64,000 nucleotides of DNA from Saccharicrinis aurantiacus (GTDB lineage: Bacteria; Bacteroidota; Bacteroidia; Bacteroidales; Marinilabiliaceae). Each line of letters starts with the position of its first letter. Position 1 is the first letter of the stretch. The notes beneath the pieces were generated by a model. That model had not been told where the DNA came from, did no database searches, and saw only the letters and a list, made by a program, of their open reading frames with translations. The stretch covers positions 186,001-250,000 of the forward strand of contig NZ_LYBV02000007.1 in assembly GCF_001660705.2 (NCBI RefSeq), given 5' to 3'. The position numbers and the translations under genes are program-made. Shown one piece after another: positions 1 through 64,000 of this stretch.

Positions 1-318
1 GCTAAATTTGATGGGGAGGCTACTGCTAAAGACTTCTTTAATAAAGAACAATTGGTGGTTGATGATAGGATTGTGCACATGGCCGAAGCAAACCAAATAT
101 GGGTTGGTGCGGTGAGTCGTAAATATAAGTTAATATTGACACGCAAAACCGAGCCTTGGTTATTCGACTTGCAGCGCGACCCAGATGAGGTAGTTAATTA
201 CTACAAACATCCCGAATATAAAGCTGCAGCCAAAGAAATGATGTCAGTATTAAAAGCTCGAATGAAGCAGTTTGATGAGCCTATACTAGATCCTAAATAC
301 AAGTTGATTTACGAGTAA
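1..318 (+). CDS. Sulfatase, C-terminal part (5' truncated by window edge)
   Basis: The reading frame is open from base 1 to the stop at 316-318, so the gene begins outside the window; 105 residues are visible. They contain the usual end of a formylglycine (S1-type) sulfatase: a strand pair around ILTRKTEPWLFDLQRDPDEV, where the 'LFDL..DP.E' pattern is typical of bacterial arylsulfatase C-termini, then a helix and a tail ending DPKYKLIYE. The catalytic Cys and metal-binding Asp residues lie upstream and cannot be checked. It would desulfate a polysaccharide fragment in the periplasm or at the cell surface, which fits the second sulfatase at 4216-5808 and the GH2 enzymes nearby. The next gene starts 19 bp downstream on the same strand. 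The family call is fairly safe; the substrate is unknown. Confidence 0.75.
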   Translation, partial: AKFDGEATAKDFFNKEQLVVDDRIVHMAEANQIWVGAVSRKYKLILTRKTEPWLFDLQRDPDEVVNYYKHPEYKAAAKEMMSVLKARMKQFDEPILDPKYKLIYE

Positions 319-337
319 AATATTAATAAGTAAGGAT

Positions 338-622
338 ATGAAAAAAATAAAAACTTTTGTAATAGCAATGTTTCTATGTTGTTTAATACTGCCAAGCCAA
401 GCGCAATTTGTAGATATCATGCAAAAGAATGGATTGTCTTTTAACTTGCAAAAGGATTATAAGCTTAAGAATGATAATGCTCATAAAACAAATTATGCAG
501 CAGTAATCACTGAATATACAATTCCCGAAAAAACCTTTGCTGATGACTATAAATGGTAATTTTTAGAAGATGCTAATGGTATTTTAATACAATATGAAGT
601 AGCTTCAGAAAATCAGAGATAA
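338..622 (+). pseudogene. Small secreted protein interrupted by an in-frame TAA
   Basis: An ATG at 338 opens a 73-codon frame with a clear signal peptide (KKIK, a hydrophobic run, then SQAQ as a likely cleavage site). It stops at TAA 557-559. The same frame then continues for 20 codons (FLEDANGILIQYEVASENQR) to a second TAA at 620-622, directly before a strong terminator at 633-668. The extension reads like ordinary protein and the terminator sits where the longer product would end, so I infer a roughly 94-residue gene damaged by one nonsense change. The short form may also be a real 73-aa secreted peptide. I do not recognise the family. The position 19 bp after the sulfatase suggests co-transcription. 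Confidence 0.5.
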
Positions 623-632
623 ATAAAAGAAT

Positions 633-668
633 AAGCCAGTTGGATTTAATTATCCAACTGGCTTTCAT
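633..668 (+). terminator. Intrinsic terminator
   Basis: A perfect 13-bp inverted repeat (633-645 with 652-664) and a six-base loop end in a short T run. It closes the sulfatase/small-gene unit. The remaining stretch to 891, just before the next gene, shows no open frame or repeat that I can support; it presumably carries the promoter of the GH2 gene, but I see no clean TAnnTTTG element. Confidence 0.8.
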
Positions 669-891
669 GTATCTAATTGCTACGTTTTTTACCGTTAATA
701 AACTCAATAAAGGCGATATCTAAAAAAGTTTATAGAGCCTTAGATATATGATATACGCACAGAAACAACTGCAACACAAGTAAGCACAGATGATTCTTCC
801 TCTTGAGTTATTTTTGAGAAAGAAAGTGACGGTCAATTATCATAAATAGATCGTTTTATTAAAAAATGATTGAATAAAAGATACCTACAGA

Positions 892-3800
892 ATGAGACAA
901 TTATTATTTTTTGCGGCTTTATGTTTATGTATAAATATCAGCGCCCAGCACATTAATTTTAATGAGGATTGGCGTTTTAGTTTAGGCGATGAAAACGGAT
1001 GGGAACAAAGCAACTATAACGATGCCTCGTGGCGCCAACTTGATTTACCTCACGATTGGAGCATAGAGGGCGAATACAGCAAAGATAATCCGATGGCACA
1101 TTTTTGTGGTTATTTACCTGCTGGTATTGGTTGGTACCGTAAAACCATTACAGTTCCGCAAGAGTGGAAAGGCAAACATATTGAAATTGCCTTTGATGGT
1201 GTATTCATGAATAGTACCGTGTGGGCTAACGGCCGAAAGCTTGGTGACCGCCCTTACGGATGGGTTTCCTTTGCTTACGATATCTCTGAGGAGGTAGCAA
1301 AATCAAACACCATCAGTTTTGCAGTTAGGGTTGATAATGATAAACAACCTTCGGCACGTTGGTATACCGGTTCTGGTATTTATGCCAATACTTGGATTAA
1401 TGTGAAAGAGAATATATACGTGCCTAAATCGGGTATTTGCATTCGCACAGAGGGTAATGTGGTTAGTATAGATACCGAACTTTTTAATAAAACAGAAAAA
1501 GGCAGCAAAATAACATTGGTTTCGAGCATTAAGGATGCCAACGGAAAAGTGGTAGCATCAGCCAATGCAAAACTAAAATTAGAAAGCAAGCAACAGAGTG
1601 TTGAAAAACAAGTGCTGACTATTGAAAACCCAATGCTTTGGGATACCGATAATCCGTATTTATACACCTTGCAAACCGAAGTAAAACAAGGTAAGCAAGT
1701 TCTTGATGTGGTGAATACGCCTTTTGGAGTGCGCGATATTAAATGGATACCCGAAACAGGCATGTGGTTGAATGGCAAAAATGTTAAACTGCAGGGTGTT
1801 TGTAATCATGCCGATGCTGGTGCATTGGGTGTGGCAGTTCCGGATAAAATTCGTCGCTTCCGCATTCAACAGATGAAAGATATGGGGGTAAACTCCATTC
1901 GTACTTCGCACTATCCGCGTCCTCCAGAGTTTTACGACTTGTGTGATGAGATGGGAATGTTAGTGATGGATGAAATTTTTGATGGCTGGCACCGAAAAGC
2001 AGAAAACGATTATGGTGCGCATTCATTCGATGAGTGGTGGAAACAAGATATGACCGATTGGCTAAAGCGCGATCGTAATCATCCTTCCATAGTAATTTAC
2101 AGTGTAGGTAACGAAACGCATGGTGATATAGCGCCTGAGCTAGTGGCTACTTGTCATGATTTAGATCCAACACGACCAGTAACCTCGGGTCATTCAAACT
2201 CTGAGGATATGGATGTATTTGGCGTAAATGGTTCTAGTGAAATGAAGGGTTTCATAGAGAATGAAGTTTCTAAAGACAAAGTTTTTATCGGAACGGAGAA
2301 TACACATACTTTACAGGTAAGAGGATATTATCGTACAAAAACATGGTATCGTAACGGATATCCTAACGAAAAACGTCGCCCGCATTATTATCCTGATTTA
2401 ACAGAGGAAGAAGTTTTTACACACGATTGGGCACCGGACTCTGAAAAAGTAAACTCAAAGCAGATTTTCTTATCGAGTTACGATAATGCCACTATCCGCT
2501 TAAACTCGCGCCATAATGTGGAGAAGCTACGCGATATTCCATATTTCGCAGGTTCGTACCGATGGACGGGTTACGATTATCTGGGCGAGACTAAGTATCA
2601 TGGAGGATGGCCTTTTAAGGCATTATCATCAGGAGCGGTTGATATTGCCAACTTTGAGAAGGATTTATATTACATGTATCAAAGTCAGTGGACAAGTAAA
2701 CCAATGGCGCATATATTACCACACTGGACACATCCAACCATTAAAGAAGGAACGGAGATTCCGGTTTGGGTATATTCTAATTGCGATGAGGTAGAATTGT
2801 TTTTTAACGATCAATCTTTAGGCAAAATAAAACCTGGTAAAACTTGGGATACCATGAATTGTCAGTGGTTGGTGCCTTGGAAACCAGGAACCATTAAGGC
2901 TGTAGCCTATAAAAACGGAAAAGCTACCGTAACTAAAACGATGACTACTGCCAATGCGCCTGCTAAAATTGCTTTGAGTATTGATGGAGCGCCAATGGCC
3001 AACAAAAAGAAAGATTTGGTGCAAGTACGCGTAACTACTACCGATGCTAAGGGTACAATGTATCCGTATGGCGAAAACCGTACTTACTTTAAAGTATTTG
3101 GATCAGCTTATATTAAAGCCTTAGATAACGGAAGTCCGATGGATGTGGAGCAACATTACCTTGCACAAAGTCGGAATGCTTTTTATGGCTTAAGCAGAGC
3201 TTATGTTGAGGCTACTGATGCCGCGGGAAGTATTAATTTATTGGCAGCATCTATTTTGGGTGAGAAAAAGCAAATCACGTCAAATAAAGTGAGTATTAAT
3301 GCACAAATGTTGAATATTAGAGGTGATAAAGTAAATCCAAATATTCAGGTTTACTATACTACCGATGGCAGCCAGCCCACAACAAAATCATCGAAATATA
3401 AAAATAGTTTCGAGGTGGCTTTAGGTACTACGGTTAAAGCTTTAGTAGTTGCCGATGGCGAAGCCCTTTACGTAATGGAAGAGCGTTTTGCTATGGACGA
3501 AGGTTTTATTTTTGATGCTGAGGTAGGTGAAATGGTAGAAGCTGGCGATCAGGCCGAGGATGCCAAACTCGTAAATGCGGTGGTGCAAAACAAGGGTAAA
3601 GGTTTTAACGGACAGTCGTACGTATTTATGGGTAAGCAAGAAGGTGGTAGCGTTGAGTGGTACTACGAGAATGATGGTGCAGCAGGCCAGTTTAACTTTA
3701 AAATTAGATACAGTGCTTCAGATATGTTACGTGGCGAGTATAAAATTATTTTAAACATTAATGGAGTAGAGCAGAAGATGACTTTACCAACAACTAAGGA

Positions 3801-3921
3801 TTACCAAAATAATTGGGAGATTATAGGAGCCACCGAGAATTTAAAAGCGGGTGCCAATACCATTAAAATTACAACACTACAAGGCGATGGACTTTGTATT
3901 GATGAGATAAGAGTTTACTAA
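892..3921 (+). CDS. GH2 beta-galactosidase-like enzyme with C-terminal binding domains
   Basis: A 1009-residue secreted glycoside hydrolase of family 2, a retaining exo-enzyme group that includes beta-galactosidases and beta-glucuronidases. A signal peptide ends near INISAQ. An N-terminal jelly-roll sugar-binding domain (about 20-170), an Ig-like domain (175-285) and the TIM barrel (290-600) follow. The acid/base is Glu408 in VGNETHG and the probable nucleophile Glu469 in IGTENTH. After the barrel come a DUF4982-like beta domain (about 620-690), another Ig-like domain, a chitobiase C-terminal-like segment (about 810-870, YYTTDGSQPT) and a final CBM6/35-like jelly roll (about 870-1009). Family members are usually 750-900 residues, so the tail is an addition that probably targets the enzyme to substrate. 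Flanking sulfatases point to a sulfated glycan; the exact linkage is unknown. Confidence 0.88.
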   Translation: MRQLLFFAALCLCINISAQHINFNEDWRFSLGDENGWEQSNYNDASWRQLDLPHDWSIEGEYSKDNPMAHFCGYLPAGIGWYRKTITVPQEWKGKHIEIAFDGVFMNSTVWANGRKLGDRPYGWVSFAYDISEEVAKSNTISFAVRVDNDKQPSARWYTGSGIYANTWINVKENIYVPKSGICIRTEGNVVSIDTELFNKTEKGSKITLVSSIKDANGKVVASANAKLKLESKQQSVEKQVLTIENPMLWDTDNPYLYTLQTEVKQGKQVLDVVNTPFGVRDIKWIPETGMWLNGKNVKLQGVCNHADAGALGVAVPDKIRRFRIQQMKDMGVNSIRTSHYPRPPEFYDLCDEMGMLVMDEIFDGWHRKAENDYGAHSFDEWWKQDMTDWLKRDRNHPSIVIYSVGNETHGDIAPELVATCHDLDPTRPVTSGHSNSEDMDVFGVNGSSEMKGFIENEVSKDKVFIGTENTHTLQVRGYYRTKTWYRNGYPNEKRRPHYYPDLTEEEVFTHDWAPDSEKVNSKQIFLSSYDNATIRLNSRHNVEKLRDIPYFAGSYRWTGYDYLGETKYHGGWPFKALSSGAVDIANFEKDLYYMYQSQWTSKPMAHILPHWTHPTIKEGTEIPVWVYSNCDEVELFFNDQSLGKIKPGKTWDTMNCQWLVPWKPGTIKAVAYKNGKATVTKTMTTANAPAKIALSIDGAPMANKKKDLVQVRVTTTDAKGTMYPYGENRTYFKVFGSAYIKALDNGSPMDVEQHYLAQSRNAFYGLSRAYVEATDAAGSINLLAASILGEKKQITSNKVSINAQMLNIRGDKVNPNIQVYYTTDGSQPTTKSSKYKNSFEVALGTTVKALVVADGEALYVMEERFAMDEGFIFDAEVGEMVEAGDQAEDAKLVNAVVQNKGKGFNGQSYVFMGKQEGGSVEWYYENDGAAGQFNFKIRYSASDMLRGEYKIILNINGVEQKMTLPTTKDYQNNWEIIGATENLKAGANTIKITTLQGDGLCIDEIRVY

Positions 3922-3956
3922 GAGTTTAAGAATTACATACACACAATTTAATTTTT

Positions 3957-3986
3957 GGGCATCGTTTTTTACGGTGCCTTTTTTTG
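3957..3986 (+). terminator. Intrinsic terminator of the GH2 gene
   Basis: A 7-bp stem (GGCATCG at 3958-3964 with CGGTGCC at 3972-3978, one wobble pair) is followed by seven T residues. It lies 36 bp after the GH2 stop. The following bases to 4159 show no gene. Confidence 0.8.
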
Positions 3987-4159
3987 TGTTGTATTGTAGA
4001 GGTGTGCATTATGTTTTCTTGTTTTGCACAATGCCTTGTGATATGAATAAGTTATAAAAGATAATTGTTTAGGTCTAAGATATTGCAATAGCTTATCCTT
4101 AATACTTATCAGTTACCACATAGTAAGGAGTAGTTTAATGCTCTTATGGCATAAATGAA

Positions 4160-4196
4160 TAAACAAAATAGGCCACCTCAAATGAGATGGCCTATA
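4160..4196 (-). terminator. Intrinsic terminator of the minus-strand sulfatase
   Basis: An inverted repeat of 13 bp with one wobble (4168-4180 with 4183-4195) runs into TTTTGTTT when read on the minus strand. It is 20 bp past the sulfatase stop, facing the GH2 terminator, so the two convergent genes are each insulated. Confidence 0.8.
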
Positions 4197-4215
4197 CTAT
4201 TGGGTAATCTAATAT

Positions 4216-5808
4216 TTAGTGCTTCTTTTTCTTAGCTTTTTGTTGCGATGCCATTTTTACCTTAACAGGTCCTAAGCCATTTTGCCAATCGCCACCACAT
4301 TCTTTTAATAATATGGCTTTAAGCGTCTCTAATTTCTCAGGGTATTTCATGGCCAAGTCATTTAACTCCTTATAGTCATCATCTAATTTGTATAACTGAA
4401 ACGAGTTCCCTTTAATATGGTATTTCATTTTCCAACCATCTTGGGTTACAATTGATGGGCCCATGGTTCGTGATGATAGTACAATATAATCGTGTGCTTT
4501 ACTTTTGCCGCCCAATAGGGTTTTGGCATACGATTTACTATCCTTACCTTTTTCTTGGTCTTGCCCCATTAATTCGGCCACTGTATTTAATATATCGTAG
4601 TTGGCCACACGCTGGTCAGAGCTACTTCCGGCTTCAATATTACCTTGCCAAAACCAGAATAAAGGTACACGTGTTCCGCCTTCCCAGTTGGCACGCTTTA
4701 AGCCCGACATACCGTTGTTGCCATCAAACACATCGTTACTTAAATCGCTTAAAAAGCGAGAGTGTACATCGTTATAAGTCTCACCCGTTTCCATGTTCTT
4801 TTTGGTATCTGTGTGCCCCGGCTGACGCGCATATACCTCGTGGCCATTATCACTTGTGAAAATAATAATGGTATTATCCAATATGCCCTGCTCCTCAAGC
4901 TTGGCAAATATTTGCCCCACTGAGTTATCTAAATACTTAATCATCGAGGCATACTCTTTTTCCATTTCTGTTAAATCAGGATTGTTTTTTACTTCGGGAT
5001 GAACTGCTGGAACTGCAATGGGGCCATGCGGTAATTGTGAAGGGAAGTAAGCAAAAAATGGTTGCTCTGGCTTATTCTTGTGATGATCGTCCATCCACTC
5101 CATCATCTTATCCACAATTAAATCTTCAGAGTATTGGGCTTTTCCAGTCATATCCCAACGTGCTTTATAACCTTCGGGCGATTCTACCATATTGGTTAAA
5201 CCACAATCAACATATGTATTACCTGGTATATCTACCTTTTCGCCATTCTCGAATAAAAACGGTGGGTAAAAACCATGACAACGTTGGTGATCGTAAAAAC
5301 CATAATGATAATCCCATCCATGGCGCGCAACTCTTTCGGGAGTAGTGGCAAAACCCCAATCTATTTTACCAAATTCGGCGGTGGCATAACCAGCTTTTTT
5401 AGCTACTTCAGCTAAAAATACATCATTAGGTTTGGCAGGAATCATCACATCGTGTATCTCATCTTTAATTTCTTGTAACGACATACCATTATCTAAATTC
5501 ATGTAAATACCCGCTGTGGAAATATTAAATAAATTGCGTCGAGCATCGTGCATTCCGGTTAATAAGCTAGCACGGGCAGGGGCGCAATAGTTACAGCCAT
5601 AGGCATTTTCAAAACGCATACCAAAATCGGCAATTCTATCAATATTGGGTGTGGTAATATATTTTTGTCCGTATGTACTAAGCATTCCTCTGCCCAAATC
5701 ATCGGCATAAATGAGTATGATATTCGGCTTTTCGTTCTTCTTTGATGTTTTTGCAAATGCAGTTGTTGATACCAATAAGGCCACAACAAGAAGTTTTATG
5801 ATATTCAT
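4216..5808 (-). CDS. Formylglycine-dependent sulfatase (S1 family)
   Basis: A 530-residue exported sulfatase. A signal peptide (ending near TTAFA) precedes the metal-binding Asp36-Asp37 pair in YADDLG. The activation motif is CAPAR, with Cys75 in the Cys-x-Pro-x-Arg form that a formylglycine-generating enzyme converts to the catalytic aldehyde. A later metal site is visible in FTSDNGHEV. Length and motif order are those of family S1 sulfatases, which remove sulfate esters from glycans in the periplasm. The Lys-rich C-terminus (KAKKKKH) is unusual but harmless. The gene stands alone between its own terminator and a divergent intergenic stretch at 5809-5954. With the other sulfatase at the window start it supports a sulfated-polysaccharide locus. 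Which position of which sugar it desulfates cannot be told. Confidence 0.92.
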   Translation of the reverse strand: MNIIKLLVVALLVSTTAFAKTSKKNEKPNIILIYADDLGRGMLSTYGQKYITTPNIDRIADFGMRFENAYGCNYCAPARASLLTGMHDARRNLFNISTAGIYMNLDNGMSLQEIKDEIHDVMIPAKPNDVFLAEVAKKAGYATAEFGKIDWGFATTPERVARHGWDYHYGFYDHQRCHGFYPPFLFENGEKVDIPGNTYVDCGLTNMVESPEGYKARWDMTGKAQYSEDLIVDKMMEWMDDHHKNKPEQPFFAYFPSQLPHGPIAVPAVHPEVKNNPDLTEMEKEYASMIKYLDNSVGQIFAKLEEQGILDNTIIIFTSDNGHEVYARQPGHTDTKKNMETGETYNDVHSRFLSDLSNDVFDGNNGMSGLKRANWEGGTRVPLFWFWQGNIEAGSSSDQRVANYDILNTVAELMGQDQEKGKDSKSYAKTLLGGKSKAHDYIVLSSRTMGPSIVTQDGWKMKYHIKGNSFQLYKLDDDYKELNDLAMKYPEKLETLKAILLKECGGDWQNGLGPVKVKMASQQKAKKKKH

Positions 5809-5954
5809 TATTCAAAAGTTTATATGATTCTGATTTTCGATGAATAAAATAAGTGAATATGATGCAGTTTGTTGTTTGTATGTGTACATATTGTGTGCTT
5901 TGGACTAAAAGAGCGAGTGCTTCTGAGTATGCGAACAAATGTAAAGTGTTAAAC

Positions 5955-5985
5955 ACAAAAAAGACCAGCCTCTCAGCGGGTCTTC
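5955..5985 (-). terminator. Intrinsic terminator after the DUF6261-like gene
   Basis: Read on the minus strand, AAGACC and GGTCTT arms with an inner GC pair flank a short loop and are followed by at least six T residues. It lies about 35 bp beyond the stop at 6020, confirming that the split gene was one transcription unit reading leftward. Confidence 0.7.
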
Positions 5986-6019
5986 CCATATCAATCCCTT
6001 TTATAATTAATTGTTTAGT

Positions 6020-6733
6020 TTATTCCTCTTTGTTTTTACGTCGTTGGCGTGTTTTGCTATTTTCATCAGCAATTAGCTTTTCAACAGCGGCGCATACATT
6101 TGTGTAATCTTTATCGGCAATGTATTGGCGATAACGCAAACCACTTATTAGTTTGGTGTTTACCAATACTACCAATTGTTTTTTAAGCTTAGTTGCTGCT
6201 ATTACCTCTTTCTCGTTTAATCGGGTATCTAATAATCTAGCTTGCGAGTTTTCAAAATTACTAGCCGATACCTTTAGTGCTTCAGTTAAAGGAGCTACTC
6301 CAGGCAAAGCCATGATAGCTGCTACCATTTCTTCTTTTGCCAAATCGGTAAAGTACGAGTTTAGGTAAGCTGTTTCGGCTCCGTTGCTTGAGTTTAATAT
6401 ATCTCTCTTATACCTGTCGTTTAAACCTTGCAATAGTATTGCAGCGTCAGCAATTTCTTTAGTAGGATAGTGCGTTTAACCATCCGTTAATGCTACTATA
6501 GCTCTAAAATCATTATCGCGTAAATCATCTAAATGTTCTAAATCAGATAAGGCTTTATCCTTGTTAATAGACTTGTTTAATGCTTGGTTCAGTGTAGTAA
6601 TTTCGTTAACTACACCAGCCAAGGCTGTATCTTTAGTTAGTAAATCGGCACTAAATACACCAATAATTTTACTAACTACATTGTTTAGCTCGGCATTTCG
6701 CATAGAGCTTAAAACTTTCTGAATAATCTTCAT
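6020..6733 (-). pseudogene. DUF6261-like protein split by an in-frame TAA stop
   Basis: Two minus-strand frames, 6476-6733 (85 aa) and 6020-6433 (137 aa from its first Met), lie in the same reading frame. The first ends at TAA 6476-6478, and the sequence continues without any frameshift as THYPTKEIADAAILLQGL into the second. Joined, they give about 237 residues of helical, unsecreted protein, with an N-terminus of 'IIQKVLSSMRNAELNNVV' type and a Lys/Arg-rich tail. This resembles the uncharacterized DUF6261 proteins that are common in Bacteroidetes and often repeated in a genome. One stop is the only lesion seen, so it is either a recent nonsense mutation, a sequencing error or a readthrough case. 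Function is unknown. The family name comes from recalled similarity and should be treated as probable. Confidence 0.65.
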
Positions 6734-6811
6734 AGGTATTATTTATTATAGTTTAGATAAAAGGGATTTCGTTATAATTTGTACAAGGGCTTCATTTTAT
6801 AATCACGTGTG

Positions 6812-7066
6812 TACAAACAAACACGCTGTTAATAATTTAAAGTGGCGTGTACGTTTGTATACAAAGGGTGTTGTGCCAGTTTGGCGTATGTACAAACGTA
6901 AAAAGTATCTCCCGAGTCCAGTTCGTAAAAAATACAAACGTATAAAGAGCTCCCCTTGCCAGTTTGGCATATTTAGGTTTGCATAAAGTGCAAAATAACT
7001 TCAGTTTGTGCTTTATACGTTTGTACACAAGCTATTTTTAGCCCAGGTAACTTATGTACATTTACA
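6812..7066. repeat. Array of 41-42 bp phased degenerate repeats
   Basis: A ten-base motif related to TACAAACGTA recurs at 6850 (inverted form), 6891, 6933, 6974 (inverted, degenerate), 7016 (inverted) and 7057 (degenerate), spaced 41, 42, 41, 42 and 41 bp. A weaker copy at 6812 is 38 bp before the first. Between these, a CCAGTTT motif recurs at 6876, 6918, 6959, 7001 and 7043 (42, 41, 42, 42 bp); two copies sit inside the palindrome GCCA-GTT-TGGC. The period is close to four turns of B-DNA. The period is not a multiple of three, so this is not a coding repeat. It sits between the split DUF6261-like gene and the T9SS protein, in a 640-bp region with no convincing gene. Confidence 0.7.
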
Positions 7067-7375
7067 CACGCCTGTATACAGAAATTTTGAGTGCTTGATA
7101 AAATTGTTTTCGAAGATGATTTGGCTGCATGAGTATACCGCAGCTTTGCAGATTTTATTTATTGGGGTCATTTTGTATGGGTTAAAAATTCGGATTACGA
7201 AATTAATGAAATGCAGCAAAATGACAAATCTTATGTAACTTATTATACCCATCAAGATATTATTATCATATAGTAGATGCGGGAGAAATCAAGCCCACAT
7301 CTACTTGTATTTGTACTTATACTTTTTATAGAAAAGAAGTATATTGCCCTCAATAATCTTAAATTAATTCTAAAT
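7067..7375. other. Intergenic stretch without a supported gene
   Basis: This follows the repeat array. A stop-free stretch at 7133-7275 on the plus strand could be a relic of a gene, but it has no start codon and no recognisable family. The 10-mer CTTATGTAAC at 7230-7239 is identical to the half-site repeated upstream of the xylan locus GH3 gene (50507-50516 and 50548-50557). I see no clear promoter or terminator. Confidence 0.4.
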
Positions 7376-7876
7376 ATGAGAAAACGAAAAATGAAGTTTT
7401 GTGTTGTATTACTTCTGGGTATAGGACTTATAGGAGTTCAAGCTCAAAGTATTTTAAATGTAAAAGTTGGTTCTGAGAATTTCACACATGAGATAAACGG
7501 AATTAGAAAGCTGACCTTTACAGGTGATAATTTAAACGTAATTACTTGGGATGCTTCTACAAGTAATTTTGCCCTAGCAAATATTGATAAGCTATTTTTT
7601 AGCGATACACCCACAAATATGCCTCCAAAAGGAGCAGCTTTAAACCAAATAGAGCTTTTCCCTAATCCTGTACAGGATATCTTAAATATTAAAAATAACA
7701 CTTCAGATAACTGCAATTGTATAGTCGAAATTCTCGATTTAAAAGGTACTATTCTGCTAAAAGAAGACCTTGGTGCTATCAATAGCATAAATGTATCAGT
7801 ATTGCAAAAAGGCATGTATATATGTCGTGTTTATTACTGTGATAAAATTGAGAATCTTAAATTCATAAAAAACTAA
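7376..7876 (+). CDS. Secreted protein with type IX secretion sorting domain
   Basis: The ATG at 7376 (MRKRKMKFC) is preferred because it begins a good signal peptide ending near GVQAQS; an upstream in-frame ATG at 7277 would put 33 odd residues in front. The product is 166 residues. The first half has two short 'I.KL.F' repeats (INGIRKLTFTG and ANIDKLFFSD), a pattern common ahead of sorting domains in Bacteroidetes. The last 75 or so residues form a Por-secretion C-terminal domain (type A): ELFPNPVQDILNIKN, then a middle strand EILDLKGTILLKEDL and the final L.KGMYICRV...KFIKN. The protein should therefore cross the outer membrane by T9SS and be attached at the surface. There is no passenger enzyme, which is unusual. 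It is 6 bp upstream of the next gene, so the two are co-transcribed. Confidence 0.8.
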   Translation: MRKRKMKFCVVLLLGIGLIGVQAQSILNVKVGSENFTHEINGIRKLTFTGDNLNVITWDASTSNFALANIDKLFFSDTPTNMPPKGAALNQIELFPNPVQDILNIKNNTSDNCNCIVEILDLKGTILLKEDLGAINSINVSVLQKGMYICRVYYCDKIENLKFIKN

Positions 7877-7882
7877 GCCAAG

Positions 7883-8719
7883 ATGAAAATGATAGCAAGA
7901 ATAAGTCTAGTATTGATATTGTGTGTAGCTGCAATAGCGGGGAATGCACAAGAAAAAATGTATATTTTCAAAGATGGTTTGATACAATCTGAAAAAAAGA
8001 TATCAGATATTGATAGTATTGTTTTTATTCAGCCTAATAATGAGCCTTTGTTAACCTATAATGACGTATATGTTGTTGGTGATTTTAATCAATGGGATCT
8101 TGAGGGTGCAACCAAGATGACTAAACAATCTAACAGAGTATTTGAATTTACCTATAGCTATACTGCTGAGGCTAGTCTATTATTTATAGGAGATGACTTC
8201 GAATGGACTAATGGTTTTGGAGTGAAAAATAATTATGTTGTGGGCGAGGGTGAATATGTTTTATACTCAGACGGACACCTCGCCTTGCGAATTCAAAAGG
8301 GTAATTGGCATTTGGTAGTTGACCTTGAAAAAAATACTCTGATAGTTACAGAACTTGAAGATACTAATATTTATGTTGTTGGGGATGCAACTCCTGGTGG
8401 TTGGGATCCAAGAATGTCTACACCTCTAGTTAAAGATATTGAGAGTGGAATTAACGAAGGTACAGTCGATTTTATTACTTCTCAGGATGGAATGCAGTAT
8501 ACTTTTAGGTTCTTAGGTCAAAATATAGATTGGGGGCCAGTTTCTTGGTTTTACGATGATTGTTACTCCGTTGAATCGATACCAAGCGGGTTAGTGGAGG
8601 CTGCACCAGCCAATGAATATGGAGAAATTAACTTTAGGGTGACCGAAGAGGGAGAATATAAGGTAGAGGCTTCTATGCATACATCGGGAAAGCTGATGTT
8701 AGTATTTACAAAATTATAA
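7883..8719 (+). CDS. SusE/SusF-like secreted carbohydrate-binding protein
   Basis: A 278-residue exported protein with a signal peptide ending near AGNAQE. It has the 'ISDIDSIVF' motif near residue 45 and then two similar beta-rich modules beginning DVYVVGDFNQWD (about 62) and NIYVVGDATPGGWD (about 160). These resemble the starch-binding modules of SusE and SusF and the early-set fold (AMP-activated-kinase-like CBM) that begins with a 'VG.FN.W' strand. It probably binds glycan at the cell surface. There is no obvious lipobox, so anchoring is uncertain. It follows the T9SS-sorted protein by 6 bp and is terminated by the hairpin at 8796-8843. No SusC/SusD pair accompanies it here, which makes it an isolated binding unit. 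The exact ligand is unknown. Confidence 0.7.
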   Translation: MKMIARISLVLILCVAAIAGNAQEKMYIFKDGLIQSEKKISDIDSIVFIQPNNEPLLTYNDVYVVGDFNQWDLEGATKMTKQSNRVFEFTYSYTAEASLLFIGDDFEWTNGFGVKNNYVVGEGEYVLYSDGHLALRIQKGNWHLVVDLEKNTLIVTELEDTNIYVVGDATPGGWDPRMSTPLVKDIESGINEGTVDFITSQDGMQYTFRFLGQNIDWGPVSWFYDDCYSVESIPSGLVEAAPANEYGEINFRVTEEGEYKVEASMHTSGKLMLVFTKL

Positions 8720-8795
8720 TAGAACTTGTTTAAAGTTGCCTGACCATTTGGAGATTACTCGCAGTTTTAAGTATAATTTAAAACAACTTTAAAGT

Positions 8796-8843
8796 AAAAA
8801 GGCACAAAGAACGTTTGATATAACGCTTCTTTGTGCCTTTTTT
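8796..8843. terminator. Bidirectional intrinsic terminator
   Basis: A long stem (about 8798-8816 with 8822-8840, one bulge) has an A run on its left and a T run on its right. It can therefore stop both the plus-strand SusE/F-like gene and the minus-strand GH105 gene that converge here. Confidence 0.85.
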
Positions 8844-8867
8844 ATCATGTAAATAAGTCTAAAATAT

Positions 8868-11282
8868 CTAATTCGATCTCTCCAAAATAACACCCTTCAC
8901 ATTGGCGTCGTAATTCACAAAGGTATCCCAAGGGCCATGTAGCCATAAAAGTACTTTGTAGCCCTCGTTGGCCACAATAATAGGTCTGATGTTTTTGTAT
9001 TTTGAGTGAGATGTTATGGCTTCCCATTTAATGGTGTTGATATCGTCGGTGGCATTAATTGTAGCTCCATAAATCTCGTGTCGTCCACCTAAATCTTCGC
9101 CTGTAGATGGATTCACATCCGTGGAGATATAAACTTGTTTTGGATCAGTAGGGTCAAAAGCCATTAAACCCGTGTACGAACTCTCAACATAATATAAGCA
9201 CTTGCCAGCATAGGCAATTTCGCGGTCGTTCCATTGCTTGCCATCCCACGAGGCTATCCTGTAGCGGTGATCGCTGTTGCTTAAATATAAGGAGTATCCA
9301 ATGTGCGGATTTCCACAGGCATCCTGCCCCATGGCACAAGTCCATGCGCTGTTTGGTACACTCTCGCAGCCCTCGGGTTTATGGTTGTTCTCGCTACCAG
9401 TATATATTTTTTCGCCTTCAGAAGTACCCAAAGGGCCCTCTGTAATATCTTTAATTTTAGTGCCATCTACTTTGTAAAAAGCCCCATCTCTGAATTGCGC
9501 ATAATACAAACTATTGCCATACTGACGCGGATGTGCATCGGTATACGAAATGCCAATAGTGTTGGCATCGGGTTGAGCATAGCGTGCGTAAGGTCGCTGA
9601 CGTCCTTTTACATCATTAGCAATAAAATGTGTGCGGTTTCCCCATGTTAATCCCTCGTCATCCGAAGTAATAAAAGATGGATTAAAGGTTTCGCCGTCGC
9701 GATAAAAATTATACAATTTACCTTCGTTCTTCAAGGCATATAAATTCATATAAGTAACACCACGGCGATCGTTATACGTATATTTAAATTGCTGCGGATC
9801 TCCCCATTTTAAATAATCGTTGGTAGATGAAATGGCATAATGGTGCATTTTTTCGTTGCCGTGTTTGGCCCACATAGCCAATATACTGCCATCAGAACGG
9901 GTATAAAGTGCGGGTACATCGTGGTCGTCGGCCTGTAGTTCTTTATGTAAGGTAACTTTACCATCAATGGTTTCCGATTTTAAATCGAAGATGCCCACGT
10001 TCACATCGCCATTTTGCCCATCAAGACCCGCAATAATGAGCTTTCCGTTTTTAATAGTGGCTCTAGGATCTTGATACCAACACCAACCGCCATTCTCCAT
10101 CATGGTGGGGTGTACATCTTCAGCTTTGTTTTCATCTTCCGAAGGATAAAAGTGTTGGATGTACTGATACATCTGTGATCCGGCAGCTAAAAAAGCACCA
10201 CTTCCGTATAGTTCAGTATAATTAGGATAACTTAATCCGGGTGCCGCTCCAACGGGCTGAACATAGCCTAACATACCTTCGTTGGTTACTGCACTGGCTA
10301 AGGCACTCCAAGCTTTAAGCAATACAGGTTCGTAGGCTTCCTTATCTAAAATTCCGTTTTGTATGCCCCAAGCCAAGCCAAAAGTGAAGAAGGAAGTACC
10401 GCTCGTTTCTATATTAGGATAATCGGCAATATCGCCCAATAAACCTGCCGACCAAGTGCCATCAGGTCGTTGAATGCGCTTTAGGGTTTCTGACATTTCT
10501 TGAAACAGTTGTATGTAAAACTGGCGTCCTTCCCACTGCTGTGGAAACTCAGGAATCATTAAAGCCAATCCACCATAAACCCATCCATTGCCGCGACCCC
10601 AGAATAACTTCTCGCCATTATTTTCGGTTTTTGTAAGGTATTTCTTATCTCTAAAAAATAGTTTTTCCTCTTTATCCCACAGTCTATCATAGGTCATATG
10701 GTACTGTTTATCCATATAATCTAAGTACTTTTTGTAGCTGGTAATTTTGGCCAAACGTGCCCAAACAGGTGGAGCCATAAAAAGGGCATCGCACCAATGC
10801 CAGTGCCAATCGTTGGCTTTATCACTTTTCATAATGGCATCAAACTGTTTCATGGTTGGGCGCATCATATAACCTTTGGCAGTAAGTCTGTTCAAACTTA
10901 AATAAAATTGCCCTACTGCATGATCATCGGCATGATACATACGCTCGTGCAATTTCCAATTGTACTTTTGGCCCATCTCAACTAGCCAATCAGTGTATGC
11001 ATTATCGTCGGTAATTTCACTAAACTGATACAAGCCAGCATAAAAAGTAGCCGGCAGCCATTCTAAATCGTGATACTGATTTCTGTGATGCCATTTTTTG
11101 CAATCTTCAGGGGCAGGCAAGGCCCTGTATTTGCCTTGCTCATTCCATGTTTTTATTTGCCAATCGGCTACACTTTTGTTAAGCTCAAACACCTCCTCTG
11201 CCTCAGGTATTTTTGGCGAGGAGGAGCATGAACTTATTAATGTAAGGATGATTAATTGGAGTAATACTGATGTAGATTTCAT
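8868..11282 (-). CDS. GH105-type unsaturated uronyl hydrolase fused to a BNR-type beta-propeller
   Basis: An 804-residue lipoprotein (lipobox LISSC, Cys19). Residues about 30-380 are an alpha/alpha-barrel hydrolase of the GH105/GH88 group, which removes the unsaturated uronic acid left by polysaccharide lyases through hydration of its double bond. Visible family motifs are WHWCDALFM near 165 with its Asp, GRGNGWV near 228 and ETSGTSFF near 294. From about residue 395 (NGGWCWYQDPRA) to the end is a BNR_4-like domain. Beta-propellers of this broad type occur in several lyases, including ulvan lyases, so this half may be the lyase that feeds the other half; this is inference. GH105 proteins are usually 350-420 residues, so the fusion doubles the normal length. 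The neighbouring GH2 at 11344 ends 61 bp upstream and is likely in the same operon. Confidence 0.85.
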   Translation of the reverse strand: MKSTSVLLQLIILTLISSCSSSPKIPEAEEVFELNKSVADWQIKTWNEQGKYRALPAPEDCKKWHHRNQYHDLEWLPATFYAGLYQFSEITDDNAYTDWLVEMGQKYNWKLHERMYHADDHAVGQFYLSLNRLTAKGYMMRPTMKQFDAIMKSDKANDWHWHWCDALFMAPPVWARLAKITSYKKYLDYMDKQYHMTYDRLWDKEEKLFFRDKKYLTKTENNGEKLFWGRGNGWVYGGLALMIPEFPQQWEGRQFYIQLFQEMSETLKRIQRPDGTWSAGLLGDIADYPNIETSGTSFFTFGLAWGIQNGILDKEAYEPVLLKAWSALASAVTNEGMLGYVQPVGAAPGLSYPNYTELYGSGAFLAAGSQMYQYIQHFYPSEDENKAEDVHPTMMENGGWCWYQDPRATIKNGKLIIAGLDGQNGDVNVGIFDLKSETIDGKVTLHKELQADDHDVPALYTRSDGSILAMWAKHGNEKMHHYAISSTNDYLKWGDPQQFKYTYNDRRGVTYMNLYALKNEGKLYNFYRDGETFNPSFITSDDEGLTWGNRTHFIANDVKGRQRPYARYAQPDANTIGISYTDAHPRQYGNSLYYAQFRDGAFYKVDGTKIKDITEGPLGTSEGEKIYTGSENNHKPEGCESVPNSAWTCAMGQDACGNPHIGYSLYLSNSDHRYRIASWDGKQWNDREIAYAGKCLYYVESSYTGLMAFDPTDPKQVYISTDVNPSTGEDLGGRHEIYGATINATDDINTIKWEAITSHSKYKNIRPIIVANEGYKVLLWLHGPWDTFVNYDANVKGVILERSN

Positions 11283-11343
11283 AGGTTTATTTTATTGTTA
11301 TTGCGTCACATTAAGGTATTTGTTCTTTTTTTTAGCTTTTAAA

Positions 11344-13812
11344 TTATTCCCCTGCACCAACTCTTTCGTACAAGTTTTTTTCAGCTTTTTCAAAGCTAAT
11401 AAGTGGCTCTATTTCTCGTATTCCCATATCGAATTTATCCTTTTTATTGGCCAACGATTTTACTTTAATATAGCGCTGCTCTTGCTGTTTCGGGTACATA
11501 AATGTTTCCTTTAACGACCATTGGTTTATTTTTCCGGTATATAAAACAGTCCAATCTTCACCATTCAGTGAGCCACTGATTTCAATATTATTCAGATAAA
11601 CATCAGGATCGAGAAAAGTTATACTGATACCATTTACCAGACTGATTCTTTTTAAATCGAGAAGAAGAGATGCCTGCTCATCGGCAGCCCAATAAGTAGC
11701 AGTGTCATTATCTAATACTGATGCAGCTGCATGCCCAGGTAATTCTTTACTTGCAGAAATACCATAAGCCGACTGTGATACATCGTAAATTACATTGCAA
11801 GTATGTTGATAGCTTTTACCATTTTTTATTCCTTTAGCCAAAAGCGTATTGTTGCCTTCTTTTAAATTAACATTCCATGTAAACCCTTTCCTTTGCGAGC
11901 CTAAGGATTTGCCATTAAGGAAAAACTCTACCGATTGCAAATTGGTGAATACACGATATTGTTTTTCTGCTTTTCCACCACGTACTTTCCAGCTAGCAGA
12001 TGCAATGTAAACCACAGGTGTATCGCTCCATTTTGATTGTAATAAGTAGTAGGCATCTTTCTTTTGTCTATCAAAAGTAACTAAGCCTTTTTGGTTTACG
12101 TGGGGTTTCGAGTCGCCCCTATGCGCAGCACCAAAGTCGGCAAACGACCAACGGTTCACACCACAAAGCCAATCCATTTTGGCAAACTGATCTAAATGAG
12201 CCTCTAAAAAATCGTTTTGGTATTCAATACTAAAATCTTGTCGAACCGGATGATCTGTGTGTATATCCATGTCTGAACCGGCACCAAATTCCGATATAAT
12301 TAATGGAATACCTGGATTCTTCTTTTTCAAATCAAGGCAGCGATTGGTTAAATCGTTGTAATCGGTTTTATACCAACCACGGTATAGGTTGTAGCCAAAT
12401 ACATCCGGAATTTGGTTCACTAAGTAGTCGCACGATCGGTCATTATCGCCACTTACCATTACTGTTTTTCGTACTGGATCTTCTTTATGAGCAATCTCAT
12501 TTAGCATATAAACAATATCATATACCTGTGCTTTACCATCACCTCTGTCTTTCATCCATACCTCGTTGCCCATTCCCCAGAGTATTATTGAACTATGATT
12601 ATAATGCTGATAAATCATATCAGTCATCATCGATTTTAAGGTGTTTTTAAAACCATCGTTATTCTTAAAGCCATTTACCAAAGGAATCTCTTCCCACACA
12701 AGCATACCCAATTCATCGCATAATTGTAGCATATAATCATCTTGCTGATAATGTGCTAACCTGAGCCAATTAATGCCAGCCTCCTTCATTAACATTAAAT
12801 CATCATAATGTAATTGCAACGGAACTGCATTTCCTTTTTTATAGTAATCCTGATGGCGATTAATCCCATTTAGTTTGTACGATTTTCCATTTAAAAAGAA
12901 ACCTTTATCCGCCGTAAATTCAAACCAACGAAAACCGTAATTACATTCAACTTCATCAACTACGGTTTTTCCTTTTAGGATACTTATTTTCAATTGGTAT
13001 AAATTCGGATTCTCAGGCGACCATAAATTGGGGTTTATAATAGTAGGCATTTCAAACTGTGGTGTTATTTCAGAGTTTGCTTCTACACTTATTTTCTGTA
13101 GCAGTTCCGAAACTATATTTCCGTTTGCATCTTGTAATAGCATTTTAAGTGATAACTTACTTTTCTTTTGCGATGCATTATCTAGCTTCACACGTACTTT
13201 TAAGTCCGATGATTTTTGGCTTACCTTTTCGCTCCAAACTCTAAAGCCCGGGCCACCAAATTCCTTACGCGATATACTTATCTGAGGTCCTTCAATTAAT
13301 TGTACAGAACGGTATAATCCACCATAAAAATTGAAGTCGGCACTTGTTGGCGCAATTACCTGACTATTGGCATTGGATACCCAAACATCAATTACATTTT
13401 TTCCTTCCTTTATATTCACAAGCTCGCAGGTAAAGGCACCGTAGCCTCCAAAGTGGTGGGTCAGTAATTCTCCGTTTAAGTATACTTTGCATTGCTGGCC
13501 AGCAGCACCAAAGCGGATGTAATTGCGTTTTTGCAAATGTTCTGCATCGAAAGTTATATTTTTACGATACCACGATGCTGCTCTTCGGTAATCTTTTGTT
13601 TCTAATACATCGCTTGCATTCCAAGTATGAGGTAAGTTTATTTGTGTATATGCACCATCCTTTTCACGGGGTAAATCTTCTGTATCTTTTTCAAGGTAGA
13701 GCCAATTTTCATTAATTGTGTTTGTGTTGGGCCAATGTACCTTAATTTTGGGAGCATTTGCAAAGGTCATTATGCTAATTAATAGTGATAGTGTTATGAT
13801 CTGTTTCATCAT
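11344..13812 (-). CDS. GH2 beta-galactosidase-like enzyme with F5/8 type C domain
   Basis: An 822-residue secreted GH2 enzyme. The signal peptide ends near FANA. Sugar-binding, Ig-like and TIM-barrel domains follow in the usual order; the acid/base is Glu417 in GMGNEVW and the nucleophile Glu508 in IISEFGA. After a short DUF4982-like segment (NLQSVEFFLNGKSLG), residues about 690-810 form a discoidin (F5/8 type C) domain, a common carbohydrate-binding module. It differs in architecture from the GH2 at 892 and shares little beyond the core, so the two are not a recent duplication. It precedes the GH105 fusion in the same direction and is divergent from the regulator at 13973 across a palindromic region. 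The substrate cannot be fixed; in ulvan-type loci GH2 enzymes remove terminal sugars from oligosaccharides. Confidence 0.9.
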   Translation of the reverse strand: MMKQIITLSLLISIMTFANAPKIKVHWPNTNTINENWLYLEKDTEDLPREKDGAYTQINLPHTWNASDVLETKDYRRAASWYRKNITFDAEHLQKRNYIRFGAAGQQCKVYLNGELLTHHFGGYGAFTCELVNIKEGKNVIDVWVSNANSQVIAPTSADFNFYGGLYRSVQLIEGPQISISRKEFGGPGFRVWSEKVSQKSSDLKVRVKLDNASQKKSKLSLKMLLQDANGNIVSELLQKISVEANSEITPQFEMPTIINPNLWSPENPNLYQLKISILKGKTVVDEVECNYGFRWFEFTADKGFFLNGKSYKLNGINRHQDYYKKGNAVPLQLHYDDLMLMKEAGINWLRLAHYQQDDYMLQLCDELGMLVWEEIPLVNGFKNNDGFKNTLKSMMTDMIYQHYNHSSIILWGMGNEVWMKDRGDGKAQVYDIVYMLNEIAHKEDPVRKTVMVSGDNDRSCDYLVNQIPDVFGYNLYRGWYKTDYNDLTNRCLDLKKKNPGIPLIISEFGAGSDMDIHTDHPVRQDFSIEYQNDFLEAHLDQFAKMDWLCGVNRWSFADFGAAHRGDSKPHVNQKGLVTFDRQKKDAYYLLQSKWSDTPVVYIASASWKVRGGKAEKQYRVFTNLQSVEFFLNGKSLGSQRKGFTWNVNLKEGNNTLLAKGIKNGKSYQHTCNVIYDVSQSAYGISASKELPGHAAASVLDNDTATYWAADEQASLLLDLKRISLVNGISITFLDPDVYLNNIEISGSLNGEDWTVLYTGKINQWSLKETFMYPKQQEQRYIKVKSLANKKDKFDMGIREIEPLISFEKAEKNLYERVGAGE

Positions 13813-13870
13813 CTAGGTTTTAAAATTGATAAAAGCAAATAAAGAGTTTCTACCTTAAATAATTATCTTT

Positions 13871-13920
13871 AACCTATCTGTAACGGTAGCTGTAACCGTT
13901 ACGATATATAATTATAGGTT
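13871..13920. promoter_or_regulatory. Nested inverted repeats between the GH2 and regulator genes
   Basis: GTAACGGT (13880-13887) and ACCGTTAC (13895-13902) form a perfect 8-bp inverted repeat with a 7-bp spacer. Outside it, AACCTAT (13871-13877) and ATAGGTT (13914-13920) form a second perfect pair. TGTAAC occurs at 13879 and 13891, the same hexamer found in the 50.5 kb operator candidate. It lies 58 bp upstream of the GH2 start and 52 bp upstream of the regulator, a natural place for an operator controlling both. Confidence 0.6.
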
Positions 13921-13972
13921 GATTACCAGGTGTTAATAAATTCACTACACAGAAACGCATCTCATAAATAAT

Positions 13973-15124
13973 ATGCCCTCTAACGAAGAAAAATTAGAAA
14001 TAATAAAGCAAATTACCGAAAGTAAAACCTTTCAAAAAGCTACAACTAGTTCTGCTCTTTTGAAATATTTGGGTAAATGTTGCATCAATAATACTTTTTT
14101 GAAAGAAGATATTATCGATCTCGAATTCTTCGGAAATAAAGGCTCAGTTGAAAAATCGAGTACTCGTGTTAGGGTGAGTATGTATAACCTGCGTAAAAAG
14201 TTAGTTGATTATTACAGTAACGAGGGAGCTGACCAACAATGGAGAGTGAATATTGAAAAGGGGCAGTATAAATTAAGTTTTGAGAAACAGCAAAGAACAA
14301 GTAATAGCAAGCGAAATATCTTTAGTTTACGAGCGTTATCCTATGTTTTATTAATTGGTATTATTGCCATTTTGCTATTTTTTCTTCTCATTCCCAAAAG
14401 AGTACCTCAATTATGGAGCGAATTTCTAGAGGAAGATAAATCTGTAACCCTATTTATTGGTGATGCCTTTGGAATACGAGGTAAAACAATCACTGGTAAT
14501 GATGGCTTTACACGCGATTACTCAATTAATTCCCTTGAACAGTTTTATAAATTATTAGAGAAGAAACCTGAATTGAAGAATAGCTTAAGTGCTTCACATT
14601 ATCAGTATTTTACCAATATGGGAGCAGTTGCTTCAAAAAATATAGCTCAATTGTTCTCTACTTACCATAAAGACTTCGCGATTAAATACAATTCTAATGC
14701 ATCGTTTGAAACTATAAGGGGCGGGAATTCCATATACATTGGTCCACTCTTCAACGATAATAAGTTTATCGGTTTGTTTAATAGTGGCAACCCATACCTT
14801 ACGCTTCATAAAAATAAGTTGCAAATTAAGGATCATCCTAGCTTAGGAAGTAGCCAAATAAATATTGCCACATCAGGGCAGGTAGCAGATTATGCCATAG
14901 TTTCTAAATACCCTGGGCCCATGGGAACAACACAGTTTGTATTTTTCTCAAACCATGATATGGGAGCTTCGGCAACCATTAGATATTTTACAAATTTCGA
15001 TTCCATCAAAGTTTTCACCCAGAAATACCTTCAGGATAAGTCTTATTTTACAGCTATTTATAAGGCTACCGGAAAAGAGAGAACCAGTTTAGATTTGGAA
15101 CTGATTAAGGTAATTCCTTTTTAA
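13973..15124 (+). CDS. Membrane-tethered putative DNA-binding regulator with periplasmic sensor
   Basis: A 383-residue protein without a signal peptide. Residues 15-105 follow the pattern of a widespread winged-helix-like cytoplasmic domain: 'F..A..SS.LL.YLG', 'FLKEDIIDLEFFG', 'STRVRVSMYNLRKKLVDYYS' and 'VNIEKGQYKLSF'. The conserved 'RVR....LR.KL..YY' segment marks it. A single transmembrane helix follows at about 121-140, preceded by KR residues, so the N-terminus is cytoplasmic. The 240-residue C-terminal part would be periplasmic and could bind a ligand; I do not recognise its fold. This topology resembles CadC-type one-component regulators. It is divergent from the GH2 across the inverted repeats at 13871-13920, so it probably controls the GH2-GH105 unit. 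The DNA-binding role is inferred from the N-terminal pattern, not proven. Confidence 0.6.
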   Translation: MPSNEEKLEIIKQITESKTFQKATTSSALLKYLGKCCINNTFLKEDIIDLEFFGNKGSVEKSSTRVRVSMYNLRKKLVDYYSNEGADQQWRVNIEKGQYKLSFEKQQRTSNSKRNIFSLRALSYVLLIGIIAILLFFLLIPKRVPQLWSEFLEEDKSVTLFIGDAFGIRGKTITGNDGFTRDYSINSLEQFYKLLEKKPELKNSLSASHYQYFTNMGAVASKNIAQLFSTYHKDFAIKYNSNASFETIRGGNSIYIGPLFNDNKFIGLFNSGNPYLTLHKNKLQIKDHPSLGSSQINIATSGQVADYAIVSKYPGPMGTTQFVFFSNHDMGASATIRYFTNFDSIKVFTQKYLQDKSYFTAIYKATGKERTSLDLELIKVIPF

Positions 15125-15236
15125 ATTATAGTTCTTGGGTCAAACAGAAGTTCTATATTCAAAAAAGAGTGGTTTCTCATCCAACGAATTGTAGCTATAT
15201 TGCGGCAAAATTCATTACAAATCAATAAATACAGTT

Positions 15237-17315
15237 ATGCAAAAAATGAAACTACTATATGTAGCTAGTTTGGCTTTGTTATTTGCTTGTTCCCCAGCAA
15301 AAAAGTCAGATGCAGGGTATTCAAATAAGGATATTGAAATTTCCTCGGATAAACTAACGCCAGAATTAATGTGGCAATTGGGTAGGGTAGGTAATGTTTC
15401 GGTATCGCCCGATCAAAGTACTATTTTGTACACCATTGCTTACACAAATATTAAAGAAAACAAGAGCTATACCGATGTGTACACCATGAATGTGGACGGT
15501 AGCAATAAAAAGCAAATTACAAATACGGTTGCAAATGAAAATGCCGTAGTTTGGAATGCTGATGGTAGCAAAATAAATTTTATTTCGTCGGAGTCGGGAT
15601 CAAGTCAACTTTGGGAAATGAGTGCAGATGGTTCTAACCGTAAGCAATTAACAGATATTAAAGGTGGAATTACAAACTTTTTAATTTCTCCTGATGGTTC
15701 AAAATTCGCTTACACAGCCGAAGTTAAATTAGATGAGGATATACACGATATTCACCCAGATTTACCTTTAGCAAACGCACGTATCGAAAACGATTTGATG
15801 TATCGTCATTGGGATAGATGGGAAGATGAAAATTACAGCCACGTTTTTATTGCAGCTATGTCGGCAATGGTAACTTCCGGGACTGATATTATGCCTGGCG
15901 AGCGTTTTGATGCGCCATTGAAACCATTTGGTGGGGTTGAGCAATTAGCATGGAGTAAGGATTCGGAAGGACTGGTTTATGCTTGTAAAAAATTAGAAGG
16001 TAGAGCTTATGCCGAATCTACTAATGCTGATTTATATTTATATAGTACAACAGATAAGTCAACCATTAACCTTACAGAGGGAATGATGGGTTATGATTTA
16101 AATCCACAGTTTTCTCCTAATGGACAATACTTAGCTTGGGAGAGCATGGAACGTGATGGTTATGAGTCGGACAGAAATAGATTATTTGTGCTAGATGTAA
16201 AAACGGGTGTTAAAACTGATATTACAGAAGGTTTTGATTATAATGTTCATTCCATTATGTGGGATGCATCCGGAACTGAATTAAGTTTTACAAGTAATTA
16301 TCATGGATGTAATCAAATTTACAATATCACATTTGCTGATAAAAAGATTACTAAACTTACTGATGGTGTGCAAAATTACAATTCAGCCATTAAGGTGGGT
16401 GAAAAGTATATTGCCACAAAAACAACCATGAAACAACCTACAGAGATTGTTGTAGTTGATGTAGCGAAGGGAACCGATAAAAATATTAGCCAAGTAAATG
16501 ATCATATTCTTGCTAAGATCAAAATGGGTGATGTTGAGAGTAGATGGATTGAAACTACCGATGGCAAAAAAATGCAAACTTGGGTAATCTATCCTCCTAA
16601 TTTTGATAAGACTAAGAAGTATCCTACGCTTTTATATTGTCAAGGCGGACCGCAAAGTCCTGTAAGTCAGTTTTGGAGTATCCGTTGGAACTTTGAATTG
16701 ATGGCTGCCAACGATTATATTATTGTAGCTCCAAATCGTAGAGGTTTACCAGGTTTTGGACAAGAGTGGAATGAGCAAATTAGTGGCGACTATGGCGGAC
16801 AAAATATGAAAGATTATTTATCAGCCATTGATGCTTTGGCAGAAGAGCCATATGTTAATAATGATAAATTGGGAGCTATAGGTGCTAGTTATGGTGGTTA
16901 CTCGGTTTATTGGTTAGCAGGTAACCATAACGGGCGTTTTAATTCACTCATATCGCATTGCGGGATTTTTAATTTTGAGCAAATGTATTCTACAACCGAA
17001 GAGCAATTCTTTGTGAATTGGGATATGAAAGGTGCTTATTGGGATAAAGACAATAAGGTTGCGCAAAATACTTATGCAAATTCTCCACATAAATTTGTTG
17101 GTAAATGGGATACTCCAATATTAGTAATTCATGGAGAAAAGGATTTTAGAATTCCATATACTCAAGGAATGGGGGCGTTTAATACTGCTAAATTAAGAGA
17201 CCTGAATGCACGTTTCTTATATTTCCCAACGGAGTGTCACTGGGTACTTTCTCCGCAAAATGGCATCTTGTGGCATCGTGAATTTTTTAAATGGTTGGAT
17301 GAAACTTTGAAGTAA
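15237..17315 (+). CDS. S9 family peptidase (prolyl oligopeptidase type), lipoprotein
   Basis: A 692-residue serine peptidase of the dipeptidyl-peptidase/acylaminoacyl-peptidase branch. The lipobox LLFAC places Cys18 as the lipid site; a start at the Met in position 4 is equally possible. An N-terminal WD40/PD40 beta-propeller (about 45-420, with repeated SPDGSKFAYTAE-type blades) is followed by an alpha/beta hydrolase domain. The catalytic triad is visible: Ser551 in GASYGGYS, Asp636 in HGEKDFRIP and His668 in TECHWVL. It is likely anchored in the periplasm or at the surface and trims peptides for nutrition. It is a single gene closed by the terminator at 17338-17375. Confidence 0.92.
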   Translation: MQKMKLLYVASLALLFACSPAKKSDAGYSNKDIEISSDKLTPELMWQLGRVGNVSVSPDQSTILYTIAYTNIKENKSYTDVYTMNVDGSNKKQITNTVANENAVVWNADGSKINFISSESGSSQLWEMSADGSNRKQLTDIKGGITNFLISPDGSKFAYTAEVKLDEDIHDIHPDLPLANARIENDLMYRHWDRWEDENYSHVFIAAMSAMVTSGTDIMPGERFDAPLKPFGGVEQLAWSKDSEGLVYACKKLEGRAYAESTNADLYLYSTTDKSTINLTEGMMGYDLNPQFSPNGQYLAWESMERDGYESDRNRLFVLDVKTGVKTDITEGFDYNVHSIMWDASGTELSFTSNYHGCNQIYNITFADKKITKLTDGVQNYNSAIKVGEKYIATKTTMKQPTEIVVVDVAKGTDKNISQVNDHILAKIKMGDVESRWIETTDGKKMQTWVIYPPNFDKTKKYPTLLYCQGGPQSPVSQFWSIRWNFELMAANDYIIVAPNRRGLPGFGQEWNEQISGDYGGQNMKDYLSAIDALAEEPYVNNDKLGAIGASYGGYSVYWLAGNHNGRFNSLISHCGIFNFEQMYSTTEEQFFVNWDMKGAYWDKDNKVAQNTYANSPHKFVGKWDTPILVIHGEKDFRIPYTQGMGAFNTAKLRDLNARFLYFPTECHWVLSPQNGILWHREFFKWLDETLK

Positions 17316-17337
17316 GCTTCTAAGCTTCTAGATATAT

Positions 17338-17375
17338 AAAAACGCCAAAGCATTTATTTTGCTTTGGCGTTTTTT
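17338..17375. terminator. Bidirectional intrinsic terminator
   Basis: A 10-bp perfect stem (17342-17351 with 17361-17370) is flanked by A residues on the left and six T residues on the right. It separates the plus-strand S9 peptidase from the convergent DUF2007 gene. Confidence 0.85.
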
Positions 17376-17401
17376 ATGAATCGAAATACAGCTACAAAAA
17401 G

Positions 17402-17617
17402 CTATAACTGTTCTTCTTCTTCTTCTAAAATTAGTTTTACACGTTCAATATCAGCTTCTGATATTTGCAATTCAACCTCGTTTGATTGAATGTGGTTTAG
17501 TACTTGCGTAGAATATTCGTTTTTTAGGTAACACGTAATACCTTCTGATTCAAGTCTGCTTTTTAAAAACAATAAATCAATTTCATTGTGCGATGTTTTA
17601 ATGGTTACTAAGCTCAT
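17402..17617 (-). CDS. DUF2007 family protein (putative signal transducing protein)
   Basis: A 71-residue cytoplasmic protein with the DUF2007 pattern: an N-terminal strand VTIKTSHNEIDLLFLKSRL, then LESEGITCYLKNE, and a later helix SEADIERVKLILEE. The fold is a small alpha/beta ferredoxin-like unit related to GlnB-type proteins. The family is widespread and of unknown function. The poly-Glu tail (EEEEEQL) is typical. It is 43 bp after the cyclase-HD gene on the same strand, so they may be co-transcribed. Confidence 0.8.
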   Translation of the reverse strand: MSLVTIKTSHNEIDLLFLKSRLESEGITCYLKNEYSTQVLNHIQSNEVELQISEADIERVKLILEEEEEQL

Positions 17618-17660
17618 GTTGTAAGTGTTTTTAGGATTGAAATTGTTGTATGTAATTTCG

Positions 17661-19076
17661 CTATGATTTGTTGTTGGTTAACAGCTTTTCTAAGCGTTCT
17701 ATTTGTTTGTGTTTATTTACTTGTCGTAAGTTTCTTGCAGTTTCTGTAAAATATTGATGTCCTTTAATAAACGAAAGTTGGCGTTTTATCCAATCGTTAT
17801 ATGAGCCTATCATATCGCGAACCTTTAGTTCATCGTAAAGTTTCTCTGAAACAGGAATAAAGTCTGACCTTCCAAGATAATCTAAATCAGAATCACAAAT
17901 TACTTCTTCCAATTTATTTTTGGGTTCAGGAGGATACTCAGTGGCCATTATTAGTTCGCATATTTTATCTATAATATCTTCAGGATAATGGTATTTCGCT
18001 AATAATTTGCGAGCTATTATTGTTCCATGATATTCATGTTGGTCGTAACCTAATGTGTGTCCAGTATCATGAAAAATTGCTGCAAATTTTAAGATAAGTA
18101 TTTCTTCTTCATTAAGACCTTCGGCCCAACCTATTAGTTCTACTGCAGTAACCACATCAATGGTGTGTTTTACATTGTGGTAATAGAGGTTATTGGGTAA
18201 TTCTTGCTCAAGCATATCTAAGATATATTCCTGAATATCAATGAATTGAATAAGGGAGTATTTAGTTAAAAATTTTCTATTGAGCTCATTTGTTTTATTC
18301 GCATCCTGAAGCTGGGGTAATAATCCAACTACTGTATACATTTCAATGGCACCTTTGTATTTAACGGGCATCTTTCCCGAATATTTGCACTCAAAGAATT
18401 CTTTAATAAGCTCATAAGTCATTGAGGAAATATGAATTTCACCCGGATTACAAGCCATACCTAACCTACATGTTAAATCTATAGAAGAGCCTGCTAAACG
18501 AAATGGAGTCGATCTCCTGTTTGTTGGTTCTGCTAATACAGGGCCAGTATGAATGCCTATACTAACATCCCAAAACGAACTGCCATTTTCACCTCCATTT
18601 ACATCAATTGCAGCTTGTTGCATCTCAAATGCTGCTAGAATGACGTCTATTGGGTTAGTTCTATTTTCTTCCAGCATTCCTCCGCCAAACACAATTGAAT
18701 CACCAATGGTTTTAATTTTAACAATAGAGTATTTTTTTGCAATATCGTCAAACAGAAGTTTTAGCTCATCCAATTTATCTATTAAATTTTCAGCTAAAGG
18801 ATGATTGGTGAGTCGTTTGAAGCCATCAATCGAGACGTATAATAGGGAAACTCTATTAAACCGTTTTAGCTTACTGAGTTTCGAACTTTTCTTTTTATCA
18901 ATGTTGAAGTTATGATCTGCAACAAGGTTTAGGTATTTATCATCTTGTTTTTGAATGAAATAATATCGCTCTGTAACTTTCTTCTTATCAACAGACAATG
19001 TGCTACTTCTTTTAGCTAAGCTTGATAATCTATCTAAGTATAATTCTAAATTGTCTTTCATAGCACTACATAACAA
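17661..19076 (-). CDS. Class III nucleotidyl cyclase domain fused to an HD phosphohydrolase domain
   Basis: A soluble 471-residue protein. Residues about 73-250 are a class III cyclase homology domain. The two metal-binding aspartates are present: Asp84 in YVSIDGF and Asp126 in KTIGDS. Lys122 of IKTIGD matches the adenine-selecting lysine. However, the motif corresponding to 'D.WG..VN.A.R' reads FRLAGSSIDLTCRL: the second substrate-selecting Asp is replaced by Arg and the transition-state Asn by Asp, while the catalytic Arg is kept. Residues about 290-440 form an HD domain (HNVKHTIDV, FHDTGHTLG, CDSDLDYLG), the fold of cyclic-nucleotide phosphodiesterases. One protein may thus both make and break a nucleotide signal, or the HD part may act on another nucleotide. 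An alternative start is Met6. Confidence 0.8.
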   Translation of the reverse strand: MLCSAMKDNLELYLDRLSSLAKRSSTLSVDKKKVTERYYFIQKQDDKYLNLVADHNFNIDKKKSSKLSKLKRFNRVSLLYVSIDGFKRLTNHPLAENLIDKLDELKLLFDDIAKKYSIVKIKTIGDSIVFGGGMLEENRTNPIDVILAAFEMQQAAIDVNGGENGSSFWDVSIGIHTGPVLAEPTNRRSTPFRLAGSSIDLTCRLGMACNPGEIHISSMTYELIKEFFECKYSGKMPVKYKGAIEMYTVVGLLPQLQDANKTNELNRKFLTKYSLIQFIDIQEYILDMLEQELPNNLYYHNVKHTIDVVTAVELIGWAEGLNEEEILILKFAAIFHDTGHTLGYDQHEYHGTIIARKLLAKYHYPEDIIDKICELIMATEYPPEPKNKLEEVICDSDLDYLGRSDFIPVSEKLYDELKVRDMIGSYNDWIKRQLSFIKGHQYFTETARNLRQVNKHKQIERLEKLLTNNKS

Positions 19077-19262
19077 CGGATAATTTAATGGAGATACCGT
19101 CTCTGTTAGAGAAATAAACGTAAATAAAAATACGATACCTACAAAATATACGCGAAAAGATTATTTAAGTTTTGTTATGTGTGTTTTAATTCGGTAAATA
19201 GGGTAATTAAGATAATGAGAGTTGTTAATTTGGGGACTAACATTAATTTTAAATATTCTGAT

Positions 19263-20183
19263 TTATAGAAGTTCTATTATTTTAGATACTCTTGTTTTTA
19301 TTGGTGTAGTAGCCTGCATCCATTTTATATCTATTCCTCCACGTTCCATTTTTCTAAAATAAGTCATTTGTCGTTTGGCAAACTGATGGATTGCAATATT
19401 TAATTGGTCGAACATTTCTTGGTGGGTTATTTTTCCGGTGGCAAATAGCGTAAGAAACTTATATTCTAAACCATAATAGATTAGGTCTTCGGCATTCACT
19501 CCTTGGTCCATTATATTTCTCACTTCATCAACCATACCTTCTTCCAATCTGGATTTGAGCCGCTTGGTAATTTTAGCTCTTCTTAGTTCTCTGTCAATAT
19601 CAACTCCAATTATGAGAGGTCTTAATTCAGGGAGAGTGATATCAATTTTTGGGTTGCTTTTATAATATTCCTCAATTTCAATTGCTCTAATAGCCCTTTT
19701 TATAGTGTCAACATCACTATTGTTATGTAGGTTTTTATACGACTTCAGTATTTCTGTAAGTTCAGCAAGTGTCTTATTCTTTAAGGTCTCTCTAAATTCA
19801 TAATTGGCAGGCACTTGTACTAATTTGAAATGTTTTAGTACTGCCTCAATATACATGCCTGTTCCGCCGCACATAATTGGTATTTTACCTTTATTCTGAA
19901 TTTTTTCAAAAGCCTTAAAAAAATCATTTTGGTATTGATATACATTGTATTTGCTTCCTGCTTCAACTATGTCTATGAGGTGGTAAGGAATTTCAGTTCC
20001 ATTTATGGTATAGTCATCTAAATCTTTTCCTGTACCCAAGTCCATTTGTTTGTATACTTGACGACTGTCGGCACTAATTATCTCGCCATCTATATCGTAA
20101 GCCAATTGGGTAGCTAAATCAGTTTTGCCACTAGCAGTTGGACCAAGAACGACTATTAGATTATAATTTTCTGATTTTTTCAT
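19263..20183 (-). CDS. miaA: tRNA dimethylallyltransferase
   Basis: MiaA adds a dimethylallyl group from DMAPP to N6 of A37 in tRNAs reading UNN codons. The 306-residue product has the P-loop GPTASGKT at 14-21, the DSRQVYKQMDLGTGK substrate motif, and the ending expected for the family (FAKRQMTYFRK). Length is normal. It is divergent from the Yip1-like gene at 20302 and separated from the cyclase-HD gene by a 186-bp stretch in which I see no gene. Confidence 0.97.
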   Translation of the reverse strand: MKKSENYNLIVVLGPTASGKTDLATQLAYDIDGEIISADSRQVYKQMDLGTGKDLDDYTINGTEIPYHLIDIVEAGSKYNVYQYQNDFFKAFEKIQNKGKIPIMCGGTGMYIEAVLKHFKLVQVPANYEFRETLKNKTLAELTEILKSYKNLHNNSDVDTIKRAIRAIEIEEYYKSNPKIDITLPELRPLIIGVDIDRELRRAKITKRLKSRLEEGMVDEVRNIMDQGVNAEDLIYYGLEYKFLTLFATGKITHQEMFDQLNIAIHQFAKRQMTYFRKMERGGIDIKWMQATTPIKTRVSKIIELL

Positions 20184-20234
20184 CGTTAAATAAGTAGAAT
20201 TAGTGACTAAAAGTAAAGATGACCTGAATTTTAT

Positions 20235-20242
20235 TAATTTTG
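20235..20242 (+). promoter_or_regulatory. Bacteroidetes-type -7 promoter element
   Basis: TAATTTTG matches the TAnnTTTG consensus and lies 60 bp upstream of the Yip1-like gene. A TTG at the expected -33 distance is not present, so strength is uncertain. Confidence 0.45.
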
Positions 20243-20301
20243 CACCACAAAACTAGATAAATGAGCGAATATTTGCTTATGCATTGGAGAATTTTTAATT
20301 A

Positions 20302-20913
20302 ATGAATGATAAAGTTAAACAAGAATCGCTAACTCAAAGGTACCAGCATTTATTTGTTAGGAGCATCAACTTAATAGTGAAACCTAAGAAAGAGTGGGCT
20401 GCAGTGTTACACGAGAAGAATGACTCGAATGCTATTTTAAGCACATTTGTGCTGCCTTATGTGTTTTTAGCAACTATTATTACTTTTGTCAAGTATTTAG
20501 TGATATACAGCAATCTTGAGTTTGGAGAAGCAATTAAGCAATCTTTAGCAGTTTTTTCATCTTTGTTTTTCACATATATCATTGGATATCAAATTTTGAT
20601 ACGTGCCTTACCTGGATTTTTAAATGAAAAAATTAGTAAATCATCGTTGAATAGGATATCGGCTAGTTTAATAGCTTACTCTTCTTTGTGTGTTTTTATT
20701 TATCAGGTTTTAATACTATTGATGCCAGATTTATCGATATTGGCAGTTATTCTACTTTATTCAATTTATTTAATTTGGATTGGTGTATCTGAGTTTGATA
20801 ATTTTAAGCAAAAAGATTTTAAAGTAGTAGTAACAATTATAATAAGTGGTATTGTATTAATTATGCCATTTTTTTTATCAAAAGTTATTGTACAAATGAG
20901 TGCAGGAATTTAA
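20302..20913 (+). CDS. Yip1-like multi-pass membrane protein
   Basis: A 203-residue inner-membrane protein with about five hydrophobic segments (starting near [19 protein letters not shown]) after a polar N-terminal region of some 45 residues. The pattern 'I..P..EW' before the first segment is typical of bacterial Yip1-domain proteins, whose function is unknown. It ends 10 bp before smpB, so the two share a transcript. There is no signal peptide and no enzymatic motif. Confidence in the gene is high, in the family moderate. Confidence 0.65.
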
Positions 20914-20923
20914 CAGGTTTGTA

Positions 20924-21379
20924 ATGAGTAAACAAAAAATAAATATAAGAAATAAAAAAGCCTATTTTGACTACGAAATTATTGAAAAATATGTCGCAGG
21001 GGTTCAATTATCAGGTACTGAAATAAAGTCGCTTCGTCTTGGTAAAGCAAGTTTGGTTGATGCTTATTCGTATTTTGTAAATGGTGAGCTTTGGGTTAAA
21101 GGTTTTAATATTTCAGAATACTTTTATGGTACTTATAATAACCATATGCCCTTAAGGGAGCGTAAATTATTGTTACATAAAAAAGAATTGCAAAAATTAA
21201 ATAGAAAAACAAAAGAGTCTGGCTTAACCATTATTCCTTTACAAGTATTTATTACAGATAAGGGTTGGGCTAAAGTTGAAATAGGCTTAGCAAAAGGTAA
21301 AAAGTCTCATGATAAACGTGAAACTTTAAAACTTAAAGATGCTAAGCGCGAAATGGACAGAACAAAGAAAATATATTAA
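20924..21379 (+). CDS. smpB: SsrA-binding protein SmpB
   Basis: SmpB binds tmRNA and brings it to stalled ribosomes. The product is 151 residues from ATG 20924 ([19 protein letters not shown]); an upstream in-frame ATG at 20900 overlaps the previous gene and adds eight non-conserved residues. Family motifs are clear: [16 protein letters not shown] near the N-terminus, the [13 protein letters not shown] basic loop and the conserved KREMDR end. The basic tail needed for decoding-centre contact is present. It is preceded by the Yip1-like gene and followed by an ECF sigma factor. Confidence 0.97.
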
Positions 21380-21412
21380 ATAATACGCAACCTTTGTGTT
21401 TCTAATACATCT

Positions 21413-22036
21413 TTGATGGTAGCAAGTGTTGTTACCATAATGATTGTTTTAGATGTAAAACATAATGGTATCAATGTTTTTGGGGTGGATAAACTAGACA
21501 ATATTATTAAACAATGCAGAAAGAATAAGCCTGCTGCGCAAAAGGAGCTTTATCAGCTTTTTTCGCCTAGGTTGTTCGGTGTGTGTTTGCAATATTGTAA
21601 GGATAGAACTGAAGCAGAAGACAATCTTCAAGAAGGATTTATTAAGATCTTTAGTAATATTAAACAGTTTAATTTCCAAGGTTCATTTGAAGGATGGATG
21701 AGAAGGATTATGGTGAACACAATAATAGCTTCTTTCCGAAAAAAGAACCCGGTTTATTTTACCGATAATATTGAGGACTTTGAAAGGGATTATATAGAAG
21801 AGCAAGTTGAGGAAAGTAAAGTTAAGCTTCCTGAATTATTGAAATTAATTGAAGAGTTGCCCCCTAAATATAAATTAGTATTTAATTTATATGCATTAGA
21901 GGGGTACACGCATAGTGAAATATCAGAGATATTAAGTATTAGTGAAGGAACATCTAAATCAAATCTATCTAGAGCAAGAAAATTATTAAAAGATAAATTG
22001 AATAAGGCAAATGTGGCTGAAATTCAAACCGCATAA
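21413..22036 (+). CDS. ECF-type RNA polymerase sigma factor
   Basis: An extracytoplasmic-function sigma-70 factor, 207 residues as given. Region 2 begins at CRKNKPAAQKELYQLFSPRL and includes the -10-binding helix (EAEDNLQEGFIKIF..I..F); region 4 has the helix-turn-helix ALEGYTHSEISEIL-SISEGTSKSNLSRARK. The true start is unsure: ATG 21413, ATG 21440 or GTG 21485 are in frame and the shorter ones fit family length better. The downstream gene begins 5 bp later and has an anti-sigma-like topology, so the pair is probably a sigma factor with its regulator. The target regulon is unknown. Confidence 0.9.
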   Translation: MMVASVVTIMIVLDVKHNGINVFGVDKLDNIIKQCRKNKPAAQKELYQLFSPRLFGVCLQYCKDRTEAEDNLQEGFIKIFSNIKQFNFQGSFEGWMRRIMVNTIIASFRKKNPVYFTDNIEDFERDYIEEQVEESKVKLPELLKLIEELPPKYKLVFNLYALEGYTHSEISEILSISEGTSKSNLSRARKLLKDKLNKANVAEIQTA

Positions 22037-22041
22037 GTAAT

Positions 22042-23514
22042 ATGAATAAAGATATCGACAATATATTTAAAGATGGACTCCAAGGTCATACCGAGGAGCC
22101 ACCTGCGTTTATATGGGATTCTATCAATAGTGAGTTAGGTACTGCACGTGCTAATAATAATCGTATTGTAATATGGCGCAGTCTTGCTGCAGCCGCATTT
22201 ATTGGTGTTATTTTCTTAAGTGGTTTGTTGTTTAAAGGTATTGATGATAATTTAAACTCAAATGAGGTTATTGGATACAATCATTCAAATAATGAAAAAG
22301 TAGAGAAAGAAAAAATAGTTAAGGAGGCTGCCGTAATTTCTTCAGATGAACCTAAAACGGAGGAAAAGCAAATTGAATCAATCACAAAAGTAGTTGTGCC
22401 AACAAAGACCTTTTTATCAGAACAATCTGAATTTAGCGACTCTAGAAAAAGTAATGAAAATAAAGCTAAGACAAGTAATGCTCAAGATAACGAGAAACCT
22501 AATTTATCTAATGAGCAAGAATTTATTGTAGAAACTCAAATAGAGGAGACTGAAGTAGATTCAAGTGCTGTTGTTTTAGATGATGGTAGTAATGAGCAAA
22601 CCCCAAGCTCTGAAGAATTGAATGAATCATTACCAATTGTTTATTCAGAAGGCTCTCAAGTTATTTTGGCTCAAAATAATCAGAAAAAAGAATACGAACC
22701 ATTTCCAGGTAAGCCTTCTGTGTATAATCCAACAAAGAGTAAGTCAAAGTACGTAATAACCTTAGGTGGGCAAGTTGCACCTGGTTATTCTGATAAAGAA
22801 GTTTCAGGGGCTTCAAACACTGCAAGTAAAGAATCAGGAATTGTTACAATTTCCGGTGGGCTTAATGTAAATGTGAAAGCAAAGAGTCGATGGAGTATTG
22901 AAACAGGGGCCTATTATACCCAGTCAGGACAAAAATTTTCTAATGAAGTATATGGTGATGATAGATCTTTATTCATGAGAGCTAATAGAGCTAAAGTCAC
23001 TGAAAAAGAAACTGAGGTGCCATTAAATAATTCTCTAGGGAAAATAAACCTTAAGAATGTTCCTATTTTTGGTGAGGATAATTATGGTAAAATGCCATCT
23101 CTTCCTAACGTGAGTAATCCAGAATTAGGAAGTCCAAATAATACTGTTGGAATGATTGATATTCAGCAGGAATTAGATTTTATAGAAGTGCCTTTATTGG
23201 TTCGTTATCACTTAATAGATAGTAAGGTTAATTTGTCTCTTGCCGGAGGTATGAGTACAAATTTTTTAGTTGATAACAATGTATACTATCTAGAAGGGGG
23301 TAATAAAACCTGGATTGGAGAAACAGAACAAATCAATAATGTTAATTATAGTGCAGTGTTTGGTTTGGGCCTTCAAGCTCCAATTTGGAAAACGCTTCAG
23401 TTTAATTTAGAGCCACGATTGAAGTATTTTATGAATTCTGTATCAAGTGATACTTCAACAGATTATAAACCTTATTCTATCGGGTTGTTTACTGGCGTTA
23501 GTTTTAGGTTTTAG
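22042..23514 (+). CDS. Membrane protein with C-terminal outer-membrane-barrel-like region, partner of the ECF sigma factor
   Basis: A 490-residue protein. The first 45 residues are cytoplasmic and carry the 'DNIFKDGL..H..EPPAFIWDSI' pattern common in proteins encoded next to Bacteroidetes ECF sigma factors. One transmembrane helix follows (about 47-67, LAAAAFIGVIFLSGLLF), then a long acidic, Ser/Glu-rich linker (70-230). The last 250 residues alternate like an outer-membrane beta-barrel (PorT/OMP_b-brl style) and end in an aromatic (VSFRF). If this reading is right, one chain would link the cytoplasmic sigma factor to the outer membrane across the periplasm. Alternatively the C-terminal part is a periplasmic beta domain. 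It converges with the ABC transporter gene, with only 2 bp between the two stops. Confidence 0.6.
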   Translation: MNKDIDNIFKDGLQGHTEEPPAFIWDSINSELGTARANNNRIVIWRSLAAAAFIGVIFLSGLLFKGIDDNLNSNEVIGYNHSNNEKVEKEKIVKEAAVISSDEPKTEEKQIESITKVVVPTKTFLSEQSEFSDSRKSNENKAKTSNAQDNEKPNLSNEQEFIVETQIEETEVDSSAVVLDDGSNEQTPSSEELNESLPIVYSEGSQVILAQNNQKKEYEPFPGKPSVYNPTKSKSKYVITLGGQVAPGYSDKEVSGASNTASKESGIVTISGGLNVNVKAKSRWSIETGAYYTQSGQKFSNEVYGDDRSLFMRANRAKVTEKETEVPLNNSLGKINLKNVPIFGEDNYGKMPSLPNVSNPELGSPNNTVGMIDIQQELDFIEVPLLVRYHLIDSKVNLSLAGGMSTNFLVDNNVYYLEGGNKTWIGETEQINNVNYSAVFGLGLQAPIWKTLQFNLEPRLKYFMNSVSSDTSTDYKPYSIGLFTGVSFRF

Positions 23515-23516
23515 GT

Positions 23517-25301
23517 TTATATAATGCTACGTTGTGTAGCATTTGCCATTTCATAAAAAACACCTTTATTGGCCATTAGTTCTTTTGGACTACCAACTTC
23601 AGCAATTTCGTTATTATCAATTACAACAACTCTATCTGCTAGGTTTATAGTTGATAATCGATGACTCACAATTAATGCAGTTCTTCCTTTAGTGATTTTG
23701 TCAAAATTTTCAATCATCTGAGCTTCTGTAAAGGCATCCATCGAACTTGTTGGTTCATCTAAAATAATTAACTGGGCATTATTATAGAATGAACGCGCGA
23801 GGGCCATTCTTTGCCATTCACCCATACTCAACATTTCACTGTCTTTAAATAAAGTGCCGAGTTTAGTGTCGAAACCTTGGGGTAATTTTTCTAGAGTCTC
23901 TTTTATACCAGCCTTTTCAGCATTCAACTTAATGTCTTCCTCATTCATCTCTTTATTGACATCACCAAACCAAATATTTTCCTTGGCTGTTGTATTATAA
24001 AGCATGAAATCTTGAAATATTACGCTAATATTTTGAGAAATGGACTCGTTACTTATATCAGATAAATTAATGTCATCAATGAGAATTTTCCCAGAACTAG
24101 GTTTGTATAATCCACATAAGAGTTTAATTAAGGTTGTTTTGCCAGCGCCATTTGCCCCAACTAAGGCTATGGTTTCTTCTTTATTTATGTTTAAATTAAA
24201 ATTGTTAAATACCTTACGTTTACTGTTTGGGTATTTAAAACTTAAGTTTTCTATAAAAATACCCTTCTGAATAGTTTTTGGAAAACTAATATTCGTTTTG
24301 TGTTTTGTGTTTGGATGTTTGTAATCGATAAATTCAAATAAGTTTTTTAAGAAATTGCCATCATCAAGGAGAGCTGTGATATTTCCTAAAAGTTCTTGAA
24401 GAATTCCGAAGCCTCTATATAAAGCTAGCAGATACATTACCATAGTGCCCTGTGAGATATTTCCATTGATGGCTTCCTTTGTTACAAAACCGAATACTAA
24501 GAATAGCGATACGGATGCAAATATCTGTAGGAATATTTCATGGCTTGTTTTCCTTCGTAATAAGTTTAATTGGTCGTTCCTTAGCTCATCTTTTAGATTC
24601 TCATATTGGTTCTTAAAAAGCCAGCTTAAGTTAAATATACGAAGTTCTTTTGCATACTCTTTACCTGTTAATAGTCTGTTGTAGTATCCTACAACTCTTT
24701 CTTTTTCGGTTTGATTATTCTTAAGGCTAAATAGTTGTTTCGAATAATTTAACCTCAGTATTACTATTGGGAGTGATGTGATTATAAGTGTAATTATAGC
24801 AAACCAATGCAGCGAGCTTAATAGTCCAGCAATTAATAAAAGGGTAATGCAGTTTTGCAGAATCTTAATAAAACCATAGTATATTCGGGAGGGTCGAATT
24901 GTTGATTCATTTATAGCCCGGTGAAATATATTTTGGAAGTTTACATTTTCATAAGAACTGTAGCTAAAAGTGGTTGTATGAGAATGAATGATGTTTTGGA
25001 TATAATCGTTTATTGAATAGGAATGTTTTTGGTTTATTAGCGAGCCAATAGACGTTAATATAGCATTGAGTATAAATAATAATCCAGTTAAGAAGAGTGT
25101 AATATATAAAGTAAAGTCCTCGTTATTATTGTTTTGAATTGATGTAGCAATTTCATCAACCAATAATTTAATAATATATATAAGGCAAACAGGTAAAAAT
25201 CCTTTGATTAAAATAACAAAGGCGTTTATAACAGACCATTTTCTTGAGCTTTGCCAAACTATTTTAAGTGAACGGAGTATGTGTTTAATTTTATCCTTCA
25301 A
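23517..25301 (-). CDS. ABC exporter, fused permease-ATPase (probable peptide exporter)
   Basis: A 594-residue half-transporter of the MsbA/peptide-exporter type. About six membrane helices (20-320) are followed by a nucleotide-binding domain with Walker A GANGAGKTTL, Q-loop VIFQDF, signature LSMGEWQRMALAR, Walker B LIILDEPTSSMD and H-loop VSHRLS. The signature reads LSMGE instead of LSGGQ, a variant seen in peptide-type exporters. There is no N-terminal C39 peptidase domain, so any leader must be removed by another enzyme; the adjacent signal-peptidase-like protein is the natural candidate. It is the last gene of the minus-strand cluster 23517-27264, 56 bp after the peptidase. Its role as exporter of the 73-aa peptide product is inferred from context. 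Confidence 0.88.
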   Translation of the reverse strand: MKDKIKHILRSLKIVWQSSRKWSVINAFVILIKGFLPVCLIYIIKLLVDEIATSIQNNNNEDFTLYITLFLTGLLFILNAILTSIGSLINQKHSYSINDYIQNIIHSHTTTFSYSSYENVNFQNIFHRAINESTIRPSRIYYGFIKILQNCITLLLIAGLLSSLHWFAIITLIITSLPIVILRLNYSKQLFSLKNNQTEKERVVGYYNRLLTGKEYAKELRIFNLSWLFKNQYENLKDELRNDQLNLLRRKTSHEIFLQIFASVSLFLVFGFVTKEAINGNISQGTMVMYLLALYRGFGILQELLGNITALLDDGNFLKNLFEFIDYKHPNTKHKTNISFPKTIQKGIFIENLSFKYPNSKRKVFNNFNLNINKEETIALVGANGAGKTTLIKLLCGLYKPSSGKILIDDINLSDISNESISQNISVIFQDFMLYNTTAKENIWFGDVNKEMNEEDIKLNAEKAGIKETLEKLPQGFDTKLGTLFKDSEMLSMGEWQRMALARSFYNNAQLIILDEPTSSMDAFTEAQMIENFDKITKGRTALIVSHRLSTINLADRVVVIDNNEIAEVGSPKELMANKGVFYEMANATQRSII

Positions 25302-25357
25302 TTGTTTAATATTACTTGTTAGATGATAATTAGTAATGTAAAGATAAAAATATGAAT

Positions 25358-25819
25358 TTAATTGGGGACGTTTTTGAGTTTATACCAAATACGGGCTAGG
25401 TAATAGGTGAAGTAGCCTAATATTGGTGTAGTTATAACTATCAGCTGTTTAATAAAAATAGAGTGTCGTATCTTTAATATCTTACCATTGCGTTTGTGTA
25501 GAACGCTAATGGCTAATAGTTTATCTCTGTTAATTGTTTTGTCAAAATTAATTAAACTATCACCTTTTGTAAGGTATTGGCCTTTAGTGTGGTCAAATTT
25601 TATAAGTCTGTGAAATATAATTCTGTTTTGTCTCTCAAAGAATACCACATCACCTTTCTTCAGGTTGTTAAAATCTATTGGTATAACCTTCACAACATCG
25701 CCTGGTAAATAACACGGAAACATACTTAATCCATGTACAGGAATTTCGACAGAAACCCCATCTGCAATCATTTCTTTTATCGCTTCTAGTAATAGTTGTT
25801 GTTTGCGTTGGGTGTTCAA
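25358..25819 (-). CDS. S26-family signal-peptidase-like protease (ER/archaeal type, Ser-His)
   Basis: A 153-residue protein with the motifs of S24/S26 peptidases. The nucleophile is Ser32 in HGLSMFP, with PGDVV following, then FHRL with His70, and TKGDS with Asp87. Having His where bacterial LepB has Lys puts it with the ER Sec11/SipW branch. It lacks the usual N-terminal membrane anchor; instead one hydrophobic segment lies near the C-terminus (about 122-142). Such an orientation could place the active site in the cytoplasm. The start codon overlaps the kinase stop by 4 bp (25816-25819), so translation is coupled. Inferred job: removing the leader from the 73-aa peptide before or during export. 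Confidence 0.8.
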   Translation of the reverse strand: MNTQRKQQLLLEAIKEMIADGVSVEIPVHGLSMFPCYLPGDVVKVIPIDFNNLKKGDVVFFERQNRIIFHRLIKFDHTKGQYLTKGDSLINFDKTINRDKLLAISVLHKRNGKILKIRHSIFIKQLIVITTPILGYFTYYLARIWYKLKNVPN

Positions 25820-26715
25820 TAGTCTAATTCTTTAATTAGTTTAACAATTTCACCGTCTGGCTTGAAGCCTACCTCGTAAACCTTTATTTTATTGATAATA
25901 GATTCAACTATATCTAAATGATTCTGAATCATACCTTGCTCATAAAACTGCTGAATAAAATTACTCAGTACTTTAGTAAATGCATGTACACCACTTAAGG
26001 GTTTTATATAGTTATTAGGGTGTTGTTTTAAAATAAATATTTTAGTTAGTGTGCTTTCTATTGGTTTTTGGGTATAGTATGGCATAGGGGTATTGTAGAC
26101 TTTTATATGGTCTCCTATATTTCTTATTGCTAGCCTATCGTCATTAATGACTGTATGTCCGGCTTGGTGCCATAATCTTGCCATGGTTGATTTGCCAATG
26201 CCTGATATGCCGGTAAATGCATATGCTTCATCATTGTTGATAATGCACGATGCATGTATTAATACTCCATTGTTCCAGTGCAATAGATATAAACTTAATA
26301 GGGCACCAAAAGGGTGAGAGTATGGGTCGACTATGAGTTTGTTGTGAAATGTACCTTTCACATATGCATTAACTGTATTGCTATTATTATTTTTAACAGC
26401 AACTATCTCATCTATTGCAGGGTGATTCTCATAATCTATTTTAATAACAACCGATTCTTTATTTTTAAAGATATGCCACTTATACTTCAGGAATTCTTCC
26501 GTAGTTAAATTGCCAGAAAAGACTCTTTGATACGAAGTTAGATTATAGCTATCTTCTGAATAATGATAGTTTAGATGGTAATCTGGTGCGTGATTAGGAA
26601 AAACTTTGGAATAAGCAGAAATAGAACAACTTAAATCAAGTTGAATAAATTTACTTTTAGTTGATATTAAAATGTTAATACCTGAAATATTGACGTATAA
26701 ATTGGCATCATTCAT
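25816..26715 (-). CDS. HprK-like serine kinase (P-loop kinase of peptide-modification type)
   Basis: A 299-residue cytoplasmic protein related to the C-terminal domain of HPr kinase. The typical order is present: GVLIHAS (about 150-156), Walker A GISGIGKST (169-177, Lys175), then VINDDR with Asp192-Asp193, the site that in HprK positions the Ser hydroxyl. The N-terminal 140 residues are beta-rich and not recognised; they could bind the substrate. HprK-like kinases of this kind occur in some lasso-peptide clusters, where a relative phosphorylates the peptide's C-terminal Ser. Here the gene begins 12 bp after a 73-aa peptide with a poly-Ser stretch, making that peptide the obvious substrate. 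This is inference; polysaccharide-linked roles are known for related genes too. Confidence 0.8.
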   Translation of the reverse strand: MNDANLYVNISGINILISTKSKFIQLDLSCSISAYSKVFPNHAPDYHLNYHYSEDSYNLTSYQRVFSGNLTTEEFLKYKWHIFKNKESVVIKIDYENHPAIDEIVAVKNNNSNTVNAYVKGTFHNKLIVDPYSHPFGALLSLYLLHWNNGVLIHASCIINNDEAYAFTGISGIGKSTMARLWHQAGHTVINDDRLAIRNIGDHIKVYNTPMPYYTQKPIESTLTKIFILKQHPNNYIKPLSGVHAFTKVLSNFIQQFYEQGMIQNHLDIVESIINKIKVYEVGFKPDGEIVKLIKELDY

Positions 26716-26727
26716 AGCGTAAAGCTA

Positions 26728-26949
26728 CTAATAAGATACTGTATTTCCGCCGAATGGATCATTCTCTTGTGATGGAAAGCTATTCTGTATTGAGGTGCTT
26801 GAGCTTGATGATGAGCTTCGGCTAGCCCATGGATCTGGGCCAGGATCAACTGGTGGTGACATCATTACCATTGAGATCTCTTGATCAACAATAATCTCGT
26901 CCATAACTGGGGAGTTATAATATTTTCTATGTTTAATCTCTCTTTTCAT
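26728..26949 (-). CDS. Candidate RiPP precursor peptide, Ser-rich
   Basis: A 73-residue peptide with no signal peptide. The N-terminal half is charged and helix-like (KREIKHRKYYNSPVMDEIIV, then DQEISMVMMSPP), the kind of leader seen in many short Bacteroidetes peptides. The second half starts with the Pro/Asp/Gly stretch PVDPGPDPW, followed by S43-R44, seven consecutive serines (45-51), Thr52-Ser53, then NSFPSQENDPFGGNTVSY with a Ser next to the terminal Tyr. Mixed AGC and TCA serine codons argue that the run is selected at protein level and is not simple slippage. It lies between the PqqD-like gene (24 bp upstream) and the kinase (12 bp downstream). A plausible product is a multiply phosphorylated, exported peptide. 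No family name is known to me. Confidence 0.7.
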   Translation of the reverse strand: MKREIKHRKYYNSPVMDEIIVDQEISMVMMSPPVDPGPDPWASRSSSSSSSTSIQNSFPSQENDPFGGNTVSY

Positions 26950-26973
26950 AATTGGTTTAATGCACTCCTAATG

Positions 26974-27264
26974 TTATAAAATAACACCTTTACTTAAGGC
27001 GTGATTTATAAATTGCTCAATGTCATTATGGGCAATTGCTTTATCTACCTCATATTCTTCAGTTAAAGTTGATAAAATATCATTAACTGAATTTTTGTTG
27101 TTAATCTTATTGTAAATAAAGGTCCCCACCTCATTGAGAGTAAAAACTTTATTCATATCAGCAATGTTATCGGAAATGGGTACTAACACAGTTTCATTTC
27201 CTATTTGCTTCTCAACAAAGTCAATACTCTTTTTATAAACTACGTTTAGATTAATTTTGTTCAT
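26974..27264 (-). CDS. PqqD-like peptide-recognition protein (RRE)
   Basis: A 96-residue PqqD-family protein, the RiPP recognition element that binds leader peptides and presents them to modifying enzymes. The start at 27264 (MNKINLNVVY) is preferred over one four codons upstream. Family features are the early strands VLVPISDN, the LNEVGTFIYNKI helix, and SVNDILSTLTEEYEVDKAIAHNDIEQFI followed by a final strand. It is the first gene of the cluster, 24 bp before the peptide gene. A -7-like element, CAAAAGTA on the plus strand (27274-27281), is just upstream. Confidence 0.85.
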   Translation of the reverse strand: MNKINLNVVYKKSIDFVEKQIGNETVLVPISDNIADMNKVFTLNEVGTFIYNKINNKNSVNDILSTLTEEYEVDKAIAHNDIEQFINHALSKGVIL

Positions 27265-27273
27265 AGTAATCCC

Positions 27274-27281
27274 CAAAAGTA
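27274..27281 (-). promoter_or_regulatory. Candidate -7 promoter element of the peptide cluster
   Basis: Read on the minus strand this is TACTTTTG, matching TAnnTTTG, 9 bp before the PqqD-like start. A TTG at -33 is not seen and the leader would be almost absent, so this is only a candidate. If real, the cluster is transcribed independently of tsaD. Confidence 0.35.
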
Positions 27282-27377
27282 TAAAAAAAGCAATTTTATG
27301 ACTGTTATAAATAGTTAATTTAAAATTGACTTTGATTAATAATCTTTACAGCCTATCTAATTGCAGATTTTCGTAGA

Positions 27378-28397
27378 CTAAAATACAACTCTTGAAAAAG
27401 GAGCTGCATCATGGCTAATGAAATCTTTGTTACAATATTTGTAATAGCCAGTTACGGCTATCATAGCTGCGTTGTCGGTGGTGTACGCAAATTTTGGTAT
27501 AAAGGTTTCCCAATTTTGTGTTTTTGCTAGTTTTTGTAAGCTGTCTCTTAGGCCTGAGTTTGCTGAAACACCTCCTGCTAGGGCAATTTGTTTAATATTC
27601 AAGTCTTTTGCAGCTAGTTTCAGTTTGATTAAAAGAATATCAATTATGGTAGCTTGTAATGAGGCGCACAAATCGTTCTTATTTTCTTCAATGAAGTTTT
27701 CATTCTCTTTTAGTTGATCTCTCAGGAAATATAAAAATGAGGTTTTTAATCCACTAAAACTATAGTCGTAGCCTTTTATTCGTGGTTTAGAGAACTTGAA
27801 AGCATTAGGATTCCCATCTTTTGCTAACTTATCAATTAATGGACCTCCAGGATATGGCAAGCCCATAACTTTGGCGCATTTATCAAATGCTTCGCCTGCT
27901 GCGTCATCAATAGTTTGTCCTACTACTTCCATTTCTGTATGGCTTTTAACCAAAACAATCTGACTATTTCCTCCTGAAACTAATAGGCATAAAAAAGGGA
28001 AAGATGGATGTTTTATATCGTTATCAGGTTCATTTATAAAATGAGCCATTATATGAGCATGTAAATGGTTTACATCAATGAGTGGAATGTTATTTGCTAA
28101 TGCAAAGCCTTTTGCAAAGGAAGTGCCTACTAATAAAGATCCCATTAGTCCAGGACCTCTTGTAAATGCAATGGCATCAATTTTCTCAGGTTTAACATTA
28201 GCTTCTTTTAACGCTTTGTCTACTACAGGTATAATATTTTGCTGATGCGCTCTTGAAGCTAACTCTGGCACAACGCCACCGTATGCCATATGAACATCTT
28301 GATTTGCTACCTTATTTGATAACACAGTGTCATCTTTAAAAACTGAAGCTGATGTATCATCGCAGGAAGATTCTATTCCAAGTATATAAATGCTCAT
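27378..28397 (-). CDS. tsaD: tRNA N6-adenosine threonylcarbamoyltransferase
   Basis: TsaD transfers the threonylcarbamoyl group to A37 of ANN-decoding tRNAs, acting with TsaB and TsaE. The 339-residue product has the N-terminal ILGIESSCDDTS, the metal-binding HAHIMAH region, and the LLVSGGNSQIVL and ALAGGVSANSGLR nucleotide-binding motifs. Length is normal. It is divergent from the tamB-like gene and upstream, on the same strand, of the PqqD-like cluster with a 113-bp gap. Confidence 0.97.
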   Translation of the reverse strand: MSIYILGIESSCDDTSASVFKDDTVLSNKVANQDVHMAYGGVVPELASRAHQQNIIPVVDKALKEANVKPEKIDAIAFTRGPGLMGSLLVGTSFAKGFALANNIPLIDVNHLHAHIMAHFINEPDNDIKHPSFPFLCLLVSGGNSQIVLVKSHTEMEVVGQTIDDAAGEAFDKCAKVMGLPYPGGPLIDKLAKDGNPNAFKFSKPRIKGYDYSFSGLKTSFLYFLRDQLKENENFIEENKNDLCASLQATIIDILLIKLKLAAKDLNIKQIALAGGVSANSGLRDSLQKLAKTQNWETFIPKFAYTTDNAAMIAVTGYYKYCNKDFISHDAAPFSRVVF

Positions 28398-28511
28398 TTT
28401 ATTTCTGTGTTTTATTTATATAGATAATATATTACCCTTAATAAATAGTTTACTGCATTTAGCTTAATGTTTGTGGAATAAAACTAAGCTAAAAACGTTT
28501 TTTGATTACTT

Positions 28512-31500
28512 TTGCAATTAAAGCACAAAAATATTAAAAAATCCGTTAAAATATTATCTATAGCGATATTAGGTTTGTTGATACTACCGGTATTGTTGAG
28601 TCTCGTAATTCTGATACCAAGCGTTCAGAATTATGTAGGTAATTCTATTACTAAAACTTTATCAAACGATTGGGGTACAGAAGTTAGTTTCTCAACCATT
28701 TATTTTAAGCCAATAAAGAATATTGAAATCAATGATCTTTTACTAAAAGATGTAAATAATGACACTCTTTTATATGTAAAGCGATTTGAAGCTCCTATAA
28801 ATAGCTTTAGTATTAAAGGAAAACGGATTAATTTTGGTAATGTAAGTGTAAGCAGCTTGCAGTCTCATATTGTAAAGCAAAAGAATAAAAGTAATTTTGA
28901 ATTTCTACTTGATTCATTAGGGAAAAATAGCTCTGGGGATTTTGACTGGAAGTTTACTCTTCAAACAATAAAAATAAGAAAGAGTAAGCTTCGGTATATC
29001 AATTACGATGCAGATAGTATTAGTTTAAAGTTTAATCCAAATAATTTTACAATAGACAATTTTAATGCAACAATTAGTAACATTAAAACAGTTAACGATT
29101 CTCTTTCGTTGAGGATTGATAAATTCTCGTTTATAGAACATCAGGGTATTGCTATTAATGAACTAAAGTGCTCAGTTGGTTATGGAAAAAATGGATTAGG
29201 TTTTGAAGATTTATCTTTAAAATCGAGAAATACTTTTTTAGCCATTGATTATTTTAGGCTGAAATACGATACTATTGTTGATTTAAATGATTATTGGGAT
29301 GGACCACAGTTCGCTTTAAAAATTAAATCTTTAAAAAGTACGTCAAAGGACATTCAGCAGTTTATACCTAAATCACCAGTTTTTAAGAATGCTATTAATT
29401 TGAGTGGTAAATTTAGAGGGACTTTAAATGATTTTAAAGGTAGTGCGGTTTCTTTGAGTTTTGGTACAGGAACGAGTGTGAAAACCAATTTCCAAGTTCG
29501 AGATTTATCGAATATTGAAGATGCTTATGTTTATTTAAATATTAAAGATCTCCGAACAACCCCAAATGATATAATTAAACTAATTAACCTAAACAGGGAA
29601 AACCAGAATTTAACAATTGCTAATTCAATTAATAAAATTGGGGATGTTAAATTTAAGGGAAAAATTTCAGGGTTTTCAAATGATATTGTTGCATTCGGTA
29701 ATTTCCAAACAGAATTAGGTGACTTAAGTACTGATATTGGTGTGAAAACTACAGCTGATGGTAAAATTATTTATGCGGGATTATTAGATACCAAACAATT
29801 TAAAATTGGCGAATTATTCAATTCAGAAGAGAATTTAAATAGGGTCTCATTGGCATTATCAGTTAATGGGTATAGAACAAACGATATGCAATATCGTGCT
29901 TTGGTTGATGGTAAAATTGATTCGATAGATATTAGAGGATACAATTACGAGCATGTTCAGTTAAAAGGTTACCTATCCAATAAAAAGTTTAATGGGAATG
30001 TTATTTTAAAAGACCCGAATATTGATTTAGAGTTTGATGGTCAAGTTGATTTTACAAAGGATCTACCTGAGTTTGATTTTGTTGCCGATGTGAATAATAT
30101 AAAGCCGAATCAACTCCATTTCTTTCCTAAGTTAAATGATAGTGAAATCGGATTTAAAGTTAATGCAAAACTATTCGGACAAAGTTTAAATACAATCAAT
30201 GGTAATGTTTTAATACATGATGGTCATTTGTCTGCTTTGGATAAGCAGTATCAATTGGATAGTTTAAATGTAAGTTTTAACGACCTAGATAGTACGCATA
30301 ATATCACGATAACATCAGATATAATTAATGGGTATTTTAATGGTAGATATGAAGTTGCTACATTGTCTAATCAGGTATATTACTACTTACATAAAACCTT
30401 ACCCTCTATTTTTACGAAAAGTGAACCTTATGAGATTTCTGGTAATAGTATAGATTTTAAGCTTGTTGCAACAGATATTAATCCTTTACTATCTATTATA
30501 AGCCCGTCAGTTAAAATTGCTAAAGGTTCGTTTTTACAGGGTAATTTGAATTCCGATAAACAAACAATCCAAATTAACGCCAACTCAAAATCAATTACCT
30601 ACGGCAATGTTGAAGCGAATAAGTTAAAAATGGCTCTTAATTTAAATGGTGGTAATATTAAAAATTCAATATCCGTTAATGCTTTTAATATTGGATCTTT
30701 AGTATCGTTTAACAATTTTAATACTACCCAAGAAGCATTTTCAGATAGTTTATTACTTAATATAAATTGGGATGACAAGAAGGAAATTGAAAATTATAAA
30801 GGCGACTTAAACATTGTAACCAAATTTAATAAACCTAATGAAAGATTATTTACTCAGTTAAATATTGAACCATCATCTTACGTTATAAGTGATTCTTTAT
30901 GGACTATTCAGCAATCTCGTATCAATATAGTACCTAATGGAATGCATATAAATGCCCTGCGCATATTTAATGCAAGGCAGGAACTTAATATGAATGGTTC
31001 GTTATCAGATAAAAACGCGGATCTAGAAGTAAATATACAGAACTTTGATTTGGAAAATGCCATGAGTCTTAGGGCTCTAAACAAAGTACATATAGCTGGC
31101 TTGCTTAATGCAAACTTAAAGTTTGAAGAGAGTTATTTAAATCCTGTAATATCGAGTGATGTTAGAATTGATAGCCTTGATGTTAACCATGAATTAATTG
31201 GCGATTTTTTTGCAGAATCAGTCTATGATAGACAGGAGGAAGAGGTCAAGATAAGTACAGAAATAAAAAAAGGGAATAGAGAACTTCTTGGTGGCGGTGG
31301 TTTTTTTAATCCTAAAAGTAAAGATTATAATTTCGATTTTAAGCTAGATAGCTTACCTGTTGGGTTTCTAGAAATTTATCTAAATAAAGTCATGCAAAAT
31401 ATACGTGGAACTAGTTCGGGCAATGTTGGTTTACGGAAAACTGATACGGGAATTGGGCTTGAAGGTAAAGTTGCTTTAAACCATGTTAATTTTAGTGTGG

Positions 31501-33002
31501 ACTTAATTAAATGTTCATTCTTTGTTGATGATTCAATTACTCTGAAACCAGAGCAAATAATTTTTGATAATGAATTAACTGATATTCATAATAAAAAAGG
31601 AGCTTTAAAAGGGATAATTGCGCATAAAAGTTTTAAGGATATGCATTACGATTTATCAGTTAATGCTAATAATATGCTTCTGCTAAATACGCGTGAGTTG
31701 GATAATGAAATGTATTATGGAACGGTATATGGTTCTGGTGCTTTATCGGTTACTGGTACTACTTATAACATGGAAATTGATATAAAAGCCCGAAATGAAA
31801 AAAACTCACGTTTATACATACCTCTGAATAATCGATCTGCATCTTTAAATAATAATTTTATTCAATTTTATAATCCTAATATAGATTCTAGTGAGGTTGC
31901 CATTGAAGAAGAGGAATATGTAGCGGAAAGGAATAATTATGAGCTGAATATGGAAATGGAAATAACTCCAGAAGCTCAGGTTCAAGTTATATTCGATCCT
32001 AATGTGGGCGACCTTCTAAAATCAAATGGAAAAGCGGATTTGCAAATACAAATGAATAGGGACAAAGAAATATTCTTCTTTGGCCAATACACAGCCTCTA
32101 GCGGAGAGTATTTCTTTTCATTAGAGAATGTAATTAATAAAAAATTCGACATTAATAATGGAGGTACTATCACATGGCAGGGCGATCCGTATGAAGCCAT
32201 TATTGACTTAACTGCAACTTATAAAATTAAAACTAGTATAGCTCCTTTAATTCAAACGGGTGTATATGGTTCTGAAGAATTAACAGGAGAAGCCTCGAGG
32301 AGAGTGCCGATTCATTGTGACTTGATATTAGAAGATCAATTAACCCGACCCGCAGTTAGCTTTGAGATAAATGCACCAACGTTAACTCAAACCAATCAAA
32401 ATTTAATTCAGGATGCTATTAGTACCGAAGAGGAACTAAACCGCCAGATATTATCGTTATTGGTTTTAAATAAGTTCTACACTCCTGAATATAATGCAAA
32501 TTCTGGAGGGCAAAACCAAGGAGTTGGTAATGCAGTTAGTGCTAATGCTTCTGAGGTTTTATCAAGTCAGTTAAGTAGTTTGTTATCTCAAATTAGTAAA
32601 GATGTTGATATTGGAGTCGCTTATCGTCCTGAGGATAACATTTCTCGTGAGGAGATTGAAGTAGCCTTATCTACTCAAATACTAAACGATAGAGTTACCA
32701 TAAATGGTAATGTTGAATATGGTAAGTATAGCGAAAACTCAGCTCCTGTTCAGCAAAATGCAAGTAACATTGTAGGTGATTTCGATATGGATATCAAACT
32801 TAATAAAAAAGGCAGTCTTAGAGCCAAGGTGTATACTCGGAGCAACGATGATTTTAGCTATGATAGCTCGCCAACAACACAGGGTGTCGGTTTATCTTAT
32901 CAAGAAGACTTTAATACTTTTGGAGAGTTATTTCAGAAATATTGGAAAATAATTACCGGAAAAGGTAAAAATGAAGATGAGATTAAATTAGAGGATGAGT
33001 AA
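28512..33002 (+). CDS. TamB-like translocation/assembly module protein
   Basis: A giant 1496-residue AsmA/TamB-type protein. An N-terminal membrane helix (about 13-35) is followed by more than 1000 residues of repeating beta-strands (the lipid-transfer groove) and a C-terminal DUF490 (TamB) domain (about 1120-1470) with INKKFDINNGGTITWQGDP and QILNDRVTINGNVEYG. It spans the periplasm and helps deliver lipids or outer-membrane proteins. The start is uncertain: the only upstream option is TTG 28512, which itself overlaps a TAnnTTTG element (28507-28514). The next TTG codons (28575, 28578) would cut into the membrane helix. An unusual start such as ATT between them is possible. Confidence 0.88.
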   Translation: MQLKHKNIKKSVKILSIAILGLLILPVLLSLVILIPSVQNYVGNSITKTLSNDWGTEVSFSTIYFKPIKNIEINDLLLKDVNNDTLLYVKRFEAPINSFSIKGKRINFGNVSVSSLQSHIVKQKNKSNFEFLLDSLGKNSSGDFDWKFTLQTIKIRKSKLRYINYDADSISLKFNPNNFTIDNFNATISNIKTVNDSLSLRIDKFSFIEHQGIAINELKCSVGYGKNGLGFEDLSLKSRNTFLAIDYFRLKYDTIVDLNDYWDGPQFALKIKSLKSTSKDIQQFIPKSPVFKNAINLSGKFRGTLNDFKGSAVSLSFGTGTSVKTNFQVRDLSNIEDAYVYLNIKDLRTTPNDIIKLINLNRENQNLTIANSINKIGDVKFKGKISGFSNDIVAFGNFQTELGDLSTDIGVKTTADGKIIYAGLLDTKQFKIGELFNSEENLNRVSLALSVNGYRTNDMQYRALVDGKIDSIDIRGYNYEHVQLKGYLSNKKFNGNVILKDPNIDLEFDGQVDFTKDLPEFDFVADVNNIKPNQLHFFPKLNDSEIGFKVNAKLFGQSLNTINGNVLIHDGHLSALDKQYQLDSLNVSFNDLDSTHNITITSDIINGYFNGRYEVATLSNQVYYYLHKTLPSIFTKSEPYEISGNSIDFKLVATDINPLLSIISPSVKIAKGSFLQGNLNSDKQTIQINANSKSITYGNVEANKLKMALNLNGGNIKNSISVNAFNIGSLVSFNNFNTTQEAFSDSLLLNINWDDKKEIENYKGDLNIVTKFNKPNERLFTQLNIEPSSYVISDSLWTIQQSRINIVPNGMHINALRIFNARQELNMNGSLSDKNADLEVNIQNFDLENAMSLRALNKVHIAGLLNANLKFEESYLNPVISSDVRIDSLDVNHELIGDFFAESVYDRQEEEVKISTEIKKGNRELLGGGGFFNPKSKDYNFDFKLDSLPVGFLEIYLNKVMQNIRGTSSGNVGLRKTDTGIGLEGKVALNHVNFSVDLIKCSFFVDDSITLKPEQIIFDNELTDIHNKKGALKGIIAHKSFKDMHYDLSVNANNMLLLNTRELDNEMYYGTVYGSGALSVTGTTYNMEIDIKARNEKNSRLYIPLNNRSASLNNNFIQFYNPNIDSSEVAIEEEEYVAERNNYELNMEMEITPEAQVQVIFDPNVGDLLKSNGKADLQIQMNRDKEIFFFGQYTASSGEYFFSLENVINKKFDINNGGTITWQGDPYEAIIDLTATYKIKTSIAPLIQTGVYGSEELTGEASRRVPIHCDLILEDQLTRPAVSFEINAPTLTQTNQNLIQDAISTEEELNRQILSLLVLNKFYTPEYNANSGGQNQGVGNAVSANASEVLSSQLSSLLSQISKDVDIGVAYRPEDNISREEIEVALSTQILNDRVTINGNVEYGKYSENSAPVQQNASNIVGDFDMDIKLNKKGSLRAKVYTRSNDDFSYDSSPTTQGVGLSYQEDFNTFGELFQKYWKIITGKGKNEDEIKLEDE

Positions 33003-33031
33003 CTTCATCGCTAACTTAAAGAGTTTTAATG

Positions 33032-33060
33032 TTGCTGATATGCTATTTTTTATATTTTTG
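33032..33060 (+). promoter_or_regulatory. Promoter of the exbB-exbD-tonB operon
   Basis: A TTG at 33032-33034 and TATTTTTG at 33053-33060 match the Bacteroidetes -33/-7 pattern with an 18-bp spacer. The start codon of the ExbB-like gene follows 26 bp later. Confidence 0.65.
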
Positions 33061-33086
33061 CTATTCGAAACTAATTATCAAAAATC

Positions 33087-33779
33087 ATGAGCTTGTTACT
33101 TTTTATACAATCGGCAGTAACCGAAGGATCAGAAATTGCAGCCGAAGTTGCTGAAAATGAAATCAACTACATTGATATGGCTATAAAAGGAGGTTGGATT
33201 ATGATACCTCTATTGTTATTATCATTTGTTGCAGTTTATATATTCTTTGAAAGGTATTTTGCTATAAAAAAAGCCGCTACCGAGGATTTAAGCTTCATGA
33301 ACAAAATTAAAGATTACATATTGGAGGGTAAATTAGATTCGGCATTAAGCCTTTGCGAGCAAGTTGATAACCCGGTTAGCAGAATGATAGCAAAAGGAAT
33401 TAGTCGTATTGGCCGACCTTTGCAAGATGTGAATACTGCTATTGAGAATGTAGGTAACCTCGAAATTTCTCGATTAGAAAAAGGTCTACCAACTTTAGCA
33501 ACTGTTGCAGGTGGAGCGCCAATGATTGGCTTTTTAGGTACAGTAATAGGTATGATTAAAGCCTTTTTTGATATGGCCAGTGCAGGTAGTAATATTGATG
33601 TAGGAGTATTGTCTTCAGGTATTTATACTGCGATGGTTACTACTGTAGCCGGTTTGGTTGTTGGTATTATAGCTTATTTTGCCTATAACTTTTTAGTAGC
33701 TCGTGTAGAAAAAGTAGTGTTTACACTTGAGGCTAGAACCATGGAGTTTATGGATTTATTAAATGAACCAGCAGCATAG
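33087..33779 (+). CDS. MotA/TolQ/ExbB family proton channel
   Basis: A 230-residue inner-membrane protein that forms, with ExbD, the proton-driven motor energising TonB-dependent uptake. Three membrane segments are visible: GGWIMIPLLLLSFVAVYIFFER near 45, a middle one at VAGGAPMIGFLGTVIGMIKAF, and MVTTVAGLVVGIIAYFAYNFL near 185. The LGTVIGM motif is the family hallmark. It is the first gene of a four-gene operon and 12 bp before the first ExbD. The motor would also power the SusC transporter at 53561. Confidence 0.93.
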   Translation: MSLLLFIQSAVTEGSEIAAEVAENEINYIDMAIKGGWIMIPLLLLSFVAVYIFFERYFAIKKAATEDLSFMNKIKDYILEGKLDSALSLCEQVDNPVSRMIAKGISRIGRPLQDVNTAIENVGNLEISRLEKGLPTLATVAGGAPMIGFLGTVIGMIKAFFDMASAGSNIDVGVLSSGIYTAMVTTVAGLVVGIIAYFAYNFLVARVEKVVFTLEARTMEFMDLLNEPAA

Positions 33780-33791
33780 TTTATTTGTATT

Positions 33792-34181
33792 ATGGCCTTA
33801 AAGCGCAGATCTAAAATAAGTACTAGCTTCAGCATGAGTAGCATGACTGATATTGTATTTCTATTGTTGATATTCTTTATGATTACATCAACAATGGTGC
33901 ATCCTAATGCCATAAAGTTACTGATACCAAAACAAGCATCGAAAAAAGTAATTGTTGATGAATTTGTAAATATCCGAGTTTCACCGGTAGGTAATTATTA
34001 TTACAATAATAAGAGGGTAACTCAAACTTCATTAGAAAAAGCGATTATAGATATATCAAATTCGCCCAATAAAACGTTTATAAAGTTAAGAACGGATAGA
34101 GGCGCTTCAACAGGTGCTACAGCGCCTATACTTGATGTTGCAGAATCTTATGGTGTTAAAGTAGTTTTGGATATACGATAG
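33792..34181 (+). CDS. ExbD/TolR family protein (first copy)
   Basis: A 129-residue protein with one N-terminal membrane helix and a periplasmic domain. The essential membrane Asp is in SMTDIVFLLLIFFMITS. It differs from the second copy in the periplasmic part (VDEFVNIRVSPVGNYYYNN), so the two probably form a heteromeric motor. Operon position is between ExbB and the second ExbD, as usual in Bacteroidetes. Confidence 0.93.
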   Translation: MALKRRSKISTSFSMSSMTDIVFLLLIFFMITSTMVHPNAIKLLIPKQASKKVIVDEFVNIRVSPVGNYYYNNKRVTQTSLEKAIIDISNSPNKTFIKLRTDRGASTGATAPILDVAESYGVKVVLDIR

Positions 34182-34214
34182 TTAGAACTTTTAAAGTAAA
34201 AAATAGCATACACG

Positions 34215-34610
34215 ATGGCTTTAAAGCGAAGAAGTAAAGTAGATTCAGGTTTTAGTATGAGTAGTATGACCGATATTGTGTTTTTGTTACTGATATTTTT
34301 TATGATTACTTCTACACTCGTAACGCCTCCAGCCAATAAAGATTTAGTATTACCTAAAAGCGATCATCAAGTTTCTGCTAAGCCAAACACGACAATATCT
34401 ATAAATAAAGATCAGAAATATTTTTTAGCAGGAGAACCCATTCCTTTTTGGAAGATTGAACGCACGCTAAAGGAAATAATGGCTAACGAACCTGAAACCT
34501 ATATTGCTTTGCATGTAGATGAATCAGTTCCTTTTTCGATAGTGGGGAAAGTAAGAGACATTGCTATTCGTAATAAGTATAAACTTATTTTAGCAACACA
34601 ACCTAAGTAA
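34215..34610 (+). CDS. ExbD/TolR family protein (second copy)
   Basis: A 131-residue paralogue of the preceding gene with an almost identical N-terminus (SMSSMTDIVFLLLIFFMITS, containing the proton-relay Asp) and a divergent periplasmic domain ending KLILATQPK. It is 33 bp after the first copy and 8 bp before TonB. Confidence 0.93.
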   Translation: MALKRRSKVDSGFSMSSMTDIVFLLLIFFMITSTLVTPPANKDLVLPKSDHQVSAKPNTTISINKDQKYFLAGEPIPFWKIERTLKEIMANEPETYIALHVDESVPFSIVGKVRDIAIRNKYKLILATQPK

Positions 34611-34618
34611 GATTAATT

Positions 34619-35560
34619 ATGGAAAAGAAATATAATAAACAAGGAGTTATAGGTTCTGTAATTTTTCATGCCATAATATTGTTAATCTTAATTTTCTTTG
34701 GCTTGAAAGCCTTGCCAAACGAAGAGGAAGGTATATTAGTGAACTTAGGTAATGTGCAAACCGGACAGGGTAAGGTAGAGCCTCCCAAAGCCTCTACAAC
34801 ACCATCAACGCCTCCTGTTCAAAAAACAACTCCGCCGCCAAAGCCAGTTGAGGAATCAAGCTCTAAATCGGAAGAGAATGTTAAAACGCAAGATTTTGAA
34901 GAAGCTCCTGTGGTAAAAACAAAGGCTCAATTACAGAAAGAAAAAGAAGAAAAGAAAAAGCGCGAGGAAGAGAAAGCCAAGCAGAAGAGAAAGGAAGAAG
35001 AAGATCGTAAAAAGAGACTTGAAGAGGAGCGTATTGCTAACGAAAAAGCAATAGCTGAAGCAAAGGCGGCTGAAGAAAAACGATTAAAAGAAGAGGCGGA
35101 GCGTAAAAAAAGAGAGGAAGAACAAAGAATAAAAGATGAAGCCCGCAATAATGTGGGGTCTGCTTTTGGTAAATCAAATAGTACAAGTGCATCAGAAGGC
35201 GATGCAGGAGGTTCAGGAAATCAAGGGTATGTTACTGGCGATCCTAATTCAAAGAATAGATCAGGCAGTGGTTTAGGGAATTCAGGAACTGGGTTCGATT
35301 TAACAGGGCGATCTTTAAAAAGTGACTTGCCTCGACCAGCATATAATATTCAGGAAACAGGTGTTGTAGTTATTGCCATTACAGTAAATAAATACGGTGA
35401 TGTTATTGGTGCAGAATATCAGTTAAGAGGTTCAGAAGGTTCGCAAAGCCAAGCTTTAAAAGCAGAGGCTATTAAGGCTGCCTTTAAAGCAAAGTTTAGT
35501 CAAGATCCAAAATCGCCTATCCAAAAAGGAACTATCACTTATCATTTTGATAACTATTAG
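34619..35560 (+). CDS. TonB-type energy transducer
   Basis: A 313-residue protein with an N-terminal membrane anchor (about 10-29, VIFHAIILLILIFFGL), a Pro-rich stretch (TPSTPPVQKTTPPPKPVEE), then a long charged Lys/Glu/Arg helix (about 100-180), a Gly/Ser linker, and a C-terminal domain from about 230 (LPRPAYNIQETGVVVIAITVNK) of the TonB C-terminal family. It couples the ExbB/ExbD motor to outer-membrane receptors. The charged helix resembles TolA and is long enough to cross the periplasm. Confidence 0.88.
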   Translation: MEKKYNKQGVIGSVIFHAIILLILIFFGLKALPNEEEGILVNLGNVQTGQGKVEPPKASTTPSTPPVQKTTPPPKPVEESSSKSEENVKTQDFEEAPVVKTKAQLQKEKEEKKKREEEKAKQKRKEEEDRKKRLEEERIANEKAIAEAKAAEEKRLKEEAERKKREEEQRIKDEARNNVGSAFGKSNSTSASEGDAGGSGNQGYVTGDPNSKNRSGSGLGNSGTGFDLTGRSLKSDLPRPAYNIQETGVVVIAITVNKYGDVIGAEYQLRGSEGSQSQALKAEAIKAAFKAKFSQDPKSPIQKGTITYHFDNY

Positions 35561-35667
35561 AGTTTAGCTTTATGTTTTAACAATAAAGCTAGCTATTTCT
35601 ACAAATGAGTATAGTATTTCCTCTTGCCTTATTGGCTTTATGTGGGCAAAATAAATGTAATTATATA

Positions 35668-36186
35668 ATGAGAAAATTTTATCTGTTAGTGGTGATGTTT
35701 ATGGTTGTGAATGTAATTTCAGCACAATCATTTGATGAGAGTAAATTACGTATAGGGGGAGGCTTGGTATACTGTAGTAATGTATCCAACTTAGGGCTTC
35801 AATTTAATGGGGTTTATCAGTTTACCAATGAGTGGGAAGGAGCCATAGGCTATAGCCATATATTTGAGAACAATAATTTGAGTTATAATATACTTGAGTT
35901 TGATGCACACTATATATTTCACGAACAGGATTCGCGACTAAACTTTTACGGTATAGGTGGTTTGGCATTTACCTTTGTAAAGTATGATTATCCAATATAT
36001 ATAAAACCGGGAGAAGATATTATTCACACTAATTATACTAACTCAACAACAAAGGTGGGTATCAATTTAGGTGTTGGATGTAATTATAAATTAGCAGATA
36101 ACTTGAATTTAGCATCAGAATTTCGATATACAAGCTCTGATGGTTCCTATGTAAGACTTGGAGCAAGTATTCAGTATATGTTTTAG
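35668..36186 (+). CDS. Outer-membrane beta-barrel protein (OmpW/OMP_b-brl type)
   Basis: A 172-residue exported protein. The ATG at 35668 starts a normal signal peptide ending NVISAQ; an upstream in-frame ATG at 35605 adds 21 residues that do not fit. The mature part alternates hydrophobic and polar residues in about eight strands and ends in LGASIQYMF, with the terminal Phe needed by the BAM complex. No specific function can be assigned. It lies 107 bp after tonB and may share its transcript. Confidence 0.75.
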   Translation: MRKFYLLVVMFMVVNVISAQSFDESKLRIGGGLVYCSNVSNLGLQFNGVYQFTNEWEGAIGYSHIFENNNLSYNILEFDAHYIFHEQDSRLNFYGIGGLAFTFVKYDYPIYIKPGEDIIHTNYTNSTTKVGINLGVGCNYKLADNLNLASEFRYTSSDGSYVRLGASIQYMF

Positions 36187-36203
36187 AGAGTAATATACTA
36201 TTC

Positions 36204-36243
36204 AATTGTCACAGCTTTCCTTAAAAGCCTGTGGCAATTTTAA
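36204..36243 (+). terminator. Intrinsic terminator overlapping the next gene's end
   Basis: An 11-bp stem with one wobble (36204-36214 with 36229-36239) is followed by a short T run. It ends the beta-barrel gene and overlaps the last codons of the convergent gene at 36221. Confidence 0.65.
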
Positions 36244-36604
36244 GGAAGTTGGCTTTATCATCATCATTTACTTCTTCAAGTATCGATTGGCCTTTTGCAA
36301 AGGTTCGGCTAGTCCAACTCCAGTTTTCAATTATTCTGATTTTGCCATCTATCATTTTCCGAATTTTCGAATGGCATACACCTGTTAATAATTCATTTTT
36401 TGAATTAACATGGTGGTACTGCATATCTAATTCTCCGTTACTATCAATAATTCCGCTTAAAAAGCCGGTCTTTATTGGACCTCCAAAGTACTTTGCACTT
36501 ACTTTATTCCCTTTTTGTTGATAATGGAAGAAAGTTTGATTATTTGTATCTCCGTACGTTGAATTCTCAACAGTAATAAAAACTTTGTTGTTTAGATTAA
36601 TCAT
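36221..36604 (-). CDS. Uncharacterized protein (family often mislabelled N-acetylglutamate synthase)
   Basis: A 127-residue soluble protein with repeated short beta strands (FFHYQQKGNKVSAKYFGGPI, KTGFLSGIIDSNGELDMQYHHV, GKIRIIENWSWTS). Small proteins of this pattern are common in bacteria and are often annotated as N-acetylglutamate synthase, but it shows no acetyltransferase motif, so I give no function. It is convergent with the barrel gene at 35668 and 62 bp downstream of rarD. Confidence 0.6.
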   Translation of the reverse strand: MINLNNKVFITVENSTYGDTNNQTFFHYQQKGNKVSAKYFGGPIKTGFLSGIIDSNGELDMQYHHVNSKNELLTGVCHSKIRKMIDGKIRIIENWSWTSRTFAKGQSILEEVNDDDKANFLKIATGF

Positions 36605-36666
36605 TTTAAATAGGTTAGATTAAAGAATTGAGTGCGAATATATTAATTTATGTTATGTAAATAAAA

Positions 36667-37554
36667 TTATTTTTCAGGTTTTGGCTTATCATTGATTAAA
36701 GAAACTACATATAGGATTATCGCGAGCCAAATAATTCCAAATGCGAGGGCTTCATTTAAGTTAAAAGGTTCATCGTATATAAAAATACCAATAAGTAGCA
36801 TTATTGTTGGGGCGGTATATTGAAAGAAACCAACCGAAATTAAGCTGATTTTTTTAGCTCCTTTCATAAACCAATACAAAGGTAAAATAGTTATGATTCC
36901 TGTGCCCAATAGCATTAATAACGATTGAATATCGGTATTAAGCATGTGATTTGAACCATTGCTAAATAAAAAGATTTGGTAACCGAGAGCTATCGGTAAG
37001 AGCGCAGTAGTTTCAAAGGCTAATGAGGGTAATGTATCAACAGTAGTAGTTTTCTTTATAAGTCCGTAAATACCAAATGAAAATGCTAGTAATAAGGATA
37101 TAAGAGGAGGTTTACCCGCTTGTATGGCTAAAAATAAAACGGCCGTAACAGCCAAAATAAGGGCAACAGTTTTTATTGGAGATAATTTTTCCTTCAAAAA
37201 AACAATGCCTAAAAATATATTAACCAAAGGAGTAATATAATAGCCCAAGCTGGCTTCAACTATTCTGTTTGCATTTACAGCATAAATAAAAACGCCCCAA
37301 TTAATACCTATTAAAACTGACGATACAAGTAGTGTATATCTATCTTTCTTATTTTTCCAAATGGTAAGTATGTTATCCTTTTGAAAAAAGAAGGTGATAA
37401 CACTAAGTATGATGAAGGACCAGATCACTCTGTGCGAAAGTAACTCCCAACTAGGAATATGCTTAAGTGTTTTCCAATATATGGCGAGCACACCCCACAT
37501 CGCAAACGCTTGAAAAACGTATAGATATCCTCTTAATGAGCTTTTTTTGTTCAT
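36667..37554 (-). CDS. rarD: EamA-family transporter RarD
   Basis: A 295-residue inner-membrane protein with ten hydrophobic helices, in two EamA repeats. The start SLRGYLYVFQAFAMWGVLAIYWK is characteristic of RarD, as is the LPLYWFMKGAKKISLISVGF segment. The transported substrate is not established for the family. A terminator separates it from recA upstream. Confidence 0.88.
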   Translation of the reverse strand: MNKKSSLRGYLYVFQAFAMWGVLAIYWKTLKHIPSWELLSHRVIWSFIILSVITFFFQKDNILTIWKNKKDRYTLLVSSVLIGINWGVFIYAVNANRIVEASLGYYITPLVNIFLGIVFLKEKLSPIKTVALILAVTAVLFLAIQAGKPPLISLLLAFSFGIYGLIKKTTTVDTLPSLAFETTALLPIALGYQIFLFSNGSNHMLNTDIQSLLMLLGTGIITILPLYWFMKGAKKISLISVGFFQYTAPTIMLLIGIFIYDEPFNLNEALAFGIIWLAIILYVVSLINDKPKPEK

Positions 37555-37567
37555 TTATTTTAGGGTA

Positions 37568-37595
37568 TAAAAAAACCGGGATATACCCGGTTTAG
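37568..37595 (-). terminator. Intrinsic terminator after recA
   Basis: A perfect 8-bp stem (37573-37580 with 37586-37593) and 5-base loop are followed by T residues on the minus strand. It closes recA before rarD begins. Confidence 0.85.
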
Positions 37596-37615
37596 TATAT
37601 TTGTTTTAGCTAAAG

Positions 37616-38623
37616 TTATTTAGCATTTTTTGCTTCAATTATTTTTTGCTCTAACTCTTCCATTAGTTCAGGGTTGTCAGCAATTACATTTTTAACAGCT
37701 TCTCTACCTTGCCCTAGTTTTGTTTCGCCATAGCTAAACCATGAGCCACTCTTTTTAATTATTTCTAGGTCAACTCCTAAATCAAGAATCTCACCTACTT
37801 TAGAAATTCCTTTTCCATACATTATATCAAACTCAGCTTTTTGGAATGGAGGTGCTACCTTGTTCTTAACAACCTTCACTCTTGTGTGGTTACCAACAAC
37901 ATCTTCACCATCTTTTATTTGTGCAGCACGTCTGATATCTAACCTTAACGAAGCGTAAAACTTAAGTGCATTACCACCAGTTGTGGTTTCAGGGTTACCA
38001 AACATAACACCAATTTTTTCTCTTAATTGGTTAATGAATACGCAACAAGTACCTGTTTTGTTAATGCTTGAAGTAAGTTTACGTAATGCCTGACTCATTA
38101 AACGAGCTTGTAGTCCCATTCTTGAATCTCCCATTTCACCTTCAATCTCAGCTTTTGGAGTTAAAGCAGCAACCGAGTCAATAATGATAATATCAATGGC
38201 AGAAGATCTAATTAACTGGTCAGCAATTTCTAAAGCTTGCTCCCCATTATCCGGTTGAGAAATTAATAAGTTGTCAATATCAACTCCTAATTTTTCAGCA
38301 TAAAATCGATCAAAAGCATGCTCTGCATCAATAAAAGCAGCAATACCTCCGGCTTTTTGGGCCTCAGCAATTGCATGTATTGCTAAAGTAGTTTTACCAG
38401 ATGATTCAGGGCCATATATTTCAATAACTCTACCTTTAGGAAAACCACCTACTCCCAAGGCCATATCAAGCGATAAAGACCCAGTTGAAATAACAGGGAT
38501 GTCTTCAATATTTTCTTCGCCTAATTTCATTATTGTTCCTTTACCATAAGATTTGTCAATCTTATCCATGGTAAGTTGCAACGCTTTTAATTTTTCCTTG
38601 TTAATTTCTTGTTTATCTGCCAT
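37616..38623 (-). CDS. recA: Recombinase RecA
   Basis: RecA forms filaments on single-stranded DNA, drives strand exchange and triggers LexA cleavage. The 335-residue protein has Walker [10 protein letters not shown], the [19 protein letters not shown] region and the [20 protein letters not shown] core. Length and ends are normal, without an intein. It lies 21 bp after bcp on the same strand. Confidence 0.98.
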
Positions 38624-38644
38624 TTTTATGCTTTGAAATGATAT

Positions 38645-39112
38645 TTAAATAAGGTTTAATTCTTTGTAAATCTGATTGGTGTGATCTTTTGTTTTTACTT
38701 TTTCAATAATCTTTTCGATGATGCCATCTTCATTAATGATAAAAGTTTTTCTGATAACACCCATGTATTCTCTGCCATACATTTTCTTTAAGCCCCAAGC
38801 ATTGTATTGCTCAAGAATTACTTTCTCTGTATCTGCAATTAAATTGAATTGGAAGTCAAATTTAGCAATAAACTTCAGGTGCGAAGCTGCACTATCTGGG
38901 CTTACTCCAACTACCTCGAAACCTTTACTGGTTAAATCAGCATAATTGTCATTTAAATTACACGATTCAGCAGTACAGCCAGGGGTGTTATCCTTAGGGT
39001 AGAAGTATAAAATAACTTTTTTACCCGTAAAATCAGCTAAAGAAATTTCTTTCCCATCTTGGTTTAATCCTTGAAAATTAGGTGCTTTATCACCTTCTTT
39101 TAATATGCTCAT
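38645..39112 (-). CDS. bcp: Thioredoxin-dependent peroxiredoxin (BCP type)
   Basis: A 155-residue atypical 2-Cys/1-Cys peroxiredoxin that reduces hydroperoxides with thioredoxin. The peroxidatic Cys lies in YFYPKDNTPGCTAESC, with a second Cys five residues on as the likely resolving partner. It is upstream of recA in the same direction and probably co-transcribed with it. Confidence 0.95.
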   Translation of the reverse strand: MSILKEGDKAPNFQGLNQDGKEISLADFTGKKVILYFYPKDNTPGCTAESCNLNDNYADLTSKGFEVVGVSPDSAASHLKFIAKFDFQFNLIADTEKVILEQYNAWGLKKMYGREYMGVIRKTFIINEDGIIEKIIEKVKTKDHTNQIYKELNLI

Positions 39113-39254
39113 CTTGTTTTTATTATTGGTTACAAATATATTCTTTAAAAAACGATATTGGCCTTACTTGGTTCAAAATTATTTTGTGTTGGCTAATTCC
39201 GTTTACAATAGCGAGTTTCTTTTACTATTACTTCTATTGTTTAGCTTATATTTT

Positions 39255-39262
39255 TACTTTTG
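39255..39262 (+). promoter_or_regulatory. Candidate -7 promoter element
   Basis: TACTTTTG matches TAnnTTTG, 21 bp before the ATG of the envelope protein at 39284. A TTG at 39237-39239 is a possible -33 but the spacer is short (15 bp). Confidence 0.45.
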
Positions 39263-39283
39263 ACAAAAAATATATTGTCAACA

Positions 39284-41725
39284 ATGATTAAAGTGAAAAA
39301 CATTTATACGAAGAGTTTACTTTTCGCAATCATAATATTTGGCGTTGGAACTTCAATCCTAAATGCTCAACAAAAAACATACACATCAAAAGAAGCCTTA
39401 AAAATATTCAATTCAGGTAATTATATCGAGGCGGAGGAAGCCTATTCTTATCTTTTAAATCAGACTCCTCGCGATGCCAGTTATAATTTTTACATGGGCA
39501 TATGTCAGTTAAACAATAAGAGCGATATTTCAGGAGCCATAAAAAAGCTGAATTACGCAAGGGTAAAAAAAGTTAGTCGTAATGTATACTATTATTTAGG
39601 AAAAGCACAGCGTGCAAACTTCCGATTTGATGAGGCCATACGCAACTTTTCGATGTATCTTAAATATGCTTCTAAATCAGATAAGCGAGTAGAGGAAACT
39701 AAAAACCTAATAGAGGAGTGTAGAACCGCACAGCGATTATCAGCAAAAATATATGAGCTTTCTGTTTTAGATAAAAGCATATCTCATAAAGACAGTATTT
39801 TAGAGCTGTATTATCCATCTCCAGATGTGGGTAGTGTTATGTTGAATCAGGAGTTTTTTGACTCCGGTGTAAAACCAAATGTAACCTTGTTTTTAACGGA
39901 ACGAAAGGATATTGTTTATTTTACTTCAGAATCTGAAACGGATAGTTTGGATATTTTTAAAATGGAAAAACTAATTGATGGGTGGGGTAGTAAAACAGAC
40001 CTGAAAAACCCTGTTAATACAGAGTTTAATGATGCGTATCCTTTTATTGAAACGGATGGTGTAACATTATATTTTGCTTCTGATCGTCCTGGAGGTTTTG
40101 GAGGTTATGATATTTATAAAACCTATTTTGATGTTGAAACACAAAGTTACGTGGAACCAATAAATTTAGGTGTACCGTTTAATTCTTCAGAAGACGATTT
40201 TTTATTTGTAGCTGATGAATTCAATGGGGTAGCATGGTTTGCATCCAATAGAGAAACGAATGGTGATGATGTAATGGTGTACTCCGTTAAGTGGGATGGC
40301 TCACAAGTACGCAATATGGCACAAGATGCCAACCAAATATCTGTTGCCGGACAACTATTGCTTGCAGGTGAGCAAGAAGAAAATAGTAATGTTGGTTTTA
40401 CATATAGTGAAAAGAAGAAACGAGTTAGCGTTAAGGCCGAATTTGAGTTTGCGATTAACGATACACTAACATATTTAAATTTTGAAGATTTCTTAAGCGA
40501 TGAAGCTTTAGCTTTGTTTAGAGTGAGTTATAAGAAGCAATTGGAGAAGGATGAATTATCTACTTTAATGACTGCTAAAAGAAAAGAATATGCCGTTACC
40601 AATTCGGCAGAAGAACAAAATGCCCTTGTTAATGAAATTATTAAACTTGAAACCGAAGTATATAATATTGACGACTTCATAAAGGAGCAGAATATTAAAG
40701 TACGCTATATAGAACTACAAGAAATTAAGAAACAGATTTCTAATGGTACCTATCAGCCAAATTCATCAAGTCAACCAAGTGGAATTGTTGAAGAAGCTTT
40801 AACGGTTCCTGCAAAATATAATTATTTAGTATCTGATGAGTTCGAACAGCAAGCACTGAAGTTGAAAGATATGTACGTATCCCTATTCTCGGCATCTGAT
40901 ATTGAGGAGCTAAAAATGGCTGATTCATTATATGTTTGGGCAAGCCTTTTACATATGGAGGCTTCAAATATTCTTGCAGAATCAGCTAGTTCACAAGAAG
41001 AACGAACGATTCAGGTTAGTAATATCCTAAAGAAAGATGCAGTGCAAGAAACTTCAGAAAGTGGTGAACTTATACAAGAATCTAAATTTCTAGCTACACT
41101 ATCTACTAAATTATATCATAAGTCTTTCGATAAAAAATATCCAATATATTGGTTAAAGTTGAATGGGATTATTGAAAAAGAAGGAAATAGTCAAGCAGAA
41201 GTGGTTGGATTTGCATCAAAAGGAAATGCATATTTTAACGAGGCCAATAATATTCTTTCAAAGGCTGGGGGCGTAACTATCGAGGAATATCAAAAAGTTG
41301 CCGCTATCAAAAAAGCTGGGGTTGAAAGTCAAGAAAAGGCATTGATAACTTATGCTCAAAATAATAGCAAAGTTATTGAACAACAAGAAGAGCCTAAGGG
41401 TAGTATACAAAAATCGTATAGCGAATTACAAAAAGGAGATGAAGCCATCCCAAAAGCTCAGGTTGTTAAAGATAAACCACTTGTAGATAAGGGAGAATAT
41501 AGAATTCAGATTGGTGTTTTTAGAAATTCGCCAAATGCCGATTCTCTTGCAAAAATACCACCTATCACAACATTAGAAATAGAAGGTAAAGATCTTACCA
41601 AATATATGGCTGGTCACTATAATAGCATTGAAGAAGCAACCAATGCAATTGAGAGTATTGAAGCAGCCGGTTTTAATGGTGCTTATGTAGTATTTGTTAA
41701 GGATGGTGTAGTATCTAAACCTTAA
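39284..41725 (+). CDS. TPR/PD40-repeat envelope protein with C-terminal SPOR domain
   Basis: An 813-residue exported protein. ATG 39284 precedes a signal peptide (ending SILNAQQ); a TTG at 39260 would overlap the promoter element. Residues 20-140 hold TPR repeats (ALKIFNSGNYIEAEEAY...). Residues about 200-340 contain PD40/WD40-like blades (DAYPFIETDGVTLYFASDRPGGFGGYDIY), a pattern known from gliding/T9SS-associated proteins such as PorE or SprE-type partners. A long helical region follows, and the last 75 residues (EYRIQIGVFRNSPNADSL...) are a SPOR-like peptidoglycan-binding domain. It may link the envelope machinery to peptidoglycan; an exact role is not proven. Confidence 0.75.
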   Translation: MIKVKNIYTKSLLFAIIIFGVGTSILNAQQKTYTSKEALKIFNSGNYIEAEEAYSYLLNQTPRDASYNFYMGICQLNNKSDISGAIKKLNYARVKKVSRNVYYYLGKAQRANFRFDEAIRNFSMYLKYASKSDKRVEETKNLIEECRTAQRLSAKIYELSVLDKSISHKDSILELYYPSPDVGSVMLNQEFFDSGVKPNVTLFLTERKDIVYFTSESETDSLDIFKMEKLIDGWGSKTDLKNPVNTEFNDAYPFIETDGVTLYFASDRPGGFGGYDIYKTYFDVETQSYVEPINLGVPFNSSEDDFLFVADEFNGVAWFASNRETNGDDVMVYSVKWDGSQVRNMAQDANQISVAGQLLLAGEQEENSNVGFTYSEKKKRVSVKAEFEFAINDTLTYLNFEDFLSDEALALFRVSYKKQLEKDELSTLMTAKRKEYAVTNSAEEQNALVNEIIKLETEVYNIDDFIKEQNIKVRYIELQEIKKQISNGTYQPNSSSQPSGIVEEALTVPAKYNYLVSDEFEQQALKLKDMYVSLFSASDIEELKMADSLYVWASLLHMEASNILAESASSQEERTIQVSNILKKDAVQETSESGELIQESKFLATLSTKLYHKSFDKKYPIYWLKLNGIIEKEGNSQAEVVGFASKGNAYFNEANNILSKAGGVTIEEYQKVAAIKKAGVESQEKALITYAQNNSKVIEQQEEPKGSIQKSYSELQKGDEAIPKAQVVKDKPLVDKGEYRIQIGVFRNSPNADSLAKIPPITTLEIEGKDLTKYMAGHYNSIEEATNAIESIEAAGFNGAYVVFVKDGVVSKP

Positions 41726-41806
41726 TTAAGAAATCATTAATTATTTATAAGCTATATCGGTTCATTTCAATTAAAAAGAATTATTTTGTAGCGTTAATAT
41801 ATTCAA

Positions 41807-42085
41807 ATGGAACCATTCAACGACGAAGAAAAACAAGAACCTGTTATGGGGGATACCAATCAAAATGCTTTATTACTAATCAATGATGATGTAAATAGCT
41901 TTGATGATGTAATTGATGCTTTATGTGAAGTATGTGATCATAACATAGAACAAGCAGAACAGTGTGCTTTAATAGTGCATAATAAAGGCGAATATAGAGT
42001 AATGTCTGGTTCATTAGATGAATTGATATCTATAAAGCATACGCTCGAATCAAAGAACCTTAATGTAAAAATAGAAGCACTATGA
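41807..42085 (+). CDS. clpS: ClpS-like protease adaptor
   Basis: A 92-residue protein resembling ClpS, the adaptor that hands N-degron substrates to ClpAP/ClpCP. The NDDVNSFDDVIDAL segment corresponds to the substrate-binding NDD..T.D.V helix, with the conserved His in ALIVHNKGEYRV. The N-terminal tail is short and acidic. Its stop overlaps the start of the NfeD-like gene by 4 bp (42082-42085), so they are translationally coupled. No ClpA/ClpC gene is in the window. Confidence 0.8.
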   Translation: MEPFNDEEKQEPVMGDTNQNALLLINDDVNSFDDVIDALCEVCDHNIEQAEQCALIVHNKGEYRVMSGSLDELISIKHTLESKNLNVKIEAL

Positions 42086-42549
42086 CAACCTTAATGATTG
42101 TACTCCTAATCCTATTAGGGTTATTTTTATTGATACTAGAATTTTTCGTTTTCCCAGGTGTATCATTTGCTGGTATTGGAGGCGTTTTATTTATTGGAGT
42201 TGGTGTTTTTTTAGGATACAAGGAATTTGGTACTGTTGGAGGACACATTGTACTTTCAGCTACATTAATAGCAAGTGTTTTAGTTGTTGTTGGCGCATTG
42301 CGCTCTGGAACATGGAATAAAATGATGCTAACTTCTTCAGTTGAAGGTACAGTTGAAAATAAACAAGAACTAGATATTAATATTGGTGACGAAGCGCAAG
42401 CAATTACTCGACTAAACCCAACGGGTAAAGCAATGGTTAATAATAATATTATTGAAGCCCACTGCCCAGGTCATTTTATCGACGAGAACACCACCTTAAT
42501 TGTAACTAAGATTTTTAAGACCCATATAATTGTTAAACCAAAAAAATAA
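42082..42549 (+). CDS. NfeD-like membrane protein
   Basis: A 155-residue membrane protein with two or three N-terminal helices (IVLLILLGLFLLILEFFVFPG, then IGGVLFIGVGVFLGY and a third near 60) and a C-terminal OB-fold domain (GDEAQAITRLNPTGKAMVNNN), the NfeD architecture. NfeD proteins pair with flotillins in membrane microdomains, and the flotillin-like gene follows by 6 bp. Confidence 0.88.
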   Translation: MTTLMIVLLILLGLFLLILEFFVFPGVSFAGIGGVLFIGVGVFLGYKEFGTVGGHIVLSATLIASVLVVVGALRSGTWNKMMLTSSVEGTVENKQELDINIGDEAQAITRLNPTGKAMVNNNIIEAHCPGHFIDENTTLIVTKIFKTHIIVKPKK

Positions 42550-42555
42550 AAGAGA

Positions 42556-43536
42556 ATGGAAGGCATTGGATTTATAGGCATGTTGGCAGGAATAGTTGTC
42601 CTGTTTTTCTTGTTTTTATATTATGTACCTGTAATGTTATGGTTTTCAGCCATAGTTTCTGGGGTTAAAATTTCATTGGTGCAACTGGTATTGATGAGAA
42701 TACGTAAAGTACCACCGTCAATTATTGTGAGTGCACTTATCGAAGCACATAAGGCAGATATTAAAGAAGTAGATGCAGAACAGTTGGAGACGCATTTCTT
42801 GGCAGGAGGACACGTTACAAGTGTTGTTCATGCATTAGTATCGGCAGCGAAGGCTAATATTGATTTGTCATTTCAAATGGCAACAGCTATTGATTTGGCT
42901 GGTCGTGATGTATTCGAAGCTGTACAAATGTCGGTTAACCCTAAGGTAATTGATACACCTCCTGTAGCCGCAGTTGCTAAAGATGGTATTCAGTTAATTG
43001 CTAAGGCAAGAGTTACCGTAAGAGCCAGTATTAAGCAATTAGTTGGTGGTGCCGGTGAAGAAACTGTTTTGGCACGTGTAGGTGAGGGTATTGTATCTTC
43101 AATTGGTTCATCAGCATCTCATAAAGCTGTTTTAGAGAATCCAGATTCGATTTCTAAAGTGGTATTAGAAAAAGGTTTAGATGCCGGTACAGCATTTGAA
43201 ATATTATCTATTGATATTGCAGATGTTGATATAGGTAAAAACATTGGTGCTGTATTACAAATAGATCAAGCTGAAGCTGATAAAAATATCGCGCAAGCGA
43301 AAGCAGAGGAACGTAGAGCTATGGCTGTTGCCGAAGAGCAAGAAATGAAGGCAAAAGCACAGGAAGCTAGGGCAAAAGTAATTGAGGCTGAGGCTGAGGT
43401 TCCATTAGCAATGGCAGAGTCGTTTAGAAGCGGTAATTTAGGTATTATGGATTACTATAAAATGAAGAATATTGAAGCGGATACTTCAATGAGAGATTCA
43501 ATTTCTAAATCTTCTCCGGATAAGCCAAAAAAGTAA
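42556..43536 (+). CDS. floA: Flotillin-like protein FloA
   Basis: A 326-residue UPF0365/FloA protein. It has an N-terminal membrane hairpin ([21 protein letters not shown]), an SPFH-like domain ([20 protein letters not shown]..., [20 protein letters not shown]) and a long Ala/Glu helix ([19 protein letters not shown]) for oligomerisation. It organises functional membrane microdomains. It is co-transcribed with the clpS-like and nfeD-like genes and is followed by a strong terminator. Confidence 0.95.
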
Positions 43537-43557
43537 AGTAAAGAATTAGAATAGCTG

Positions 43558-43592
43558 ATGGGTCTGCAATATTTGTAGACCCATTTTTTTTG
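43558..43592 (+). terminator. Intrinsic terminator after floA
   Basis: A 12-bp stem with one wobble (43558-43569 with 43573-43584) and eight T residues, 21 bp past the floA stop. Confidence 0.88.
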
Positions 43593-43702
43593 AAATAATA
43601 ATTTAAAATTCTTAATCTTTATTTGTTATTGATATGTAATATCTTAGCCTATTTGGGGCTAATTTAGCTTAGAAAAAAGTTGATTTTTTTTACACAAGGG
43701 TA

Positions 43703-43732
43703 TTGCAGGCTTAAAACATTTATCTATATTTG
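43703..43732 (+). promoter_or_regulatory. Promoter of the tRNA cluster
   Basis: A TTG at 43703-43705 and TATATTTG at 43725-43732, separated by 19 bp, match the Bacteroidetes -33/-7 pattern closely. The first tRNA begins 64 bp after the -7 element. Confidence 0.75.
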
Positions 43733-43796
43733 CACCCGCAATAACGAAATAAGTATTGCAAACAGGGTCTGAAAAGTTAGACTTTATAAGACACCA

Positions 43797-43896
<100 letters not shown>

Positions 43897-43907
43897 TGAA
43901 GATTTTT

Positions 43908-43982
43908 CGGGGTGTAGCGCAGTCCGGTTAGCGCACCTGGTTTGGGACCAGGGGGTCGGGAGTTCGAATCTCTCCACCCCGA
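43908..43982 (+). tRNA. tRNA-Pro (TGG), first copy
   Basis: A 75-nt tRNA with acceptor arms CGGGGTG and CACCCCG, anticodon TGG in the loop TTTGGGA, T-loop TTCGAAT and discriminator A. CCA is not encoded. It is identical to the copy at 44023. Confidence 0.95.
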
Positions 43983-44022
43983 CGAAAGACTTCAATCAAA
44001 CAGAAAAATATAAAACACTTTT

Positions 44023-44097
44023 CGGGGTGTAGCGCAGTCCGGTTAGCGCACCTGGTTTGGGACCAGGGGGTCGGGAGTTCGAATCTCTCCACCCCGA
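44023..44097 (+). tRNA. tRNA-Pro (TGG), second copy
   Basis: An exact 75-nt duplicate of the preceding tRNA-Pro, starting 115 bp later. The three tRNAs probably form one transcript ended by the terminator at 44109-44145. Confidence 0.95.
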
Positions 44098-44108
44098 CGA
44101 AAAGTTAG

Positions 44109-44145
44109 AAAGCAGTTTCATTAATTTGAAGCTGCTTTTTTTGTT
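44109..44145 (+). terminator. Intrinsic terminator of the tRNA cluster
   Basis: AAAGCAG-TTTCA and TGAA-GCTGCTTT arms with one wobble, followed by seven T residues. The stretch from here to 44293 contains no gene. Confidence 0.85.
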
Positions 44146-44293
44146 TTTATAAAGTTGAATAATCTTCCTCAATTAGAGAGTACTTCTAAAATATTTCAAC
44201 ACCGTAACCATTACTTTCAAATTAGTAACATCTGATTATTTGTATCATTTTGTGACCTTATATTGCATCTGAAAATTTTAAATATAAAATCAG

Positions 44294-45595
44294 ATGAAAT
44301 ATAGCTTTGTATTACTGTGTTTAAATATTCCTCTTCTTTTTAATGCAATTTGGAGCTTCTCACCAATATTAGCACAATATCATCTTTCAGATCAGAGTAG
44401 TAGGTTACGACAATATTCTGGTACTTGGAATAGTTCAATACACCCAAATATAGATAGTGTTTCAGTTAAGCCAAGTATAAGGATGTTTAATAATGTGAGG
44501 GGGGATAGTAAGTCCTTATTTGTTGAAGTAGAACAATTGAAAGATTCTCTATATCAAAACCTATTGGTTGAAATGATTAGTTACGATAAAAACTCAGATA
44601 CTATTATTGCTTTGGGGCAGCGGTCTGATGGAAGTTGCTTTATAGGCAAAGGAAAATATACTTCAGAAATAGATTGGGTGATGTTTGATAAAGACCTATT
44701 GGGTAATGACGTAATGAACGTAAGTTTTAAATTCAATAGCTATACCGATGTTTTGGTTCAGGGTTTTAACAATGAACAAAAAAGACTGTGGCAAACACGT
44801 TATATCAAACAAAACCCGAAGGATAAAAAAATAGGAGTTCAATTAGTTTCAGTACATGATGAGATGTTACATGATGCGGAAAATACATTGTTACAATTGA
44901 GCAGAATGGGATACAGCTATGTAGAAACTTTTGTTTATAAAGAAGGGATGTTCTACGGTATGTCCCCCAATCATTTTAAAGAGAAAGTTGAGAGTGTAGG
45001 AATGGAATTTGTTGGTTCAATGACTTTTAAGGATCTGCCTACGGATGGGGCCTGGAAATCAACAATGGATTGGTGGTTGAAATGTATACAAGATCACAAA
45101 GAGGCTGGGGTTAAGTATATATCAACCTCAAATAACCAATTAAAACAAGTTAGTACTCAGGAAGAACTACAGCTTTTTTGCGATTATTACAATGCTATCG
45201 GTGATATGTGTAAGAAGAATGGAATTCAGTTTGTTTTCCACAATCATTCCGATGAGTTTAGGTATGTTGAAGGTGTTTGTATCTATAATTATTTTCTAGA
45301 GCATACCAATCCTGAATTGGTAGCTTTTCAGCCTGATTTATATTGGATGCATATCGGTGGAGCCAATCCCGTTAATTACTTTCACCAGTACCCTGGACGC
45401 TTTTTTAGTTGGCATATAAAAGATCATAAAGAGTTAGGAGAGAGTGATAAGATTCCATTTGGAGAGTATGTTGAATATGCAGAGAAGTCTGGTGTGCAAT
45501 ATATAATTGCAGAGGTTGAAGATTATAGTTATCCGCCACTTTATAGTACCTCATTGGCATGGGAATATATATACCATACTTTATTAAATAACTAG
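44294..45595 (+). CDS. Secreted sugar phosphate isomerase/epimerase-like TIM-barrel protein with extra N-terminal domain
   Basis: A 433-residue exported protein. The signal peptide is followed by an unrecognised beta-rich domain (about 30-175). From about 179 (KKIGVQLVSVHDEM) to the end is a xylose-isomerase-like (AP endonuclease 2) barrel. Likely metal ligands are in YVETFVYKEG, FVFHNHSDEF, FQPDLYWMH, SWHIKDHKE and IIAEVEDY. Secreted members of this family often accompany ThuA-like proteins in carbohydrate catabolism loci of Bacteroidetes, as here with the next gene 14 bp downstream. The substrate is unknown. The N-terminal domain is not usual for the family and may bind a ligand or a partner. 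Confidence 0.75.
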   Translation: MKYSFVLLCLNIPLLFNAIWSFSPILAQYHLSDQSSRLRQYSGTWNSSIHPNIDSVSVKPSIRMFNNVRGDSKSLFVEVEQLKDSLYQNLLVEMISYDKNSDTIIALGQRSDGSCFIGKGKYTSEIDWVMFDKDLLGNDVMNVSFKFNSYTDVLVQGFNNEQKRLWQTRYIKQNPKDKKIGVQLVSVHDEMLHDAENTLLQLSRMGYSYVETFVYKEGMFYGMSPNHFKEKVESVGMEFVGSMTFKDLPTDGAWKSTMDWWLKCIQDHKEAGVKYISTSNNQLKQVSTQEELQLFCDYYNAIGDMCKKNGIQFVFHNHSDEFRYVEGVCIYNYFLEHTNPELVAFQPDLYWMHIGGANPVNYFHQYPGRFFSWHIKDHKELGESDKIPFGEYVEYAEKSGVQYIIAEVEDYSYPPLYSTSLAWEYIYHTLLNN

Positions 45596-45609
45596 ATAAA
45601 TTTGAAGCA

Positions 45610-46347
45610 ATGAAATATCTAGTACTTATTTTTATCATTGCAATGCCCACTTTCATAAATGCACAGGATCAATTTAAACTCTTACTTTATACCCAACCAG
45701 ATCGGTGGCACTCAGAGAGTATCCCTGCTGCAGTAGAAGCTTTTAAATTGTTATCAAAGAAGCATCAATTTCAATTGTTTTGGGCTGATGAACCAGCTAA
45801 GTTAATGGACTATTTAGGAGAGGTGTCTGTGGTTGTTTTCGTCAATTCAAATACAGATTTATTAAATACAGAGCAAATTCATCAATTCAGGGAATTTATT
45901 AATAAAGGAGTAGGTTTTGTGGGGATCCACAGTACTTCGGATAGTAAGGTGAAGAACAAGTGGTTTACACAACTAATAGGCGGTTCATTTACTGATCATC
46001 CTAGGTTTCAATCGGCAAATGTTGATGTACATAACGACAACTTTCCTGCAGTGTTGCATTTACCGAAAAGATTTGTTTGGAGTGATGAATGGTATAATTT
46101 TGATGAATTCCATCCTGATAAAGTAAATGTGGTTTTAACTGTTGATGAAGGTTCTTACAATTACACTTTAGGTTATGATGATATCCCATTAAAAGGAATG
46201 GGCAAAAGCCACCCTGTTGCTTGGTATCATCAGTTTGATGGAGCTAGGGTTTTTTATACCGCCCTCGGTCATAAGCCCGAGAGTTACAAAAATGATGATT
46301 TTATGAAAATGATATTTGGCGGTATTTATTGGGTTTTGCAACCTTAA
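45610..46347 (+). CDS. ThuA-domain (trehalose utilization-like) secreted protein
   Basis: A 245-residue exported protein with a signal peptide (ending FINAQ) and a class-I glutamine amidotransferase-like ThuA fold: FKLLLYTQPDRWHSESIPAAV, VVVFVNSNTD, the GVGFVGIHSTSDS loop, TQLIGGSFTDHP and the closing KSHPVAWYHQFDGARVFYTALGH. ThuA proteins are linked to oxidation or reduction of disaccharides such as trehalose, but their chemistry is poorly defined. It forms a pair with the barrel protein upstream. Its stop overlaps the convergent hybrid regulator's stop by 3 bp. Confidence 0.85.
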   Translation: MKYLVLIFIIAMPTFINAQDQFKLLLYTQPDRWHSESIPAAVEAFKLLSKKHQFQLFWADEPAKLMDYLGEVSVVVFVNSNTDLLNTEQIHQFREFINKGVGFVGIHSTSDSKVKNKWFTQLIGGSFTDHPRFQSANVDVHNDNFPAVLHLPKRFVWSDEWYNFDEFHPDKVNVVLTVDEGSYNYTLGYDDIPLKGMGKSHPVAWYHQFDGARVFYTALGHKPESYKNDDFMKMIFGGIYWVLQP

Positions 46348-49300
46348 TCATTTGTAAAATCAAGGCTATCTAGGTTGTTAGATTGCTTATTTTGTAAAGC
46401 AACGTATTCCTTAGGAGATACGCCATAGTATGCCTTGAATGAAGATGAAAAGTGTGATAAACTTGAAAAACCAATGGCATAGGCCACCTCGCTTACATTC
46501 ATTTTTTTATTGGTTAAAATGTACGAGGCTTGTTTCATTCTGATGTTTCGTATTAGATCACGAGCAGATTGGTTGGTTAATTCTTTTAGTTTACGATGTA
46601 AGTGTACACGGCTAATGCCCACGCTATCAGCTAACATTTCAACATTAAGTTCACTATTTGAGATATTATCTTTTATGATGGTCATTATTTTTTGCATTAA
46701 AATTTCATCGTGAGTTTTAATATTGGGAGCTTCAACCGTATACTGTTCTGCTTTTTTCTCAATTTTAGTTGCTATGCGTCTTCTGTTTTCAAGTAAGTTA
46801 GTTAACGATTTTTTTAAAAATGAAGTGTTAAAAGGTTTACTCAAATACATATCGGCACCGGTTTCAATACCTTCAGCTTTATCCTCTTCTTTGGTTAAGG
46901 CGGTTAGCAGAATAATAGGTATGTGACTCGTATCGATATTGTTTTTTACCTTTTTACAAAAGCTAATGCCATCCATCTCAGGCATCATTATATCACTAAT
47001 TATAATATCTGGTTTATCGTTTAATATATTGATGTGCGCTTGTTTCCCATTTTCGTATGCAATTACGGTATATCGTTCAGAAAACTCATTAATTAGGTAG
47101 TTTCTAATCTCCAATTCATCTTCCACAATCATTAATTTGTAATTCGTTTTAGCTTTGGTATCGCTGGTGCTGTCATCAACAAGTTCGCTAGGCTTATGTT
47201 GGTGTATGGGAGCTGGAATTATATTTTCATCAATAAGTAAATCTTTTTTGGGTAAATGTGCATTGCCCAATGGAATTTCTATAATAAATTCAGAACCGAT
47301 ATTATTTTCACCATTCTGCATGTAAAGTCTACCTTTGTGCAGCTCAACCAATGATCTGGAAAGGTGCAGCCCTATGCCTGTGCCCGCATTATTACGGGTT
47401 TCTTTCGAATCAACCTGGTAGAATCGCTCAAATATTTTTTCATGTTGAGATTTATTTATCCCAATACCATTGTCGAGTATCGATATTTTTGCAAAGCTTC
47501 TTTCGTTTGCTTTAAATTGCGAAATTGTTAGACTTATCTTACCATCGTTGGGGGTAAATTTAAAGGCATTTGAGAGCAGGTTAATGATTACTTTTTCAAA
47601 ATTAAGAGGATCAATCCAAACCTCAATATTTTCAGAATCGTTCAATACCAACAATTTAATATTCTTACTCGTTGCTAAATAATTGTAGGAAGATGTAATA
47701 TTTTCGATGTAAGTTTTTAATTCTGTTTTTTGAAACTTAGTGAGCATTTGCGATTTATCCAATTTTCTAACATCAAGCAATTGATTTATCAAACGAAGAA
47801 TACGATTTGAATTTTGCTGCATAATACTATAAAGTCGCATAGTTTCTGCATTGCTTTTTTGCGCTAATAATTTATCTAAAGGATCAATAATTAAGCTTAA
47901 GGGCGTGCGTATTTCATGTGACACATTAATGAAAAACTGCATTTTTTTATCATTCAATTTTTCAATCTCGATGTGTCTAAATTTGTCTTTATACAAACCA
48001 ATAATCAACCACAAAAGCGTTGCTGTTATTACAAACCATAATAGTTTTGCCCAAGTAGTTTTGTACCATGGGGGATGAATTATAATGGTAAGTGCCCGAG
48101 GCTCAGAGTAAGCATCTTTGTTAATACTGCGCACTTTAAAAATATAGGTATTGTGTGGTAAATTAGTATAGCTTGCTTTTCTACTTTGTGCATCACTTTG
48201 GTTCCATACCTTATCAAATCCTTCCATCATATATTCATATGATATACTTGATTGGCCGGCTAAGTTTTCAGAGGTAAATTCTATGGAAAATATATTATCC
48301 TTTTCATTTAAATGGATGGTGTCTTCTAATATGATAGATTCTGATAGAATTTTGTATTTGCCTGATTTGTCTCCAATATTAACCGCTTTATTGTTTTTAT
48401 TAAAATCGGTTAAAATCACATTAGGGGCTTTGTTTTTATAGGTGTTATAATCTTTCTTAATCTCGGTAATGCCGTTAATTCCTCCAAAAAACAATTCGTT
48501 TATTGCTGTTTTGTATACGGCATTTCTAGAGAATTCGTTGGACTGTAAACCGTCAGAAGCATAATAATTCACAAATGCTTCTTTGCCAGTATCCAACCTA
48601 CTCAAACCTTTGTGCGTACTCATCCAAAGCTGAAAATATTCATCTTCTTCTATGGCACATATTACATTGCTAGCAAGGCCATCATTGGTAGTGTAGGTTT
48701 TACAATCTAAAGTATTCGGATTAATTTTTACCAAACCGCCATAAGTACCCGTCCAAATATTTCCTTTGTAATCCTCCTTAATACAATAAACCACATTGTT
48801 GGGTATGTTTTCATTATCCACATTAAAAAACGTGGCCTTATCGGTTTTGGGTTCTACTAATACTAAGCCATCATATGTGCCAACCCAAAAACGACCTTTA
48901 TTATCAAGATGTACATCGTTTACCCATTTGGGTATAATATTATTTAGAGAGTCAGATACAGGAAGCTTATTTGTGAATGTTTCATTTTTAGGATTGAAGT
49001 TTATAACGCCAGCGCCAAAAGTTGCCAACCAAAAGTCCTCATTATTTCCATCTTTTATTACGGTTATAATGTCAGCTGGTATACTTTTAGGATTATTTGT
49101 ATCGTGCTTAAAATATTTGGTTTGTTTTGTTTCCTTATTAAGTCTTATTAGACCACTAGAATAGGTTCCTATCCAAAGGTATTTTGCTGCATCTTTAAAA
49201 CTAAAAATGTTATTGCCCTCAAGCTTACCTTTATTTCTTAATAGTATATTGGTTACTTTCTCTTTGGTTAAATCGTAATGGTAAACACCGTCGCCATCTG

Positions 49301-50399
49301 TTCCAATCCAAATGTTGTTTTTGTCTCCCGTAATTGCCGAAATGCAATTTGAACCAATACTGTTCTCCCCAAACGCTTTATAGCCATAATTACTAAAAAT
49401 ATTCTGAGACTCAGGAAATAGAAATAAACCCTTTTGAAAAATAGCAGTCCAAATATTGCCGTTGTTATCTTCTAATATGCTATGAACTTTACTTTTTGAG
49501 AAGTCGAATGGCGAACTAGGTGGCGAGTAGGGTACTAGCTTATTGTTTTTATAATTTAGATGGTATAAACCCATTCCGTCACTAGCTACCCATAACTGAT
49601 TTTTCGAGTCCCGGTAAACCGTTTTTACCGCTATGTCCGATGCTTTATCTAAATATTGAACTGTTAAGTTTTGCTTATCTATTTTAAGTAATCCGTTCTT
49701 TAAACTTCCTGCATATATATTGCCATCCTCACCTTCGCATATAGATGTGATATCATGCTTTAAAACTTTACCAGAATATTTATCCACAACGGTACCGTTC
49801 TCATCGGTTTTCGGATTAAAATAAACAAGACCATCATTATCTGTTCCTATCCATAATATACCTTCACTATCTTCGAATAATGAGCGCATTAATAGACTAG
49901 GAAAACGGTTGTTAAATCGAGTAGAATATCTAGGTCGCCCCAACTGAGTGGGTATTCTAATTAAACCATATCCTGAAGTAGCAATCCAAATATCTTGTGT
50001 TTCACTTATAATGATATCGGTAATAAATGGATGTATTTGTTGGTCATCAATATAAATTTTTACTTCAGAAAAAGATTGGTTGAGATGATTGTATTTTAAT
50101 AGACCATTAAATAAGCCTACCCACAAATTTCCCTTTGTATCCTCTTTAACTTTTGTGATATAGTTGGCTTTTAGATTATTGCTCTCTTTAGTGAAGGTTG
50201 TGAATTTAATACCATCAAATCTATTTAATCCATCTTCAGTGGCTATCCAAATAAATCCTAAATGATCTTGATGAATATCGTTTATTAAACTATTTGATAA
50301 GCCCTGATTGTAATCAAAAAAACGCTTATTCTGACTCGTAATTGAGCAGGTAAAAAATAGACTAATGATTATGAATATAGATTTTAAGTGCAAGCGCAT
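46344..50399 (-). CDS. Hybrid two-component system sensor-regulator (HTCS) of the xylan locus
   Basis: A 1351-residue one-chain signalling protein. A signal peptide precedes two seven-bladed propellers of Reg_prop repeats (about 25-690, with many 'GNIWVGLFNGLLKYN' type blades), then a Y_Y_Y domain (700-770) and a membrane helix (about 783-805). Cytoplasmic parts are the histidine kinase (His near 826 in NVSHEIRTP, ATPase motifs LLSNAFKFTP, DNGIGI and GTGIGLHLS), a receiver with Asp near 1135 (ISDIMMPEMDG), and an AraC helix-turn-helix pair (about 1255-1340). Such proteins bind an oligosaccharide in the periplasm and switch on the adjacent utilization locus. Being divergent from GH3 and the SusCD operon, with a duplicated palindrome between, it is the likely activator of the xylan genes. 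Confidence 0.95.
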   Translation of the reverse strand: MRLHLKSIFIIISLFFTCSITSQNKRFFDYNQGLSNSLINDIHQDHLGFIWIATEDGLNRFDGIKFTTFTKESNNLKANYITKVKEDTKGNLWVGLFNGLLKYNHLNQSFSEVKIYIDDQQIHPFITDIIISETQDIWIATSGYGLIRIPTQLGRPRYSTRFNNRFPSLLMRSLFEDSEGILWIGTDNDGLVYFNPKTDENGTVVDKYSGKVLKHDITSICEGEDGNIYAGSLKNGLLKIDKQNLTVQYLDKASDIAVKTVYRDSKNQLWVASDGMGLYHLNYKNNKLVPYSPPSSPFDFSKSKVHSILEDNNGNIWTAIFQKGLFLFPESQNIFSNYGYKAFGENSIGSNCISAITGDKNNIWIGTDGDGVYHYDLTKEKVTNILLRNKGKLEGNNIFSFKDAAKYLWIGTYSSGLIRLNKETKQTKYFKHDTNNPKSIPADIITVIKDGNNEDFWLATFGAGVINFNPKNETFTNKLPVSDSLNNIIPKWVNDVHLDNKGRFWVGTYDGLVLVEPKTDKATFFNVDNENIPNNVVYCIKEDYKGNIWTGTYGGLVKINPNTLDCKTYTTNDGLASNVICAIEEDEYFQLWMSTHKGLSRLDTGKEAFVNYYASDGLQSNEFSRNAVYKTAINELFFGGINGITEIKKDYNTYKNKAPNVILTDFNKNNKAVNIGDKSGKYKILSESIILEDTIHLNEKDNIFSIEFTSENLAGQSSISYEYMMEGFDKVWNQSDAQSRKASYTNLPHNTYIFKVRSINKDAYSEPRALTIIIHPPWYKTTWAKLLWFVITATLLWLIIGLYKDKFRHIEIEKLNDKKMQFFINVSHEIRTPLSLIIDPLDKLLAQKSNAETMRLYSIMQQNSNRILRLINQLLDVRKLDKSQMLTKFQKTELKTYIENITSSYNYLATSKNIKLLVLNDSENIEVWIDPLNFEKVIINLLSNAFKFTPNDGKISLTISQFKANERSFAKISILDNGIGINKSQHEKIFERFYQVDSKETRNNAGTGIGLHLSRSLVELHKGRLYMQNGENNIGSEFIIEIPLGNAHLPKKDLLIDENIIPAPIHQHKPSELVDDSTSDTKAKTNYKLMIVEDELEIRNYLINEFSERYTVIAYENGKQAHINILNDKPDIIISDIMMPEMDGISFCKKVKNNIDTSHIPIILLTALTKEEDKAEGIETGADMYLSKPFNTSFLKKSLTNLLENRRRIATKIEKKAEQYTVEAPNIKTHDEILMQKIMTIIKDNISNSELNVEMLADSVGISRVHLHRKLKELTNQSARDLIRNIRMKQASYILTNKKMNVSEVAYAIGFSSLSHFSSSFKAYYGVSPKEYVALQNKQSNNLDSLDFTND

Positions 50400-50490
50400 A
50401 GGTAGCGTTTTTTGTTAACGAATCTAAAATATAAAAAAACGCTTGGTTTGAGATTTTTAATTCTCATAATATTCCCAATTACCCTCAAAT

Positions 50491-50557
50491 GTTACATTCC
50501 ATAAAGCTTATGTAACAAATAGTAAAGTGGTGTTACAAATTTGAAAGCTTATGTAAC
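50491..50557. promoter_or_regulatory. Duplicated inverted repeat, probable HTCS operator
   Basis: GTTACA-N14-TGTAAC occurs twice, at 50491-50516 and 50532-50557, exactly 41 bp apart. The right half is part of a 14-bp direct repeat AAAGCTTATGTAAC (50503 and 50544). The second copy ends 11 bp before the -33 element of the GH3 promoter, a typical activator position, and the region also faces the HTCS gene. Binding by the AraC domain is inferred. Confidence 0.65.
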
Positions 50558-50568
50558 CCCTGTAAATA

Positions 50569-50596
50569 TTGGTTAGCGCTGCCTGGTATAAATTTG
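50569..50596 (+). promoter_or_regulatory. Promoter upstream of GH3
   Basis: TTG at 50569-50571 and TAAATTTG at 50589-50596, 17-bp spacer, match the Bacteroidetes pattern. The ATG of GH3 follows 53 bp later, leaving a short leader. Confidence 0.65.
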
Positions 50597-50649
50597 TGGT
50601 ATGAGTTTTTGTTAAGAGATGTGAAACAAAAAACTTCATTGTAAAATAA

Positions 50650-53340
50650 ATGAAAGACATTAAAACCATCATAAATTTTGTGAATATGGGAATAGCATTC
50701 AGTACAAAAAGTAGTATAAACTTATTTCTAATTCTTATTATAATAGGGATTAGTTCATGTGTAAATAACAACACTTCGTTGTCTTTTGAAGAAAGAGCAG
50801 ATCTATTAATTGAAGAGATGACTCTTGAAGAAAAAGTTTCTCAACTATCTTATACTTCGGCAGCAATTCCTCGTTTAAATATACCTGAATATAATTGGTG
50901 GAATGAGTGCCTACATGGTGTTGGTAGAGCAGGTGTATCTACTGTTTTTCCGCAAGCTATTGGAATGGCTGCCATGTTCGACGATAGTACCATGTTTAAG
51001 GTTGCTGATGTGGTTTCAGATGAAGCCCGTGCCAAATACCATCATTTTCAGCGACAAAACAAACGTGGTATATATCAAGGTTTAAGTTTTTGGACTCCTA
51101 ATATTAATATTTTTCGCGATCCAAGATGGGGGCGTGGCATGGAGACCTATGGTGAAGATCCTTATTTAACAGGTAAATTAGGGGTTGCTTACATCAATGG
51201 TTTGCAAGGGAACGATCCTAACTATTATAAGTTGATTGCCACCGCCAAGCACTTTGCTGTGCACAGTGGACCCGAGGCAACGCGACATAGCTTTAATGCA
51301 ACACCATCGTCATACGATTTTAAAGAAACTTACAGCCCTCAGTTTAAAATGGCAATTGACGAGGCAAAAGTATATTCTGTAATGTGTGCCTATAATAGAT
51401 ACGAAGGCATGCCATGCTGTGGAAATACAGAGTTGAGTGGCTTGTTACGTAACGATTGGGGATTTGATGGTTACATTGTTTCTGACTGTTGGGCTGTTCG
51501 CGATTTTTATGATAAAGATGCACACGAGATTGTGAATACCAAAGCTGAGGCTGCTGCCATTTCTTTAAAGGCCGGTACCGATTTAAACTGTGGCGATTCA
51601 TACCCAGCACTGGTTGAGGCTGTTAAGCAAGGTTATGTAACAGAAGCACAAATTGATATTTCGCTAAAGCGTATTTTGCTTGCTCGTTTTAAGTTAGGCA
51701 TGTTTGATGAGGAAGAAAAGGTAGTTTATTCAAAAATATCTACAGGTGTAATTGACTCAGAAAAGCATCAGCAGATGGCCTTAGATGTAGCACAAAAGTC
51801 AATTGTGTTGCTAAAAAATGAAGCACAAACCTTACCATTTTCGAAGGAGATTAAAAGCGTTGCCGTAATTGGTCCAAATGCCAACGAAGTAGATGTTTTA
51901 TTGGGGAATTATCATGGCTATGCTTCCAGTCCCGTTACCCCATATAAAGGAATTAAAGCTAAGTTACCAACCGCCACTGTTAAGTATGCCCCGGGTTGTC
52001 AATTAGCAGAGGGGTTACCAGTACTAACCCCAATGTCATCTGATGTTTTATTTACGAATAAGGATAAAAAGTCGAATGGACTAATCGGTTCATATTACAA
52101 TAATAAAACCTTTAGCGGTAATGCTGAGGTAACAAAAATAGAAACCAATATAGATTTTAATTGGTGGGATAAAGCGCCTTATACAGCCTTAAGTGCAGAT
52201 ACTTTTAGTGTGCGATTTGAAGGCGTAATTATTCCTGAGTTTACAGGTAAGTATGCCATCGGAGTTGAAGGGTTTCCGACCATTAGTTTAACCATTGATG
52301 AGGAAGAATTGATTTCTTACAATAGTGAGCATCATCCGCAAAAGCGATATGAATATATTCAGCTTGAAAAAGGGAAGAGTTATGCCATAAAGGTTGACTA
52401 TGTGCAAGATAAAACAGAATCGGCCATTGCACGTTTGTTATGGGAAAAGCCTAGTACAACTTTAAAAGAGGAGGCTATTGAATTGGCTTGTCAGTCGGAT
52501 GTTGTTGTGCTGTGTATGGGCCTAAGTCCTTTGCTCGAAGGAGAGGAAATGCCCGTTAAGGTAGATGGTTTTGTACAGGGCGATAGAACTGATATTAGTT
52601 TACCAAAGAATCAGACAGAGCTTATAAAAGAAATTCAGAAAATTGGGAAACCGACAGTACTTGTTTTAATGAATGGCAGTGCATTAGCGTTTAACTGGGA
52701 AGCCGATAATGTATCTGCTATTCTTGAAGCATGGTATCCAGGTCAGGCCGGAGGAACGGCATTGGCTAATATCATATTTGGAGATTATAATCCATCCGGA
52801 CGATTACCGGTTACATTTTATAAATCAGTTACAGATCTACCAGCTTTCGATGATTACAATATGGAAGGTCGTACTTATCGTTACTTCAATGGCGAAGCTT
52901 TATATCCTTTTGGTTATGGCTTGAGTTATACCTCTTTTAAATATTCAAACTTAAAAGTGCCAACCCAGGTAGAACCTTGTAATTCTATTCCAATTAGTGT
53001 GGATGTAACAAACACAGGCAAGTATAATGGCGAGGAAGTTATACAGTTGTACGTTAGTCACCCTAATTTCTCAGGAAAAAAGGCTATCCGAAGTTTAAAA
53101 GGATTTAAGCGTATTGCTCTAAAAAAAGGAGAAACCAAAAATGTCAAGTTCAGCCTTCAGCCAAAGGATATTGCCATTTTAAACGATGATAACGAATATT
53201 ACATCGATTCTGGAGCAATTCAGATTTCAGTAGGAGGCCAGCAAGCCAACCAAAAGGCCTTAAAACAGCAAAATGTATTGCAGCAAAAAGTGGCTATTGC
53301 TCTCGCAGAGGGAGAGTTGTATCCAATAAATAAAAAGTAA
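50650..53340 (+). CDS. GH3 beta-xylosidase/beta-glucosidase-type lipoprotein with PA14 insert
   Basis: An 896-residue family 3 glycoside hydrolase. The hydrophobic segment ending IGISSC is a lipobox; the first Met is chosen, though Met13 would also give a good signal. The nucleophile is Asp279 in IVSDCWA, a motif seen in GH3 xylosidases (SDC.A). The N-terminal barrel is followed by the second catalytic-type domain, which is interrupted from about 475 to 600 by a PA14 domain (NGLIGSYYNNKTFSGN ... RLLWEKP), and a C-terminal Fn3-like domain. It removes terminal xylose (or glucose) from oligosaccharides imported by the SusCD system. It is the first gene of the operon-like series running to the window end. 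Confidence 0.92.
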   Translation: MKDIKTIINFVNMGIAFSTKSSINLFLILIIIGISSCVNNNTSLSFEERADLLIEEMTLEEKVSQLSYTSAAIPRLNIPEYNWWNECLHGVGRAGVSTVFPQAIGMAAMFDDSTMFKVADVVSDEARAKYHHFQRQNKRGIYQGLSFWTPNINIFRDPRWGRGMETYGEDPYLTGKLGVAYINGLQGNDPNYYKLIATAKHFAVHSGPEATRHSFNATPSSYDFKETYSPQFKMAIDEAKVYSVMCAYNRYEGMPCCGNTELSGLLRNDWGFDGYIVSDCWAVRDFYDKDAHEIVNTKAEAAAISLKAGTDLNCGDSYPALVEAVKQGYVTEAQIDISLKRILLARFKLGMFDEEEKVVYSKISTGVIDSEKHQQMALDVAQKSIVLLKNEAQTLPFSKEIKSVAVIGPNANEVDVLLGNYHGYASSPVTPYKGIKAKLPTATVKYAPGCQLAEGLPVLTPMSSDVLFTNKDKKSNGLIGSYYNNKTFSGNAEVTKIETNIDFNWWDKAPYTALSADTFSVRFEGVIIPEFTGKYAIGVEGFPTISLTIDEEELISYNSEHHPQKRYEYIQLEKGKSYAIKVDYVQDKTESAIARLLWEKPSTTLKEEAIELACQSDVVVLCMGLSPLLEGEEMPVKVDGFVQGDRTDISLPKNQTELIKEIQKIGKPTVLVLMNGSALAFNWEADNVSAILEAWYPGQAGGTALANIIFGDYNPSGRLPVTFYKSVTDLPAFDDYNMEGRTYRYFNGEALYPFGYGLSYTSFKYSNLKVPTQVEPCNSIPISVDVTNTGKYNGEEVIQLYVSHPNFSGKKAIRSLKGFKRIALKKGETKNVKFSLQPKDIAILNDDNEYYIDSGAIQISVGGQQANQKALKQQNVLQQKVAIALAEGELYPINKK

Positions 53341-53560
53341 AAAGCACCTTATAATCACATTATTATTAAATCCAAAATCATGAAAATTTTAGAATCTAGT
53401 GCGTAACTAAATGTGCAATGAAGTGCTGAAGATTATGAGTTAACACTCATGTAAACAATTAATTTAAACTACAAATCACTATTGTTGAGCCATTTTTATC
53501 TCAATCATCATCACATAAAGAGTGCGGCTTAAAAGTGAATTTCAAACTAAAATTAATCAA
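53341..53560. other. Gap between GH3 and SusC with a small hairpin
   Basis: No gene is visible. A perfect 6-bp stem with a 4-base loop (ATGAGT 53435-53440, ACTCAT 53445-53450) lies in the middle. No clean TAnnTTTG element is seen; TATTGTTG near 53480 is one base off. The susC-like gene may be read from the GH3 promoter or from its own unrecognised one. Confidence 0.5.
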
Positions 53561-56500
53561 ATGAAAAAAAAGATTAAGTTTTTGAAAAAAGGCATTATTC
53601 TCTCTTTTTTTATCTGCATGCAGATGTCCCTTTTCGCACAAAATATGCGAATTACAGGTACAGTTGTTGATAAAACGGGAGAACCTGTGCCAGGTGTGAA
53701 TGTTTCTATTAAAGGAACAACCACAGGTACTATTACAACTATTGATGGGGTATATAATATTGAAGCGCCATCCACAAGTCAATTGCTATTTAGTTTTGTT
53801 GGTTTCCTTTCGCAAACCATCGATATCAATAGTCAAACAACCATTAATGTTACTTTACGCGAAGACCTTAAAGATTTAGATGAGGTTGTGGTTGTGGGGT
53901 ACGGTTCAACCAAAGCACGCGATTTAACGGGTGCCGTTAGCTCAATTAAGGCTGATGAATTAGGAGAGCAACCAGCGGTTTCTATCGATCAGGCCTTGCA
54001 GGGTAAAGTGTCGGGTGTAACCATTTCACAAAATTCTGGAGCACCGGGTGGAGGTATCTCTGTTCGTGTACGTGGTATTACTTCTTTAACAGGGAGTAAT
54101 GAGCCATTATATGTTGTGGATGGTGTGCCAATAGACGGTAATTCAGGTAACGATAGTTTTAATTTTTCTTCAATGGGAGGAGAAAGTGGACAAACTAAAG
54201 TGAGTGCCTTATCTACCATAAACCCTTCGGATATTGCTTCAATCGAAGTACTAAAGGATGCATCGGCAACAGCCATTTATGGTTCACGTGCGTCAAACGG
54301 AGTAATATTAATTACAACCAAAAGTGGTAAAGATGGAAAATCTACAATTAGTTACGATGGATATTATGGTATCCAAGAAGTTACTAAAACCATCGATGTA
54401 ATGGACCTTCCGCAGTACGCACAATATTTAAACGAAATTGCGGTACAAGAAGGCGGAGAGCCAAAAGCCTCTTTTCTACGACCAGAGTTATTAGGCCCTG
54501 GAACCAACTGGCAAAACGAAGTGTTTAGAGTGGCTCCTATTACCAACCACCAATTGTCTATTGCCGGAGGAAACGGAAAAACAAAGGTGTATTCATCCTT
54601 GAATTATTTTAATCAGGATGGGATATTGATAAATACTAATTACGAGCGTTTTGCAATGCGTTTAAATATTGACCACCAAGTAAACGATTGGTTTAAATTT
54701 GGAAACAGTTTAACGGCTAGTATGAGTGATGAGTTAATTGCTTATAACGATTCGGAAGACGGTGTTATTATGGCTGCCTTACGTCAATCACCAGAAGTAC
54801 CGGTTAAATATTCTGATGGAAGCTGGGGTGGACCTAGTGCCGAGGATGGAGTAGGATCGGGAAGTGGTTACAATCCTGTAGCTTGGTCTAAAATTCGTTC
54901 GTCACAATTACAAAGACACAAGGTTTTAGGAAATATATTTTCGGATATCAGCTTTACTAAAAATCTGAAATTAAGAACTGAGTTGGGCTACGATTTCAAT
55001 TTTAATAAAATGTCATCGTACAATCCAGTATATAAATTGGGCGATCAGGTAAACGATTTAGGAACTTCGTTTAAAACCAATACCAATAGTTTTTATTGGA
55101 TATTTAAAAACTTCTTAACCTACAGCAACCAGTTTGGTAAAAATAACTTAACAGTTATGGGAGGTCATGAGGCACAGCATTCTACTTGGGAGCAATTGCA
55201 AGGTAGTCGGGGTGGTTTTATTCAAAACGACTTAACAGAGTTGGCTTTGGGTGATTCAGAGACTGCCGGAGCCTCAAGCTTAAGAAACCAATGGGCAATG
55301 CAATCGTTTTTTGCCAGAGCCAATTATGGTTTCAATAATCGTTACCTACTAACTGCAACGTTTAGGGCTGATGCTTCATCGAACTTCGGACCGAATAACA
55401 AGTGGGGGTATTTTCCATCATTCTCTGGAGGATGGGTAATGAGTGAAGAAAACTTTATGCAAGGCCTGCAAGGTACGCTCGATTGGGTTAAAATACGCGC
55501 CGGTTATGGCGAGGTAGGAAACCAAAATATTGGTGCCTATGCTTACGGGCAGTCATTAAATACTATCACATCGGCATATGGACCTGCATTTATTCCCGGA
55601 AATATTGCCAATCCTGATGTAAAATGGGAAACCACAACATCATCGAATATTGGTATTGAGTTGGGCTTTTTCAACAACCGTATTAATATGGATGCTGATT
55701 TCTATATTAAAAAATCGAAGGATTTCTTATACCAGTTACCAATGGCTTATTATTATGGTCGCGAGGCATTTTCTGCACCGTATGTAAACCTTGGCGAGAT
55801 GCAAAATACAGGTATCGATTTCTCTTTAAATACGGTTAATATCGATAACCCTGGTGGTTTTAAATGGACATCGGCAATTGTATTGTCAACTTATAAAAAT
55901 GAGTTAACAAAGTTAGCCGATGAAAATGCCACAATAACTCAGGTTATTCAATTTAACCAAACAGTTACACAAACATCAGTAGGTAATCCTGTAGGTCAAT
56001 TCTACGGTTATGTAACCGATGGTTTATTCCAAAGCGAAGAGGAGATTCAGAATTCTCCTTACCAAGGTGATATGGATGAACGAAACGGTGTTTGGATGGG
56101 AGATATTAAGTTTAAAGATATTAACGATGATGGTGAAATTAATGACGACGACCGCACTATAATTGGTAGTCCACATCCTGATTTTACTTTCAGTTTCAGT
56201 AATAACCTATCGTATAAAAACTGGGATTTTGCGCTTTCTTTTTACGGTTCTTATGGTAACGACATCATAAACTGGACTCGAAAAATTACCGAAGGTATGA
56301 CGGATCAGTTTGGGAACCAATCAGTAAATGTAGCTGATAGATACACACCGAGTAATACCGACACGGATATGCCACGTTATATTGCTGGTGACCCAAATGC
56401 TAATGCTAGGGTATCTGACCGATACGTTGAGGATGGATCATTTCTTCGTATTCAAAACATGACTTTAGGTTACTCATTACCAAAGTCTCTATTAAAACGC

Positions 56501-56683
56501 ACTGGCTTTATCTCTAACTTAAGAGCTTATGCTACAGTTCAAAACCTGTATACATTTACTAAATACACAGGTTACGATCCTGATATTGGCGGACAAAGTA
56601 ATAACGCATTATTAGCAGGTATAGATAACGGACGTTACCCAGTGCCACGTACCTATATGATAGGATTAAAACTTGATTTTTAA
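53561..56683 (+). CDS. SusC/RagA-type TonB-dependent transporter
   Basis: A 1040-residue outer-membrane transporter. ATG 53561 opens a signal peptide (MKKKIKFLKKG... ending SLFAQ); an upstream in-frame ATG at 53522 is rejected because it puts 13 residues before it. A carboxypeptidase-like domain (about 27-105, RITGTVVDKTGEPVPGVNVS) is followed by the SusC signature LDEVVVVGYGS, the plug (about 115-230) and a 22-strand barrel ending LKLDF. SusC takes up oligosaccharides captured by SusD, with energy from TonB-ExbBD. With GH10, GH3 and GH43 in the same run the cargo should be xylo-oligosaccharides. Confidence 0.96.
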   Translation: MKKKIKFLKKGIILSFFICMQMSLFAQNMRITGTVVDKTGEPVPGVNVSIKGTTTGTITTIDGVYNIEAPSTSQLLFSFVGFLSQTIDINSQTTINVTLREDLKDLDEVVVVGYGSTKARDLTGAVSSIKADELGEQPAVSIDQALQGKVSGVTISQNSGAPGGGISVRVRGITSLTGSNEPLYVVDGVPIDGNSGNDSFNFSSMGGESGQTKVSALSTINPSDIASIEVLKDASATAIYGSRASNGVILITTKSGKDGKSTISYDGYYGIQEVTKTIDVMDLPQYAQYLNEIAVQEGGEPKASFLRPELLGPGTNWQNEVFRVAPITNHQLSIAGGNGKTKVYSSLNYFNQDGILINTNYERFAMRLNIDHQVNDWFKFGNSLTASMSDELIAYNDSEDGVIMAALRQSPEVPVKYSDGSWGGPSAEDGVGSGSGYNPVAWSKIRSSQLQRHKVLGNIFSDISFTKNLKLRTELGYDFNFNKMSSYNPVYKLGDQVNDLGTSFKTNTNSFYWIFKNFLTYSNQFGKNNLTVMGGHEAQHSTWEQLQGSRGGFIQNDLTELALGDSETAGASSLRNQWAMQSFFARANYGFNNRYLLTATFRADASSNFGPNNKWGYFPSFSGGWVMSEENFMQGLQGTLDWVKIRAGYGEVGNQNIGAYAYGQSLNTITSAYGPAFIPGNIANPDVKWETTTSSNIGIELGFFNNRINMDADFYIKKSKDFLYQLPMAYYYGREAFSAPYVNLGEMQNTGIDFSLNTVNIDNPGGFKWTSAIVLSTYKNELTKLADENATITQVIQFNQTVTQTSVGNPVGQFYGYVTDGLFQSEEEIQNSPYQGDMDERNGVWMGDIKFKDINDDGEINDDDRTIIGSPHPDFTFSFSNNLSYKNWDFALSFYGSYGNDIINWTRKITEGMTDQFGNQSVNVADRYTPSNTDTDMPRYIAGDPNANARVSDRYVEDGSFLRIQNMTLGYSLPKSLLKRTGFISNLRAYATVQNLYTFTKYTGYDPDIGGQSNNALLAGIDNGRYPVPRTYMIGLKLDF

Positions 56684-56713
56684 TCATTGGATAACTTTTA
56701 AAAAATCTTAGAA

Positions 56714-58276
56714 ATGAATAAAAATAAGATATTTGGAATACTGATGCTGTTGTTTATTACTACAGCTTGCTCAGATAGTTTTCTTGAGATTGCACCAGAA
56801 GATAGGTTAACTACTGATAATTACTACAACGATGATACGCAAATGCTAACCGGAGGGGCTAGTCTTTACAATAGACCATGGTTCCTGTTTAACGAAAAGT
56901 TCGTTCTCTGTTTAGATGTGTATGCCGGAAATGCTTCGGGCGATTACGTTGATATTGCACAGTTTAATAAGTTTGCTGTTTTCGCGGCAAACCAGTTTAC
57001 AACAGAGGGTTATCAATCATTATTTTCGGTAATAGCCTATTCAAATAGTTTGCTCGATATTGTTGAGAACAAAGCAGGCCCGGCAGTTACTACTGAAGTA
57101 AAAGAGTGGTCGAGAGGCGAGGGTTTATTTATGCGTTCGTTGGCTTATTTCTACTTGGTTCGAACCTTTGGCGCTGTGCCTATTTTAGAGGATATCAATC
57201 AATACGGTACCGATGTTGTGGTACGTAAAAATAATGTTGAGGATATCTATACCTTAATTAAACGCGATTTAGCAGAGGCGGCACAGTTACTACCTATTAA
57301 GTGGTCCGATGCCAACCTTGGTAGAGCCACAAAAGGTGCAACACATGGCTTGTTAGCCGAGGTTTATTTAACACTAGGCGAATACGATAAAGCAAAGGAG
57401 CACGCTGATTTAGTAATTAACAGCGGATTATATTCTTTAATGCCTGAGTATTCTGATAATTTTCAGCCTAAAAATGGAGTAACTCCAGATAATAATAACG
57501 AATCGGTTTTTGAGTTACAGTGGGTTTCTCCTCCACAAGGTCAGCATTGGTATTATACCAACACGCACCAAGCTTATTTAGCAGCAGCTAGTAAGTTAAC
57601 AGGTGTTGGCGATGGTTGGGCAACCTTTATTCCTTGCTTAGATTTCATTAGAGCCTACGAGGAAGGTGATTTAAGACGTCAGCCAACTATTATGGAAAAA
57701 GGAAATTTTTATCCTGAGTTGGTAACCAAAGAAGGTGGATTTTTAGTAGAAAATGCACTTACAAATAACTACGCAGGTTACCGTAAATATGTGGTTGGTT
57801 CTCCTGAGGAGTGGCCATCGGTTAACTTTATGAATACCGATGTAAATACGCACATTATGCGTTATGCCGAGGTGCTTTTAATAAGAGCAGAAGCCATATT
57901 AGGAACAGCTACTTCTACCACTGATGCCATTGCCTTGGGCGATATTAATAAGGTTAGAGCCAGAGCGGGTTTACCTGCATTAACCGAAATTACTTTAGAT
58001 GATATTTTGCAAGAGCGCAGAATGGAGTTGGCCATTGAAAGTGGCGACCGTTGGTTCGATTTGGCTCGTATTGACAGGGCTAAGGCCATTGAAATTTTAT
58101 CAAATACAGATAGAGCTTATCTAGCAGATAGAAATGACCCAGAGAGTGGGAGTGCCGATGGTGGCCGTTTTGTAGTGCCTAAAGAAAGCGACTTTTTATT
58201 ACCGCTTCCTCAGGTTGAAACGGATATAAATCCACTGTTGTTAGATGAGGCAGTACCATACGATTTTAACAAATAA
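56714..58276 (+). CDS. SusD/RagB-type surface glycan-binding lipoprotein
   Basis: A 520-residue lipoprotein (lipobox ITTAC, Cys19) that caps SusC as a hinged lid and binds glycan. The family pattern is complete: the N-terminal SFLEIAPEDRLTTDNYY, the TPR-rich helical core (RSLAYFYLVRTFGAVPI, LAEVYLTLGEYDKAKEHADLVI) and the C-terminal RYAEVLLIRAEA and EERRMELAIESGDRWFDLARI-type segments. It is 30 bp after SusC and 11 bp before the next gene. Confidence 0.96.
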   Translation: MNKNKIFGILMLLFITTACSDSFLEIAPEDRLTTDNYYNDDTQMLTGGASLYNRPWFLFNEKFVLCLDVYAGNASGDYVDIAQFNKFAVFAANQFTTEGYQSLFSVIAYSNSLLDIVENKAGPAVTTEVKEWSRGEGLFMRSLAYFYLVRTFGAVPILEDINQYGTDVVVRKNNVEDIYTLIKRDLAEAAQLLPIKWSDANLGRATKGATHGLLAEVYLTLGEYDKAKEHADLVINSGLYSLMPEYSDNFQPKNGVTPDNNNESVFELQWVSPPQGQHWYYTNTHQAYLAAASKLTGVGDGWATFIPCLDFIRAYEEGDLRRQPTIMEKGNFYPELVTKEGGFLVENALTNNYAGYRKYVVGSPEEWPSVNFMNTDVNTHIMRYAEVLLIRAEAILGTATSTTDAIALGDINKVRARAGLPALTEITLDDILQERRMELAIESGDRWFDLARIDRAKAIEILSNTDRAYLADRNDPESGSADGGRFVVPKESDFLLPLPQVETDINPLLLDEAVPYDFNK

Positions 58277-58299
58277 ACTTCAGAGCAATGATAAGATAT

Positions 58300-59433
58300 A
58301 TGAATAAATATTTAATTGTAGCCCTTGTTACTTCAATGTTCTTGGCTACTTCATGTACCAAAGAAGAGGTTTACAATCCAGAGATATCGGTGGTTAATTC
58401 TACCAATAAGGATGTATCAACAGCTTCGCAAGGTTATCCCGGTGATTTAATAGTTGCCGAAGGTATTGAGTTAGATAAAATGGATAGCGTTCTTTTTGTA
58501 ACGGATGCCGATTCAATTAACGTAGTTTTTAATCCAGCACTCAATTCATCAATAGCCATAATGTTTGAAGTGCCCTATGATGAAACCAAGGGTAGTAAGC
58601 TAGGTATGCAGAAAATCTATTTCATCAATAAAAATGGAAAAGAAGTGATGCAAGACTTTGAGATATTACAACCCGATCCTGAAATCTCAGGTTTTTTACC
58701 AGAGCGACCAAAAGCTGGTGGTAGTACTGTTATTGTAGGGAAATGGTTTATGGGTCTTGAGAGCGTTACTTTTGCTGGTGAGCCTGCCGATTACGAGTAT
58801 ATTTCTTCAACACAAATATTGTTACGTGTACCCCAAGGAGCAGAACCTGCTGATGTTGTGGTAACTACTAATATTGGCTCATCAACTAAAAATTTAGATG
58901 TTGATTTGGGTTACAATGTGTATCGTTACAATGATTTTGATGGCGGTGGAATGTATGCTACTAACGATTGGCGAAACAATGGTGATATTACCGATGCTGT
59001 TGTATTTAGCGATGTAGATGGTTTTGATGGTAATTATGCCGAGTTTACTTGGAGTGGTTCTACATCTAACGGATGGGGTAATGCAGAACCTACCTCAGGG
59101 ATGAATCCTGGTATAACAGAAACAAATCAGGAGAAAGTGAAATTTGTTTTCGAAGTATACTGCTCCAGTCCTGCTGGAAGCACAATGCAAATTCAGATTG
59201 ATGATGGAACCACCGTTTGGGCCCATAATTATGATTTTACTGCTGAAGAAGTGGGTAAATGGATTACGGTAGAAATGCTTAGTTACGACTTTGGTGCAGG
59301 TTATGATCCAGGTAATGTTACTCATAGTATGGACTGTCCTAATATTAATTATGTGAAAGTTGCCATTAACCAATGGGGACCAGTTCCTACAATAGTTCGC
59401 GTTGATAACATGCGTTTTTACGAATACTATTAA
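58300..59433 (+). CDS. Surface glycan-binding protein with IPT/TIG domain (SGBP-B-like)
   Basis: A 377-residue lipoprotein (lipobox LATSC, Cys19) from ATG 58300; an ATG at 58288 adds four residues and is less likely. An N-terminal Ig-like region is followed by an IPT/TIG domain (about 125-205, PEISGFLPERPKAGGSTVIV) and a C-terminal domain of about 170 residues rich in aromatic residues (WRNNGDITDAVVFSDVDGFDGN..., ending VDNMRFYEYY). This matches the glycan-binding domain of xyloglucan and xylan SGBPs. It assists capture of xylan at the surface. No enzyme motif is present. Confidence 0.8.
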   Translation: MNKYLIVALVTSMFLATSCTKEEVYNPEISVVNSTNKDVSTASQGYPGDLIVAEGIELDKMDSVLFVTDADSINVVFNPALNSSIAIMFEVPYDETKGSKLGMQKIYFINKNGKEVMQDFEILQPDPEISGFLPERPKAGGSTVIVGKWFMGLESVTFAGEPADYEYISSTQILLRVPQGAEPADVVVTTNIGSSTKNLDVDLGYNVYRYNDFDGGGMYATNDWRNNGDITDAVVFSDVDGFDGNYAEFTWSGSTSNGWGNAEPTSGMNPGITETNQEKVKFVFEVYCSSPAGSTMQIQIDDGTTVWAHNYDFTAEEVGKWITVEMLSYDFGAGYDPGNVTHSMDCPNINYVKVAINQWGPVPTIVRVDNMRFYEYY

Positions 59434-59440
59434 TTCAATA

Positions 59441-59470
59441 CCCCTCTTGCAGTAACGATTGCGAGGGGGT
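59441..59470. other. Stem-loop after the SGBP gene, without T run
   Basis: CCCCTC-TT-GCA and TGC-GAGGGG arms with a short loop form a stable hairpin 7 bp past the SGBP stop. There is no T tract, so it is more likely an mRNA-stabilising or processing structure than a terminator. Confidence 0.5.
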
Positions 59471-59475
59471 TCAAC

Positions 59476-59543
59476 TATAATCTACGTACTTACAACCTTA
59501 TGATCCTGAAAAACATTGTGATAATGTAAGTGCGTAGATTATA
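59476..59543. repeat. Long 19-bp inverted repeat between SGBP and GH10
   Basis: Arms 59476-59494 and 59525-59543 are complementary over 19 bp with one wobble and enclose a 30-bp loop. Five T residues follow the right arm, so on the plus strand it could terminate or attenuate before GH10. The two hairpins together fill most of the 145-bp gap. Confidence 0.7.
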
Positions 59544-59578
59544 TTTTTCATCAAACAAGAATCTCAAAAGTTATAATT

Positions 59579-60916
59579 ATGGCTCTATTCAAAAATATAA
59601 TCGGCTTAATATTTTTGCTTCTCATGCAAGTGTCATGCAGTAGTGACGACAATGCAACACCTAGTTTGTCAGCTCCTCTGGCATTAAACCCCAGTGATAT
59701 TACCCAAAACTCCTTTGTAGCCAACTGGGCCGGAGTAAAAGATGCACAATCGTATGTGCTTGATGTTTCAAGCGATATTGATTTTACAAGTTTTGTTGAA
59801 GGTTATCAGGCCTTAAGCGTTAACGGTATTTACACTGTTGTGGATAACTTGAGTCCTAGCACCAGTTATTATTACCGCGTACGTGCAGTAAACGGAACTG
59901 CTGAATCGAGCAATTCAATGGTGATTTCACTTACTACTGAGATTCCTGATGGCTCGGTATTAAAAGAGCTTACTCAAGATTTTTTCATAGGTACAATTGT
60001 TCAGTCAAACCGAATGACGGGTATGCATCACGAAGTGATTAATCGCGAATTTAGCAGTATTACTGCCGAGTACGAAATGAAAATGAACATCATGTATCCT
60101 AGCGAAGGAGTATACGATTGGACTGCTTCGGATGCAATTGTTAATTATGCTGTTGAGAATAAATTAAACATACATGGCCATGCCCTGGTTTGGCACAATG
60201 CAACACCCAATTGGGTTGAGAATTTTTCGGGAACGGATGCCGAATTTGAAACCATGCTCGAAGAGTATGTGAAAACGGTTGTAACAAGATATAAAGGAAA
60301 AATAACATCGTGGGATGTGGTAAACGAAGCTTTTAACGATGGTTCGGGTACTTACCGAAATTCAGTTTTTTATCAACGCATGGGAGCTTCTTTTATTTCT
60401 AAATGTTTTCAGTGGGCACGCGAGGCCGATCCTGATGTATTGTTGTTTTACAACGATTACAATATGTGCAGCGATCAAACCAAACGCGATGCGGTTTTTT
60501 CTATGGTTGATGATTTAATTAGCAACTCTGTAGCTATTGATGGAGTAGGTTATCAAATGCACATCGCCTACAATTGGCCAGCTAAAAAAGATATTCAGGA
60601 TGCCACACAAGATATTCTCGACAGAAATTTAAAAGTACATTATGCCGAGCTTGATATACGTGCCAATCCTAATAACGACCAAAGTACACTTACAGATGCG
60701 CGTTCTTTAGAGTTGAAAACGAAATATAAAGAGATTGCTGAGCTTTATACCGCATTACCAACTGTAAACAAGTATGCCTTAACTATTTGGGGTTTAAAAG
60801 ACAATGAATCGTGGCTCTTAGATTTTCATGGGCATATAGATTGGCCATTGTTATACAACAATAATTTTGAAGAGAAAGACGCCTATTACGGTGTACTTGA
60901 AGGATTAGTGAAATGA
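59579..60916 (+). CDS. GH10 endo-xylanase with Fn3 domain, surface lipoprotein
   Basis: A 445-residue lipoprotein (lipobox MQVSC) with an Fn3-like domain at about 35-120 (APLALNPSDITQNSFVANW) and a GH10 barrel from about 130. Acid/base is Glu250 in WDVVNEAF, nucleophile Glu357 in HYAELDI; the residue before the nucleophile is Ala where Thr is usual. GH10 enzymes cut the beta-1,4 xylan backbone with retention. As a lipid-anchored, Fn3-extended protein next to SGBP it is the probable surface endo-xylanase. The xylanase specificity is strongly expected from the family. Confidence 0.93.
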   Translation: MALFKNIIGLIFLLLMQVSCSSDDNATPSLSAPLALNPSDITQNSFVANWAGVKDAQSYVLDVSSDIDFTSFVEGYQALSVNGIYTVVDNLSPSTSYYYRVRAVNGTAESSNSMVISLTTEIPDGSVLKELTQDFFIGTIVQSNRMTGMHHEVINREFSSITAEYEMKMNIMYPSEGVYDWTASDAIVNYAVENKLNIHGHALVWHNATPNWVENFSGTDAEFETMLEEYVKTVVTRYKGKITSWDVVNEAFNDGSGTYRNSVFYQRMGASFISKCFQWAREADPDVLLFYNDYNMCSDQTKRDAVFSMVDDLISNSVAIDGVGYQMHIAYNWPAKKDIQDATQDILDRNLKVHYAELDIRANPNNDQSTLTDARSLELKTKYKEIAELYTALPTVNKYALTIWGLKDNESWLLDFHGHIDWPLLYNNNFEEKDAYYGVLEGLVK

Positions 60917-60999
60917 TGGTAAGTCTTATATCCATTCTTTTTGTAATAAGTATCGGTTTTCACTTCAGACTTCAGACTAACAACTAACGAACTATTCTA

Positions 61000-62448
61000 A
61001 TGAATACAACGCAAAAAATATCTGTAATAGAAAAAATAGGTTATAGCCTTGGCGACTTGGCAGCTAACCTAATTTTTCAAACACTAATGACCTTTCTGGC
61101 ATTCTTTTATACCGATGTGTATAGAATTCCGCCAGCATCAGCATCAGCTATTATTTTTGCTGGCGGAATGATTGGGGCTTTCTTCAATCCTGTAATGGGC
61201 GCTATTGCCGATAGAACCAATACCCGTTGGGGTAAGTTTCGGCCATGGATTTTATGGACAGCAGTTCCCTTTGGCGTATTTGCCTTATTAGCTTTTAGTA
61301 CGCCTAATTTTAGTCCTTCGGGTAAAATAGCCTATGCATTAATCACCTACATTTTATTGGTGTTAATATATTCGGCCAGTAACCTACCTTACTCAGCCTT
61401 AAGTGGAGTTATAACCGGCAGTATGAGCGAGCGAAATAGCATTTCATCGTACCGATTTGTAGCTGTTATGATCGCTCAATTTACCATACAAGCCTTACTA
61501 TTACCTTTGGTTCTTATATTTGGCGATGGAGATAAAGCCCTCGGTTTTGAGAAGGTAATGGGTGTGTTTGCTGTGGTTGGAGTAGTGTTTTTAATCATCA
61601 CTTTTCTTACCACAAAAGAAAGGGTAGTTGCCACGGAAGAACAGAAATCATCGCTCAAAGAAGATCTCAAGGATTTGAGTAAGAATAAACCATGGTTGGT
61701 GATGTTATTTGTTACCATTCTTATTTTTATTACCCTATCCTTAAAGGGAGGAATGTATGTGTATTACTTCGATAACTATTTAGATACAGCCTCACTAAAT
61801 ACATTTTTAAATGATATTGGTTTCAATGGCATGATTGCCGGATTAAAGACGAGTATGCCCGGTTTCGATTGGCCCGATGATGCAGTTACATCTGCCTTCA
61901 GTTTGTTTAATGCAGGCGGTATTATTTTTATGATTGTAGGCATAGGTTTCTCTAAACCATTGGCCGATAAATATGGTAAGCGCGATGTTTTTATTGTGGG
62001 ATTAATATTGGCTACTCTTTGCGTGTTCGCCTTTTGGTTTTTTCCGCCCAAAGCCATCGCCATAACCTTTATCAGTCAAATATTACACGGCTTTTTCTAT
62101 GGGATAACCATTCCATTATTGTGGGCAATGATTGCTGATGTTGCCGACTTTTCGGAATGGAAAAACAATCGTAGAGCCACTGCTATTATATTCTCAGCCA
62201 TGATTTTTGGATTAAAAGCAGGTTTGAGTATTGGCGGTGCCTTAGTAGCCGGAATTTTAGCCGCCTTTGGTTATCAAGAAGGCTTGGCAGTACAAGTGGA
62301 TAGTGCCATTTCAGGAATACAGTTATCCGTTAGCCTTTTTCCAACCATCACCTTTGCCTTAGCTATTGCTTGTTTGTTTTTTTATGAGATTGACAAAGCC
62401 AAAGAAGTTGAGATAGAAAAAGATTTGGCAGCCCGTCGGAATGAGTAA
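61000..62448 (+). CDS. GPH-family sugar:cation symporter (MelB/XynP-like)
   Basis: A 482-residue inner-membrane protein with about 12 helices in the glycoside-pentoside-hexuronide:cation symporter family. Motifs are EKIGYSLGDLAANLIFQ at the start, NPVMGAIADRTNTRWGKFRPW in the first loop and PLLWAMIADVADFSEWKNNRRATAII in the second half. It imports xylose or xylo-oligosaccharides with sodium or protons. It lies between the two GH10 genes, 33 bp before the second. Confidence 0.92.
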   Translation: MNTTQKISVIEKIGYSLGDLAANLIFQTLMTFLAFFYTDVYRIPPASASAIIFAGGMIGAFFNPVMGAIADRTNTRWGKFRPWILWTAVPFGVFALLAFSTPNFSPSGKIAYALITYILLVLIYSASNLPYSALSGVITGSMSERNSISSYRFVAVMIAQFTIQALLLPLVLIFGDGDKALGFEKVMGVFAVVGVVFLIITFLTTKERVVATEEQKSSLKEDLKDLSKNKPWLVMLFVTILIFITLSLKGGMYVYYFDNYLDTASLNTFLNDIGFNGMIAGLKTSMPGFDWPDDAVTSAFSLFNAGGIIFMIVGIGFSKPLADKYGKRDVFIVGLILATLCVFAFWFFPPKAIAITFISQILHGFFYGITIPLLWAMIADVADFSEWKNNRRATAIIFSAMIFGLKAGLSIGGALVAGILAAFGYQEGLAVQVDSAISGIQLSVSLFPTITFALAIACLFFYEIDKAKEVEIEKDLAARRNE

Positions 62449-62481
62449 ACTATTCAATAATATCTATAAACAGAAAATACA

Positions 62482-63618
62482 ATGAATACTATAAAATATA
62501 TATCACTAGCCTTAATTGCCGCATGCAGTTTTACTGCGTGTGCCCAAAATACAGGTAATACCAAAAATGTTAGAGAATTATCTTTAGCAAAAGCATATGA
62601 AAGTAAATTTTTAATAGGAACGGCACTCAACTCCGAGCAAATTGAAGGTTCTGACACTAGCGCTTTAAAAGTGGTTAAAACTCAATTTAATTCTATAGTT
62701 GCTGAGAACTGCATGAAACCAGAAGTAGTGCAGCCAAACCAAGGCAAATTCGATTTCGCTTTGGCGGATAAGCTTGTTCAGCTAGCTGCCGATAACAATG
62801 CTTTTATGGTGGGACATACCTTAGTGTGGCACTCCCAAACTTCTGATTGGATGTTTCACGATGCAGATGGGAAACTAACTACCAGAGATACACTAATTCA
62901 ACGCATGAAAACGCATATTCAAACCGTAGTTTCGCGTTATAAAGGCAAGGTAAAAGGATGGGATGTGGTTAACGAAGCAGTGCTTGATGAGGGCGGTTTA
63001 AGAAAGAGTTTGTGGCATCAAATTGTAGGTCCTGACTTTATTGAATTAGCTTTCCAGTTTGCACACGAAGCCGATCCCAATGCCGAGTTATATTATAATG
63101 ATTACAATATGTACTTACCTGCAAAACGAGCAGAGGTAGTAAAGTTAGTGAAGCGTTTGCAAGAAAAGGGCATTAGAATTGATGCCGTAGGAATGCAAGC
63201 TCACTATGGTTTGGGTGCCGATTATTTTGAGGAAATAGAAAACAGTATCAACACATTTGCAAGCCTTGGTATTAAGGTAATGGTTACTGAATTAGATGTT
63301 TCTGTATTGCCTTTCCCTAGCGAAGAGTTAACAGCAGAAGTAAGCACATCGTATGCCAATAAACCTGAGTACAACCCGTATACCAATGGTTTGCCCGATG
63401 ATCTGGAAACTGAACTAGGCGATTATTACGCCAAGTTATTTAAGATTTATAACAGACATTCAGACCACATTTCTAGAATCACTTTTTGGGGAGTGAACGA
63501 TGCGCAAACTTGGCGTAACTATTGGCCAATAAACGGACGAACAGATTATCCTTTATTATTCAACAGAGAAAACGAGCCAAAGCCTGCTTATGCTGCAGTA
63601 ATGCGTTTGGCTTATTAA
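62482..63618 (+). CDS. GH10 endo-xylanase, single-domain
   Basis: A 378-residue GH10 enzyme with a short lipoprotein-like signal (CSFTAC) and no extra modules. Acid/base Glu165 in WDVVNEAV, nucleophile Glu270 in MVTELDV. A linker segment with NPYTNGLPDDLETELGDYY follows the nucleophile. It is more canonical than the GH10 at 59579 and probably processes imported xylo-oligosaccharides in the periplasm. The following GH43 starts 30 bp later. Confidence 0.95.
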   Translation: MNTIKYISLALIAACSFTACAQNTGNTKNVRELSLAKAYESKFLIGTALNSEQIEGSDTSALKVVKTQFNSIVAENCMKPEVVQPNQGKFDFALADKLVQLAADNNAFMVGHTLVWHSQTSDWMFHDADGKLTTRDTLIQRMKTHIQTVVSRYKGKVKGWDVVNEAVLDEGGLRKSLWHQIVGPDFIELAFQFAHEADPNAELYYNDYNMYLPAKRAEVVKLVKRLQEKGIRIDAVGMQAHYGLGADYFEEIENSINTFASLGIKVMVTELDVSVLPFPSEELTAEVSTSYANKPEYNPYTNGLPDDLETELGDYYAKLFKIYNRHSDHISRITFWGVNDAQTWRNYWPINGRTDYPLLFNRENEPKPAYAAVMRLAY

Positions 63619-63648
63619 GTAAGAGAAATTCATACAAAAAATACAATA

Positions 63649-64000
63649 ATGAAAGAAGCCAAATATTTAGTATCAGACTTATTTACAGCCGATCCATCAG
63701 CTCATGTTTTCAATAACAAGTTATTTATTTACCCCTCTCACGATTTTGAATCGGGCGTAGCCGAAAATGATAATGGAGATCATTTTAATATGCGCGATTA
63801 TCATGCCTACTCAATGGATACCATTGATGGAGAAATTACCGATCATGGTGTGATATTGGATGTGGATCATGTAGATTGGGCTAGTCGCCAGATGTGGGAT
63901 TCTGATGTGGCGCATAAAAACGGCAAGTATTACCTTTATTTTTCGGCCAAAGACCACAATGATATTTTTAAAATAGGAGTAGCGGTAAGCGAAACACCTG
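63649..64000 (+). CDS. GH43 enzyme, N-terminal part (3' truncated by window edge)
   Basis: An ATG at 63649 opens a frame that runs to the window end (117 codons). No signal peptide is seen. The sequence has the GH43 start: ADPSAHVFNNKLFIYPSHD, with the first Asp as general base, and MWDSDVAHKNGKYYLYFSAKD where an Asp modulates the acid. GH43 members are beta-xylosidases or arabinofuranosidases with inversion. Lack of a signal in the visible part suggests cytoplasmic or periplasmic action on oligosaccharides; the C-terminal part is not visible. Confidence 0.85.
   Translation, partial: MKEAKYLVSDLFTADPSAHVFNNKLFIYPSHDFESGVAENDNGDHFNMRDYHAYSMDTIDGEITDHGVILDVDHVDWASRQMWDSDVAHKNGKYYLYFSAKDHNDIFKIGVAVSETP

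Follow-up and report, generated by a model that had tools for sequence, protein, structure and literature searches.

A RiPP-type locus of Saccharicrinis aurantiacus: a probable Bacteroidota branch of the linear polyphosphorylated peptide pathways, proposed to work with large T9SS surface proteins

The question raised by this locus is what five adjoining genes make together and whether they suffice to make it. The window analysed is a stretch of 64,000 nucleotides from Saccharicrinis aurantiacus (contig NZ_LYBV02000007.1), and an ORF check of its region 23517-27281 identified five minus-strand ORFs encoding a PqqD-like leader-binding protein (RRE) of 96 residues (26974-27264 from an ATG start; a TTG start at 27276 is likewise open), a 73-residue precursor peptide (26728-26949), a HprK-like kinase of 299 residues (25816-26715), an archaeal-type signal-peptidase-like leader peptidase of 153 residues (25358-25819) and a MsbA-like ABC exporter of 594 residues (23517-25301). 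Intergenic gaps of 24, 12, -4 and 56 nt were computed from the ORF coordinates, which bear out the head-to-tail arrangement, positions and gaps given in an earlier note on this DNA. The upstream neighbour, a minus-strand gene named TsaD-like by reading (27378-28397), is kept in many relatives (BLAST match in 43 of 60 loci) and lies outside the pathway. On the other side, a plus-strand gene for an OMP-barrel protein (22042-23514), preceded by that of an ECF-type sigma factor (21413-22036), forms a recurrent convergent flank and is probably outside the pathway.

The PqqD-like protein was assigned by its match to PF05402 (E 2.1e-16). The kinase matched both Pfam (PF07475, E 7e-4) and NCBIfam (HprK_rel_B, E 4.6e-7) only weakly, but its profile and AlphaFold2 model (pLDDT 93.7) matched HPr kinase/phosphatase and PEPCK structures at E values of 3e-6 to 1e-4, with TM-scores of only 0.2-0.4 over the query. 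Residues H154, S171-T177 of the P-loop, D192 and D193, among which we take the catalytic residues to lie, were invariant in 46 sequences, the alignment (A3) holding 46 of the 60 kinases on hand. The peptidase was recognised as an archaeal-type signal peptidase I by TIGR02228 (49.1 bits, slightly under the cut-off of 51.85), and its S32, H70, D87 and D93 were kept in 33 of 33 sequences, alignment A4 covering 25 of the 33 on hand and this 25 counting two from later inspection. Loci L082, L084 and L092 were left out of the profiles behind the residue-conservation counts. The exporter was identified by PF00005 (E 2.1e-34), its best NCBIfam model being MsbA_lipidA at 274.7 bits, below the cut-off of 602.

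Linear polyphosphorylated peptides (LPPs), a RiPP class of Bacillota published in May 2026 and represented by the LppA, LppK, LppB, LppS, LppD and LppN system of Paenibacillus alginolyticus, share a core of PqqD-like leader binder, HprK-like kinase, archaeal-type signal peptidase, MsbA-like exporter and NTP-transferase (PMC13381572). The five genes match this core, linkage of the NTP-transferase aside, so such a system is already known, and the earlier statement that no characterised system has this set no longer holds. The same match, together with the protein families, upholds the reading of the locus as a RiPP-like pathway with leader binder, substrate, kinase, leader peptidase and exporter, and because the gene set matches the LPP core the idea of a phosphopeptide product is well supported. 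The proposal that the kinase is the modifying enzyme within the cluster is upheld as well; none of the five cluster genes encodes an NTP-transferase, and a single PF14907 NTP-transferase gene lies elsewhere in the genome, unlinked to the cluster. Within the family, 58 of the 60 genomes carry an NTP-transferase; beyond it, one was found in 9 of 10 genomes with the kinase, compared with 3 of 30 kinase-negative ones.

Certain matches of the RRE point to lasso peptides instead: its best-scoring NCBIfam model is a lasso one (below cut-off), and the nearest solved structure is that of the lasso protein PbaB1 (9x90, E 5.4e-4), ahead of LppB (9x8z, E 0.0037). These would fit a decayed lasso-peptide cluster that had lost its cyclase and transglutaminase-type peptidase. 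However, relatives throughout the family keep the gene set, the peptidase belongs to the LPP type, no match to the transglutaminase-type leader peptidase PF13471 was obtained in the genome, and no lasso macrolactam cyclase was found there, the three PF00733 matches falling in two genes that read like AsnB and QueC and lie far from the cluster. The absence of both enzymes, as claimed beforehand, was thus confirmed, and a lasso remnant, rejected on these grounds, is very improbable.

The 73-residue peptide matched no family, and its relatives were found at 37 of the 60 kinase loci retrieved; the ORF is therefore a gene and not a chance reading frame, and the earlier note, which had named beforehand a lack of conservation beside these genes as grounds for refutation, stands on this point. 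Peptide matches numbered 124 by hand count, with about 39 at the kinase locus, and 66 of the remaining 85 or so were examined; row L093 (E 0.0044) was left out of the peptide set (A1). The YxxP leader motif (Y11-P14; 26908-26919, minus strand) occurs in all 38 peptides of the main locus and in all 66 others; these had been collected by a search with their own family profile, a procedure that favours conserved leaders, and were aligned with YxxP and D at +11 as anchors. I, L, V or M is found at +5 in 102 of 104 peptides, and Ser or Thr, which did not serve as an anchor, stands 20 residues after the leader Tyr in all 104 (66 S, 38 T). By analogy with S3 of LppA, this residue, Ser31 in the window's peptide (26857-26859, minus strand), is the likely phosphorylation site. 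A conserved C-terminal motif, PFGG (26746-26757, minus strand), was delineated by comparison of the PF motif, PF lying within the last 22 residues of 35 of 38 main-locus and 62 of 66 other peptides. The Ser-rich run at residues 45-53 (26791-26817, minus strand), for which the peptide was earlier called Ser-rich, was rejected as a functional feature: spacer comparison gave 1-11 Ser across 38 peptides, the 11 of the window's copy being the highest, so that the run is peculiar to this copy and the conserved parts lie elsewhere.

The putative leader contacts were located by alignment of the PqqD-like protein to LppB, in which roles are described for N33, D70 and F74 (PMC13381572). N44 (27133-27135), D81 (27022-27024) and F85 (27010-27012, the equivalent of LppB F74), all on the minus strand, are the predicted YxxP-binding residues and are conserved in 50, 47 and 47 of 50 sequences, respectively.

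The kinase fold is common to enzymes with different substrates, as the HprK and PEPCK matches illustrate, and the kinase might instead act on a lipid, a sugar or another protein, the peptide being merely cleaved and exported. This is improbable given the invariable presence of Ser or Thr, freely exchanged, at a constant spacing from the leader motif, and given that LppK phosphorylates the corresponding region of its LPP (PMC13381572). Kinase and peptide also co-occur: where the kinase matches strongly (E up to 1e-20; 63 genomes), the peptide is present in 55, compared with 2 of the 37 others. These genomes are kin, so that p-values for this co-occurrence are not literal.

Of 60 genomes from the organism's own family (probably Marinilabiliaceae), 58 have the kinase; the gene set there is often syntenic and the pathway mostly single-copy. 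In genus g5, the kinase and SprA are kept, with the peptide match absent in 6 of 10 genomes and weak in 4 of 10. In a phylum sample of 395 genomes, 54 gave kinase matches with E values up to 1e-8, most spanning the P-loop only, and 12 genomes besides the organism's own exceeded 70 bits, the family being represented among the genomes listed by this genome only. SprA was detected in 98 of 100 relatives; presence of the type IX secretion system (T9SS) therefore does not discriminate and was set aside as an uninformative explanation of the distribution.

Most genomes carry further precursors outside the cluster, as identified by the peptide profile search. Among 66 such precursors, 46 lie no more than 60 nt directly behind a cargo-type protein, compared with 1 of 392 control genes (the precursors and genomes being kin, p-values for this pairing are likewise not literal), and the pairing is tight, same-strand and present in several contexts (17 downstream groups). 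The proteins ahead of the precursors are usually large and carry a divergent T9SS sorting domain. Since 41 of the 46 paired proteins went into the C-terminal profile (A2), subclass and pairing counts are biased towards these; TIGR04183 (T9SS type A), used as an independent check, matched 40 of the 41 C-termini (E up to 0.01), and the paired protein of the present genome scored 23.4 bits, the lowest of 105 matches (cut-off 23). Among 16 genomes with a peptidase detached from the cluster, 8 encode a cargo-type protein no farther than 1.3 kb from the peptidase, and another 3 have a large ORF of 1679-2042 residues with no visible domain. Within the window the cluster has no large T9SS-type protein as a neighbour, and a cargo-type protein, a truncated one or a remnant was seen in 18 of 59 HprK neighbourhoods (at 45 bits or more, in only 8 of 59); the proposition that the cluster always lies beside such proteins was accordingly rejected. 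The proposition that every protein of the C-terminal subclass has a peptide was also rejected after some of those without one were re-inspected, as several, three of them in this genome, have no peptide visible nearby. The view of a compact set holding all the parts, or of a self-contained operon, was likewise abandoned, as precursors are dispersed, the NTP-transferase is unlinked and T9SS-type proteins are linked in part of the relatives.

From the genes observed, their conservation, the invariant sites and the genomic pairing, we infer chemical steps, a cleavage site and a role in connection with the T9SS. The PqqD-like protein would bind the YxxP leader, the HprK-like kinase would add one or more phosphates to Ser31, to which the unlinked NTP-transferase may add, the signal-peptidase-like enzyme would cut within residues 28-30, and the MsbA-like exporter would carry the core of about 44 residues into the periplasm. 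The same enzymes would process the precursors encoded elsewhere in the genome, and the exported phosphopeptide would act with the T9SS surface-protein subclass as a partner, attachment aid or decoration.

RiPPs frequently serve as signals or bacteriocins, and the same phosphopeptide might act alone in either capacity, or by binding metals, with the large proteins co-regulated or serving as its receptors. The 20 of 66 outlying precursors with no such cargo directly upstream, and the large proteins with no peptide nearby, are in keeping with this; family-wide and often syntenic retention, unlike that of the patchy Bacillota LPPs, is not, and tight same-strand pairing across so many downstream groups asks for a closer link, so that a free-acting peptide is possible but rather doubtful. 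The preferred reading, a Bacteroidota branch of the LPP-type RiPP pathway whose phosphopeptide works with a subclass of large T9SS surface proteins, is considered probable. Only tentatively do we suggest that the phosphorylated core, exported by its own ABC transporter, is a partner, anchor or acceptor for the surface display or attachment of these proteins, a RiPP pathway having been turned into a housekeeping part of the secretion system family-wide. The biological role of LPPs is stated as unknown (PMC13381572), and a near-universal, mostly single-copy family pathway tied to large surface proteins would offer a concrete, testable one, extend LPP-type RiPPs beyond Bacillota and suggest that surface retention of T9SS cargo may vary among Bacteroidota.

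HprK-related kinases A and B (TIGR04352, TIGR04355), which are associated with PqqD-like proteins, are of the HprK type like the window's kinase, yet the latter scores 17 and 29 bits against them, far under the cut-offs of 200. With T9SS type A cargo (TIGR04183), the precursor-paired proteins share the C-terminal sorting domain, although they match it weakly and their C-terminal regions form a subclass (A2); no pairing of such cargo with RiPP precursors turned up in the literature searched. Phosphorylated lasso peptides of the paeninodin type combine an RRE, a HprK-like kinase and an NTP-transferase (PMC13381572), as does the present system, but have a WxxP leader instead of YxxP and differ from the present genome, in which lasso cyclase and transglutaminase-type leader peptidase were not found. 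LPPs share with the window a discrete RRE, HprK-like kinase, archaeal-type signal peptidase, MsbA-like exporter and YxxP leader, and the lack of a cyclase; the leader motif, the RRE contact residues and the peptidase Ser, His and Asp (S29, H68 and D93 are required in LppS; PMC13381572) are kept in the window's family. Set against the full LPP leader motif, YxxPxVLxHQxIxFETxxS (PMC13381572), the peptides agree at Y, at P, at the hydrophobic, I and L/F-like positions and at the final Ser/Thr, whereas H, Q, F-E-T and the spacing differ, the window's family having about three extra residues between YxxP and the end of the leader. Right after this hydrophobic end LPPs carry Ser, and the published assay of LppK showed phosphorylation of Ser but not of Thr (PMC13381572), whereas the window's family has Ser or Thr there, with Thr in 38 of 104 peptides. 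LPP C-termini are highly variable (PMC13381572), in contrast to the conserved PF motif described here. Finally, LPPs are described as Bacillota-restricted and patchy (PMC13381572) and have the NTP-transferase in the cluster, whereas the present type belongs to Bacteroidota, is present in nearly every genome of one family, and has an unlinked NTP-transferase, dispersed precursors and a link to large T9SS-type proteins.

Five open reading frames were found head to tail on the minus strand of the window (23517-27264), with gaps of 24, 12, -4 and 56 nt, and ORF and family analysis thereby confirmed the five-gene set and the spacing claimed in the earlier note. A PqqD-like protein, an HprK-like kinase, an archaeal-type signal peptidase and an MsbA-like ABC exporter were identified using Pfam and NCBIfam; the kinase match was weak by sequence, and the 73-aa peptide matched no family in either collection. 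A structure model of the kinase built from 46 relatives had a mean pLDDT of 93.7, and its PDB matches were HPr kinase/phosphatase and PEP carboxykinase (E 3e-6 to 1e-4, with low TM-scores). The cluster is flanked on one side by a TsaD-like gene and on the other by a convergent block comprising OMP, sigma factor and SmpB-like genes. The proposal that the product is a phosphopeptide is well supported via a published sister system, the linear polyphosphorylated peptides (LPPs) of Bacillota (PMC13381572).

Alignment of 38 peptides revealed Tyr11, Pro14 and Asp22 to be invariant. According to PMC13381572, YxxP is the motif read by the PqqD-like leader-binding proteins (RREs) of LPPs and by many lasso RREs, and residues N33, D70 and F74 of the LPP RRE, LppB, are those touching it; the corresponding N44, D81 and F85 were kept in 50/50, 47/50 and 47/50 PqqD-like proteins, respectively. 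The position 20 residues beyond the anchoring tyrosine, Ser31 in the window peptide, was Ser or Thr in all 104 peptides (66 Ser, 38 Thr). LPP leaders are described in the same paper as being cut after the T of FET, with phosphate on the third core residue. The present peptides are arranged similarly, with a hydroxyl-bearing residue after a hydrophobic stretch, which suggests that the leader is cut within residues 28-30 and that Ser31 carries the phosphate. The number of serines in the Ser-rich run ranges from 1 to 11 across the 38 peptides, the window copy being the most extreme, and a PF motif lies close to the C-terminus in 35/38 main-locus and 62/66 other peptides.

Whole-genome searches of 100 relatives identified the kinase at E up to 1e-3 in 68, encompassing 58 of the 60 family members (the window's genome counted among them) versus 10 of the 40 relatives outside the family, and it was single-copy in every genome with a match except one. 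This near-universal, mostly single-copy retention of the pathway within one family is new and surprising. A scan of named genomes yielded 61 kinase loci, many from Marinilabiliaceae, in genera including Labilibacter, Saccharicrinis, Plebeiobacterium, Marinilabilia, Carboxylicivirga, Natronoflexus, Alkaliflexus, Geofilum and Anaerophaga. The recurrent order in 60 fetched neighbourhoods was TsaD-like, PqqD-like, peptide and kinase genes, often followed by peptidase and exporter, and the peptide was present at 37 of these loci, a 38th, weak row being excluded from the count. One genome (G042) carries two kinase loci (L079 and L080), and both include a peptide and T9SS-type proteins of their own.

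The peptide-profile search (E up to 0.01) found peptides in 57/100 genomes, at least two per genome in 46 of the 57, and the own genome holds two besides that of the window, on contigs C50 and C19. As the kinase is single in all but one genome while most peptide-bearing genomes have at least two precursors, several precursors are probably handled in trans by a single set of enzymes. Where the kinase match was strong (63 genomes), 55 genomes held a peptide, compared with 2 of the 37 others; some of the peptide matches were weak. In one genus of the sample (g5), kinase and the T9SS marker SprA were present, and peptide matches were absent in 6/10 genomes and weak in 4/10, which speaks against a link between the peptides and T9SS-type proteins. 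The third peptide of the own genome (8709-8933 of locus L124) is flanked by genes reading like carbonic anhydrase and methyltransferase, with no large T9SS-type protein adjoining.

The neighbours of 66 precursors outside the cluster were examined using A2, a profile of C-terminal regions built from 41 of the 46 T9SS-type proteins paired with precursors. For 46/66, the directly upstream gene lies no more than 60 nt away in the same orientation, and the C-terminal end of its product, which is generally 640-1930 aa long, matches A2; such a neighbour was found for 1/392 other genes of those loci, used as a control. The T9SS sorting-domain model TIGR04183 was matched by 40 of 41 paired C-termini at E up to 0.01, and the C19 partner in the own genome was the weakest among 105 such matches. 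In 11 genomes, A2-type C-termini outscored ordinary sorting domains and covered more of the profile, A2 having been trained on ten of the top matches. A Pfam scan of six paired proteins detected Big_5 Ig-like domains in four and M1-peptidase domains in two, and the genes downstream of the pairs fell into 17 groups, several of them singletons. Counting against the link, 20 of the 66 precursors have no cargo (a protein with a T9SS sorting domain) directly upstream, although for seven among the first 58 a large protein occurs in a different arrangement; subclass proteins with no peptide seen in the fetched stretch, a further point against it, were present in four genomes (the own genome G000, G054, G058 and G019). 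The pairing of precursors with large T9SS-type proteins is new and surprising. In several genomes, a conserved protein of ~240 aa (DPLG.AC.D...G near its start) is encoded just upstream of the cargo-peptide pair (L125 11526-12242; L128 14186-14902; L130 1966-2682). Within the window, positions 7655-7873 (G000:C67:193655-193873) encode a T9SS sorting domain, part of a frame of 199 aa and one of the 105 matches in the genome.

No large T9SS-type protein adjoins the window cluster, which also counts against the link. Beside the kinase, A2-type proteins, truncated ones or remnants were found in 18/59 neighbourhoods, 8 at 45 bits or more. The peptidase was searched for in 17 family genomes in which the cluster lacked it or the locus was cut, and 16 of them had a member of the family: 15 carried a single copy, and in G035 the gene was split in two (L311, about 6644-7070). 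An A2-type protein lay within 1.3 kb of the peptidase in 8/16 genomes; G014, G020 and G035 had a large ORF of 1679-2042 aa with no visible domain within that distance, G011 and G047 had large ORFs farther away, and G015, G042 and G050 had none near it. In G035, a transposase-like gene (543 aa; L056 8970-10601, minus strand) also lies between the PqqD-like gene and the kinase, with no peptide seen there; decay or an assembly fault is possible for the interrupted locus and split peptidase. Loci L299, L304 and L305 show the order large protein, peptidase, exporter, then genes reading like the OMP/sigma/SmpB flank of the window, so that their large proteins look to sit inside the same ancestral locus as the window cluster.

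The NTP-transferase family PF14907 was present in 58/60 family genomes (single in 53) and, outside the family, in 9/10 kinase-positive versus 3/30 kinase-negative genomes. It adjoins the exporter in three order-level loci (L081, L084 and L090); the own-genome copy is unlinked, on contig C16 among neighbours that look unrelated, and thus the full set of LPP functions is probably present, with the NTP-transferase in trans.

In the literature searched, which most subscription papers lie outside, no report of the precursor/T9SS-type protein pairing and no paper joining PqqD with type IX secretion was found, and among the papers examined only PMC13381572 described a system of this kind. The term 'HPr' is absent from PMC10352776, PMC7470986 and PMC12710340, and PMC7533575 concerns lasso peptides of rumen bacteria. 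Among 395 Bacteroidota genomes, the kinase profile exceeded 70 bits in 12 besides the own genome. Loci L194-L197 contain HprK-like kinases, three in ORFs of ~660 aa. PqqD-like and signal-peptidase-like proteins accompany them, as do paired genes reading like radical SAM enzymes, so that the RiPP-like arrangement is a different one. LPPs are stated to be restricted to Bacillota in PMC13381572, the main text of which does not contain 'bacteroid'. Given the LPP-like sets in three loci of order- or class-level relatives (PqqD-like protein and kinase in L188, L190 and L193, the first two of which also hold peptidase and exporter), this restriction may be an effect of the search used there. The neighbours of these three loci read like capsule-export genes (glycosyltransferase, Wza, Wzz), a neighbourhood similar to that described for Bacilli in the same paper.
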